Shown: piece after piece, positions 1 to 64,000 of the stretch
Layout: each line of letters begins with the position of its first letter
Position numbering within the stretch: the first letter of the stretch is position 1
The notes under the pieces: generated by a model
The model's input: only the letters and a program-made list of their open reading frames with translations
Told to the model about the DNA's origin: nothing
Databases searched by the model: none
Origin: Hybos culiciformis
Lineage: Eukaryota > Arthropoda > Insecta > Diptera > Hybotidae
Assembly (NCBI GenBank): GCA_964007475.1
Contig: OZ023275.1
Coordinates: forward strand, 15,665,829 to 15,729,828
Direction: 5' to 3'
DNA: 64,000 bases
Made by a program: the position numbers and the translations under genes

Positions 1-414
1 GGGTTTACCTCATTTTCTTACCAACATCTTTCCTTCAAAATTTAATGTTCTCACTTGTTGTTAACAGATCCAAAAAAATGAATTTTAATCAATTTTAGTT
101 TTTAAAAAAATATTGCAAATACACATTAAACCATTATACCTTATCTACATTTAAATTTTAATTCCCAATTTTTTTTAGTCTGAAAATTAGATTTTAACGC
201 TGATGATGGATATTTCACCTTTTTTTTAATTGAAAATGCCAGTTTAAACTTTGGTTTTAAGATTAGTTTCAAGTGAAGTTTAGTTTTAACATTTTTAACA
301 GTGCACATATCGTTCTTACTCCAAAAATCTTAGTGCATCATAAATCCACCAATTATAAACATAAATATTTTCTTACTATTTTACGTCATCATCAACTTGA
401 ATATTAAAAAAAAA

Positions 415-454
<40 letters not shown>

Positions 455-1767
455 GTGTTATTTAAAACTATCTGTCGTGCTGCCGTTTATTAGAAAATCT
501 CAGCAATATAACATTAGAAAATAATTCTATTAAAGTAAATCCCATCATATCCTTATTTTTGCAAAAAAAAAAATGTATTCTGTTGAAATTTCAGTACCAG
601 GGGAGAACAACAAATTTTTAAAAAATGTAACACATAATACATAAATAAATACATTTATATCAAAAAAAAAATTATAAAATGAAAAAAAAAAATAAATTAC
701 CTTCCAGTTTCACTTATTATTTTATTAATTAATTTATTTATAAACTGTTTTAAGTTATTATTTTAACCGTCTTCAGCATTATACTAAAATACGTTGACTC
801 AGTCCAAGCTGAAGTCTGAACTGATTGACTAGACTGATAAATTTATTTAAAACTGCAAGGCTCAATAGCAAAAATATAAATGTCTATATATGTAATAATA
901 TGCAAAATTAAGTTAAAAAAAATTTGTAAAATGTAATTATTGTATCTTGAAAAAAACCAATTAAATATTATCTTTTTATACAAGACATATATATATAGCC
1001 ATTAAATCATGTTCATTATAATCACTGAATGAAATTTTTACTACAAAAAAAAAATAAAGTTTGTAAGTCCTGGACTGCTAAACACTATATAACGATGATG
1101 TTTATAGTTTGAACGTGCAATTTATATATTTTTTTCTATTTTTAGTTATCAGGTGAAAAAAGAAAATACATAAGTCTAAGTATATTTGTATAAATAAAAT
1201 CACATTTTGTGCAATGACACCAAGTTCTATTACATATTTTTTACTTTTTTTATTTTTTTATTTTTTTTTTTTGAATTCGTTTTGTATTAAAAACATGCCG
1301 GATGTGACCTAAGAGAACAAAAATCAGCGGTTTTTACGTTATACCCCAATAGCACAAATAATATTATGTAGTTCTATGCTTTAATTTAAAAGTGGTAAAA
1401 TATCCTGAATAAAAAATAAGAAGAGAGTAAACACAAAATTCAATTGAATCTGTGCAATTGTTTTCAAGTACCAAATGTTATATTATAAGGCTAATAAGAG
1501 AAATAAAAAAGGATTATGTGTAGTAGGAAGTAATATTTTTCTTATTTAAATTGAAATAAAAAGGTGTCACGAAGCAAGTATAGATTCATAGCCATCGTGG
1601 CCAAAATATATATGTAGCAAACTAAGTTGTGTATAAAGTTAATTGTTGTATTCAATTAGCTTTAGACATAGCTTTTGATAGTAATGATTTTAAAATATGT
1701 CTTTTGGAAACAAATCTAATATTGTACTTTTATTTAAAATTCGAGATATGTACGTAATGTTATACTA
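1..1767. other. AT-rich stretch, no gene seen
   Basis: Apart from the (AAT)12 tract this is A/T homopolymers and unremarkable sequence; no frame shows coding character. Confidence 0.6.
415..450. repeat. (AAT)12 microsatellite
   Basis: Twelve uninterrupted AAT units following a poly(A) run. Confidence 0.95.
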
Positions 1768-1819
1768 TTTAATGTTGACTGTTGAGACCGAGGCGCCGGT
1801 CTCAACAGTCAACATTAAA
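1768..1819. repeat. perfect 23-bp-stem hairpin with 6-nt loop
   Basis: The arms 1768-1790 and 1797-1819 are exact reverse complements (inner part GACTGTTGAGACCG) around the loop AGGCGC. It is GC-richer than its surroundings. The core ATGTTGACTGT appears again just outside the right end of the neighbouring MITE at about 2694-2704. Confidence 0.9.
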
Positions 1820-2107
1820 AGCTTAAAGCATAAAAGATATTATCCAGATAGAAATTTAAAAAAAATAATAATAATAAATGTCAAACTGTTAAGCTTGTTT
1901 ATCGGAAAACTACACAGAAAAAAATTTGCTCGTACTAATAACTAAATAATTCGTTAAAATCAACGAAAAATTCGTTATTTTGGCTACAACGAACATTTCG
2001 TTGAAAAAAGCTCGTAGTTCGTTAAAAAAGTTCGTTATACCCCAAAACCAACAACCTTTCAAATTCTTCAGCAAAAACACCGCAAATACGAAAGAAAAAT
2101 TTTACTA

Positions 2108-2372
2108 GACTAAATTTTTTTTTTTATTTATTTAATTTTTTTTTTATTTCTTTTTTGTTTTTTATTTTAATTTTTTTTTTATTTTTTTTTTTATTTTTTT
2201 TTTTTATTTTTTTTTTTTATTTATTTATTTAATTTTTTTTTTTTTTCAAATTTTTTTTTTAATTTTTTTTTATTTATTTTTTTTATTTATTAATTTTTTT
2301 TATTTATGTTTCTTTTTTTATTATTTATTTTTTAAATTTTTTTATTTAATTTTTTTTTAATAATTTTTTTTA
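2108..2372 (-). repeat. long A-rich tail (T-rich on plus) following the tRNA-like head
   Basis: About 260 bp are made almost only of poly(T) runs broken by A on the plus strand. Read on the minus strand it follows the tRNA-like segment directly, as an expanded and mutated retrotransposition tail would. Confidence 0.7.
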
Positions 2373-2440
2373 TGCCCGCTTGTGGCTTCGAACCACTGTC
2401 CTAAACATTGCAATCCATCAACTCTGCCACTGAGCTATGA
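2373..2440 (-). ncRNA. tRNA-derived SINE head or tRNA pseudogene
   Basis: The minus strand contains a good A box (TAGCTCAGTGG, 2427-2437) and a perfect B box (GGTTCGAAGCC, 2384-2394) at tRNA spacing, with a TTGCAAT loop that would give a GCA (Cys-like) anticodon. The acceptor stem does not pair and the anticodon stem is poor, so this is not a working tRNA gene. On the same strand it is followed by about 260 bp of A-rich sequence, the layout of a tRNA-derived SINE. Confidence 0.65.
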
Positions 2441-2699
2441 ACTAAATTTACGGCAATGTGTAAAATGGAAAATATAAGTTCTGTATGGATTGAAATTTTT
2501 GTTTCCCGTATTTAACGATAACGAACTTTTTTAACGAGTACTAAAAATGAAAAAAAAGGTTCGTAATAGAAAATAAACGAAATTTACGTTACAAAAACGT
2601 ATTTATTCATTATTTTTCGTTATCTTAACGAGAATGTCATTAACGAACTTTTTTGACGTAATGAGTACGAGCAAATTTTTTTCTGTGTATAATTATGTT

Positions 2700-5600
2700 G
2701 ACTGTAGGCTTAGAATGATTTCGACATAACTTGAAAATTCGATGTAACCTTGAATCAATTAACTACTGAAATTCTTTCTTTAACATATTTTTTCAAAATT
2801 CCATCATAAGATATTTTGACAGAATTCTTTCAAATATTTTTAAAAATTAAAATTTACGTATAGGTACATGTAAATAAAATTTTCTAAATTTTCTGATTCC
2901 TTTTCCTGAATACCATATGATATTTTTCAGATAGCGCGATGGTGATAGGTAGGTATATATTTTTGTATCACATATACACATATTGTACGATTTAGTAGAT
3001 ACATATATGTATAATGCAGTTAAAGAATAGCGCTGATTATATTAAAAGTAATTTTCAATTAAAGTCACGTCCCAGGAAAGCTAAAAAAAAAAGTCTCATA
3101 ATATTTTTTGTATGGATTTATTTTTTTGTGGATAAAAAATTGAGATTCTTCTTGTTTTGTTTCTTATTCTGCAGTAAATTAAGAAAAGGGATAAAACTAA
3201 TTTGTTTTTTCTCCAATTTCAACTTTAACTAAAAGACATTATTAGTATTTTAAGAAATATATTTTTCTTTTTTTTTTTCATTCTAATAATTTTTCCGACA
3301 TATTTCATTCGATCTTCTAAGTGATTTTTTCCGCCAAAACTTTCTATTTTGAACTATGTATATTAAATGAATCAATCTTATCAAATTATTACAATTTTAC
3401 GACATTTTTTCAAATTCTGTAGGTACTCAAATTTATATTGAAGGTGAAATTTATTTAACTATTTAATTTTCGCATTGAAGTAAAATTTTAAATAATAATT
3501 CATAGTAATCAGCTTTATTGTAGATTTGAATATTACAACAGGAAAAATCATAATTTTATTTTTATTTTGATTTTTTTTTTAAGCAATTTTATTATAATAA
3601 TGATAAATTACATAAATAATGAAAATTTAATTTGACTGAACAAACTTAAAATCATACGGATTGAAAATTTAATAATCCACTTTAATTGATTTTTAAATCA
3701 ATTTATTTGCATTTAATTGCATTCAATCAATGTAAATATTTTAATAATTTTCATAAAATTTTCACTTTTTTTTTTTTTTTGTTATGATATTTTTGTATTA
3801 AAAATTATATATATACATATTTAAAGCTTTCATCATCGTCGTCGTCGTAGTCGTATCCATTGATCATCATAACATATATATATGCACATATTATTATTAT
3901 AATATTATTCAATCAACATAATTTTTAATCCGATAAAAAGATTTTAGGTTACAAAAATGAGAGAGAATATAAAATAAAAATAACAAGAAAATTCAATGGA
4001 AAATAAATAAAGGTGAAAAGATATTAAATTTAATATAACATGGTGCTGGTTGTTCATCGTTCAGACGGTTAACGCTAATATTTCGTTCTGGCTTCCTAAT
4101 ACGACTTATTAGGTTAATAAAAATGGTATATAGACATTTTATTTATCTTGCAAACATGATTAATAATTAAGACTAAAATCGACCAAAATATCATTTAAGT
4201 TTCTTTATTAACCGAAAAACAGATTAATTTCAAAAATTTTAAAAACTTTAAAAACTTATAAAATAAACAAATAATTATTTTATCTTGTATGCAATGCACA
4301 ACATAGACACTAACTGATATGCAATAATATGTTATAAACAAAAATTATATTGAAGTGCCTCTTCAATATATATATTTTATTTTCATTTACTAGTGAATAT
4401 ACTCATATACATATGTATACAATTTATAACGTAACACTGGTGATGTAATAAAAGGTTTTTGAATAATGAAGTGCAATGTAATCCACTTTAACCTACTAAA
4501 CTCATTTAGAATTTAATTCAATTTCACTTTATGAATTTTCATAAAAAAAAAAAACCAGAAAATATAATAATTTTTTGGGAAAATTTTCGTTATATTTTTA
4601 TATAAACAAAACATTAAGTAGTAGGAAATGATAAAAGCTTTGTTTGACCACATAAATGAACAAGGATATTGTATAAAAATTTCATATAATCAACAAATGT
4701 AGAACAGTTAATAGGATAATTTTTAGTCAAAAAAAATTAAATAAAATTAAAATAAAATTTATTATAGCGTTTTGGATGGCGATTTTTTTATAAAATATTT
4801 TTTGTAAAAATATTATACATCACATCATAGTAAAATGAATAATATTTTTATTTAAAAAATATGTTAAAAAAATTTTTTTTGTTTTAAATTTTTTATTTAT
4901 TTTTATACATATCATAAATAAAAATAAAAGCATATGATAAATAAATAATTAAATAATTTATCACTTTGGAGTCATTATACAAAAAAATATAGTGTAAATT
5001 AGTTCACTCAAAATATGTAATCGTTAATAGAAGAAATGTTAAAATGATCGCATTTGTTTGCCCTTATGTTAGAGTTATGGTGTTGCAGTTATATCTGTTA
5101 CAAAAAACAACAAATCTTTTTTGGACTTAGGAAACAATTTCAAAAAATGCAGAAGGTACTGTGCAGCTTCCAAAAAGCATAATATATTTTTAGAGTCACT
5201 GTCAACATTTGAGACATACATAGAAATCACTACACACTGTTAGTTTAATTTTGACGTACAAAAAAAAAAAAACATAATAATTTTGTGTACCGAAATTTAA
5301 ATCCCATTAATTTTATTTTAATTAACTTATGAATTTTTGCCAAGAAAAACAGACAAAGATCAATGGCCATAATTTGCTTATAAAATTTACTATACCTAGA
5401 TATTATTTTTATAATTTCAACCCCTTATGGTTCATTCACGTTTAATTTTTTTTTTTATTATTCATATATGGATATTACAATGTGTATAAATATGTATAAG
5501 TCTATATATATTTTTTTAAGAAAAAAGAATATTATATAAATATATATTTCCATTTTCCAGTTACAAACACATTTATCATTTTTTTACATGATTTTTTTTT

Positions 5601-8600
5601 AATACAGATTTTCCCTAAAATTAAAATGGGAAATCTATTTTGTTATTTTATTTTTTTTTGTTTAATATGAAAATGCTGCATCAATAAATAAAATTTGATC
5701 AACTCAAAATATGGGATTTTTGCCAATTCTAATGTTAAATCGATATATTTTTGCCGTAAATCCCTTTTTTTATATTTTTAATAGGCTTCCCATCATTTTT
5801 TTTTTATATATATATAAATTATGTAAATATACAAATATATTTAATATCGCAAAAGAACTTTTTTTTTTTAAATGCCATTATATTCTTGTATAATTAAATA
5901 GTTTCTTTAGCTGACCGCGATGTGGTTAACTTATTATGCAGTAAGATTAAATTCTTTTAATTGAAACTATTTTATGTTTTTAGTGCGATTTTTTTTTAAT
6001 TTTTTGTGAGTATTTCTGTCCGTTAGATATAAAGTATTTACGGAAATACGGAAATAAAAAAATAGACAGCGTTATTTATATGACCAAGCTGTTAAAAATT
6101 TGACCTAAAGACATAAAGCTAATTTTTCTCTAAGCACTAAAATAAAATTTATGGAAATTTTAAGCTGGATTCATAAAATTGTACCTATCATCGTTCAAAT
6201 TCTATACACCAATTATTGATATTACTGCTGCGCTATCATAAAAACATCAAAGAACATAATATATTAACTATAATAATGAATGACATATTATACTTTTAAT
6301 AAATTTTAAATGTTTATATTGCGCAACATGTATAAAATACAAAGTAAAAATTATCTAAGCGCATTCATTCATTAGTAATCACATCAAATTTCAAAATAAA
6401 ATAAATTATCTTTAATTTCCATTAATATATATAGTATAGGATACATAATATATTGGAAGTGGTCTCTTATTTCTTCTACATATAATGCCGTACACATAAT
6501 GTTATCACAAGCACGTTGATAAATTGCCCAAAAAAAAGATGGTATATATGTACATACATAACATATTATGTAGTTCAAAAATCCTTTATTACGTTATCAT
6601 GCCAAAAATTATTGAAAATATAGGTATCTAATGTTAGTAAAATCTAGTGGTAAAACTATATACATATTCTTTTATTAATACTAATATTATATGAGATAAA
6701 AATACATGTATAGGTATCTGCTCAATGTACGTACATATGCTGAGATAAAAATATATAATTATCTTAAATTAAATTTAGGTTGTTCACCCGCAAAAAAAAA
6801 AAAAAACCCTTAATGGGCCAAGTTTTAAATGACCAGAAACAATTTATGATTCAAATTCCTATCATAACATTAAATTATAATTTTATTTATTGAGCGTTTT
6901 TTTTTTTTTTGCAATTCATTGGAAATTTATAAAACTATGTATGTAAGTAAGTATGTTAATTTTGGGTCGTTAAATATCTGTAGATTTTGTGACACTAGAC
7001 CACAAGGAATATTGCAGTAAAATATTAAAATATTCTTAACTTAAAGTAATTTTTCTTTTGTCTGTAATATTAAACTATCAATTTATTAAATTGAATCATA
7101 TTCCATAAAAACCAATCAAAAATACCAATAAAAATTAATATTTTAATCTTCAATAGTTCCACAGCCTAACATGCTTCGGATATTTTCAACCTCCAGCAGA
7201 AAAATACAAAATAAATAATGCGAATTATCTATAAATCCATATGCAATGTATTTAGATTACAATTGTATGTATATTGCTTATTCAAACGTTTTGTAAAAAC
7301 TACTTTCTAGAAATCATGATAAAAAGATTTCGGTTTCCAAAAGTTTTAAATTTTAATAAAATATACTAATTTTATCTTTAAGCCCTATATTTTCATTATC
7401 GAAATGAAAATATACTCAAAATAAAAATAAAAATGAACAAATTCAGGACAACTTAAAATTTTTGAATAAAAAACATTATATTTTTTTTTTTCATTTTCCG
7501 TCATTTTATCCCACATATCCAGTTCTATTTTACTTATTATTATTATTATTTTTTAGCTTTTCAATTTAGAATTTCTTCAACACAATTTCTGAAAAGAATA
7601 TTTTTTTTATTTCATTTTTATATGAATTATTTTACTTATTTCATTTTTTTTTTTTTTTTGTTTTCTAACCATACATGTATTTCCTTCGTATTCGACAACA
7701 ATAAGGAAATTTATGTATATATTTTATATATATATATTTTTTTAATTTTACTTAGACATAATTTTTTGTTTTTTTTTTTTTACACCAAAAACCTAAATAT
7801 TTAGAAAACATTAAAAATGGAAAAAAAAAAAAAATATATGATTTAAAATAATAATAACAAAAAAAAAATATATAACAAAATTATATAAAAAAAAAAAGAT
7901 ATAAGAAAACTTGAAGCTTAAGCTACATATCTCTCCTTAACTATATCTTTTTTTTTAATTTATAAGAAAGAAGCAGCGGTTAACAAAAAAAAAAAAAAAA
8001 ACTTTTTCCATGTATTTATTGCATTTTTCAACAATGATGTTAAAAAAAAAAAAAAAAAACAAACACATCACCTAAATATGTATTTTTCTTTTGTTGACAA
8101 TGACGAATTGTTCAAGGATATTTAGAATCATTTCTAACATTTATTATATTCCTGAATCTTTCATTTTCGTTTCACAATTTTTAGTATTTTCTTTTCTTTT
8201 TTTTTTTATTTTGTTTCTATTTTTATTTTCTTATAAAATTTTTTTTTTTTTAACTTTTTGTTCCAGAAATATACATATTTCTATAAGAATAAAAATGAAA
8301 TCTTAAATAAAAATAAAAAAAAAAAGTACCAAAGATACAGGAAAACTTTTTATTATTTTCTTCTATTTAAAAAAAAAAAAAAAAAAATTATAAAAATATA
8401 GTATGGGAAAAAAATAATTTTAACAAAAAAAAAAATAAATAAAAAAGTAAGAAATATCTATAGATTTTCTTTATTTTGTTTTTTTTTTTTTTTATTTTAA
8501 TAAAAAGTGGCATACTTTAAATTTTCCTCTGATAAGAAAGAAAAACTATGAAAAATGTTTCAAAAAAAAAATGAAAAAAAAAGAAATTGGCACACTTATC

Positions 8601-8900
8601 CACGAAACAAATAGAAAAATGTATAAACAGAGTGTTTCAATAAATAATGTTATTATATTGATTAGAAAATAATAGGTTACTTTATCGTGGCACGAGATCA
8701 CTTCAAAGAACAAAATATAAACATTTGTACATACTATATGTAAGAAAGCTCTGTAATATGTATATTATTTATACCTAAACTAGAATTCAAGTTAGATTTA
8801 ATAAACCATCTTAAAATTACTGTTCGTATAATTTCATTGCATACTTTATTTTGGATATAATGTTACAGTATAATGTATGTAAAATAACTGAAATATTCAA
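2700..8900. other. AT-rich stretch, no gene seen
   Basis: Many poly(A) and poly(T) runs, densest at 7.4-8.6 kb. Short frames are Phe/Ile/Lys/Tyr-rich and look non-coding. No elements with inverted termini were recognised. Confidence 0.6.
3837..3849. repeat. short CGT trinucleotide run
   Basis: About four CGT units following CATCAT, unusual for its GC content in this region. No open frame of note crosses it. Confidence 0.6.
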
Positions 8901-8907
8901 AAATTCT

Positions 8908-9256
8908 TCAATGGCGCTGCGACCCAATTCGAGTCTTGGCCTCTTCAATTCTTCGCATCCATTGTACTCTATCTTCTGACACTTGTCTCCAATTTCTAGT
9001 GTTTAAGATACTCTTTGCATCCGCTTGCACACTGTCATTTCTTGCAATGCAACGAGATCTAGTTAATAATTTTGGGCCTCCTCAATGTGAGACTTGAGGG
9101 CCGCTGTTCTATAGAGACTTCTTGTATTCCATGTTCCAAATATCATGTCTATTTTCGATTTTCCAGGTCTTTTCCGGTTTTCCGTTTGTATCCGAGGCTT
9201 GTTTTGAGGTTTCGTAACTGTTGTCTTTTTTTACGAGGTGTGGAAGTTAACCCCAT
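8908..9256 (-). pseudogene. internally deleted RTE-like non-LTR retrotransposon
   Basis: Read on the minus strand, this joins the two ends of an RTE-type (craniofacial-development-protein-2-like) polyprotein. The 5' part, starting at the ATG at 9144-9146, reads IFGTWNTRSLYRTAALKS and, after one stop, LDLVALQEM (9036-9062). This matches the start of an apurinic-type endonuclease domain. Immediately afterwards the frame passes into the extreme C-terminus: NDSVQADAKSILNTRNW followed by QVSEDRVQWMRRIEEAKTRI and a stop at 8908-8910. The rest of the endonuclease and the whole reverse transcriptase (normally several hundred residues) are missing at a junction near 9035. An ATG-led basic segment (MDMGLTSTPRKKRQQ) lies upstream near 9256 in another frame. 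Family placement is by recalled motifs. Confidence 0.75.
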
Positions 9257-10296
9257 GTCCATCTTTGGAGGGCCGTAAGTTAGGGCTAGGGTATATATCT
9301 ATGGTTATATTTAAAAATGCATGCACTTTATTAATCACAAAACCAATTTTTTTTATTTTCAAAATTCCATTATAAAATATATACTCATACCTTGTACATT
9401 AGATCCTTTGGTAACAAAACAACAAGAAAATTCATACATTTTATCTCTTATTCTAAGGAATGAAAAAAAAATCCACATGTGTTCTTAAAAAATATTATAA
9501 GGTATTTGTTCAAGATAAGAGAATTTTTCAAAAATCGGTTGGAAAAAAAAAAGAAACAATTTTTTTTATGAAAATCATTCTGCAAAAAAAATCAAAAGCC
9601 TATATTTACATGGTTATGGCAATGAGCCGTTTTGAAATTACACACAGTTTTTATTTTAACTCTAACTATTTCTTATACTTAATCAGAAACATGATAAGAA
9701 ATATAAATTAGAAAATTGATGATTTTTCATTATGAGTGTTAATAATTTTTGATTGCGTTTTCTTTGCAAAGATTTAAGTTCCTTCTTGATCGACTGTACT
9801 GTCAAAGTAATCTTTATATCAGAGTCTTAGTTTCTGTTATACTACACTCTAGTTCTAATAGTTCATCAAAATAGTCAGTTTTCTTCATATAACACGATTA
9901 TTTAATACTTATGCGAAAAAAAAAAATGTCAATTCATTTTTCTTTTCTAGTAAAATAGAAAAAAATGTATAATATATTTCTGTATATCTTCTGATTATTT
10001 TAACTCTCATATTTTATATATTAAAAATAATAAAAGAAAGTGTTTGTTTGCTCTTTTAACTGAAAATTTTGTTTATATGCATTGTATTTTATAAATAAAT
10101 GAACAAATCAGAAGAAAGTAAATTGACATAACGTGCATAATAGTTTCTATATCATTTATAATATAGTTAAATAGAAATTTTGTTCAGAAAATATTAATGG
10201 ACAAGATTTTGATTGAGTAGATTAGTATAAAGTGTAATATAAAAAATTATTTAATTAGAAAATTTTATTCATTTTTAATATGTAATATGGCATTGG

Positions 10297-10503
10297 TCAG
10301 TAATCGTGATAGCCATAAAATGTTGCATTCCAGTAAAAAAATATTTCAGTAGCTAATTGTAAAATGCAAAATTTATACACAGAATACAAGCGAATTACCG
10401 TGTCATTAATCGGTTTCCGTTGATCTTTCATTATATACTCACCGCATATGTAACAAAACATATCAGGATCGTTAATGCAACTTCTTGACTTACTTGCCAT
10501 CAT
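10297..10503 (-). pseudogene. truncated member of an insect multicopy 'FCYICGEY' cysteine-motif family
   Basis: The minus-strand frame opens MMASKSRSCINDPDMFCYIC and continues GEYIMKDQRKPIND. This resembles the N-terminus of a family of uncharacterised, often multicopy insect proteins that begin with a CxxC zinc-ribbon-like motif followed by GEY and RKPI. Members I recall continue with a KLGDQDKPWAPH region and further cysteines; none of this is present here. The frame drifts into unrelated residues after about 40 positions and stops at 68. It is probably a fragment of an amplified gene or element. The family's function is unknown to me, and the assignment is from memory. Confidence 0.5.
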
Positions 10504-10585
10504 AAATTTATACGATTAATGTCATAAAAGTAATTATAACATGGACTGATTGTGAATAAAACCGTAAAAAATTTGAAATAAGAGC

Positions 10586-10597
10586 TGTCAGCTGACA
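10586..10597. repeat. 12-bp perfect palindrome TGTCAGCTGACA
   Basis: A perfect palindrome with an E-box-like centre (CAGCTG), about 90 bp upstream of the start of the truncated cysteine-motif ORF. It could be a regulatory remnant or chance. Confidence 0.4.
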
Positions 10598-11636
10598 TCT
10601 AGTAGCAGCAATGTAGTTCATACTAACAACTTTACCGACTACAGATGCGAACAGAGCTGCACCAATACAAACATTTTTTTTTGTAGGCCAGTGTAATGAT
10701 TCAAAATTTCAATTGAAGACTATTTTGGTTGACCTTATGTATATATAATCTTTTGATATTTTTTTCAACTTTTATTTTTTAATTTTAATGGACTTAATGC
10801 ACAAATCTTTCTGTACTTTATAATACATAGCAGTTGGACAACACTCTTTAAACTTCTCTTAAATAAGGTAATAAGTTAAAATATTTGGATTAAATCTTTT
10901 CGCCTGTTTTTGCGTTCTTTTAATTTTATTTCTGTTTACAATTAATCTATATATATATATATAGCATAGCTTTATCAATGTTCTCGTTATATCTGATTCT
11001 TTTATAAAAAAAAAAACAATTTTTTTTAATTATAACTTATCCACATACTATACATATTATGCATGTATGATATATACGTTGTAATATGCGGTCATTTTAT
11101 GTCTGCTAATTTTTTTTATATTAAGTATGGCATCATAACATATTTCCTAGTTATGAAAGATGAGTAATGATTGCTCTATTTTTTTTTCCTCTTTTTTAAT
11201 TTATTTATACACGTATTATTAGAAAGAAAAAAAAATTTAAGTATTGAAAATTATATGCCTATTTTTTATTAAAAGAAAAATTTCTCAAGAAAATATCTGT
11301 ATAGTAAAAAAATAAATATAACAAAAAAAAAATATCTTAATTTAAGAAAACCAGCATCCCATAAAAAGAATATCTATTATTATTATTTATATTTTGCTTT
11401 CATAAGAAAAAGGGAAAAGTCACCTAATTTTTTATGGCATGTATTGTTATATAGAGAGTACTCTTGTACATAAAAATGATATATATATAGAAGAATTTTC
11501 ATCAAAATTTCTTATTATTTAAAATTATATCTTCTATTATATAATGTATGTAATAATAATGTAAATTACAAGAGATTATAAAAAATATCTGGGGCTTAGT
11601 AATTTGTAAACAAACAAAAAAAAATAAATAAATAAA

Positions 11637-12596
11637 GGCTCCATGAATTTTGACCGCATGAATTATGACCGCGACTGGCGGTCAAAATTCATTTTCAAAA
11701 TGAATTTTGACCGCGCCTCAATTTAGAAAACAAATGAATTTTGACCGCTACAAAATGTGCGGACAAAATTCATTTTTAAAATGAATTTTGGCCGCAACTC
11801 AATTTAGTAAAAAAATGAATTTTGACCGCGGCAAAATGTGCGGACAAAATTCATTTTCAAAATGAATTTTGGCCGCGACTCTATTTAGAAAAAAAATGAA
11901 TTTTGACCGCGACAAAATTTGCGGCTGTATTATGCAGAAATAGTTTCATCAAAAATATTACTTAACAAATATTGAAAATAAAAACAGCTTTTTCATACAT
12001 TTTGTACGGCATCCTTTTGGAAAAGGCCTAAAATCATTTTTAAAACGACACTATTTATCGTATGTGAGTAAAATAGGTAAAATATTTGTGGGGTAGACAC
12101 AAGGGGAAGGGGGGGCAGCAGGGCTGCGGGCGAGCGGTTGGTCAGTGGGATTTGCAGCTGGCGCCCTTGCCCTTTTGCTTAGAACACAATGTTTTATCGG
12201 AGGGTTGATTTCATTTTTTTGAAATAAGTCATTTAAAATGAATTGTATCTTCTCCATAACTTTTATGCATAATACTCGCGTTCCCGGCAACAACTCAATT
12301 TAAAAAAAATGAATTTTGACCGCGGCAAAATGTGCGGACAAAATTCATTTTCAAAATGAATTTTGGCCGTGACTCAATTTAAAAAAAATGAATTTTGACC
12401 GCGAGAAAATGTGCGGGCAAAATTCATTTTCAAAATGAATTTTGACCGCGACTCAATTTATAAATAAAATGAATTTTGACCGCGCGGTCAAAAGACATTT
12501 TGTTGCGCGGACAAAATTCATTTTAAAAATGAATTTTGCCCGCCCGTACAAACTTTTTCCGCGGTCATAATTCATGCGGTCATAATTCAGTGCCCC
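11637..12596. mobile_element. foldback-like non-autonomous element A (GAATTTTGACCGC repeats)
   Basis: A 960-bp unit whose two ends are inverted copies of a TGAATTATGACCGCATGAAT-type sequence and which is flanked on both sides by ATAAATAAA (11628-11636 and 12597-12605). The arms (about 11637-11930 and 12290-12596) are made of roughly 80-bp tandem units. Each unit is itself palindromic, alternating ATGAATTTTGACCGCG with its reverse complement. The centre is unrelated and includes a GC-rich stretch (12085-12175). Tandem-repeat arms and a 9-bp duplication are features of Foldback elements (MuDR group). The flanking duplication is low-complexity and so only moderately convincing. No transposase is encoded. 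Confidence 0.75.
12085..12175. other. GC-rich core of element A, shared in part with element B
   Basis: A G-rich stretch containing GGTTGGTCAGTGGGA (12136-12150), the same 15 bases found at 28362-28376 in the second foldback-like element, with similar GCGGGCG runs just before it. On the minus strand both read Pro-Thr-Asp-Gln-Pro followed by Pro/Arg/Ala-rich residues. This points to a common origin of the two cores, though not necessarily to a coding function. Confidence 0.65.
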
Positions 12597-12599
12597 ATA

Positions 12600-15500
12600 A
12601 ATAAAAAAGAACAAATCATTCAAATATATGAAATATTTATGTCAGTTTCATGTCAAATTCAAATTTACAATATTGCATAATTTATTATCACGTTTTATAA
12701 AAATAAATGTTTTTGTTGCTTTTTTATATAGAAATATTATTATAGTTTCGGTTTTCAAGTAAAATTAGAAGTTAGTCAAGAAGATAGTTATGTTAAAAGT
12801 TGCTCAGCTGAACGTATATCTTGCAGAGAAAGCTTGTGCGAAAAAAATTAGTAAATTAAATTGTTAGTACATATTTTATATATGAAAGTCTTGTGACTGA
12901 TAACTCTACTCAAAACTAGTTAGATCACAAGTAGTATAATTCTCAAAACAAAATAAACAAATTTTATTTTTAACAAAATCAAATTGTAAAAGATATCACA
13001 GATACAATAAGACAAAATAGTTAAAATAATTTTTTTTTATTTTGAAGGCTAACTTTAATATTGTAATGACAAAACTGAATTATACAAATTTTTTTCAGCC
13101 AAAAGTCTATAAATAATAAATAATTTAATTAAAATTTGTATTTCAAGGTATTGTCAACATGATTTATTGAAATTTATCTTATTGAGATTAAATCAATTAG
13201 GAAGTATTAATAAAGAAAAATTTCTTAATCAAGGAAAGATAACAATATTAAATAATAATGATATCGTAGCAATTTTAAATATATCCATTTAAAACTATAA
13301 AAGCTATAAAAGCTAATATTTCAGGACGAGCTGCATGTAAAAGTGTTTGTTTATTATTTCAAGATCCAATGATAACACATGGCTAAGAAATGCAATATAT
13401 AGGCTTTACAAACACTTTCCTGACTTAACAGTCTTAAACATAATTTTGTTTCTACAAATTTTTTTCATAAGTGAAGTAACAAAAAATATATAACCCTACC
13501 ACTAACAAACGTAATTTAACTGATTGCAATTTTCAACAATTTCAATTCCCATATTTTAGGACATTCCCATATACAAATATGCAGATTGAAAAAGTAACTT
13601 ATTTTAGATATTTCAATAAAAAAAAAAATTCAGAAAATTTTTGAAAGTCTAAATGCAGCTTAAACCCATTTATTACAGTTGACCTTAAGACCACAAGAAA
13701 AGGACACAAATATTCATCATCATTTGCTTTTATGGAAATCAAATTTCGTTTGAATAGGTGACAAAGCTTATTCAAAACTTAAAAGCATAAATGGCCCATA
13801 TATATTTAATAATATAAAAATTTTTTGTTAGGAAATTTTCAATCAAAAGTGCTTTAAAAAAATGAAAAAAAATTTTTTTCTTACTTAATTTTTTTTCATT
13901 TTTTTTTTTTTTTTTTCAAATAAAATCAATCAGAAAAAATGCCAATTATTTCTTTAGAAAAAAGAAAAGTAAAAAAAAAAAATTTTTTTTTTATCAACTT
14001 GGAAAAACTAAAAACATTTTCTATGTTTTTTTTTATATATACATATATACAAAAATTCAACAGAATAAAAAAAAAAAATAAAATAAAGGCCACAAAGAAA
14101 ATGAGTACAAGGCAATGTGAAAAAAGATAGGACTAACATTAAATACAACAAAATGTTTTTTCGAAATAAAAATAATAATAAAAAATAAAATAAATACTTT
14201 GCTTATATATGTATAAAATTGTGACAATAAGTCCTTGAAATATAAAGAATTTTGCAAAATTAGTTCATTAATTTCTATTTAGAAATAATTAACTTCAACA
14301 CAAAAAAATATATTTTTACATATTATTATATTAAAGTTGTTTGAGGCGTTAAGTCTCGTTATTGAATGGTTCCCCTTGAATCAATTAAAGTGGCATATTT
14401 ACAAAACCTCCTTTTTTGTACTGTTAACTTGCGAAAAGTAAGGAATGGCATGGTAGCACACTATGTATTATACATTATTATACTAGTTTTAAGATGTAAG
14501 GATCAAGGATCTAAATTTGAATGTATTATTATTATTATTACATTTTTAATGTAATGAATTACAATAAAAATTACATATTTGAGCGCTAACTACTAGTTCT
14601 TTGGCTCTAATTTATGTTCAAATTATTAAAAATTAATCCATAAAACATGTATTTAAAATAAACTATATCTAAGCCGATAAGGGCACTGATTTCAATATAT
14701 TGTTAAGTTTGTTCATATTTTTCCGGTTTCCAATACTTTACTATAGAATAGAAAAATTTGACATTGTGAAATCATGCATATTTTTTGCATTCTATAATTT
14801 TAACTAACTCGAAATCAGATTTCCATCAACAAAATAAATATACAAAGAAAACTAAAATTATGTCTTATATCATCAGATTTTTCATTGAAAATGTAACATA
14901 AAAAGCTTATCAAATCAATTTTGGTTTTTTTTATTTAGATAAAATGCATGAAAGTAATGACCCATAATTTTCCTCTTTTTTTTTTTTTTTTGTAGACATA
15001 ATGACATTGACCTACTCAAAACGAAAAAAGGATGTTACAAGTATTTTATCTAAAAAAAAATTAATTATCTATAATTATTATAGAAAATCGTTCAAAATGA
15101 TATAAACTATATATTTTAAACGATACTGAATTCAAAATTATATAAGAACCCTATAATTGTTGCAAAACTTATAAATCTTTGTATTTTTTTTTAATATATG
15201 AAGAATATATTTTTCCATGATTCGTTATGATTTTTATTATATTTAAATTCTATTTTTACTTCACTACAGCATTAACTATGGAAAGTGAAGTTTTTCGATT
15301 TAGTTTTACGTCCATTGAACTTATAATCTAGTATGGTAGACAGTAGAGGATCTGGAACATTTTAATACTTAGCATCAATTTTTTTCATATCAAAATTAAC
15401 TTCCTATTTTAGAAAATAATATATTTTTTTTGTTTTGATAAATATTTAAAATTTATTATTTAAACCTAATTATTATTGTTTTTTTTTGAAGCCACAGATA

Positions 15501-16890
15501 CTCGATTACATGCATATGTTGTTCATGCTATGGTATATTATATGATTATTACTTTTTTTTTGTTTTAATTAAAATTAATTTAAAATTGAAAATTCGTACC
15601 GTAAAACCATTATTGGTTAAAAAAGTTATTATGGAAAAAAATAAAAATAAAAATTACAAATAATTAATTAATTTTAAGTGTTTCAAAGTTGATATTTTAT
15701 TGTAATGAAAATTAATATTTGCAGGTAATCTACATTATTAGATGTCCTTTATCTAAAATAGAAAATATTCAAGGATATCATCATAAATGGACGGAATAAA
15801 TTATTTTTTTAACATTTATGTTTGTTTGTATATATTTCATGTAACTAATAATATTAGATTGCAAACTCCCGCCTGGTAAACATTAATAAAACACTTCTTT
15901 ATATTACATATATTTTTACTGTGCTTGTGTAAGTAAAGCTGTTTCCTATGCAACTTTTGTCATTTGATTTAAAATAAAAATGATCAATTTAAAATTGTAA
16001 AATGTACCTATGCATGGTTTCAATGAAGAAATTTTTATTGTGAGCACTACATTAAATGATATACACATATCTCTTGCAAATTGTAGATAAAGTTTTTTTT
16101 TTTACAAACTTTTCAAACGAACTTTTTAAAACGGAGTTTGTATAATCGTTATGCAAATTTTTTTTTTATAAAATTTAAATATTTACTGTCAATATAATAT
16201 CAAATGTGTGTGTCGTATCTCTGTATAATTATGAACTAATAGATTGATTGATTAACTATATGAAAGAATAATCAATAATGATGAAAGCATTTATAGAAAA
16301 TTTATGTTTTTATCATAAATTGGATGAATAATAAATGTTACAGTTTACTAAAGATAAAAAAAAAACTTATATTATTATTATTATTTTTTATTCTACTTTT
16401 TCCGAGAATATATATATATATTATGTACACAAAAATAAGTATGATAATTTTCTGTAATTAAAAGTCAATAATTAATAAGCATATAAATTAGGTATAGGTA
16501 GGTCTAAATGACAATAAATTCTATTTATAGCAATAAAAAAATATTTAAGCAATTAATTTTCTCATAAAGAATAAATTGAAAAGTGAAACCAATTTTTATT
16601 ACTTACTATATATAAGATTTAAGATATTATTATTATCTGAAAAAACGATAAATTTTTCATTAATTCAACAGAAAAGATATTAATTTCAACTTTATAGATT
16701 ATATGTGATAATTTAATATAACAAGAATCATTTGAAATATATAAGTAATATGAAAGTTATATGTGTATTTAAATATTTTGTAATGATTTTAGGTCGATCG
16801 CCAATAAATATTTATATTTCAGATATTTATTTCCTTTCAAATTGCCATTTTCAATTTCAAGAATCAAAAATATTTATCTAATTTTCCAAT
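12600..16890. other. AT-rich stretch, no gene seen
   Basis: Around 13.1-13.4 kb the sequence is slightly less homopolymeric, but I could assign no frame. The remainder is low complexity. Confidence 0.55.
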
Positions 16891-16894
16891 TATT

Positions 16895-17430
16895 TTGTTG
16901 GCGCAATTAAAAAGTTCTGCTTCTACTAATTATGATAAAAATAAATACATCAAAGAAATTAAGAACGTTATTGAAGAATTTGGTAACCGTTTCGAAGATT
17001 TTCAATAACTTGATAATGTGGTTTTATTTATGAGTTTTCCATTTGAGAGCAATATTACAGTAGAAACAATTATTGCAGAAAACCTTTCAACTATTTTTGA
17101 TATGGATAACATTACACTTGAAGCAGAAATTATTACTTTACAAAATGATATTTATATTAAAGCAAGAGCTTTCGAAGATTAATTCTGGAAATGTTTAGCA
17201 GAAGATAAATATCCGAATCTTTAATGTGCTGAAAATTACGCGCTGTTTTGGTTCGACATATTTGTGCGAATCAGCATTTTCACAAATGAAAATAATAAAG
17301 TTAAAGTACCGAACTAATTTAACAGACGAACACTTGGAATTTTAATCCCGAAATATTGCTGTCTAGTCTTACTCCTACTTCTAAAAAAAGTAGATCGCAG
17401 AGGATTTTTACTGCGCGTGCTAGATCTTAT
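16895..17430 (+). pseudogene. decayed hAT transposase (EPM2AIP1/SCAND3-like C-terminal half)
   Basis: Frame pieces read in the order typical of hAT-family transposases related to SCAND3/FAM200/EPM2AIP1: KYIKEIKNVIEEFGNRFEDF, then MSFPFESNI, then FWKCLAEDKYPNL. After a frame change comes the dimerisation region, FGSTYLCESAFSQMKIIKLK followed by YRTNLTDEHLE. At least three in-frame stops and one frameshift interrupt it, and the N-terminal BED finger and catalytic region are not recognisable. The minus-strand frame over the same bases is a shadow. Confidence 0.85.
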
Positions 17431-18184
17431 AGAAAAATCAGTTGACACCCCTAGCCTATATGAATAACCTTTAAAAGGATAATTAATAATGGTGACTTGG
17501 TTGTCCAACATGACCAAAACTGAAGAATTCAGACATTTACATTTAAAGCTGGACTTCATTATGTATTGAGTTAATCTTTCTAGAAAAAAAAATATCAAAA
17601 ATTATTTTTCTCTAAATCTTGCAGAAAAATTTGTCAATTTCCTTATATAAACAATTATCTTATTTAATGATTATATTATTTCATTTTGAATGTCGATAAA
17701 AATGCCAATTACATAGCATAAATACATAACATACATACATAATTCAATATTCAACTATTCGGATTGACAAAAAAAAAAATATATTCAGTATTTGATTCAA
17801 TCTATTTTTCATTTTGACATAATTTAATTTCATAAATTTCCATTGTCAATATAATGTCACCATTCACCAATATCACCTTTATAGAGTAAAAATTAATGAG
17901 TTATATAATGGTTTTTTTTTGTTTATTTTTTTTTTATGTAGGTATGTTATTTTATTCTTTTTGATAGAGCTTTCAATAAAAGTTAAATCACAATGGACCA
18001 TTTACGGCTATAGCTTCTGCATTGTCCCACAAAAGCGAAATTTTAATTATTATAATACCAAAATAATAATGATTTTAATCTGAAGAGAGATAATAATAAT
18101 AAATAGTTTTTGTTGTCTGGAATATAGTTTTCAATATACATATAATCTAAATATTATTATATCCATTTTGAAAGAATATTATTT

Positions 18185-18567
18185 CGTCGGTCGGCGACGC
18201 AAATCTCGTAAGTCTTGTTTTTTACAAAACGTGTTTTTTTTAATTTTCCTGTCCTTTTTGTTGATCTGCGTCGATCTACATTCATAAAAACTCTCTAAAT
18301 ATTTTTAACGCACTTTTATTGTCGAAAAAAAAAAATTCGAAAATTTAGGTGGGTATCTTTTGTGGCCAAACATTGCACATTTTTGAAACTAAGATAATGT
18401 ACTAATATTCGTAAGAAGCTACAGATTTTATTCAATCCATATCGCTTCGAAATTAGCCAATCTTAAGCAATTTTGTGCTAATTATAATAATAAGAATAAT
18501 ACAGTTTTTTGTGTCTCCTGTAAAATTTTCAAAAACAGACTTACGAGGTTTGCGTCGCCGACCGACG
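18185..18567. mobile_element. 383-bp MITE with CGTCGGTCGG termini
   Basis: The terminal inverted repeats are about 31 bp with one mismatch (CGTCGGTCGGCGACGCAAA, then CTCGTAAGTCT). ATTT lies directly outside both ends (18181-18184 and 18568-18571), consistent with a 4-bp target duplication, though ATTT is common here. The interior is AT-rich and non-coding. The superfamily is undetermined. Confidence 0.75.
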
Positions 18568-18579
18568 ATTTGTAGATTT

Positions 18580-21500
18580 AAAAATATAAAAATAATATGT
18601 GACAAAAAATAGGACAGAAGACATAAAATATAGAGTAAAGTAAATAAATTTCATAATATCCATGGTTTCGATTAGGTACCAGAGCTTGTAGTTTTCTTTT
18701 ATAGTTTTCTTATATCTTTAATTAAAATATTTCGAACTTCAACCAACTGTCTTTTGTTAGAAATTTGTATCAAGTACATTTTTATATATTAAGTAAAAAA
18801 AAAAATCGTTTTCATATTTAGAACTCCAAACCATTAATTTTCTACTTGTTAAAGCATAAATTTTGATGAGATAGTACCAAAAACAATATTGTGATAAAAA
18901 ATACCTAAAGGGCATTATGCATACGTATGTGTTTATAGTATACAAGTAAATTGAACTGAATTCTATCTTAATTCGGATTAATGATTTTCACAAGTTCCAT
19001 AATGTGTAAATATACTATAATCCTTTTATTGATATTTTTAATAGTTCTACCGTGTTCTTTAATAAATAAAATATGCATGTTGTATAATATGTAAAACATA
19101 TATTATACTTTTTCACTTTAATAGTATACTGATTATTTTTATTTCGCCGTAAAAAAAAAATGTAATGTGTGAAAACATGAAAATATAAGCTAAACTTTTC
19201 CAACTATAAAAGTAACATCAATTTCAATTATTTCGTTTAAGTCAACAATTTTTTTTTTTTTTTTTAACTTTTGTTTTGTCGAAAAATGTTTAAAAGTTAT
19301 ATTTAAGTCGATTAGCTCTTGCGAGAATAATTAGCTTATGGTCTCTTCAATATAATCAAATTGATATTGTTGATGTGATTGTATATACAATTTTTTTGCA
19401 ACCAAATGTTTTAATCTTCCCATATGATCCTTGGAACAGTTTTTTCCTTAAAATTCTAATTTTATTTTTAATAATTAAGAAAACTCTTTGATATTAATAA
19501 CCGCTACAACATAATAGAGCTCTTTTATTCTACCACCTTAATAATATAATTATAATAATTTCTGCTTAATTTTCAATTGTTATTTGAAATTTTATACAAG
19601 TTTATTACATAATTATGATATGATGATTAAAAGCAATTTATTTCGAACTAAATATCATCATTAAATTGAATGCTATATAGTATATATATACATTAAAGAG
19701 CTAATAATGTCCACCGCATTATTTTTATTAAGGTTAATTACCATAGAATTGATTTTTACCCGCATTTGAGGACAAATACTTAAAATAATAAATTAGAATT
19801 TTCGAAATTAATCTGCAACGAATTTAAAAATTTTTTTTTTCCCAAAAATATACATTGAAATCCTTGCATAAACGTAAATTAGGGATAACTATGCTATAGT
19901 ATAGTATTATATTCAAATATCCAATAATTTCACTTGTTTGTTCATTATATTCCATTATACATAATTGCTATACTATATAGATCATATGAAAATCCATGTT
20001 TGCATTATTAAATTTAAATCATAAGAATATTATTTTTGTTTTTAATCCGTAACTGCGATTTCCTCAAAGATTTAATTCCTAATCTTAAAAAAAAGAATTT
20101 TTTTTTTGGGAAACTTATTAAGTATCATAAATTATTATTTTTGTAATATTATCAAATTATATCACAAATAATGGTATTTCGTTGCAAAAGAACCGATGTG
20201 TATGAAAAAAGGACTAATGTTAAAAGAAGTGGGTAAAAATGATATTCGAAGCACAGTCAGTAAATATAAAAATAGAAATGAATATTATGATTTTTTCTTT
20301 TTTATCTTCACATATTGACACGATCAAATGATCTCCTTTAAAGTGTCATTTAAGAAATATTAGAAATGAAGCTATAACCAAGTCTTTAGATTGTTAATGA
20401 AGAAGACTTGGGAAATTTTCATTATGTATAATAAGATACCTACATAGGTAGTCAAAAAAAAATATTAACTTCATTAATTATTATAGTCTGGAAAAACATA
20501 TGAACAAGTTGTATTAAAAAATAAAAATACGAACTATTTTTTATTGCTATGTTAATCAGCTAATTTTGCTAAAATAATTCACTAGTTCGTTGGCAAGGGA
20601 TGTAAAAAAGAAGCTATTTGTTTTTTCAGTACACACAATAAACTGCTAAGATTTTGAACAATACCAATAATTTTAAGCAAAGACACTTTAAAGCCCTGCT
20701 GTTCTAATATTATGGAATACATATTAATATTATCATAAATTTTCCAAAACTAATATCATAGTAAATTATTTTTCTTATATAATTAAAAAACGAATATTTA
20801 ACTGAAAATATAATTCATTGACATACATATTATATTGCTGCATAAAACAATAATTAAAACCTTTTCAAACTGAAATATCGCGACCTATATTTGAATTTTC
20901 CCATATACTACGCGCCTATAGTAGTAATATTGTTATGTATAGTATAAAACAATAACTTTAGGCCCAAAAAAAAAATTAAAAATCGTAATTTTTCATTGAC
21001 AATTTCTCACTTGGGATTAAATTTTATAGAAATTGATCATAATTTATTACCAGTAAAAATATAAATTTTAAAATTTTTTTTTATCATTATTATTATAATA
21101 TAAAAATAACAATATAACAATAATAATACAAAATTTATCATAAATTTTCATCACTTTATAACATGTGTATATAAAAACAAAAAGACCAAAATAATAATAA
21201 TAATAATTATTTAAAAAAAAAAAAAATTCAAAACAAGAAGCGAAAAAGTTGAAATCTATTTTTTTTTTTTAACTGAAAATAACAAAAATCTGAATAAAAT
21301 ACTGAATAAATATGGGACAGTGTATCAGCAGTGCGATAATGTTATTAAAAACTCTTTTCACTCTCATTGTCCTTTTTTTTCAACACATATGTGTAAATAA
21401 AATACATAATATATATATATATATATTTATATACATAAAGTATGTAGGTAGAAGAGAAAAAAATATATATGAAAAAAAAATTATACGTATTTAATTTTAA

Positions 21501-21780
21501 AATCTAACAATCCTTTTCATATAGTTTCATAAAAACAATGAACCAAAATGTTAGGTTTAAATTGTTAAAAATTTATGTGTTATAATCTTAAGTTGTACAC
21601 CCTATTACTAGCAGGTGTATTATCTGGAATATTCACACATTGCATAATCAATAAAAATAAATTTATCAGAAAAAATCCAATAAATTAAAATGCAGTAAAA
21701 TCATAATTTCGTGTAATTTTCTAGTCAATTTAGTTTCATAAATTAAAAAAATGTTAAACATATTTAAGTATTAAGTGTAT
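18580..21780. other. AT-rich stretch, no gene seen
   Basis: No supported gene or transposon; ATA and AAT microsatellite-like patches near 21.1-21.2 kb. Confidence 0.55.
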
Positions 21781-21785
21781 ATATT

Positions 21786-22106
21786 CAGGTGTGCGCAAAG
21801 GTTCATGCATGGGCAGCCATGTTCGAAAATCGTAAAATACTGTAGAGCCGCAAAATTATTAATGCAAACTTAAATTTGAATTTTATTACTTAATTAAAAG
21901 CATTTTTTTTTTTAAATTCTTATCTTTCAATAAATTTATTTATTATATAAAAAAAACTTTAATATTACATTTAATACATTTAAAAATTATATTAAAATCA
22001 TGTAATAAAATACAAAATCTCACGTACAACTTAATAATTTATTGAGCCACAAAAATATTGTCAAAGAGCCGCATGCCGCTCATGAGCCGCAGTTTGAGCT
22101 TGTCTG
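21786..22106. mobile_element. hAT-type non-autonomous element (GAGCCGCA family)
   Basis: It starts CAGGTGTGCGCAAAG. The right end, read in reverse complement, is CAGACAAGCTCAAACTGCGG, followed by GAGCGGCATGCGGCTC. This resembles widespread hAT MITEs that begin CAGGGGTGGGCAAACTGCGG. GAGCCGCA also recurs near the left end. The 8-bp flanks (TATATATT and TATAAGAT) match only in part. Confidence 0.6.
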
Positions 22107-22109
22107 TAT

Positions 22110-25100
22110 AAGATTTTATATTATGTTTAAACATTTAACATTTTAATTAAAGTTCAAAAATTGTTTTTTTTTTTTTTCAAATGTTTGAAACCTTATATTT
22201 CTGTTAATGATTCTCATAAATTTTAAAGAAATTTTAATCAGTTTCATATTCCATTTTCCATTATCTCTCATTTGAAATGCAAAATTTATCTATTTTTACC
22301 TAACAGAAATATAAGATTGAAACTTCTAAATTAACATCTTTGTTTTATAAATTTTGACGTGTTTTTGTGAAAATGGAGCACATCTTTTTTGTTTTCAATA
22401 TGACATTCTTTCCGGTGGCATCGTCCTGAGAAAACGGATTTATCAAATTAAAATACATATTCGTACAATTACTTTAGTTTTATACCACAAAACAAGCTAT
22501 TGAATTCAAAGGAGCAAAAAAAAAAATAAAAATGGTTGCAAATTTTTCAAGCATAAGAGCACTCAATGCAAAAATTTCAAAATATTACACTGCAGTGCAA
22601 AAAAAAATTATTTATTTAATGTTGTAACATATTTCTGGCAATCAAGTTAAATAAAAATAAAAGGATATAAATACATTTATGTGTATAAAAATTTTATATT
22701 ATTTTTTATAAGAGGGATGAAAACAGGGAATAAACTTAGTTATGAAGATTTTTTTTTTTTTCTTTTTGAAAAAGTATACAATTTTCATGTTTAAGAAAAT
22801 CTTGAACACTATATATATTAATCGAGCGTTCCCAACTAAGTTCTTCCAATTATTTTGATAAGGTTTTTATAATCATTTTATTAAAATAAAAATTAAATTA
22901 TTTTATTAATTCTCATTTAGCAGTATGTTAGCCAATCTAGTTCAAATACTATGCATATAATCTGATAGGCCTAAGTTTTATATTAAGAATTTAATAAATT
23001 TTGAACCAAAATTCTATTTGCACTTATCATGTACCTAACCGAACTCCAATTCAGCTTTACTAATTTATATAAAATATTTATATTTCAAGAACCAAAAAAG
23101 TGTGAATAAATTTTATAAGAAATAACGTTACAAAATAACTAAATAAGCCAGTTTTGTTGTTACGTTACATTTTTTTTTACATTCAAATCCCTATAGATCT
23201 TTTACATAAACTTATCTATAGAGATCTTTAACATACTAAAATGTATCATCACAACATAAATAGTAAAAAGTTCATTTTTACTACAAATTCAAAAAAAAAA
23301 ACATTTAATTTCTATGATTCATCATACACAAAAAAAAACTTTAACATATGGTGCAACTTAAATAAACATATTCTAGTATATAGGAAAAGTTTCAAGAACT
23401 GAGAATAGGTTCACATAAAAGATTGTATATTTCTTTTTCAAATGTTAAATATTTCTGATGCTTGCAAGTTTAATAAAATAGTCCCTAAAATAAGCACAAA
23501 GTCAAATTGGAATCGGAATAATAAGAATCTAATCTGCAGATGTAGGTACTTTCCATCATGTTCTCAATTTATATACGATTTTCTCGTTCGATTGCAATTC
23601 TTACAAGTACTTTTTTCACCCAAAGCAAACAATTTAATTTTAGGTGTTTTAAAAAAAAATAAAAATAAACCTGTATAAAAATCCCAAGAAAATTCATTCA
23701 TAATTGATAAAACTACAAGACTAGCTACTTATAATATGAGTTATAAAAAAAAATAGGTTATGTCATTTTCTTATCAGATTTTTTTTTTTTGAAGAATCAT
23801 GTTCATAACATTGTTTTATATACATGCATGCACATTACAGATATATGTACTGAAAAGAATTCAGTTTTGAATATTGTTAATATTAAAAAAATATTGAATT
23901 GATTATTATATATACTACGTTTATGCTTCGTTAAATTGTGAAACAATACAAAATTTTCCAAAAATATAATAAAAAATAAAATATTAGAAGAAAAATAAAT
24001 ATAAAAATAAAATGTTTCAGTTTTGGCATCGAAATCCACTTTGCATTTAGAACTGCTGTTAAACTGTTCTTCACTCATAAGTCAAAATTTGGCTTTTATT
24101 ATGTAAGTAGTATTATACACGGCTTTTAATTTTGATATTATCAATATTTTGGTTCTAACTTTTTTCTTCAAAATTTTAAAGTTACGGGGTCATTATGTAC
24201 CAATTTTATTTCAAAATCTTTCTTACTATGTTGTTATCCACAATCCACTATGGATTTCCTTCAATTCGAAATTTTTATATATATAGGGCTATTAATTTTG
24301 ACATCATCGAAATTCGGGTTCAAACATTTTATCCTCTTATTAGCTAATTTTTGAAATTTTTCTTACTACCCATGCTATTATTAAGATTAGTATGGCGACT
24401 ATGTTGGAATGAGCTGTGTTGGGAGTGCAGAACAGAGAAGTGAAGAAAAATTAAACAAATATGTTGATAGTAAAATTAAGAAGAAATAAAAACACACTAA
24501 AAATATTACTATCTAGTTTTCTTTTAAATAATCATTATTTACATGGATTTAATATACAATATACTATGACACGACGATTGCAACGATTGTAAAACTTTTT
24601 GTCGCATTTGGTTGAATCTAAAGCAATTTGAAATAAAGAATAAAAAAAACTATATGAAAAACTCTATTAATCATAAAATTTTATTGAAAAAATATTTAAG
24701 AAAAAAGTTTTTGTTTTTGTAAGTTTTTTTTTCATTCTTTTTCAAGAAAATTTATAGAAATGTAATTTTTTCTTCTTTTTTTTCATTTTTTTTGTCAAGG
24801 AAATAAAAAAGTTCATTTTTCATTGCACATAGATTTATTTTTATTATACAAATTTAATAAGAAAGAATTAACTTTGCTTGTTAAATGAATTTCAATTTTC
24901 GATTCATATTGCGATACTGCAAAAAAAATTTTTTTTTTTTACAAAAGCTAAATGTAAAAAATTGTCCCCTTTGATTGACTTATTACAAACTTTCTGACCT
25001 AATTATTATTCAAGGGTGAAAAAAGAAAATGAATTTAAAATAAAATTCCAATAGATACTTAATTATTTGAACCGGAATTAAATCAGAAATGAAAAAAAAT

Positions 25101-25300
25101 TGTTCAATAATTAATACGCTGTAATTTTTTAGGAGTGGACCGGTAATAGGAATTTTAATTTAGTGGGTCAGAAGATAGTATTTTGAAATTTGCTTTCTTA
25201 TAGCATTAAGGACGTGTTTCTTTGATTTCAACAGATATAAAAAAGTTTATTAAAATTTTATTTAGCTCAATTCGAATTGATAGTTATAATTTTTTTAATG
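22110..25300. other. AT-rich stretch with the 24.1-kb duplication only
   Basis: Nothing beyond the tandem pair at 24121-24385 is recognised. Confidence 0.5.
24121..24385. repeat. diverged tandem duplication, period about 166 bp
   Basis: GGCTTTTAATTTTGATATTA (from 24121) and GGCTATTAATTTTGACATCA (from 24287) begin two related copies. Each goes on through a GGTTCAAAC-like segment to a TTTCTTACTA segment. Confidence 0.6.
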
Positions 25301-25307
25301 TTTTACT

Positions 25308-25606
25308 TAATATTTTTATGGCAGGAGAAGCCGAAACTATACTTCACGTGCTCTGCCAATGTCCAACGATTCGGACTAGGAGAGCAAGGATGTTAAGGGA
25401 TTATTTCTTGCAGGACCTGATGGACCTGCAAAGACATGGCTTATGCCAACGGATTTAATTAGGTTTGTGAAAGGAGTGAGTTGGTTCGATGGGGAATTAT
25501 AGGCCCATCGGGTAGGACAGTACAACGGGCAAATTGCCTATGTACAAGGAGATCTTGGCAATTTCAGACCCGCTACAACCTAACCTAACCTAACCTAATA
25601 TTTTTA
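25308..25606 (+). mobile_element. 5'-truncated non-LTR retrotransposon with (AACCT)n tail and 11-bp TSD
   Basis: TAATATTTTTA occurs exactly at 25308-25318 and again at 25596-25606, bracketing a roughly 277-bp insert. The insert encodes the C-terminus of an RNase-H-type (I/LOA/R1-like) retrotransposon ORF2: GEAETILHVLCQCPTIRTRR, then after a +1 frame change PTDLIRFVKGVSWFDGEL and a stop. A short 3' UTR follows, then a tail of about four AACCT units. Truncation at the 5' end and the target duplication are the mark of target-primed insertion. Confidence 0.85.
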
Positions 25607-25609
25607 AGA

Positions 25610-28130
25610 ATAAAATTATAGATGAAAACAGAATATGCTGAGGTCGTTGCAATAATTTTTATTAACATTTAAAAGGAAATAAATTCTTGTTTCACTCCAC
25701 TGTTTACAATGTTACACGTCAAATAGAACCAAGTTAAAAAAAAACTGAAAATGTGACATAAATCGCAATAAAGTTTAGGAGAAATTATAGTTAGTTGTAT
25801 TTTAGTTAGATTTTACAAAATATTATTTCGCCTTTTATTCACAAATTATTTTTTGATAAAATTTTACCAATTTAGACTAAACTTAGAACAATCATATATA
25901 AGATGAACTCTACAAAATCCACATTCAAATAGTACCATTCAGTAGGAAGATATTCCTATCCTTTTATTGAATCGTCTGCCTTTCTCACTATATAATAATA
26001 ATATCTCTATGAATGAAAAGAAAAAAATTGTAATCTGTAATAATAAAAAAAAAAGTTTACATGATCTATTTTATATACTTTTCAGGCAATGTTCCTAAAA
26101 ACCTATTTTATATTGCTAATTCAATTTTGGTAAATTCATAAAAAATTTAACCTAAAAAAATCATAAATTTGTCTACTGCATTACTGTATAAAAGTACGTG
26201 ATATTTTTTATTAAAGAATACAAATAATAGAATATTTTCTTTCATACAAAATGTATGTATGTAGTAGGTATATGAATTTATTCAGAGTTCCTTATTCTTT
26301 AAATTGACATTATTAATAATTTTTTTTTTTAAGATTCAACTAAAAAATAAAAAATTTATTAGATATTATGTTTATTGTCAAAGAAAAATAGTTTCTTTTA
26401 TTTTTCAGCTATTGTGTATAGGGAGAACAAAATCATAGTAACTATAATTCAATGCATTCATTTGGTTTAGTTTTTTTTTTTTTTAGTCCACATTTCACTA
26501 TTCTATTAAATTTATATAGTTAAACATTTCATATTCATCATAATTTTTGTAAATCTTAAAGATTAAACAACATTCCAAATTCGTAGTATAATATCTTGTT
26601 TCATAAATAACTCGTATTGACGCTAGATAGATTATAGCATTCGAACCATCGAAATTTTTATAATTAATAATGGATAGTGAAACAGCAAAATTTTCATAAT
26701 TAGACCTTCAAAACAAAAAAAAAATACATTCTTAATTTAAAATTGAATTTAAAAATTAAAATTTATAAATGATAAATAATAAAGTGAAGAAAATTTTTGT
26801 TGGATTTACAAGTTCTATATTCTCTATTTTTGTTGAAATTTTCATTAATGATTGGCTAGAAAAATATCTCCACATCTGAGACAACAACAAAAACAATTTT
26901 TGTATAATATTTGACTATATGAACATAATAATTACAGTAAAACAATAAGTGAAATTAATTTAAAGGCTGTTATTAAAAAAATAACTATATATAGAATTTT
27001 CACCTTTTATTTTTTAGACGAAGATAATGAAAAAATTGTGGTTTTAAAATTTTAATTCATACAAAACATATAATACAAAAAAAGTATATAATACAAGAAT
27101 TAGTTTTAAAGAGCCTAAAAGCTGGAACATGTAAAATCTTAGTAAAAAAAATATAAATATTTAAACGGTTTGTGGTTATTTTCTAAATAAACAACAAAAC
27201 TATGATTCTTAAATTGAAAATAAAAGTTAATAAAAATTATTTTTAACCCATAGAGCCAGTATGAATTCTAACAATAGAAGCTGATCTAAAATGCAATGAA
27301 AAGAAAACCGCACCATCTTTTTTACATGTATATGATTTATTTTTAAATATTTTGGTATTCAAATTGGTAAATTTAATTTAAGCATTTTATCGTTTCAGTT
27401 ATGTAAATAATAGTTATTGTAGATATGTATATATAATGTTCATTCTTATTTATACATATATATAACTTAAAACAGAAACCACATATAAGATTGGCATACA
27501 AAAGTTATGTTTATAGTACACATAAATACACATATAAATATACGTTTGTATACTCTTGTTTGGGTTATATTACGTGAATTACAAAAATTATTAAAATCGA
27601 TGTAATAACGAGTGGATACTATGCTTAAGCATTTTAATTTTTTCTTCGTTCCGAAAATATCAACTACGACATTACACAAAATTGGAGCCCGGAATCCTTT
27701 GAATATAAGTCAATTTAATAAAAGACCATTACACTTTGGATAGTGAAAACTGGTGGAAGAAAACACTAATCGAGAACTTATATTATAAGGTAAGAGAAAT
27801 GTTCATGTCACTTGAATCAACAATCTTAGTCAATCAATCTATACTTATTTTGAAAGAAGCAAATTTTACGAAAAATATTTAATCATTCGAAAGGTTTTAT
27901 TTTCCAATATTTTCACTGATTAGAAGATAAAATTCATTTCATCAATTTACTTTGAAAGTGATCTGTGGGTTTAATAAAAAAAAAATCTAAATAACGATTT
28001 GGTCGTGAGACCAAAAAAGGAGTCTTTATGTAACTATGAAATACGTTTTCGTAGCCTGTTTTTTTACTACTATGAAAGTAAGTAAAGATGGATTTACACA
28101 AATCGAGCAAATACAATTTGATGAAAAAAA
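25610..28130. other. AT-rich stretch, no gene seen
   Basis: Homopolymer runs and scattered short frames without coding character. Confidence 0.55.
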
Positions 28131-28390
28131 CGATTTCCGGACAGTTCACCGAAAATCAATTCACCGAATAGCAATTCACCGAATAGCAATTCACCGAATA
28201 GCAATTCACCGAATAGCAATTCACCGAATAGCAATTCACCGTATGAGCAATTCACCGTATGAGCAATTCACCGTATGAGCAATTCACCGAATAGTAATTC
28301 ACCGAATAGCAATTCACCGAAAAACGAGAGGGGGTGGGGGCCGGCGGGCGGGCGGACTGGTGGTTGGTCAGTGGGACGGTAAGTCATATA

Positions 28391-28585
<195 letters not shown>

Positions 28586-28595
28586 GACTTACCGT

Positions 28596-28627
28596 CAATT
28601 CACCGAAAAACGTTTTTCGGTGAATTG
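28596..28627. repeat. 32-bp perfect palindrome at the inner edge of the right arm
   Basis: The repeat unit CAATTCACCGAAAAAC is followed with no spacer by its exact reverse complement, centred on ACGT. It marks the point where repeat orientation flips inside element B. Confidence 0.9.
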
Positions 28628-29699
28628 CTATTCGGTGAATTGCTATTCGGTGAATTGCTATTCGGTGAATTGCTATTCGGTGAATTGCTATTCGGTGAAT
28701 TGCTAATCGGTGAATTGCTATTCGGTGAATTGCTATTCGGTGAATTGCTATTCGGTGAATTGCTATTCGGTGAATTGCTCATACGGTGAATTGCTCATAC
28801 GGTGAATTGCTCATACGGTGAATTGCTATTCGGTGAATTGCTATTCGGTGAATTGCTATTCGGTGAATTGCTTTCGGTGAATTGTCCGGATCCCGAAAAA
28901 AACAGAAAGAGTTAGAGAACTTTCATATAAAAGTAGCATATGTCTGAAAGCAGATAGTATGCTTTTATAGCAACATTATAGTAACTGGAAAATTGTTTAC
29001 AATATTCAAAATTGTGCCATAAAAGCCAAGTGCTCTTTAAAAGATAAAGATTTTAAAAAGTTACTCACAGCAAATTTCATTTGTTCGATGTCTTTAAGAC
29101 TTAAAACTAATTTTGAATAATTTGTATTTCAACAAACAAAATTTTCCTAGGCTATGACTTTTATATAACAATCTTTATAATGTTCATTTATAATTTAAAT
29201 TAAATATTTATTTTCAATATATATATATTTTTTTTGAATTGTAATCATCGTAAAATATAAATTCTGCCATTGATAGAGGTTATACACATATTTTCAAAAT
29301 AAACATAGATATGAATGGAAAAATATTATATCTAAAAAAAATAATAATAATAATATTCTAAGCAGTAAAAAGGACGAAGACCCCAATATTACCAATTTCA
29401 TTATTATTCCCAAAAAATTGGCACCTAAAATTTCTGCCATTATTTTTCTTCTATTTTTTCATTTTTTAATTTTTTTATTTAAAAGATTAAATGCCGCAAA
29501 CTTGCCAAATAGCATTATAACATTTTTCCTTCTAAAAAAAAAAAAAAAACAAAGTTTTTTTTTTAATAATTTGAAACTCCTGCAGTCCTGCGAAAAAAAA
29601 ACTTAAATTTTATTTGAATTCAGTTTTTTATTAAGGATTTATGTAATGAATAAATGCAATGCATAATATTGCAAAATTGAAGTGCAATATTGAAGTGCA

Positions 29700-30168
29700 G
29701 CTTAAGCTGGAAGCGGTGGATGCAAAGCATCGGGGCGCCTCTTGTAAAGGGCGCTTGTAAAAAATAGAATTTTAGTCGCAAGAAAGATTAGTTGGTTTAG
29801 CAATGATATCGATTGAAAGTGATATATGCGACAAATTAGAAATACATAATGTAATTGATGAATTTGCAAGTTTAAAAGCTAGAAAAGTGAATATCTAGAT
29901 TGTAGAATGATAGTTTTGTTTGTTTTTATACAAAATTTTATTCATCGTATGCTATATTACAGAATAATATTGTTTCAATAAAATAAAAAAATATGTAAAC
30001 AAAATAAAACTTGTATTTTAGTTGAAAAAGAATTATTAATTTTTTAATATATTTTTATCACAAATTTAACATTGCCAATTGAATTATTTTAAGTCCTAAA
30101 AACCAATAAAAACGGGCGTCTAAAATGGATTTCGCATCGGGGCGCTACTAATGCTAGAGCCGGCACTG
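29700..30168 (+). pseudogene. hAT transposon remnant with ZMYM1-like transposase C-terminus
   Basis: Frame 29779-29898 reads QERLVGLAMISIESDICDKL, then EIHNVIDEFASLKARKVNI and a stop, the end of a hAT dimerisation domain of the ZMYM1/TTF type. The plus-strand right end CTAGAGCCGGCACTG (ends 30168) is a typical hAT terminus. GCATCGGGGCGC occurs at both 29728 and 30135. The left terminus, around 29700-29725, is degraded, and everything upstream in the transposase has been lost. Confidence 0.8.
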
Positions 30169-30169
30169 C

Positions 30170-33100
30170 TTGATGCATTATATTTTTAGAATTTACAGCC
30201 TGTACCAAATCGCTTATAATGCTCCTCCATAATTATACCTTCAATTCAAAATAAAAAACTTAACCCTACAGAAAACTATACATGTTTAATATAATATTTA
30301 AACTTCAACGGCTGCACGTAAATGTGTATGCAGTTCTTGCTGCACATACGTCCCGTAGGAATAGAATTGAATCATAAATCACAAGACTAAAGAATCACAA
30401 TACTACAGAATCATAAAAGTTTCTACAGATTTGTATTTTACATTCCGCCACAATTTAGAAACTGATTCATTAAAAATATGAATTAATTTTTTTATAAAGC
30501 ATATAGTTATGTGATTGATTTTTTTGTTTTTTAAATTCATAAAATCAAAGATATATTTAAAATTGGCTTCAAAATAAATATACTTAATATTATAAAAATA
30601 TCAACATTTTATCATACTAACTATAATTATTATAGTTAACTTTTAATGGCTCAAGTTATCCGAATTTGGTCAGTGTGTATTCGCTTAAAATGATATCTAT
30701 ATACATACAAGTATAATATTTAAAATTTAAAATCTTTGTGGGAATAGTTTACACATTTATGGTAAAGATTTTTAGATTCTTAATATTCTGCTGATAAAAA
30801 ATTTATTGTTATTAGTGGATTAATAGTTTATTTTGATCGTAAGCGACAGATGTTGTTATTTGTACAATTTTGTTCTTATTAAAGTTAAATAAAATTAATA
30901 GTCGTAATTTTGATTTTTTATATACTTCAAATATACACAAAAAGAAGATTATGGCTATTTATTTTATTTCTCAAAAGTTATAGTGTTGGCTATATACCAA
31001 TTTGTTTTTCAGTTAACAAATTAATGCATTATAATGACAACGAAGTAATAAATATATATTTTAATAGTTATAAAGTAAAATGAATTCAAGGATATTTTAT
31101 GGAATATTTATTGTCTTTTCTTACAAAAGAAAATATAAATCTTATACAAATTCATTTTGTCAAAAAATATCCATTAATTGTTAAAAGTTTACTGAGAATA
31201 AAGTTTAAAAACCAAATCTTTTAAAATATAAGAAAAAATGTCTTAAAGTGGTAAAAAACCAAAAAACTTCACAATGGTAAAAGCAACAAAATATTTCTTC
31301 AATGTATAATTTTATATGTATGTATTATCTAAAAACCAAAACAAAAAAAAAAGTTATAATCCAAAATCTCAGTCAATGAACAGAAATATCTTTAAGTATT
31401 TATGTACCAGAATTATTTTCTAAAAATAACTGCATACATCAGTAGCATTCTTTACAAAAATATCTAAAAATAGTTCTTTTGCAGAATTAGAATAAATACA
31501 GAGTGTTTAAAATAAAAAATTTTATATATATACAGTAGTTATATAATATAATTGGTAAATTATGCATTTTATATTATAAAAATTGCAATTGTAGCTTTTT
31601 CTAATAACAAAATGTACAAAAAAAGGTACACTAAACTATGACTTGTTACCAAAATAATGGAAAGATGAAGTTTTCCACAATTTCATGGAAAAACACTTCT
31701 CAAGCAGAAATGAATCAAGGCCATTTTAATTTCATCAATCTACATAGCTAGCTTTTAAAAAAATATTTATATTGGTTAAATTTTGAAAGTTTTCACAACT
31801 AAATTTTTTGTTGTAAATTTTTCGAAGTTGTGTTAACACTTATTTCTAATGTAGTATAGAATTGAAACTTTCCTACATTAGAATGATAATGACAGAGTAG
31901 CAAGCCTACCGATTCGATATAAACATACAGTATTTATTTCAATTTTTTTTTTATACCATCATTAAATAATTCAAGACTAATATTATGTTTTTGCCAAAAT
32001 CTTAGGATTCGATATTTATTAGGAATCAAAATGTTTGATATTAAAAGTTGATAAAATAAAATATATATTATTCGATTATTGTTATTATTCTATAAATACA
32101 AATTTATGATCTGTGAAATAAAGTCAATACAATTTTCATTAAAACAATCTGTGTAGCAATAAAATAATAAATTTTATGTTGCATCAAAATAAAAAAAAAA
32201 AAAAAATTACACCCAAAAATATCATTAAATATATATTTTCATTACTCTTATCAGAAAATAGTTTTTTAATAGTTAAAAGAGAGAGGAATAAGAATAATAA
32301 AAAAAAAAAAATTGCATTTAAAAATATATACATATAATAGATGGGAACCAAAAATTTACAAGCATGACGCAAAGCGCCAAAAAACTCACTTATATACAAA
32401 AGGATTCGAATTTTTTTTTCATCATTATTTTTGTGAATTCGTATATATTGGTATTTGTATTTTTATATTATTCGATGCTTTTTGTAAAATGTTTTTTAAT
32501 TTTTTTTTAACAATAATTCTTAAGTGAAAGATAAAATATACGATATTTATAAACATTATGTGCATTATATAGATTTGTAAACAAACACTTTTTAACTAAA
32601 CATTTAATAGAATTTTGGCAAAGCAAATTTTTATAAAAAAAAAATAAAAAATAAATATGTACAAAAATATAATATTTACATTTAATTTGTTTTTTTTTTC
32701 TTTTTGTTTGAATGAATTACAAATGAATTGTAAAAATATTTGGAATACTCAGAATGTTTGTTTTTATATATATATATTCAAAATTGTACGGAAATTTGTT
32801 TTTCAAGAAGACGACAGTTCAAAAATCATATTTACTTTGACAATAAAAATTGTGTATATACATAACAGATAATGTGAATATTTGACATAAATATGATTGC
32901 GATTAGTATACAGTGTTTTTGATAGTACACTACTGCTTTATGTAAAAGAAAAATATAAGGACTAAATTTTTTTTTAACATTAATCGCATATATTTTTCAA
33001 TAAACCGCAGATAACTAAGGTTTGGATTATCTGGCAATATTTTTTATTTTTTTTATTCAACGATCAATTATTGGGTTAAAAATCCTAGAATACCGAGTAA

Positions 33101-36100
33101 TAAAGATAGTTATAGGGGAGGGTAGACTATGAAATAATAAAACAGATCGTTTATTGAATAAATTCATATCTAATCTACTGTACATTTTCGCATCACCACA
33201 TTAATGCAAGAAAGAAAAAAATACTCTTACATGTACATTGTAGATGTTCAAGAAATTTTTAAAGAAATTTCCACAGAATATTGAAACATTCCATTAAGCA
33301 ATACAAATTTAAAGCAATATTATATACATATATTATATTTTATGGAAAAATTAAAAATTTGTCACGGTTCGATAATTCGATTAAAGGATTTTTTAAAATA
33401 AAATTCGCATTTAAATTTATATATAAACTTAATGTAAAATACAATAAATTTTAAATTTATTATTATTTTTATGTCGGAAATGCAAAACGGAATTTTTCAT
33501 TTCAAGTTTAATGTAGTTTTCATTAATGTAAATTGATTATTTCATATTTTTTGTAAAAAATGATATTGCAGACTAAATATCAGAAGAAACTTCTTATTGG
33601 CAGTACAGAACGGAAGCTCAAAACTTTCATATATTGCAAAGGCAAAAAAAAGGACGACCATATTTGTACTACCCAGGCCGAGGAATGCAAAAACTTAAAA
33701 ACACAAAAAGATCAAATTGCAAGATCAAATTTAATGCAATGATTCTTTCCAATAAAATAATAATTTAACAAAATCGAAGACTTTTCTATATATATATTTA
33801 GTGAGAAAAAAAGAATGAAATGTGACTTTCCAATTTCCAAACCAACCACAAAAATTGAAGAAAAACACAAGTGTCTTAGAAATTAAATAAAAATACATTA
33901 TATTAGTTCCCCCTAACGAAATTATTTTTCTAAGATAACTATAATAAAATAATGCGTGTAAAATATTAAAATTTATTCTTTTATATTATGAATAGTCCAG
34001 AAGTCCAATGCGTATCAAATTCCTTAAGAAAATAAAAGGATAATGATTTTGCAAAAAAAAATAAAAGACAAAAACTGAAATTAAATAAAGAGATTATCAA
34101 TACAGCTTCATACCTATTGATGCATAAGCTCATTTTTCATGCTTTGTCTAATATTATTATACTGTCAATAAAAAATTTTATTTCTTTCAAATAATAATAT
34201 GTGTTTCACCAAAATATTGTTATATTCAAACTAAAAATGAGTTTCCATAGTTCAATAACATAAAATAGATTCCTCTAAAACAGAAAAAATTTATCGAATA
34301 ATGTAGCCGAACTGCCAAACCTAGAAATTGAATCTTAGGTTGAAAAATACAATTAATTAAATTAAATTGCAAAACTAGCTCCCAAATGATCACGAAATTT
34401 ACCAGAACAGTCTTTTAGCCAAAAAACCAACATTTAATTTTTCTTTTTTCGAAAGATTGAATTCCTTTTTTGACGTTATTCAATAAATAAAATCTTGCTA
34501 GACATAATAGTAATAAATGCTCCAATTTTCAGAATATAAAAAAAAATTTCGTTCATCACTTTTGAGATGAAAATGTTATAAAAATATTAAACTCAAATAT
34601 GACTGCAATTCTGTCAACTGAAATTATATGCGCAGCTCAAAATCAGTTTTCAACTACTACTGACTACATTGAAATACCTTAAGAATAATAATTTGTTGCT
34701 GATTCTGAAATAAAATAAGCAATATAAACCCCCAATCCTTCATAAAAATATTATATGTGTAACTATACAATATAGAGTCATACATAAATTTTCTCAAAAA
34801 AAAAAAAAATTCGTTAATAAAAAAATATTCTTATGGTTTTCTTTTCAACTTCCTGTTTTTTTTTTTTTTTCTTTCATAATTCTTTTCTTTTTTAAATGTA
34901 TAATATATTACAAGCATTATCAAATGCATACATGTCATTTATATCCTTTTTGTTTACATTTTCATTTTTTATTAATTTCATTTATCACTCAAAAAAAAAA
35001 CTTTAAGAATACAAAATTTTATATACAACCATAGTATATGTTTTTTCTGTATGGAACTGATATTTGACGTTAATTAATTAAAAAAAAATTCTGAATTTAC
35101 TACACATACTTAAGATTTTAAATGTTGCATTTTATAAATATATATACCCACATTTTTTTTTTAGTATTAAGTATACCCGTTGAACAACTTTAAATGACAT
35201 AACATTATAGAGCTGAGGAAAAAAAAGATAATTTATAATCTTTATGTACAGATATTAATCTAAGTTAATAACTCAGTGAGAAAAAAAGAAAAAGGAATAT
35301 TGTATTTCATATGGTATGGATACCATAGAAAGGAATAATAAGATATTATCACCCATGCCACTTACAACGGAAATCAGTTAATTCAATCTGTCGAAGTGTA
35401 TCAAAAAAAAATTTTTACTTCCATTCAAACTTTAATAATGTATTAATAATATATTGCTGATTATTAAGAAATTAATATAATTATCTGACGTATATTTATT
35501 AATTCTTCTGCCATCGGTTTCGGTTTCTTTTTATTATTTTATATACATTATTTCCGTTTTGACTGTTTTATTGCATTATAATGTGAAGTTATTTTTCTTC
35601 TTTTTTTTTTACTAATGATTTTTTTTTTGTTAATTGAAATGTCATCATAAATCTAGTATAGTTAGTATTAAGTTTATTAGAACAGGATGTTAATAAACTT
35701 TTGTTATATATTGAAAAGTTAATAAAATAATGTAGTAATTCTATCAAAAATTTAACGAGTACACATTCAAAAAAAGGAAAATCTTGCATTTTCTTCTTTT
35801 TTTTTTTACTTCCGACAATATTATAAAACAAAATTTGTATATGTACAATAATTTAATTTCTAACAATACATTAAATAGTATTTTATTTGACAATATTTTA
35901 TTTCTAATTTTTTTTTTTTATTTTGTCTTGAAAATTTCTATTCTTATAGGAATATAAAATAAGCAATGATAATATTTATAAGACAGAGAAGAAAAGGAAA
36001 AGAAACAAAAAACAAATAAAAAAATAATATTGATTCCTGCAAATTGTCCTGAAAATGTTAACAATTCTAAAATCATCCTTTGGATAAAAAAACTTAAGCT

Positions 36101-36490
36101 AGAAAAGAAACAATTTTATTAATATGATGAAAATATTGTCAATATAATTTTATTCTAGTATACATTTTCTTATTAAAATTTTCTGTGGAATATTGCACAT
36201 CTTATATACTTATAAACAGTTTGGCTTAAGAACAATGTTCAGACTATAAAAAAATTATTTGGTTTCATACAATCTAGTTTTTATAGATTCAAAATTTTGT
36301 TGATTTCATTTGGAGCGTAAATAAGATTCTTTCAATTAAGAAGGGTTCATTTCCATATGATAAGAAAACTTCACTATGTCAATATTATTATTATGGAAGG
36401 AAATAAAGGACAGCTTACAATATAATCTCAATTTTTGAATACTGACTTATGTACTTATTGTATAAACTAAAACCAAAAACGTATACTTAT
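30170..36490. other. AT-rich stretch, no gene seen
   Basis: An imperfect inverted pair (TGTGTATGCAG against CTGCACATACG) occurs near 30.32-30.35 kb. Otherwise it is low complexity with no supported frame. Confidence 0.55.
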
Positions 36491-36498
36491 ATAATCAT

Positions 36499-36847
36499 GT
36501 GGATGTTATTGGATGGGTAGTTACCCACGGGGAGCTTGTTCCTCAATATTTAAGCTTTATAGAATTTCTCATGACCATACCAGGATCATCTTGCTCTAAC
36601 GAGAGAAGATTTTCTGTTTTGCTACGTCTCGTGAGCTCGACAATGATGCAAAATTGCTTGAATCATGTTTACTTCTTACATTCTGATGCAGTGGACAAAC
36701 TCGACCTCGAAATTCCAGAAGAAGCTCAGTTTTTGCACTACATATAAGAGTATAGTTCGTAATTTTCCAACTCCAGCAAATCATGTCCGTTCTGTCGGCC
36801 TTGCTAATCATAATGCAAACAAAATAGTTAAACAAAAATTATATTAA
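36499..36847 (+). pseudogene. hAT transposase C-terminal fragment (dimerisation domain)
   Basis: The frame contains EFLMTIPGSSCSNERRFSVL, then LRLVSSTMMQNCLNHVYFLH and DKLDLE. This matches the hAT dimerisation pattern (LLxIPxSSCxxERxFSxLRRLK...STMxxxRLNxL...). A few residues are missing between LRLV and STM, suggesting a small in-frame deletion. The frame stops at 36745-36747, and a frame-shifted remnant (SVGLANHNANKIVKQKLY) continues to 36847. It is a third hAT lineage, distinct from those at 17 and 29.8 kb. Confidence 0.75.
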
Positions 36848-36859
36848 ATTTTAATGTCT

Positions 36860-38035
36860 AATATATAAAAATTTTAATTTAAAAAACTATTCAGGTCTAA
36901 GCACTTGTAAAAATAATAAATCTAATATATTTTTAATAGCCTTTAGTTATAAGTTAAATTAAAATTCAATTAATATAGTTGAAAGTTATTTTAGACAATT
37001 TAGCGATATTCCTCATTTAAAATTTTTTATTTCATAAAATCATATTTTCCTAAATACTGCATTTTCTTTAAATTCAAAACCTATATATATGTATAATGTG
37101 TAAAATCATAATCATATTAAATGATGAAATTTTTCCAATAAAAAACTTATCTTTACCCCCTTTTCCTTTTTTTGCAAAATTAAAAATTCATTATTTATAA
37201 AAGAATATTGATGAAGAACAAAAGTTCTTAATCTCGTTCTGGCTTTCAATCAAAAAATAAAGTATAATGTTTAGGAAAACTCTTTCTATATAACCTAACC
37301 TGATGTTTTTAATGCGAATTCATTTTCACAAAACAACAGAGGGTCAAAGGACTTATCATTTTTACTTTTCTTCTTTTTTTTTTTTGTTGTATTTTTCAAG
37401 GAAAAAAATATGTATTATGAATCCTTCCGTATTATCTTTATTGACATTCATAACTGGTAATTCATTTTTATTTTCATTGCGAAAAAATAAAAAAAAAAAA
37501 AAAAGAAGCAGCATTTTGATTTAGAAACATTTTCGTTTAAAAAATTATTCTCCCTTAAGAGGAAGCAATTTCATCCATATGTTACGTTTATAAGAATGAA
37601 AAAGGTATTTTTCATGAAAATTCTTCTTTTTTTTTTTTTTTAAGAATAGGTAATTCAAAAAAACGTATCCAATGGATTAAATTAAAAATTCAATCTGATA
37701 TTTTGATATTGTTGAATAATTCATAGTGGTAGAAGTGTTTTTTTTTTGTTGTTTTGAAATTTGACCATTAAAGCAGTTTTATATGATGACCAAGAAATCA
37801 GAATTCATAAACTGCGTATAGATTTCAACAATTTTACAATATTGTCAATAATTCTAATTAATAATATTCACGATGAAGTTGATTATTTATGCAAAAAAAA
37901 AAAAAAGATGTAGATTTTAAATTTCATTACAGAGACCTATACGATGTCCTATTATTGATATGAATTAAAAGATTAGAATTTATTCTTATGAGTCGTTTCA
38001 TGAAGTACTATCATTGGAAGCAAGGGATATTGTTT
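36860..38035. other. AT-rich stretch, no gene seen
   Basis: Contains only two AACCT units (about 37292) and poly(T) runs. Confidence 0.5.
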
Positions 38036-38039
38036 ATAT

Positions 38040-38510
38040 TTATAACTTTGTCGACCTTGCGCTTAGTTTTTAATAAGTTTTTATTTTCAGCCTTAATAAA
38101 ATAATATCCATCTAACAAACTTCAAAAAGTTAAGATTTTGAGCACCTTCCTTAACTGTCTTTTTCCGCCAAATGTCAAAGCACAACATTATACTGTAGGT
38201 ATATATAATATATTTTGACAGCAACAAATGACCTCTTGTGCAGAATTCCAAATTTTGCGGGCTATATTATGTTTGTGTAGTTCTAGATAACTTGGCCCAC
38301 CTTGCGCTTTGTTTTGATTTAGTTTAATTTTTAATGTTTTAAAACCCTAATGAAATAACATCTCTCTTACAAACTTCAAAAAGTTAAGATTCTGAACAAC
38401 TTCCTTAAATTTCTTTTTCGGTAAAATGTCAAAGCACAGCTATGTATATCTAATATATTTTGACAGCAACAAATAACCTCTTGTGCAGAATTCCAAATTT
38501 TGAGGAATAA
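38040..38510. repeat. diverged tandem duplication, period about 254 bp
   Basis: Two copies (about 38040-38265 and 38285-38510) share ACCTTGCGCTT, CTTCAAAAAGTTAAGATT, ATGTCAAAGCACA, TTTTGACAGCAACAAAT and CTTGTGCAGAATTCCAAATT in the same order. A fragment (TTTTGACAGCAACAAATAAC) recurs at about 39711, so the unit may be part of a dispersed repeat. Confidence 0.75.
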
Positions 38511-38514
38511 AAAA

Positions 38515-41500
38515 TCTTACGGAATAAACCAAATCACATCCTTCTTTTATAACAAACACCAAAAAAAAAAAAAAAACCTTTGATTGATTTAAGGAAAAAT
38601 CTAAAGAGGTAATCTCCGTTTTTTCTTTTGGAAATGAACAACAACAAAATTGAAATAAAAAAAAGAGTGAAATTCTTTGAAATCGCGCCTTAAAGCAATT
38701 CTTCAACTTAACGGCGTGTGAAAATTATACTTCATCATATACATAAAGAAAATTTTTCCTGCTTACATTATTTGTAACAATTTTCCTACAAGTAAGTATA
38801 TGCAAAATATGTATTTGAACATTAATATTATTTATTAAAGATATTTACAAGGCGTAGACAGATTGCTGGAAAAATATATATAAGAACAAACGGGGTGCAA
38901 TTTTTTTTACCTCAAAACAGGTGTTAAATTGCTATTTACAATGTTATCAAGAAAAAAAAAAAGGTAATACATATTTATTATTTATTCAAAATACAAATTA
39001 TTTTATATAATAATATGGAATTACGTGTGTAATAAAACAAACATTAGGCAGCAGCACCTATGTATTTTTTTATTTACAATTTTTTATGAAAAAAATAATG
39101 TAAATAAATTTATATTCAATAAATAATAAAAAAAAATAATGTGATCGCAATAATTTGAATCATTATCTTTCTTACAAATATTTATTGAAAGTAATTTATT
39201 TTTTTATATATGTGTATATAGTAATCAATTAAATTACAATCTATTTGTCATATCGAATAAATATTCCAATAATTTTATTGAATAAAAAACGTATACGCGT
39301 TAAAGAGAACTATGCGTATTGGCATATTTTCTTCATAACAAATTTTATAAAAATTTGATATGAAACTTGGAATAAAAAGAACTTCAAACTTCAAAAAAGT
39401 TCTGTGGATCATTACAAATTGCTGTTGAATTTGTTTTCTTGTTGATAAAATAAAAAATGAACTTTTTAAAGTAAGTAAAACAATTTACGTAGTATAAAGC
39501 AAACTAATACGTATTTCCAAAAATATATGATTCGAAATAAAGCAATTCAAACATTTTTATATAGAATTCGCTTCAAACTTTTTTTTTTAACAACTTGGTT
39601 TTAACATCATTCCCAAAGTAATAGTAAAATCTCCGAAATTCAAATTGAATGCTTAATCAAAAATTTAGAAATAAAATTTAAAAAAATATGATTTTGACAA
39701 AAATTATCTTTTGACAGCAACAAATAACCTTTATGGCTTTATGTACGTATAAAAATTGGTCCTCAAGAATATTAATATTGATTGTTTTGTGTTATATTTA
39801 ATAGATTTTCTGATTACTTTCGAATTTTTGGAAAACTATTTTTCGAAATTATCACTATTTAGTTAGTTTGAATGTTTACTGTCAGCCAAGTGCATAAACA
39901 TTAAGCCATGTATAGGAAAAACCTAACAACCTTCAAAGCATGGTAGCAAAAATAAAAATACCTATAGAAATATTAAATATTGATTTGTAAAAATAAATAT
40001 TAAAATCAAAATAAAATAGAATAATAATTTACTTAAATCGAACAAATTTAATCCGGAAACTAAAAAATCATTATTTTTTAATTTTTTTTTTATCATACAG
40101 CTTTTATGATGTACATGTACTATAATTTTTATTTTTACGAGACTTTGTTTTTTTTTTTCTCCCCTACAAAGCTTGATATTTATGTCCGTGTTGTTCATTC
40201 AGTAGTTTCCTTTTTCGCAAAATTTTAAAAACAGACATTTTCGCCGGAGAAACAAACAATGCAATAGTTTCCATGCATCTTTGATCTCAATCTTATGCGT
40301 TTCCTCAACAGCCTGTCTTAATATTTTAAAGAACAAAGAAAACCCGATTATTACATAATTCGCACATAATTTTTTAATTAACCGAATGAATGTGAAATGA
40401 GTTTCCAAACTTTTATTAAATTAACATAATATGTAGATCATTTAATTTTTCTTTTTTTTTTTTCTTTATAATTTTCTTCCCCTCAATAACAATTTAATTT
40501 TCGAAAAAAAAAAAGAATTGAAAATAATATTTATGTACAATTTTGATCCCAACATAAAAAAAAAAAAGAAAAAAGAAATGTTGTTTTTATCCTGAAAATA
40601 AACTAACTTAATGATTTCTTAATCTAAAAAAATGCCACAACAATAAAATTTATGTAAAAAAGAAGTAATCCACCCTTTTAAATAACTCTTTTCTATTATA
40701 TTTTCCTTTTTTGCATATGAAAATTATTTTCTTTTTTTTTTCTTGTATTTTGACAAATATATGACACACAAAGACGAAATAAAAAAATTGTGCCTTCAAA
40801 GAGTTTCAGATCAAAATATAGAAGAAAAAAATTATAATATATAGGTATATATAAAATAAAAATTGAAATCTTTCTACAAATATTTTCTTGTTTTTTTTTT
40901 TTTGAAATCTAGGAAAATCATCCCTTGAATTCCAATCTAATACGTCCTAATAACCCAAAAAAAAAATTTTTCATAATCATGTTATGTTAAAGATTGTCTT
41001 TAGAGACAAAAAAAAAAAAAAGGCTAAAAAAAATATACACACAAAAGAATTTTCTTTTTTTTTTTCTATATACAAATATATTTATATATTTTCTTTATTT
41101 TCACATTGGAATTTTTGGTTAAACGGTTGGTTTAGTTTCTGATATATTTGCCTCTAGAATATTTAAAAATCATAAAATAAATAACTTTCTGGTTAAACCA
41201 AATGAAAAAAAAAAAAAAATAAAAACAAATTTTTAGGTATAAACAAAAATTTTTTTAAAGTTTTTTGATAAAAAATTTTATATAAAACTTTATTGGGAAG
41301 AAAAAAGAAAAAAAAAAATTAAGAAAAAAAATGCTGGAAGTTATTTACAAAAAAAAAAAAAAAAAGTAGAAAATTATCAAAAAATCGATTCATTTTGTTA
41401 AGGTATTTATATTTTTTTTTTTATTTACATTTTATGTTAAAATTGTCCTTTGAATCTGTCAATGCAAAAATTATTGGATAGGTATATAAAGATTGTTCCA

Positions 41501-42020
41501 ATTTCAATATGGAACAAAATTTATTAAAGCCAAGAAATTACCAAGAAATTGAAATTTTTTTTCTTTTTATTTTCGGATTAAATTTTGATATTCAAGTTAA
41601 CTATGCAACCATATTATTTGTCATGGGATTCCAATTGATCCAGCATCAGAATATTTCTCATGTGATTTCTGAAATTTTTATTGCTAATGATTTGGCCGTC
41701 GTTTGTATAAACCACTGATAAATAAAATTAAAATTGAAAATCCAGAGCAACCCATCATTGTGGTATTTAACAGTTATTATGATAAAAAGAAATCTATGCA
41801 ATTGAAGAAGGAAAAGAAACTGAAATTTGAATAACTTGTTAGTTAAAATACATGAATTGCTTTCTGTTATGAACTTCTTTAAGTAGTCCGTACTAACTTG
41901 AAGAACTTATATCATTTATATTTCAAGTTGAAGAAAGGACTGCCGTTATCACAGTCAAATTAAGTGCCGCTCTCTTAAAAGCGATATCATGAATAGCAGG
42001 ACTTAGAAATCACAAGTACG
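38515..42020. other. AT-rich stretch, no gene seen
   Basis: Homopolymer-rich, with the dispersed fragment at 39711 noted under the tandem duplication. Short frames near 40.3 and 41.6 kb are unassigned. Confidence 0.5.
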
Positions 42021-42029
42021 TCCTGTCTT

Positions 42030-42700
42030 CAGGGGCGTCGATAGTCAACACCGGGCCCGGGAAAAGATTCTTACAAATAAAAAAAAAATTTGTAGGTTTT
42101 TTATAGGTTTTAATTATGAAAATAATACTAATTGAGCCTTCTAAACAAATAGTTTTATCATTAATAGTCACACTTTGTACATTTGTACAAATCTACTTGT
42201 GAAATCAGAATTATGGTGTACAGGGTAGGAAATAAGATCATATGAGAATCAGAATGTAAAGTTTTTTCGCTTTATATAAAAACTTATAGATTCCACTTTA
42301 ATTTATACCACTTTAAAAAATTACAAATAATTAGTAACGACAACCCCTCCTAGATTATTTAAATTCGGACCGCGGTCCAAACATTCCAACAAATGGAAAC
42401 AATTTGGATGTCTAGTAATAGTAGAAATAGAAAATTAATTTTCTGAAAAAAAGCTCCAAAATCAACACCTTAAAATTATACTTACTAATGATAAAATTTT
42501 CATACACTTTTTTTAATGTAAATTTTTTCCAATAATGACTGTGATAAGCATGAAACTTAATATCACGTTTAAGAATGAAACTTAATATCACATATGTATA
42601 ATGTATATTGTTTTTGTCGCAAAAAAAATCAAACAAGCGGGCCCCTTAGCTCTGTGGGCCCAGGGAATTATACCCCCCTCCTCCCCTCTCTACAGGCCTG
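42030..42700. mobile_element. 671-bp hAT-type MITE with 8-bp target duplication
   Basis: The left end CAGGGGCGTCGATAG...CCGGGCCCGGG and the reverse-complemented right end CAGGCCTGTAGAGAGG with GGGCCC further in are imperfect hAT termini. The flanks CCTGTCTT (42022-42029) and TCTGTCTT (42701-42708) match at seven of eight bases, the size expected for hAT. A 25-bp tandem duplication around ATGAAACTTAATATCAC (42550 and 42575) lies inside. No transposase is encoded. Confidence 0.75.
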
Positions 42701-43422
42701 TCTGTCTTCTTATGTTTTCAAATGCCGCCAAATAACTTTCATACCAATTTTACTGAAAATTAAATACCGATTCGCAGGGAATCAGAATAATATGGAATTG
42801 AGGATGCACATTGCACATGTCGTTTATTCAATAGACTATGTTATATACTGCACTTAACCAAATATTAAAAACTGTTACTCTTTGATTTCAAAGCAAAGCA
42901 TATGAATTTCTCTTAAAGCAAAAAGAAAATTAAATATAAAATATAATAATAATTTATTTTTTTTATTTTAAATAAATATTATTGGACTCATGTTCAATAT
43001 GTGCACTATACTTTCGTCTATACACATAGAAAAAGTCTATGTCTGAGCCATTAATTTTAAAAAATAAAAAATTTAGCAAAATCTATAAAAATGGCAATTT
43101 ATTTTGTATCGATTGCAACATTAAAAATGATAAGAAAAGAAAAAAAAAAAGACATTCATATAGATTTATCATTTAAAAAAACATAATTCAAAATTTTTTT
43201 TTTTTTATTTTTACATCTTCTTCAATTTTTCTCAATTCTGTATGAAATTTTTTTTTGGCTGAAATCGAACAAAATATAAAAAAATAAATTGATTCTGCTT
43301 TTTGTTTTACGACAAAAAAAAATGTTTTCTCTTTACATAGTAAGAAAAATTTCTTAAAAAGGATGAACATTTTTTTTTAGTTTTCCCAAAAAAAAAATTC
43401 CAAATGCACACATATACTATTG

Positions 43423-43935
43423 TTAATGGTTTTTTAATCGTTTAACTCTTATATTCCTATATGATTTCAACATATACGGGAAATTAATCGCTAATATGAA
43501 ATATTCCCATTTTTGTGATGGCAATGCTGGCAGAAATTCTGGATTAATTGGGTCATAATAAAGCCCTGAAATTAGATTAGTAAAAATTGCTTTAGAAATT
43601 CCCAGTGCTTTGAGATTAAAGTCTGTGGAACATATATTGTCTTTATATTGGGGCGATAGAGTTAAAACAATTTTTGTTGTCATCTATGCCTATTTTATTT
43701 CAATTTTTATTTTCTAGAAACTATTCTTACAACAGGTATAGGATGATAAAAATCTTCAGTTTTATATTTGTCGCAAAGCTCTGCATGCGTCAAATATCCA
43801 ATACGTTAAAATTCGATTCTTCTGCTTAAATCAATCCGGCTTCCAATTATTAAATATCCATTACAAAATTTTGTGTGAAAAGAAAATTACTGATAATAGT
43901 ATTTATTTAAATACTCCATTAAGTCCAGTTTTTTT
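43423..43935 (-). pseudogene. unidentified decayed or split coding segment
   Basis: Minus strand. An 86-residue frame (43683 to 43423) has a balanced amino-acid composition (LSPQYKDNICSTDFNLKALG, PEFLPALPSQKWEYFILAIN) unlike the low-complexity frames elsewhere in the window. Upstream, in another frame, are IGYLTHAELCDKYKTEDFYH and PIPVVRIVSRK, and before a stop GYLIIGSRIDLSRRIEF. These could be exons of a real gene or pieces of a decayed one; I do not recognise the family. No clear splice pair joins them. Confidence 0.3.
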
Positions 43936-44453
43936 TTGTCAATAGTAAAAAGCTTCACAGTAAATATTTTTTTATTTCCGACAAATATTTTTCAAATAAC
44001 ATTACATAATATTTGCTATTCCAATTATTTTCTTATAACATTCTATTATTTTTGTAAATTGAATAATAATACACACTATATAATATAATGTAAAGTTATG
44101 GAATAACAAAATTTGCATTTTTAAATAATGCATCATTTATATAAAAAAAACTGCATGCATGTGTTTAGTTGTGTACACATCTAAATAAATCAAATAATAT
44201 TATAATTTTTCTTTAATATTCAAATAAACATATATTTTTGAAAATGTAGGTTAAATAGATATATGCGTATCTGTATGTATAATTAATTCAACCATTTCTT
44301 ACGAAATTTTAACCTTAAATCACTTTAATTTTAGCCAATATTTACTTTTAACTAATTTATGATATCGCAGCCCTTTTTATACGCTCATTAACTTGTAAAT
44401 TAGACCTCTGTCGCAGGACATAGGTCATATTGAGAAATAAAATATTAATTTAG

Positions 44454-44985
44454 CAGAGCCGTCCTAACGTATTTCGTACCTATGTGCTAATAATTTCCTT
44501 GCGCTCAAATCATAGAAAAATTAATTAAAGGCTTATATGTCATATATTAAAAAATAAATAAATAAAATATTAAAAAACCGTTTACCGTCAATTCACCGAA
44601 AACACAATTCACCGAAAACACAATTCACCGAAAACAGAATTCACCGAAAACACAATTCACCGAAAACACAATTCACCGAAAATTATAGACAGGTTGAGTT
44701 CGGTTAAAAAATCGCTGATACACAATTTACCGAAAACACAATTCACCGAAAGCGCAATTCACCGAAAATTATAAAAAATCGTTTAATACTATTTTCGTTG
44801 AATTGACGCGACACGTTAAAAAACATACAAGCAAATTTTCGGACTTCTAATTTTCACCACAGATTTCCAAATGAAAATTCCTCTTTTTGGTTTTTTTTCT
44901 TGTTTTATTGTTATTAGTTTGCGCCCCTTGTATTTTGGCCCCTATTTGCTATAGCACAGTTAGCACATTGGATAGGATGGTACTG
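44454..44985. mobile_element. hAT-like MITE with 6-bp flanking repeat, carrying a nested tandem repeat
   Basis: The left end CAGAGCCGTCCTAACG and the reverse complement of the right end, CAGTACCATCCTATCC, form a mismatched terminal inverted repeat of hAT type. The right subterminal GCGCCCCTTGTATTTTGG is also typical of this MITE group. ATTTAG lies directly on both outer sides (44448-44453 and 44986-44991). Canonical hAT duplications are 8 bp, so this is either a variant or a partly mutated one. The interior is dominated by the CACCG repeat at 44584-44812. No transposase is present. Confidence 0.65.
44584..44812. repeat. one-armed copy of the element B repeat (CAATTCACCGAAAACA units)
   Basis: It begins ACCGTCAATTCACCGAAAA, identical to the inner junction of element B at 28591, and continues as about nine 16-bp CAATTCACCGAAAACA units with an interruption near 44685-44720. 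A short inverted match to its start (CGTTGAATTGACG) closes the block at about 44800-44812. It appears to be nested inside the hAT-like MITE. Confidence 0.75.
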
Positions 44986-47952
44986 ATTTAGAGACGTTGA
45001 AGAGTACACTGAACCCCTACTTCAAAATAGCAGCTTCAAGGCATAAATTACAAACAAGGAAATATGGTTATAAAACTAAAAATCTGAATCAGAAAATTTA
45101 AATACATACTCATAAATTCTCAGTACACTAAAAGGGTTTTGATTTAACTCAAAACTCCAAATTTTGCTCGCCTCAATATTCATCAAAGGCAATTACAATT
45201 TTATATATATATAACAAATATTGACCACTTGCAAGAAGTAACTAAATCAACAAAAAATTTCTTCTATTTATTTGAAATAAAAAATCTATATATATTTCAT
45301 TTAAATTGACAAGTGGATTTCTTTTATAATTTTATATTTATAATACATATATTTCTTTTTCTCACATTTTCTTTTATTTTTTTTTTTATTGCCTGTGAAA
45401 AACTGGAAATGTTTTCGTTTCCTTTTATTTTTATCACACTTATTTAAGTAAGAGTTAATAAGATGGATTATTTTCTTCTGTAAATATTATTTTTTAAAAG
45501 AAAAAAAAAAAAAGTACAAAAAAATTTACTATTTTATCGCCAAGATTATACATATATATAGAGAATATTTACAGAGAATTATCGATAAGATGTTGTATTC
45601 ACTGAAAAAAATTATTTAAAGACTACTTTAAATTAAATTAGCTAAAAAGATATTTTCTTAACATACTGTCAGCAATCACAACAATTACTTGCCTATAACT
45701 ATAACACTATTATTATAAGATAAACTTTTATATGTAAATTATAATACGTTGAAGATATTATTGCATTATTGGTCGTATACGACAAACACTTAGATCAGGT
45801 GGACACAAATTCCAGTCTGAAATGAGAATACCATTACAGAATCACGGCTGGCTACATTTATGCGTTAATTTCAGTATTTTTGAGGGAATTATAATTTTAT
45901 TCATTTATTGGAAAATTTAGTTTGTTCTGGAGCTCTTAATGTTCGGAAATCTTAATGTTTCAAATTTCCTCAACAGTTGACCATTAAGACTTTTGTAAAT
46001 TATTTCACTTCAGAATTATTTATTAATTTGACGATATAATACCACAGTAAAAATTACGATTTCAGAAAAATTCGAACTTTTATTTATTAGTTATCGGAAA
46101 TGGTATAGATTGAACCATGTGTAACCAAAAAAAAAAAAGTTTTTTATATGTTAATATTAGTACAAAACGAATAAATTACAGAGAACATTCTATTTTTTAT
46201 TCACGAAAATATATTACCAAGCAACTTTTAAGCTTTTCTTGTAATTTTTGTAATAGCAAGAATAGCAAAGAAAAATGATATAAAATAAATACAAAAGAAA
46301 ATTGAAAGAAAAACGTATATCTATTGAAAAAAAAAAAAAAAAAAACAAAAAACCAACAAGAATAATGATGAGAAAAGTTAGTTTTCGTGTTGTAGACAAG
46401 AAGATTAAAGGTGATGATCCAATTTAATCAGAAACATTTCTTTGGTGGCTTATTTCTTTAAGTTTTGTATTTTATATAAAGCTATAAATTTAATAGAATA
46501 ATATCTTTAAAAAAAAATAAAAAAAAATCTACAGATATAAAAAAAAATAACATAAAATGAAATAAATGTTTTCCTTAACACCCATAAGTGAAAAAGCTTA
46601 CACGACGCGATTGAAATGAATTTAAGAGATTTGTAACACTTTTCCTTATTTTCCTAAGAAAACATTTTATTTTTTTTTTTCTTGTCGTTTTAGTCTACGG
46701 AAAATCTAATAAAAAAAAAAAACAAAAAACAAAAAAAAAATAAATAAATAATAAAGAAAACAATTTTTAACTTCAAAAGAAAATTTTTTAACGTATTTCA
46801 GGAAAATATAATTTTCTTAATTGTTTTCAATTTTGATTTTTTTTTTTTTTAATGAAATATTAGAGAAGATAAACAATAAAATTGTGAAGAGATTTGAAAA
46901 CGACAACTTCTGTTTGATAGTTTTCTCCATGTAGAAAAACTAAAGTAGTCGCATAACTCGAAGAGCGTGTTCGGATTTTAATCTAACAAGAAGATAAATG
47001 AAATACATAAATTTTTGTGTAACTACAAAAGTATAAATATACATTTAGCTACATCTAGGAATGATTTAAAAATGAAAAATATAAACTTTTTATACATTTT
47101 TAATTCATACTCTCTTTCTAAGTTACAAAATATTACATTCACATTAAAAACTAAAAATAATATAGTTGAAGTTAATTTTATACTGCACATCCTTTAAAAT
47201 TCTTATTAAATTTTCACCTCAATTTTCAAAGCATAATAATATCAAATAAACTTCAAAAAAAAAAAACAACATAAAATACTTTTATGGGCGAATATTTCGT
47301 AAGTCATCGAAATAAAAATTTAAAAAAAAAAAACAAAATTAAACAAAAATTTTAAATTATATAAAAGAAATTGTATGGCCTTCCATTAAGCTTTTTTTAA
47401 AATAACAAATTTATATATGTAATGTATATGCAAAAACTATAAAAACATATACAAAAAAGAAAAAAAAATTAAAAGTAATTAAAACTTTTTCGTTTAAAAA
47501 CACTGAATAACTTTTTAATGTATTTTATTTATTAAATTTGTGCATTTTTGAATTTTATAATGTTTTAGAGAGTTATTTCTATGAAACAAAAAAAAATTAA
47601 AAAAATAAAAATAAATAAATAAATAAATTTTTAAAATATCGCTCACAAAATAAGTTTTTAACCATAAATAAGTTTCTGACATATTTTTCTACTAGAAACA
47701 CCGTAAAAATATTTTTTGAATAAATATTTTTTTGTTTTTTTTTTTGATTATTTTAAGTAAATATATTATATAGGTACCTAATATTAAATTTACTTATTTT
47801 TTTTTTAATATTATTTAATTTTTAACTTATCAAAGGAAATAGCTTATTTGATTTTAATATGAAATTAGTAAGGAATCAGATATATAAAAAAATGTTCCCT
47901 GCATACTAAAAAAAAGCACAATTTTAAGTTCTTATTGAAGCAATTTTATATG

Positions 47953-47957
<5 letters not shown>

Positions 47958-47984
<27 letters not shown>
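47958..47984. repeat. (AAT)9 microsatellite
   Basis: Nine uninterrupted AAT units. Confidence 0.95.
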
Positions 47985-47985
<1 letters not shown>

Positions 47986-48240
47986 TACCAAAAATTCTAT
48001 ACACAAACCATTCAGAGGACTACCTTAAGTTCTGTCGTAAAAAACCAAAATTTTTAATTACTTCTTTATGGTGGTGTGTACCAAGAACATAATGGCATCT
48101 ACAATTAAATCTATGAAGTGTACGAATTTCTAATTTATTTATTTGATTTTCAATAACAAATTAAATGACATGATTATCATAATAATATTGCAAGAAAAAA
48201 AAAAAATTAGTAGAGTGAAATAATAACTTTTTTTTTACTA

Positions 48241-48264
48241 TTATTATTATTATTATTATTATTA
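48241..48264. repeat. (TTA)8 microsatellite
   Basis: Eight uninterrupted TTA units, about 280 bp after the AAT run and of complementary composition. Confidence 0.95.
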
Positions 48265-48633
48265 TATGAAATCTTGATATTTTTGCCAAATTTATCTTTT
48301 CAATCATATTTCTACTCAATTTAAAAAAAAAAAATAATAATAAAAATGCCTAAAACTATAGGTAAACTAAATGTACGATTTCCAAAAATTATCTGGAAAC
48401 AACTTTTCAAGGACTTTATCTTAAGAATTTCTGAAAGCAAATCATTATAAAAGCTAGATTTTATTTTGTTTTATCTTATTATCTTAATTTATTTTAACCT
48501 ACATTTCAAACTGTATTGTTTTATTATAATCATTGAAGGAAATTTTTTAAATAATTGGGCTATAACTTTTTTTTTTTTTTAACCGAATTAAAATAATATA
48601 ATTGAAGCTAAAAAGTTTTTACGAATAAAATAT

Positions 48634-49385
48634 ATATCGACCCATCCAAGGAAGATGTTGATAAGTCGAAAATCATAGTTTTGAGAAAAACGCAATTTAG
48701 TTCAAAATTTGAATAAACAGGATGTTTATGGTTCGATTTCAACGAAACTCACGGCATATGATAAAGAGCTTGAGCATGTTTAGGAGACAAATTCTTGACT
48801 CTTTATTCAAACTAAAAAGTACTATTTTTTACAAAAACAACTTAATGCACTGCACTGTTTTCATTAATACAGATTGATATATCGAGTTGTAAACATAATT
48901 AAGTAATTTCCGCCTTTTTTGCTGTCACACTCCATGTAAAATGTTGCCAACTTTATTTATAACCGATTGGATTATTTTTTGTCCAAGTAAAAAATTTATA
49001 AAATCCAACTCCGGGTTGACAAGTAAGTGTAAAACTGTTAAGAACTCACCGAAAGTTTTTGTATTATGTTTACAACTCTAGATGCAACCGTAAGAATTAA
49101 AAAAAAGTACGTGCATTAAATTGATAAATCTATATAACAATTATTTAAAAACTATTTTGTAATGTAAAAAGTTGATAACTGCTTTTATCAACTTTATGCA
49201 GGCAGATTTAAAACCTAAACTAACAATGCATTACGTTGTTTTTGAACTTATCTCAGCGATAGTTTTGGTTACAAAAAAACCGGTTTTTGATTCAGATAGG
49301 AAAATTTATTAGCTTACGTATTACAACACTCCCGTAAGAAGTTGACAAGTCGACTTATCAACATCTTCCTTGGATGGGTCGATAT
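48634..49385. mobile_element. MITE with perfect 36-bp inverted repeats
   Basis: 48634-48669 and 49350-49385 are exact reverse complements (TCGACCCATCCAAGGAAG, then ATGTTGATAAGTCGA). With TA taken as the duplication, the element is 48637-49382. With CGACCC as the terminus, the flanks would be ATAT. The interior is non-coding; an open frame crossing the right arm is not a gene. The lack of divergence between the termini suggests a fairly recent insertion. Confidence 0.85.
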
Positions 49386-49389
49386 GTAC

Positions 49390-52300
49390 TTATATAAAAT
49401 TTTAAAAGAAATAAAATAATTTAAAACGAATACGTATATATTAAAATAGAAAACAATAAATTTTTCAATTTCTTTAATTTTATTTAAAAACTTGGGAGCG
49501 TAAGGGTTCAACCTATAAATATATTATCTGTTAAACTGTGTGCATTATCTAATATGGTAGTTGAATGTTTATTCAATTGGATTGAAAGAATTCTAGAAAA
49601 TAACTAACAACAACATTACAGAATTTACAGACGAGTTAATTTTAAGCTGGCGAACTCATGTTGACTAAACATTCAACTCGTCTTGAACTTGAAGAACATA
49701 ACATAACGCCACTCTCGTACTATTACAATGTGTCATGCTCCTGGTTTTCTATTGTTCTTTAATTTCTTTTTAATGTACTTGGCCAAGTGTCAAGTAAAGA
49801 ATCTGATGTGTGTAAAGAAAAGAGTAGTATAAAAACTCCTGCACCAAGTTAAATTTATATTTCAAGCATGAAATAGAACAAAAACCGTGACGACAAAGTG
49901 CACGTTTAAATATTTCGAGAATGAAAAAAGATAGAAAAAAATATATATATAAATAAGTTAAAAACTTCTTCCGTGAATTCGCAAATAACCTCAATTCGTG
50001 GGAAAAAAAAGGCTATGGCTAATAACGAACCACAACAGAATAAACAAACTCTTCTCTAAAATTAATGAAAACAAAATTATACATTAAAGAAACCGAAAAC
50101 CTTTAAGTTAAATATTAAAATTAAAAAAAAAACTTCTAAAAATGCATGAAATGGAAGTTTCTTAATGAAATCTACTGGGTTTAAAATTACCTCAAGTTTT
50201 TTATTGTCGTCCTAGCTAAAAATTATAAAATCTAAAATGAAAAAAAAAAAAATAATCAGAAGAAGAAACAAAAAACAAAAAAAAAGATTGCGGCTAGAAC
50301 GTGATTGCAATCAGATATAAGCAATAAAATTTTCTTGTTTTTATAATATTTATGTTTTAAAAACCACAAAATATTCAACGCCTCTCAAAGAAGTACAAAA
50401 AAAAAACTTTTATAAAGAATAAAATTGACCAAAAAATTCTTATTTTGCTTATGATACAATAAAAAATATATGTATATGTACTAGCATCTTATACAGTGTG
50501 CCAACATAAATATAACATAAACAAAAAATATTTTAAAATTACTCTATTATAATTTGACAAAATAACACTCGTATTAATTAAGCCAATTGAATCTCAACAA
50601 GGACGATTAAATTGCCGTAGGCAATTATGAAGCGCGAATAAATCATATGCAATAATTATTTAAATTAATTCTTTTGGCACAGTATGTGTGATTATTTAAG
50701 TAAAGATACTGAAAAATATTTTTGCTAGCTTAGTTTTACTTTAGTTTTATTTTTGTATCTTGTTAACAAAATGATGTTTTATTAAACTATTATGTATATA
50801 TTTATTAAATTTACATAACCATGACAAAATTATATTTTATATATTCTTTTGTGGTAGGTCTTAGCTTCAATAAGATATTATAATTATGTATAACTCATTG
50901 CAAAGTTCCTAAACAACAAAGTGAAGGAAAAATATATTGAACAGTTTATTTTAGAAAATTTTAATATACAATCGAAAATATCTCTCGATACACATTTGAA
51001 AATAATTAAATTATAGAAAATGATAAAGTTCGATATAACTATTATTTTTATTTCATAATCATCAAAACATTTTCAATAACTGATAATTATATTTATTCCA
51101 ATTAAATAGTAAATACAATTTTATATTCCTTTAATCACTATTCGTACCATTATATAATATTATTGATTTTAATTTATTTTACCTTACGCAGAAATGAGAA
51201 ATAATAACTATCTATCTGTTTCTTAAATTTTTCATTTCTACAGAAATAATTAAAGATATCTACAGCATATCTATTATAATTTTTTTTCTTGATAATAAAG
51301 TGGAATCAATGAATCATTTTGAATTTAACAAAATACCTGGAAGAATTTTAAATTATTTTTTCTGAAAGAAATAAATAGGACAACACAGCTCTCATAGTAT
51401 ATTTGATGCAATAGATAAATGGGACAAATATACAGATACATATTATATATGGTACAAGTATGTATATATTATCTGAAAATTGAAATGAAATCAACTTGTA
51501 TATTATGACGAAAATAAAAAATCAGACACAAATTAATTTAAAATTTTGGAAACACATCGCGGCAGTTCTAAATTTTTTTTTAATACTATTCACAAAAAAT
51601 ATACAAATGACTTTTTCGTATCTTTTTTAACTTCTTTTTTTTCGTAACACTACACATACATTACGTACATATATTTTTTTAAAATTAACAACAACAAAAA
51701 ACTTAAAAACTAGTTAAGATGTCTTTTGTTCCTTTTTTTTTAAATTTATGTTCCTTCAATGAGTTTAATTTAAAGTCTCCCGTTTCTAAGAATAATCATA
51801 TTATATTTACAGAGAATTGAAATGTTACTGATGCTTTATTTTTAGTTGGTATTATGAGTTTGGTTCCCTTTTGTAAAGTTTCAAATTTCTGTAAGTCAAT
51901 AAATGTTCGAGTACTAAAAAAAATTTACATTAATTCATAGATTTAAAATTTAATCTTGTGATAACTAGAGATTGTAATTTCTTTTTAATGGTCCTAATAC
52001 TACATTAAAATACAAATAAATGTTCGACTCATTCTGCGATTAATTTTTATCTACAATGTTGAAAACTTATTTGTTTTCTACTTATAGTGACTAGGGTATG
52101 ATAGTATAATAGGGAGGCTGACAGTAAGGTTTTTGTTATTATTCAAATTGTCTTCGTTATATACAGAGAAAATATACAAATTTTCTCAATCCTATTTTAT
52201 AATTAATTTTTTTTAATATTTTATTGTTTGTAACTAAATTTGAGCGTAATAGTGCCCATTTCCCTAAAGTAGATATCATTAATTAAACAATATTATTAAG

Positions 52301-53835
52301 TATTAAAAGGCTTTAGTTTCATTTTCATAATTACAAGTTATTTGAGAACCTCCTATCTAAATATAATAATTTTATACACAAAAATATAAAACTTTTTATA
52401 TCTCAAACAATATTTATGCTTGAATTTTCATTTCATTTACTTCTGCATCAAAATAAAAAAAAAAAATAAATATTACTTGCTATTGGACAATACGGTCATT
52501 AGTTCTGTCTAACCATGAAAAAATATTCCAAGACATAATTAGATATTTTAATAAATTAGGCTAATTTAAATAAACCATAAATTTAATAATAAAAAAAAAA
52601 TAAATAAAATTAAAACAGAAGTTTTAGCGTCTCATCAACTTCTTCCATTGTTTTGCCATTTTAAATTTTTAATTAATTTATTTTTATTTACTTGAATGAT
52701 TTGTTTGTGTTACTTACTTTTATTACATTACTGTATAGATTTTTAATATAACTATGAATGACTATGATAATTTTGTAAGATCTATTTCTGTATTAATAAA
52801 GAGTACTGAATTCCCTTTAGCGAATTCTCTTTACTGTTGTGCGCTATAATGAATATAGCTTTTTACATTAAGTATTTACAAAAAAAAAATTCAAATAAAA
52901 TCTTCAGATAATTTTTTACTTCAATTCATACACATAATGTATAATTCAAGGTAAATAATATATTTTTTGATAAAATGCCTCAGTTTTCGAAATGCAATTG
53001 CTTTGATTTAGTTTAAAAATACATGTATATTTGAAATTATGGGGCTCTCACAAAAATAATATATATCATTTGATTAGAGATTTATAGTATATATATTTAT
53101 AATTGTGCAGTTGCTTATTGATTGGATTGTATTGATCTCATTAGGCCAACTTATTTTAGAATTTAGTAGAACAATATTTGTGACTAATAAAAATATGAAA
53201 ATTTGTATTATTTATTAATTCGTCAAAAAAGTATTTACTCAATGAGAAGAAAAAATTGATTATTTGTACTTAACGTAATACTGCAGGAATGGTAAGATTA
53301 AAGAATTTTCCAAGAATGGAGAACCAAACAATAATAATAATAAATTAAATTATTGTTTAAAGTATTTTGTCTCAGTTAAATTATGCATTATAGATTATAT
53401 CGAAAACACTGTAATTAACTATATTTTCATTAAATGAAATGTATGTTTACATTTATGTACAAATCCATGTATAATTATTATAACAACCTAGATTAATTTT
53501 ATCAATTTTAAATTAATAGTAATAATTTTAATCTAATTTAAATTTTTTTTTCGATTTAAAATAATTTCGGACTATTCGGATTTCATGTTAATATAATTTA
53601 TACATGTACAATGTACATAAAGTTTCAATATGCCAAAATAATAAAAATTTGTTTTATTTTTAATCTCCATTTATTATCTTGAAATCAACTGAAAATAGAT
53701 TATGTTTACATTTGAATCAACTATTTTAATAAACATTAACTTTAATATCTGAAATTAAAATTATTAAATTAAATTTTTTTTAAATTAATCAAATATGTTT
53801 TAATGAATAATTATGTTATATATTTTTTTTAATCT
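49390..53835. other. AT-rich stretch downstream of the tubulin gene, no gene seen
   Basis: Includes the tubulin 3' UTR at its right end. No other supported feature. Confidence 0.55.
53653..53675 (-). terminator. candidate poly(A) signals of the alpha-tubulin gene
   Basis: Two AATAAA hexamers on the minus strand (53670-53675 and 53653-53658) lie about 165-185 bp past the tubulin stop codon, a reasonable 3' UTR length. In DNA this AT-rich the hexamer is common, so the assignment rests only on position. Confidence 0.4.
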
Positions 53836-53839
53836 AACT

Positions 53840-55281
53840 TTAAAATTCAAACCCTCCATCCGCTTCACCATTATCGTCGTCGTTTGAATCTTGAGCAATT
53901 TCCGCAAAATCACTTTCTAATACTGCCAAGTCTTCTCTGGCTTCGCTAAATTCACCTTCTTCCATACCTTCACCAACGTACCAATGAATAAATGCTCTTT
54001 TTCTGAACATTAAATCAAATTTATAATTTAAATTTGAAAACGCAACCTCAATTGCTGTTGTATTCGATAACATACAAACGGCCCTAGCAACTTTCGCCAA
54101 ATCACCACCTTTTACAACAGCGGGAGGCTGACTATTGATTCCTATCTTAAAGCCAGTTGGGCACCAATCAACAAATTGAATATTTCGATTTCCTTTAATT
54201 GCTGTTATTGCCGCATTAATATCTTTTGGAACAACATCACCTCTATAAAGCATGCAGCACGCCATGAATTTTCCAAATTTAGGATCACATTTAACCATGA
54301 TATTACCTTTAAAAAAAAAAAGGCTTGTAAGATAGTCTTTTACTTGAGGAGATATCCTATTTAATGTGTTTGTTATAAATTAAGTACCGCCTTACCTTTT
54401 TCGAAGCAAGCATTTGTTATTCCAGCAATTGAATGCTGCTCATGAGCAGATCTATCAACTGACAATAAAGGTGAATATGCCACTAATGGAAAATGTATCC
54501 TTGGGTACGGCACCAAGTTTGTTTGAAATTCATTCAAATCAACATTCATTGAACCTGAGAATCGAAGCGATGCTGTTGTTGATGAAACAATTTGTGCTAT
54601 TAAACGATTTAAATTAATATATTGTGGAAGACTAACACTTAAATTCTTCTGGCATATTTCATAAATTGCTTCATTATCCACAATAAAAACACAATCTAAA
54701 TGATCCATATTTGAATGAGTAGTTAACACAGCATTATATGGCTCTACAACAGCAGTAGAAACTTTTGGTGATGGATATACGTTGAATCCTAATTTACTTT
54801 TTTTAGAAAATTGATTAGTTAAACATTCATTTAGAAGGGCTGTAAAACCCGACCCAGTTCCACCACCAAGCGAATAAAATATTAAAAATCCTTGCAAGCC
54901 ATCACAATTTTCAGAAATTTTTTGTATACGATTAGTAACTTTATTAATTATTTCACGACCAATTGTATAATGACCGCGAGCATAATTGTTGGCAGCGTCT
55001 TCTTTTCCAGTAACCAATTGATCTGGATGATATAATGTTTTAAATGGACCTTGTTTAATAGAATCTATAACAGTTGGCTCCAAATCAATAAATATCGTTC
55101 TCGGAACATATCGATTTGTGCTAGTTTCTTGAAAGAATGTATGCTCACTTTCATCATCTATTTTAAAATCCTCATCTCGAGTACCATCAGGTTTAAGTCC
55201 GTGCTCCAAAAGATATAGTTCCCAGCATGAATTACCAATTTGAGCTCCAGCTTGTCCAACTTGAATAGAAATAACTTCGCG
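53840..55281 (-). CDS. alphaTub67C-like: alpha-tubulin, alphaTub67C-like (two coding exons; start codon in a separate upstream exon)
   Basis: This encodes an alpha-tubulin, which pairs with beta-tubulin to build microtubules. The coding exons are 54396-55281 and 53840-54306. They are split by an 89-bp phase-1 intron (54307-54395, GTAAGG..AAAG) whose removal restores the canonical spacing between NACFE and MVKCDP. The first codon read is Arg2 (REVISIQ) directly after an AG acceptor, so ATG lies in its own exon, as in several fly alpha-tubulin genes. The product is 451 residues with Met. Visible landmarks are VGQAGAQIG near residue 9, GHYTIG, the GTP loop GGGTGSG near 140, the alpha-specific catalytic Glu in NEFQTNL, and an acidic tail ending GGFEF. 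The Lys40 acetylation loop is shortened and lacks the usual SDKTIGG, and the tail ends in Phe rather than Tyr. The traits [30 protein letters not shown] and VAFSNL recall Drosophila alphaTub67C, the female-germline form. Orthology is from memory; alpha-tubulin identity is certain. Confidence 0.95.
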
Positions 55282-55534
55282 CTAAAAATATTTTATTTTA
55301 TGATACCTACTTTTTAATAATTTATTTAATTTTTTTTTATTAGGTATAATTTCAAAATATATAAACTGCAATGTACAGCTTATGAAAAATTTTGGAGAGG
55401 TAAATTAATTCAATGGAAAACAAAAATTATTTAATATTGGTGTAGAAGTGGCTAAGACATTATTAATTTCAAACCCCATGCTGTCGGACCTTTTATCGGA
55501 TAATTAAATTTGAATTACAAGAAAATTTATTTAC

Positions 55535-55537
55535 CAT
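55535..55537 (-). other. candidate start-codon exon of the alpha-tubulin gene
   Basis: The tubulin reading frame lacks its Met at the acceptor at 55282-55283, so a tiny first coding exon ending in ATG must lie upstream. The nearest minus-strand ATG followed directly by a usable donor is here (ATG|GTAAAT, A at -3), which would give an intron of about 250 bp. A second candidate is ATG|GTGAAT at 57578-57580, implying a 2.3-kb first intron. The sequence alone does not decide between them. Confidence 0.35.
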
Positions 55538-57386
55538 TATTTATGAAAATTTAAGTATTTTTATTGAAATTTTAAAAAATCTAATCTAATTAAAATAACA
55601 AAAAAACAAAAAAAATACTTTTTTTTACTTTAAAATAAAATTTTGTTTTAATAAATAATTACAGAAGAACACTACAGATAGGTAGGTAGACACTATTCAA
55701 TACTATCCACATGCTTTGTTGAAAGTTGAATGCGCAGAACTTGGAGAAATTTTTAATTGTATTATTATAAAAATAAAATTAAATTGAGTTTACTGTTTTG
55801 TTTTCTATTTTTTTGCAATATTTTTTAGGGAAAAAAGGAATATTTCGACAATTAAACAAAACACTATTTAGTTCTTATTTCGGTGTTTTTTTCTTTCAAT
55901 ATATATAACACTCGTGAGTTATAATGGGAATAGTATAGTTAGATAGCTATTATTTGATATAAATGACCGACCATAATCTAAGGGGACCACATTTAATTGT
56001 AAATTATTATTATTTTGGTTGATGTGTATTATTTTTCAATATTTTACTTGGGTATCCAACTTAGATATACAAAGAAATTTAATTGATGGTGATAATTATT
56101 ATAACTATAAATGAATACTTTTTAAACTCATTTTTTTAATTAAAATATCATTTTTAAAACCTAATTTCTACTATTGGTATGTAAATATATTACACAGAAA
56201 AGACTGTCTGGATACTAATGAAACATGAAAGTAAGTGATAAGAACATTAAAATTGTTATATCTGTAAGGTTTATAAATAAAGTAGATAAATAAATAAATA
56301 ACCCATTGCGAAACCACTATTGCTTCAGCCATCATAACAATCGTCGCAAACGGAGAGATATTTTCGAAATTTTAGAATCGAGGAATAAGGATTATTCTGA
56401 AAGTTGGCAGATGTACTCTTACTAATTAAATGTTTGAATTTAGAACCATTAAAATGGGCGACAATTCAGGAAAGGATTTTCATGAATGCATTGAATGATA
56501 GTTTTCAAAATGAGGCTGTACCCTAAATAAATATGTTATGCTTATTGTTGTTCATGGATACACGTTAGTTAAGAATATTATCTCAGTTTGATTAGATTTA
56601 GCTAAAAATGAAAATACAAAAAACATGAAAATGTATTAATAGTCCAAAAGTAGTTCAATGAATTGGCAGAAGATTTAAAGAATTAAAATAACATCAATCT
56701 ATTTCTAAAAACATTTATTATATTAATTGTTGTTTATTATTAATTATTTCATCTTGCATTTTTCTATTTTATTTAAATTAAACTTTAATAATTTTAAAAA
56801 AAAATTAAGAATGTAATCCGATAGCTCAATTGACAAAAATTATCATTGAAAATATAATTATAAAGTGATGATTCAAGTTTAAAAGTGAACTTTGCAGATA
56901 ATGGTATGGACGTTGATCTGTACTAGAATTGATTATTTGACATCTTGAAACTAGGTCTATCTTAGTTGTGTGAGCTCTTGTAAATCTTCAAATTCAAATA
57001 ATAAATAATTTAAGCAGAAAATAAAGCATTCAACGATAAATTAAGTTGGTTAAATAGGTAAGCAGCTGTTATTATTTATTATTTACAATAATAAAAAGTG
57101 GACATAAAATAATAATTTCTATTCTTGTAATAAAATTAATTTTAATGACTAAAATAGTTTTTGTTTTAAGTTTTACTAGGTATTATTATTAAATTTTATT
57201 ATATTTGCATGTTCTTTTAATAAAGTAATTATTATAATTATGTAGGTTTTGGAATGTGAATTTATTACCGTTAAAATTAAGAAATTTTATAATGATTCTT
57301 GTCACGGTTTAAATGGTTTCGATCTAATATTGAGAAAAAGTTCTAGGAGAAAACTTTTAAACTATTTTTCAAAAATTATTATTTTT

Positions 57387-57421
57387 CCGCAACAAGTGAT
57401 ACCGTTGCGGCTTTAGCGGAA
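57387..57421. repeat. GC-rich nested hairpin in the divergent intergenic DNA
   Basis: CCGCAAC (57387-57393) pairs with GTTGCGG (57404-57410) around a 10-nt loop, and the overlapping TTCCGC at its left can alternatively pair with GCGGAA to the right. It stands out from the surrounding AT-rich sequence between the tubulin and Rab18 genes. The function is unknown. Confidence 0.45.
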
Positions 57422-57883
57422 TTTTTTTTCATACAGATTTAAATAATTTTCCAATTTATAAACATAATAATTTTATTTCTGAAATTATTTAATGAGTTCT
57501 AAAAATTTATCCCGAAATTATAGTTTTATTAAGATTTTTACTTTTTTTTTACTTTTTCTTTATTCACCATGATTATTTAATACCTTACAATCAATTATTA
57601 ATTAAGAGCTACAGGATTTGCATTTACAACTTAAATCAATATTAATATTATCCACTGGGTAGTATTTTAATTCATTACAATGTCAAAAAAAATATTTATT
57701 TAGAGCAAAAGGGTGAGAAAAAAACTCTGTATCTTAATATTTTTTAATTATTATTATCTTTAGAATTTTACGTTGAAGAAATTACATATTAAAAATATTT
57801 ATAATAAATTTATTTTATGCAGAAACATTTTCTTTCAAGCGTTGATATGTGAAACACCTAAGTTTCAAAATTAATCCACAAGA

Positions 57884-57893
57884 GCGCCACCTA
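57884..57893 (-). promoter_or_regulatory. dCTCF-like motif upstream of Rab18
   Basis: The minus strand reads TTAGGTGGCGCTC across this site, containing the AGGTGGCGC core described for Drosophila CTCF. It lies about 390 bp upstream of the Rab18 start codon, in the GC-richest part of the DNA between two divergently transcribed genes, a setting where insulator proteins are often found. The call rests on motif and position only. Confidence 0.4.
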
Positions 57894-58281
57894 ACATCAC
57901 TGCCTGTTAACAGACAATTTTGTTCTGTGGCTAAAGAAATTTCTCTGTTAAGTGAAAAACATAACAGACGACTTTCTGTCAGAATTAGAAAATTTTGTAG
58001 AAATCTTTTTTCCCACACATCACAAAAATAAAAAATATATTTAAAAAATTAATTAAATACAAATTTTTTTTGTAAAGAAAAAGAAATAAATTTAAAACAA
58101 ACACTGCTGTTTTTAATAAAATATAAAATTAATTGAAAGAAAAGTTAAAAAGTTGTAAAAATAAAAATCAAAATATTTTTTTTTGTTTTGTTTATTGCGT
58201 TTTTTTAAATCGATTCAATCATTCAATTATTTTTTTTTTTTTAATTAAAATAACTTGAAAATAAATTAAAATATAATTAAA

Positions 58282-59687
58282 ATGGATGGCGATATTTTGA
58301 CGACAATAAAGCTTTTAATTATTGGCGAATCTAGTGTTGGAAAATCTAGGTAAAATTTACTTAGAATTTGTTTTTTTTTATGGAAATATTTTTCTTTGTC
58401 TATTTTTAGAATACATCGCACCCTGAATGACGAAATGATTCCAAAAGTGATTCCATAAAATAAAATTCCCTGATTTTTTCAAATTTCTGTACATACTTCC
58501 ACTTGAAGATTTTAAGAATTAGTTTCTTTAAAAAGAAATTGATAAGTATGCCTATCTAATTCTGCAACTGAGCAGTAATTGAAGTTTGCAATAACAACTA
58601 ACCTTTGTAACCTTTGTAAATAATTATTTTTTTTTTTAAATATTCATTAAATGACGTTGATTGACGATACAAGACACAAAGAAATTAAAATAAGAATTCG
58701 TAAATGACCGCAAATAGGTATGCAGGATTTATTTAATGAACGTAAATATTACTGCTTAAGAGTCATTTAATATTTGTATTGTCTTTGCATCTAATTAAAT
58801 CGCGAATAAGATATAAATCTGTTGCAGAACAAATTTCAATGATAAACAATTCTGACGGCAATTTTATTAAATTTATAATTTAAAAAACTTGTAGAATAGG
58901 TACTACCTATTATAAATAATTTTCTTGGAACTTCTCAATATATTTTTTTAAATCAACAATTTTTTTTTTTTTAACTTACAGCTTGATGTTACGATTCACC
59001 GATGATGACTTTGATCAGGACCAAACATTAACAATAGGTGTAGATTTTAAGACCAAAATATTAACATTAGATGGAGTGAATATAAAATTAGCAATATGGG
59101 ATACTGCCGGCCAGGTTAGTTTAAAAAAACATAAAATGTAAAAAATATTTATTATAATATATAATGTTTTTTAATATTCTTAAAAAATAAACAGGAACGA
59201 TTTCGTACATTAACACCAAGTTATTATCGCGATGCACAAGGAGCAATTTTAGTTTATGATGTAACAAAGCGAAATACATTTCAAAAATTAGACTCTTGGT
59301 TGAATGAATTAGAAATTTATGGAACAAAAACAAATATGGCTAAAATGGTAGTTGGAAATAAAATTGATCAACAAAATCGTGAAATCAGCCGAGAAGATGG
59401 TTTTAGATTCGCAAAGAAACATCGAATGCAATTTTTAGAAACATCAGCGAAGACAAGCGAAGGTGTTAAGGAAGCTTTTGAAGAAGTTGTGAGAAAAGTA
59501 TGTACATATATTTTTTTAGTTTTGCTTGCGAAATATTTCGCATGTTTTTCCAGAATGTATTTTCACTATTTGATTCATTATTTTTCAGATAATTGAAACA
59601 GATGGTCTTTGGGAACCAAGACATAATCCAAATGGAATTGCATTAGATTCAGATGATCATAATGGGGCTTCTACTTGTAATTGCTAG
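58282..59687 (+). CDS. Rab18: Rab18 small GTPase (four coding exons)
   Basis: Rab18 is a Rab-family GTPase acting at the endoplasmic reticulum and lipid droplets. The exons are 58282-58349, 58982-59114, 59195-59497 and 59589-59687, all with GT..AG introns (632, 80 and 91 bp), giving 200 residues. Landmarks in order are the start [18 protein letters not shown]-loop GESSVGKS (Ser where most Rab18 proteins have Gly), switch I TIGVDFK, switch [19 protein letters not shown], guanine-base motifs VGNKID and ETSAK, and C-terminus STCNC. The last is a CxC double-geranylgeranylation signal. [18 protein letters not shown] and IIETDGLWE are Rab18 hallmarks. The open reading frame beginning with Met at 59300 is only part of exon 3. 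The gene lies head to head with the tubulin gene. Switch II is of the common Rab type, whereas the Drosophila protein as I recall it is more divergent there. Confidence 0.97.
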
Positions 59688-59976
59688 TTCTTTTTCTTTT
59701 TTTTTATTATCATGTAAAACTAAATGTAACCAAAAAATATAAACTTTAAGTTTAACCCAAATTTTTGTTATTTGAAGTCAATTTAAGTTTAATAATTCAT
59801 TTAAGTTAGAGAAAATTAGCATTTTTATACTTTTTAGAATTTTTAAATATCAAATTTTTTTGGTTATAGGGTATAACTAACTCATATTCTATCAAATTGA
59901 ATTTGCATTAAGTTTAAAAATTTAAATACATTATATATTAAAATAATAATTTATTAATTATTAATTTATTTTAATT

Positions 59977-59987
59977 AATAAAATAAA
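59977..59987 (+). terminator. candidate poly(A) signals of Rab18
   Basis: Overlapping AATAAA hexamers (59977-59982 and 59982-59987) lie about 290 bp after the Rab18 stop codon on the same strand. They are plausible cleavage signals but are weak evidence in such AT-rich sequence. Confidence 0.35.
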
Positions 59988-59989
59988 AA

Positions 59990-62735
59990 GTAGATATAGG
60001 CATTAATAAACTGTTTTTAAATTTATATATTTTGAAAACTAAAATTATTGAAATTATATCAATGTATGTATGCTGTTTTCCCAATATCAAAAAGTTAAAC
60101 GAAACTCAGTCTGCAGCTTAAAAGTTTTATAATGTACGTCAATAATCTTTCTTAATAATTCATCCTTTTTTGTCAGCCGAATTTCAAATGTTCCAGAACA
60201 TTTACATTATGCACTTGGCATTACTGCATAACTTTTCAAAATTCAAAGCTGGTAAAATATTGTACAAAGAAAAAAAATCTTGACCATAATGTTCTTTTAA
60301 TTATACTCTAAATGCGCGTACAATATACCACTTAGTAAATAAGTAAGTGACGGAAGTCACACCTCAAAAAAAATTAAATATACTTAGAAGTTAGAATATA
60401 AAATCTTTTAAATTACATTTTTCAATACTTTCTTTTAATTTATTTTTTTATTTATTCAAATTAAGATATCTAAAACCCCTAGTTTAAGGTTCGAATGTAC
60501 TATTTTTTCATTAAATATTTATCTACATGTGCAACTTCTCGTTTTAATAGATTAAAACTCTTACTTTAGTAAGTTATTTGCACGAAGATGTTCGAATTTT
60601 TTTTTCTCTTTTTTTTTGATAATAAATATCGTTTATGAAATAACTTAAAACTCGTTTGAATTTCTTCAAACATTACCATTCATTATATTGTACGAAATTA
60701 TTTGTGCAACGGCCGTATAACAGTTCCTGGTATTATAGATGGAAGAGTATCTTTTCAAATTTATTAACAGATATCATATGAACGTTTTTTTTTGTTTTCG
60801 CTCAGATTGTTGATGATAATTTTTATGTATTATATCTAAATCTAAAAGAATACTTTAAAAAAAAAAACAACCAAGAAATATTTACTTACAACAATGCAAA
60901 AATAAAATTTATTTGAAGAAATTGAGGAAAAAAATGTTTTTAAAGATACTTCCTTTTTAAATGCATTTAACTTTTTCCATAGTTTGCTTGGTTTTTAATT
61001 AAAACAAAACACAACAATTTATCAATTAGCACTATTATCTAAATACGTTAGGTAATATTAGAAGTAATGTAGTTTCAATAGAAAAAATCAAAATTCAGTT
61101 AATTTTAGATCAAGGTGCCTATTTTGATTATTGTACATATATAAAATGTCTTATCATAGGCTTTTATTTATAGAATTTCACGCTTCCCCCTTTATTGGTT
61201 ATTTTTCTTCCAAACAAAATTTTTGAAAACTTCTTTACATTTAGTCCAATACATAATTATTATAGAATTCTGCTAGAATGTTTATACTCTTTTATCATTA
61301 TTTACCTTTCAGTAACATACTGGGGGATTGTTTCCGGAGAACAAGTTGTTCTTGGCGAATTCTTCGATTATTGTAAAATGTTTATAAAAATTCTTTTGAG
61401 AAAGAGAAATTTTGTATTTGTGAATAAATAAAAGGGAAATAAGAAATCCTATATAAAAACAGAATATCAGACAGAAAAGAAAAAAAAATATGCATATATA
61501 TTTTTCTTGAATATACATGTAATAATAAGAAAATATTTTTTATTCAACAACGAAGAAAAAAACAAAAAACAAAAAAACAAAATATACATAGTGCAATATG
61601 AGAATTTCTTCTGACTCTGTTTATTCTTTTTTTTTTTTTTGTTTTTTTTTTTGTATTTTGTATTTTCCAGTATACAGATGAATTTCGTGCCGGTCGGTCT
61701 TATCAGTTAAAAAAAAAAAATTTTTTTATACCTAGTTAATTATTTATTTAAAAAATAAAATTTAAAATTTTTAATTATTAATAATTTTTTCACTTTAAAA
61801 TTAATAAATAAAAATTAATTCAATTTATTTGTAAGTTATAATATATAAGTTTATAGATTTCAACACTAAAAGAATAAATGTATATTTATTAAAGAAATTA
61901 AGGAAAAAAAAAATATTTTTTTTTTAGTGTGGGCGAAAATATAATATTTCTTTTTTAACAATATTATAAAATAAAAATTTAAATATTAAGAATAAAAAAA
62001 ATAAATAAAAATTGGTTAAATAAGTCACCAAAATAATAATAAAAAAAAAAAGAAAATATTTATCCTGTCACAAAATTAGAATCTTGTTGGATAAGAAAAA
62101 AAAAAACAATTTTTTTTTTTATCTTAATAAGAATCAGGAAAAATATTTCTTTTAAGAATCCACACGCCTGGCTGAATTTCTTTTTTTTGGGAATAAATTT
62201 GTTTTTTTTTTTTAACTTTCAAGAAAATTGGTAAGTCAAATTTTTAAGATTGTTTTTTGCCGGTTTTGCAAAATTAATATTACATTCTAAATAATTTTAT
62301 TTTATTCTAAATTTTAGAAAAATATGGTACGAAAATTTATATAAAATAATAAAAAAAAAAATTTTTATGCGCACAGGGAAAAAAAAAATCGATATTATTT
62401 TTTCTATTTATTGTGTGATCCCTACAAAATGAATAAAAAAAAAAACTCTTTTTATAATATTTCTCCTGGCTGTGTACAGAATGTCATACTTTATATAAAC
62501 TATAACCTTGAATTTTATAGATGTGTTGGTGTTTTAGCACTAAATTTTTCGCAATAAAATAAACATTTTTTTTTTTTTGGGTTTTATAAGTATTCAGATA
62601 ATTTTAATGGAATATTGTATAATCAAAAAAATTTGATTAACTTTATTATTATTCAACTATTAAAACCTTTTTTCCATTATAATAAAATATATATACTTAC
62701 TATAATGTTGTTAAATTGCAGACTAGGTACAAATT
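59990..62735. other. AT-rich stretch downstream of Rab18, no gene seen
   Basis: Homopolymer-rich; short frames at 61.2-61.5 kb are not recognisable. Confidence 0.55.
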
Positions 62736-62739
62736 TGGA

Positions 62740-62960
62740 ATTAAAAATCATGGTTGGTTGGTTGAAGTGTCGGAACCCCTCGATCTGAAGAGCTCCCAAT
62801 TAGTTCTTTCGCGCCATTTTGCTATCACTGCCCTCGTAACCAAGGCCTGACCAAGTCTGTGAAGTATTGGTAGCATATTGGTTATGTTATGCTGTATTTT
62901 ACAATTAACGGAAGCTGAAGAGTATAGATAGTGAACCTTTTGCGAATATAATTTCATAAA
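62740..62960. other. GC-richer island of unknown origin, possible repeat
   Basis: From GGTTGGTTGGTTGAAGTGTC through CGGAACCCCTCGATC and TTTCGCGCCATTTTGC to about 62960, the composition is far less AT-rich than the flanks. A 69-residue minus-strand frame (QALVTRAVIAKWRERTNWEL) crosses it without a recognisable family. It looks like a fragment of a dispersed element. Confidence 0.4.
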
Positions 62961-64000
62961 ATCTACAATTTCATTTATCTTGCAATTTAAGATTTGTATT
63001 CGAGTTTAAGATTTGTTTTCGACTATGGACTTGTTTAAGGATAAAGTATTTTTGAGTGACATTTGAAACTGTAATTGAATTCATGGATACATCAATATTA
63101 ATCACGATGCTGTGAATTTTATGTTTTAGGAACAAAAGCATATCAACCATCCTAGGGCGTTTTGTTTTATGAAATTTTTTATAAAGGCTTTGTTAAGTAT
63201 TATAACATACAGCTAAATTTCGATGATTTGCATAGCATATGTCGACGTACCTATTGAAATTTGTATTCGGTTATAATAGTCATCATTCATAGTAATCATC
63301 TTCATGCTCAACATATATAGCTCAGTATTCAGAAATGCGTTCAGTGCCTTGAGCTAGAAAGCTGTATAATATTTATTGAAAAAACATTTTGATATCTTGG
63401 TATGGCGAATGACAATCATGTTTTAATTTTAAAATTCTTTTTTAACGTTTTTGACAACTAATTATGTACATAATATTAATAAAACTAACGTTTTTTTACA
63501 AGCATTTTATTTTATATACAAAAATTTGGTCAAACAAAGATACATCCGCCATAATTAATATTACCAAATAAGAATTTAAAATCCCCAATATTATACTAGA
63601 CCGATAACTTAACACTTCAGCAAATGATTTTTAGTCGAATAAAGTGAGCTATGAATGAGAAGTTCCTTTGTTTGTGTTAAAAATATATATAATTCCTGTA
63701 TTTTCTTAACAAAAATCGTAATAATTATATAAAAATATATGTATATTCTTCTTATATAATATCCTTTTATAGTAAAAAAAAAGTCCTTATGATTCCCGTC
63801 TGATGTGTTTTTTTTTTTTCTTCAATCACAATAGGAAGTGGATGCAATAAAGCGGGTGTTTTAATTTGGATCACAGTCTTTCTATTTCATATAAAACAAC
63901 TGACAATGAATTGCATGCATTTAGATGAAAGAACTTTATATATAATATTAAAGGTGCTAGACTGTATGCATTTTGAATTCGTTAATTACTTAAAAATCTT
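62961..64000. other. AT-rich stretch, no gene seen
   Basis: No supported frame or repeat; the window ends here. Confidence 0.5.

Follow-up and report, generated by a model that had tools for sequence, protein, structure and literature searches.

Introduction

The nearest described precedent for the elements reported here is Galileo of Drosophila mojavensis, in which one central region occurs with the TIRs of three subfamilies (PMC3573991) and in which tandem units hold transposase-binding sites (PMC3573991, PMC4079207). The initial annotation of the DNA studied here proposed that a common core between unrelated arm repeats was an organisation not previously described, and the Galileo central region shows that this was too strong. 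Galileo is nonetheless a smaller precedent, as its subfamilies, in the accessible part of the description, are those of one P-superfamily element with 7-bp TSDs (PMC3573991), compared with the roughly 2,500 core words and what appear to be about five unrelated arm groups in the present genome. The accessible portions of the open-access literature on foldbacks, on nesting and hitchhiking, and on shared interiors with different TIRs yielded nothing closer than Galileo.

Several Mutator-like elements are also relevant. For the Muta elements of Aedes aegypti TSDs of 8-9 bp are described, and 10 of the 12 families with long TIRs have subterminal tandem repeats whose units measure 9-15 bp; in Muta1, a type-2 foldback, 12-bp units alternate with 3-4 bp spacers (PMC5225508). 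A survey of MULEs gives TSDs of 8-10 bp for Phantom, where they are given, and a mini-satellite in the aphid elements, and it describes Rehavkus with 9-bp TSDs and a minisatellite (PMC6446971). The elements analysed here resemble Muta/Phantom MULEs in their TSDs, in their long inverted ends with tandem repeats and in having non-autonomous copies with varied interiors, but the accessible part of that description does not include a single core across families of different arm repeats (PMC5225508). Tm1, a Mutator/foldback element of root-knot nematodes (Meloidogyne), is reported to have 9-bp TSDs, asymmetric terminal motifs, tandem units of ~14 bp, a purine-rich motif at the inner arm end and, in its histone-hairpin group, a conserved mid-stretch (PMC3169594). 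All five of these features have a counterpart here, although Tm1 differs in that one arm unit is described for the family (PMC3169594). Finally, Tetris/DAIBAM of Drosophila virilis is likewise a modular foldback with tandem repeats inside its TIRs and 8-10 bp TSDs, but its common part is described as the final portion of the TIR, whereas here the common part is the centre (PMC4079207).

Here we describe two elements, A and B, from the genome of the fly Hybos culiciformis. We consider it likely that both are non-autonomous Mutator-like foldback DNA transposons which share a widespread GC-rich core, and we show that nested insertion brought this core into at least one other element family of the genome.

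Results

Elements A, B and C in the window

The window, meaning the whole stretch of 64,000 nucleotides that was analysed (C3:15665829-15729828 of the 342.4-Mb genome), is AT-rich with 23.7% GC. It contains a Rab18 gene whose best named protein matches are dipteran (84-85% to Anopheles, Lutzomyia and Hermetia), as well as an alpha-tubulin gene for which a hoverfly gives the top identity among named proteins (72%) while other animal groups score higher overall.

Element A is a 960-bp foldback-like transposon (11637-12596, plus strand) with the ends GGCTCC.../GGGGCA..., and it is flanked by the 9-bp TSD ATAAATAAA at 11628-11636 and an exact copy of it at 12597-12605. These bounds, which are those first annotated, are backed by two further 960-bp copies that each carry another TSD, namely A' (L015 4450-5409, TSD TCAAATTTC) and a copy in L029 (TSD GTTGGTTG). 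The left array of A (11637-11924, plus strand) is made of GAATTTTGACCGC words in 81-bp periods and the right array, including the right end (12293-12596, plus strand), has 79-bp periods, so that the main arrays are 79-81 bp units (family D11) in the same orientation on both sides. When the sides are compared they match directly over 237 bp at 83% and inverted over 288 bp at 68%, the inverted match arising because the A unit is itself palindromic. The arms of both elements had been annotated as foldback-like; this is correct for B, but for A we rejected inverted tandem arrays in favour of direct arrays of palindromic units. Between its arrays A carries a 45-bp remnant of an E0 arm (12029-12073, plus strand; 95.6% identical to L001 9168-9212), which adjoins a type-1 core (12078-12153, plus strand) with a G-quadruplex motif at 12103-12130.

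Element B is a 763-bp foldback (28132-28894, plus strand), slightly wider than first annotated, between the 9-bp TSD GAAAAAAAC at 28123-28131 and its exact copy at 28895-28903. Its left arm (28145-28325, plus strand) consists of 15-16 bp units CAATTCACCGAATAG and is followed by a type-2 core (28326-28376, plus strand) with a G-quadruplex motif at 28330-28352, by a (TA)n palindrome between core and right arm (28375-28596), and by the right arm itself (28611-28884, minus strand), an inverted copy of the left arm with 137 nt at 99% complementary. The arms of B match in inverted orientation only. One end of B, GGACAATTCA, resembles the Tm1 end GGACGATTCA, a likeness that 42 of 1,000 shuffles equal. 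Membership in Tm1 was rejected on the unit CGATTCAGTATCCGC, which was matched as well by 503 of 1,000 shuffles for B (165 on the other strand) and by 222 for A (977 on the other strand). The Tm1 terminal motifs CGGTTAA/CCTACCC, compared by eye, likewise gave no membership; the best likeness, 5 of 7 bases, is that of CGTTTAC, found in the left ends of both C and E2c.

Element C (44579-44815, plus strand; 237 bp) had escaped the initial annotation. It has B-like arm units CAATTCACCGAAAACA without the core, and inverted ends of only 37 nt that abut the 9-bp TSD TTAAAAAAC (44570-44578) and its exact copy (44816-44824). A scan of the window took 14,747 pairs of 9-mers that recur within 3 kb and scored each for adjoining inverted ends. 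It placed A, B and C at ranks 1, 2 and 3 (scores 30, 29 and 28), and the next score, 24, fell inside B's own arms. One of five controls with shifted ends also scored 30, within the palindromic arrays of A, and the others scored 22-25. We found no match to a MULE domain among the 10 window ORFs tested. An RNA origin was rejected, as no part of the window reached an Rfam gathering score and the A core gave only a match far below the threshold of its family (E 3).

The word shared by A and B

The word GGTTGGTCAGTGGGA is present exactly at 12136-12150 in A and at 28362-28376 in B, as the initial annotation stated. No other match with up to 3 mismatches was found in the window, and two matches were obtained in none of 100 shuffles. 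Fifteen bases is also the length of the longest word common to the two G-rich stretches, which was reached by 2 of 5,000 dinucleotide shuffles, and we take the window by itself to provide moderate evidence that the cores of A and B match. Two further claims of likeness did not add to this. The GCGGGCG runs that precede the 15-mer had been called similar, but between A and B alone their likeness does not exceed that expected from composition, with 1,421 of 2,000 shuffles scoring equally high. The peptide PTDQP is indeed encoded on both minus strands, but this is a consequence of the 15-mer that they have in common and adds no evidence of its own. A coding origin of the core was rejected: when the two cores were translated and joined, 7 candidates shared words with the query and none had E <= 10. 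Exact patterns had 0 matches in viral_contigs and 0 in genome_contigs.

The window has just two canonical G-quadruplex motifs, one in the core of A and one in that of B, and none occurred in 100 shuffled windows. In 260 kb of other stretches there were 5 such motifs, 3 of them in cores and 2 outside. The shared core spans ~45 bp, GGCGGCGGGCGGGCGG[NCTGGT]GGTTGGTCAGTGGGATTTGCGGC, and is doubled as a palindrome in part of the loci.

Core copies across the genome

The exact 15-mer has 2,496 copies in the genome (1,210 + 1,286) and the reversed word has 0. With the 91-base A core there were 418 genome candidates, and the best 40 of the 418, which were scored, all matched at full length with 96-100% identity. 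To describe the surroundings of the core we used the first 100 15-mer hits listed, which were merged by hand into 75 loci (77 in a scripted merge at 600 bp), and read every fourth locus (n = 19), picked by position before the arms were seen. All 19 lie on C1 between 0.25 and 18.4 Mb, and the conservation of the 15-mer among them is by construction because they were picked by the exact word. Of the 77 loci, 19 contain the 15-mer twice, in opposite orientations and no more than 60 bp apart.

The sequences flanking the core match each other in inverted orientation, left against right, in 16 of the 19 loci, the exceptions being L033, L034 and L044; with orientation ignored the count is 17. Eleven of these 16 also match directly because the units of A, E1i, G and others are palindromic, and the flanks of 5 free-standing copies of an element that we call F match inverted only. 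The initial annotation had predicted many loci with the same core between different arms, and had named a core found mostly without inverted arms as the contrary outcome; the genome-wide copies and the 16 of 19 loci agree with the former, and the latter was not seen. Of the 19 loci, 14 have a TSD of 8-10 bp at the element ends and another two, L030 and L042, have one of 7 bp; in L032, L034 and L044 no pair of ends was found for this test. Random pairs of points gave at least 8 bp in 20 of 6,000 cases and at least 7 bp in 43 of 6,000. The 10 sampled non-F loci with readable ends have TSDs of 8-10 bp.

By reading, five of the sampled loci were assigned to F alone (L028, L030, L039, L040, L042) and one to F adjoining an E1i-like left end (L033), five to the G type (L031, L032, L037, L041, L044), four to the E1i type (L027, L036, L043, L045) and one to the A type (L029), with one locus each for TATAACCGCGAA arms (L038), AACTCATCG arms (L035) and a B-like half (L034).

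We also read 260 kb of other stretches (C1:1-10000, C1:20.0-20.1 Mb, C1:80.0-80.1 Mb and C2:20.00-20.05 Mb), where core-like sequence is present at four places, A', E1i, E2c and E0, and at none in the 50 kb of C2. E1i (L009 2574-2875, TSD GCCCTAGCG) is nested in another foldback with TTGTACAA arms. E2c (L019 2082-2990, TSD GCATAAGAA) has TTTATCGTATGGACA arms, a 15-mer that differs at two bases, and an inner inverted repeat around the core that is enclosed by the outer arms. E0 (L001 ~8911-9426, TSD CATAATACAG) lacks the 15-mer but contains the first part of the core, arranged as a 40-bp palindrome. The E0-arm remnant in A, together with the inner repeat of E2c, indicates that older layers are buried in newer ones. 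All six core loci, A, A', B, E0, E1i and E2c, have TSDs of 9-10 bp. When five of these loci were used to build an nhmmer profile of the core and the window plus the 260 kb were searched with it, nothing beyond the six was matched at E <= 10. Blastn, run without the C2 stretch, added three AT-rich stretches that resemble the flanking sequence of the A core (E 0.004). Foldback-like elements also occur without the core, as in C, the outer element around E1i and L017 2512-3236. A coarse inverted-repeat scan of the window and the 260 kb, which missed E0 and C, gave 29 clusters; 5 of them have the core, and the majority of the 29 are different elements.

Insertion of F into a G arm

F is a plain palindrome with GGCTAAAGTGCAG and its like as ends, a type-2 core as its centre, and arms that are not tandem arrays. 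Six copies have readable TSDs, which are 8 bp in four (L028 CAACTACA, or 9 bp with slippage allowed; L033 AAAACGTC; L039 ATTATTTT; L040 AAAAATAT) and 7 bp in L030 and L042.

In L031, L032, L037, L041, L047 and L048, G, a putative Mutator-like foldback, passes into F at one and the same point of the G arm unit, with GTCCGCTAAAAATTTGA directly followed by GGCTAAAGTGCAG. L037 and L041 are one base off before the junction and L032 one base after it, and L047 and L048 are near-duplicates of each other that also contain the uninterrupted G unit TAAAAATTTGAAAAATCAATCG. On the far side of F in L031 the arm continues with AAAATTGA, an 8-bp duplication but for one base. L050 has the first 8-9 bases of F left at the G junction and has lost the core, L049 is an arms-only G element with 456 bp between the G end words, and L046 likewise is a G without the core. 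Because L046-L050 were selected for their short span, their mix is not a frequency; in a count over C1 below 18.39 Mb, 12 of 20 G loci have the exact 15-mer. Given the junction shared by six G copies, the footprint in a seventh and the coreless G copies, the composite has been amplified as a unit, and a single F insertion into a G arm followed by this amplification explains the G copies. At L033 an F copy with its own TSD stands beside an E1i-like left end whose right end was not found. Nested insertion is thus seen in G and, less completely, with the left end only, in one E1i-like stretch.

Relatedness of the arms

Nine arm kinds carry the core or part of it when B, E0 and E2c are counted with the sampled loci. 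Judged from their repeat units, they would fall into about five unrelated groups with soft edges. When the arms were clustered by blast, 21 of 25 loci fell together, among them those of the F, G, A and E1i types. Nested F copies that link loci to one another are part of the reason, and arm kinds were therefore assigned by reading and by shuffles of the units.

The largest group comprises A, E1i, G, L038 and E0, whose arms seem to be divergent versions of one ~15-bp unit (A ATGAATTTTGACCGC, E1i ATGAAATAAGGCCGC, G ATGACATTTGTCCGC) that has changed together across the element. Six of the 10 pairs of these units are equalled by at most 2 of 500 shuffles, and the weaker pairs are G-L038 (11 of 500), E0-E1i (22), E0-G (27) and E0-L038 (62). 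E1i- and G-type loci align in their arms at ~66-68% over 150-240 bp. The units of B and C are related to each other (0 of 1,000 and 0 of 500 shuffles as similar), and those of A and B have no detectable relation (80 of 1,000; 64 of 500), which agrees with the initial annotation. E2c, L035 and F stand apart, with a marginal likeness to A for E2c (10 of 500) and L035 (23 of 500), compared with 26 of 500 for A against C. A derivation of all arms from one unit was therefore not supported by the shuffle comparison for B, C, L035 and F, and was marginal for E2c.

These relations bear on the strongest alternative, namely that the elements are one lineage in which the core was kept by descent while the arm units diverged and were homogenised in concert, nested insertion being a side story. 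The close unit pairs and the E1i-G alignments are what such a lineage would leave, as is the type-1 inner domain, which A, E1i and L038 have in common and which E0 shares as far as the 15-mer. However, the core of G is of type 2, derives from F and sits at one insertion junction, coreless G copies exist, and the arms of B, L035 and F have no clear relation to the A/E1i/G/L038/E0 group, that of E2c being marginal. We regard descent as plausible, if not quite probable. The single arm-exchanging family that was initially annotated gives only part of the picture: the G arms obtained the core by nested insertion, and 6 of the 19 loci are F, which has no tandem arrays.

Discussion

The Mutator-like assignment of A and B is based on TSD length and arm form and is accordingly a putative one. 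TSDs of 8-10 bp, typically 9, are found at A, B, C, A', E0, E1i and E2c, and long inverted ends made of short tandem units at B, E2c, G, E1i and others. Two other assignments were considered and set aside: Galileo and the P superfamily, on the basis of a 7-bp TSD, since TSDs are 8-10 bp in 14 of 19 loci and 7 bp in two F copies, and Helitron/HINE (DINE-1) elements, which are defined without a TSD and are excluded by the TSDs present.

We hypothesize that elements of this kind would be moved by Muta/Phantom-type transposases encoded elsewhere, and that their tandem units may be transposase-binding sites which drift and are homogenised together within an element. In A, E1i, L038, E0, B, E2c and L035 the core may have arrived by nested insertion similar to that in G, with trimming, or else by descent in a lineage whose arms diverged, or through copying from one palindrome centre to another. 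The one-sided cores of A and B could be palindromes that have lost half of their centre.

Copying between centres would make the core a converting module, passed from one palindrome to another, unrelated one when a break is repaired or the template is switched at the fold centre. The core does lie between arms and near the fold centre in most loci read, minimal cores are placed directly in arms in L036 and L044, and template switching has been proposed for Drosophila FB4 in the accessible part of one report (PMC8277862). G-quadruplex motifs, which are not constant, are present in 13 of the 19 sampled cores and would fit as well. The same picture is expected, however, from trimming after nested insertion, and we think conversion rather unlikely. 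It is similarly doubtful, though conceivable, that both processes act together, such that the core, GC-rich and often palindromic, is itself a mobile centre which colonises unrelated foldbacks by nested insertion and by copying at the fold centre and then rides on the transposase of its new arms.

Much less credible is the view that the core is an unrelated dispersed repeat which merely happens to lie in or near foldbacks. The 6 of 19 loci that are F elements without tandem arrays show that the core exists apart from tandem-arm foldbacks, and L034 and L044 lack two-sided arms, but F is itself a palindrome with TSDs and inverted arms stand on both sides of the core in 16 of 19 loci. That the match of A and B arose by chance between two G-rich stretches, an idea to which the 2 of 5,000 shuffles sharing a 15-base word and the unremarkable preceding sequence might lend themselves, is refuted by the genome counts, 2,496 exact copies of the word and 0 of its reversed form.

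Our preferred reading, Mutator-like foldbacks that share a core and are partly nested, has consequences for how such elements are classified. Transposon families are usually named by their ends, yet here the middle is conserved and the ends differ. If this pattern is general, the classing of foldbacks by their arms would hide a shared passenger, and the layers of core, older arm remnant and newer arms would form a readable record of transposon takeover. The in-silico empty site in G (L049 compared with L047 and L050) opens the takeover step to a direct test. Should the core prove to be a mobile centre, one transposon parasite would outlive the successive arm families that carry it.

Inverted-repeat elements associated with the core

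The interior of B, a 763-bp core-bearing foldback with arm units of 15-16 bp, holds a (TA)n palindrome with GGTAAGTCATATAC shoulders (28375-28596). This shoulder recurs with the B-like kind of arm, since at L034, a core locus sampled elsewhere in the genome, a B-like unit is also followed by the shoulder sequence, as around the palindrome of B.

The core-bearing element E1i (L009 2574-2875) was found to be inserted into a separate foldback (L009 2122-3193), which has TTGTACAA arms and the 8-bp repeat GTTAAGTT at its edges. Two copies of the Mutator-like foldback family G (L047 and L048), each with the core-bearing palindrome F in an arm, are near-identical, have the same flanks and lie about 55 kb apart on chromosome C1; the pair looks like a segmental duplication that carried the G element along.

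Other elements and coding matches

The 730-bp stretch from L015 9304 to L016 33, whose 25-bp inverted ends (CACGATATAG...) are identical and which is flanked on each side by the 9-bp repeat GTATGTATG, is a different, transposon-like element. Within the window, the 385-bp stretch at 18184-18568, bounded by inverted repeats TCGTCGGTCGGCGACGCAAA, has the appearance of a MITE; our search for a 9-10 bp TSD at its edges found none. Another inverted-repeat stretch (48634-49385, 752 bp) contains ATCGACCCATCCAAG within each of its two sides.

Among the open reading frames of the window, a short frame at 23409-23675 (+) matched bacterial YidD, probably by chance (19.5 bits, below the cut-off of 27), and 36466-36744 (+) matched the hAT transposase C-terminal dimerisation domain (Pfam PF05699) with a score of 22.2 bits, above the cut-off of 21.4.
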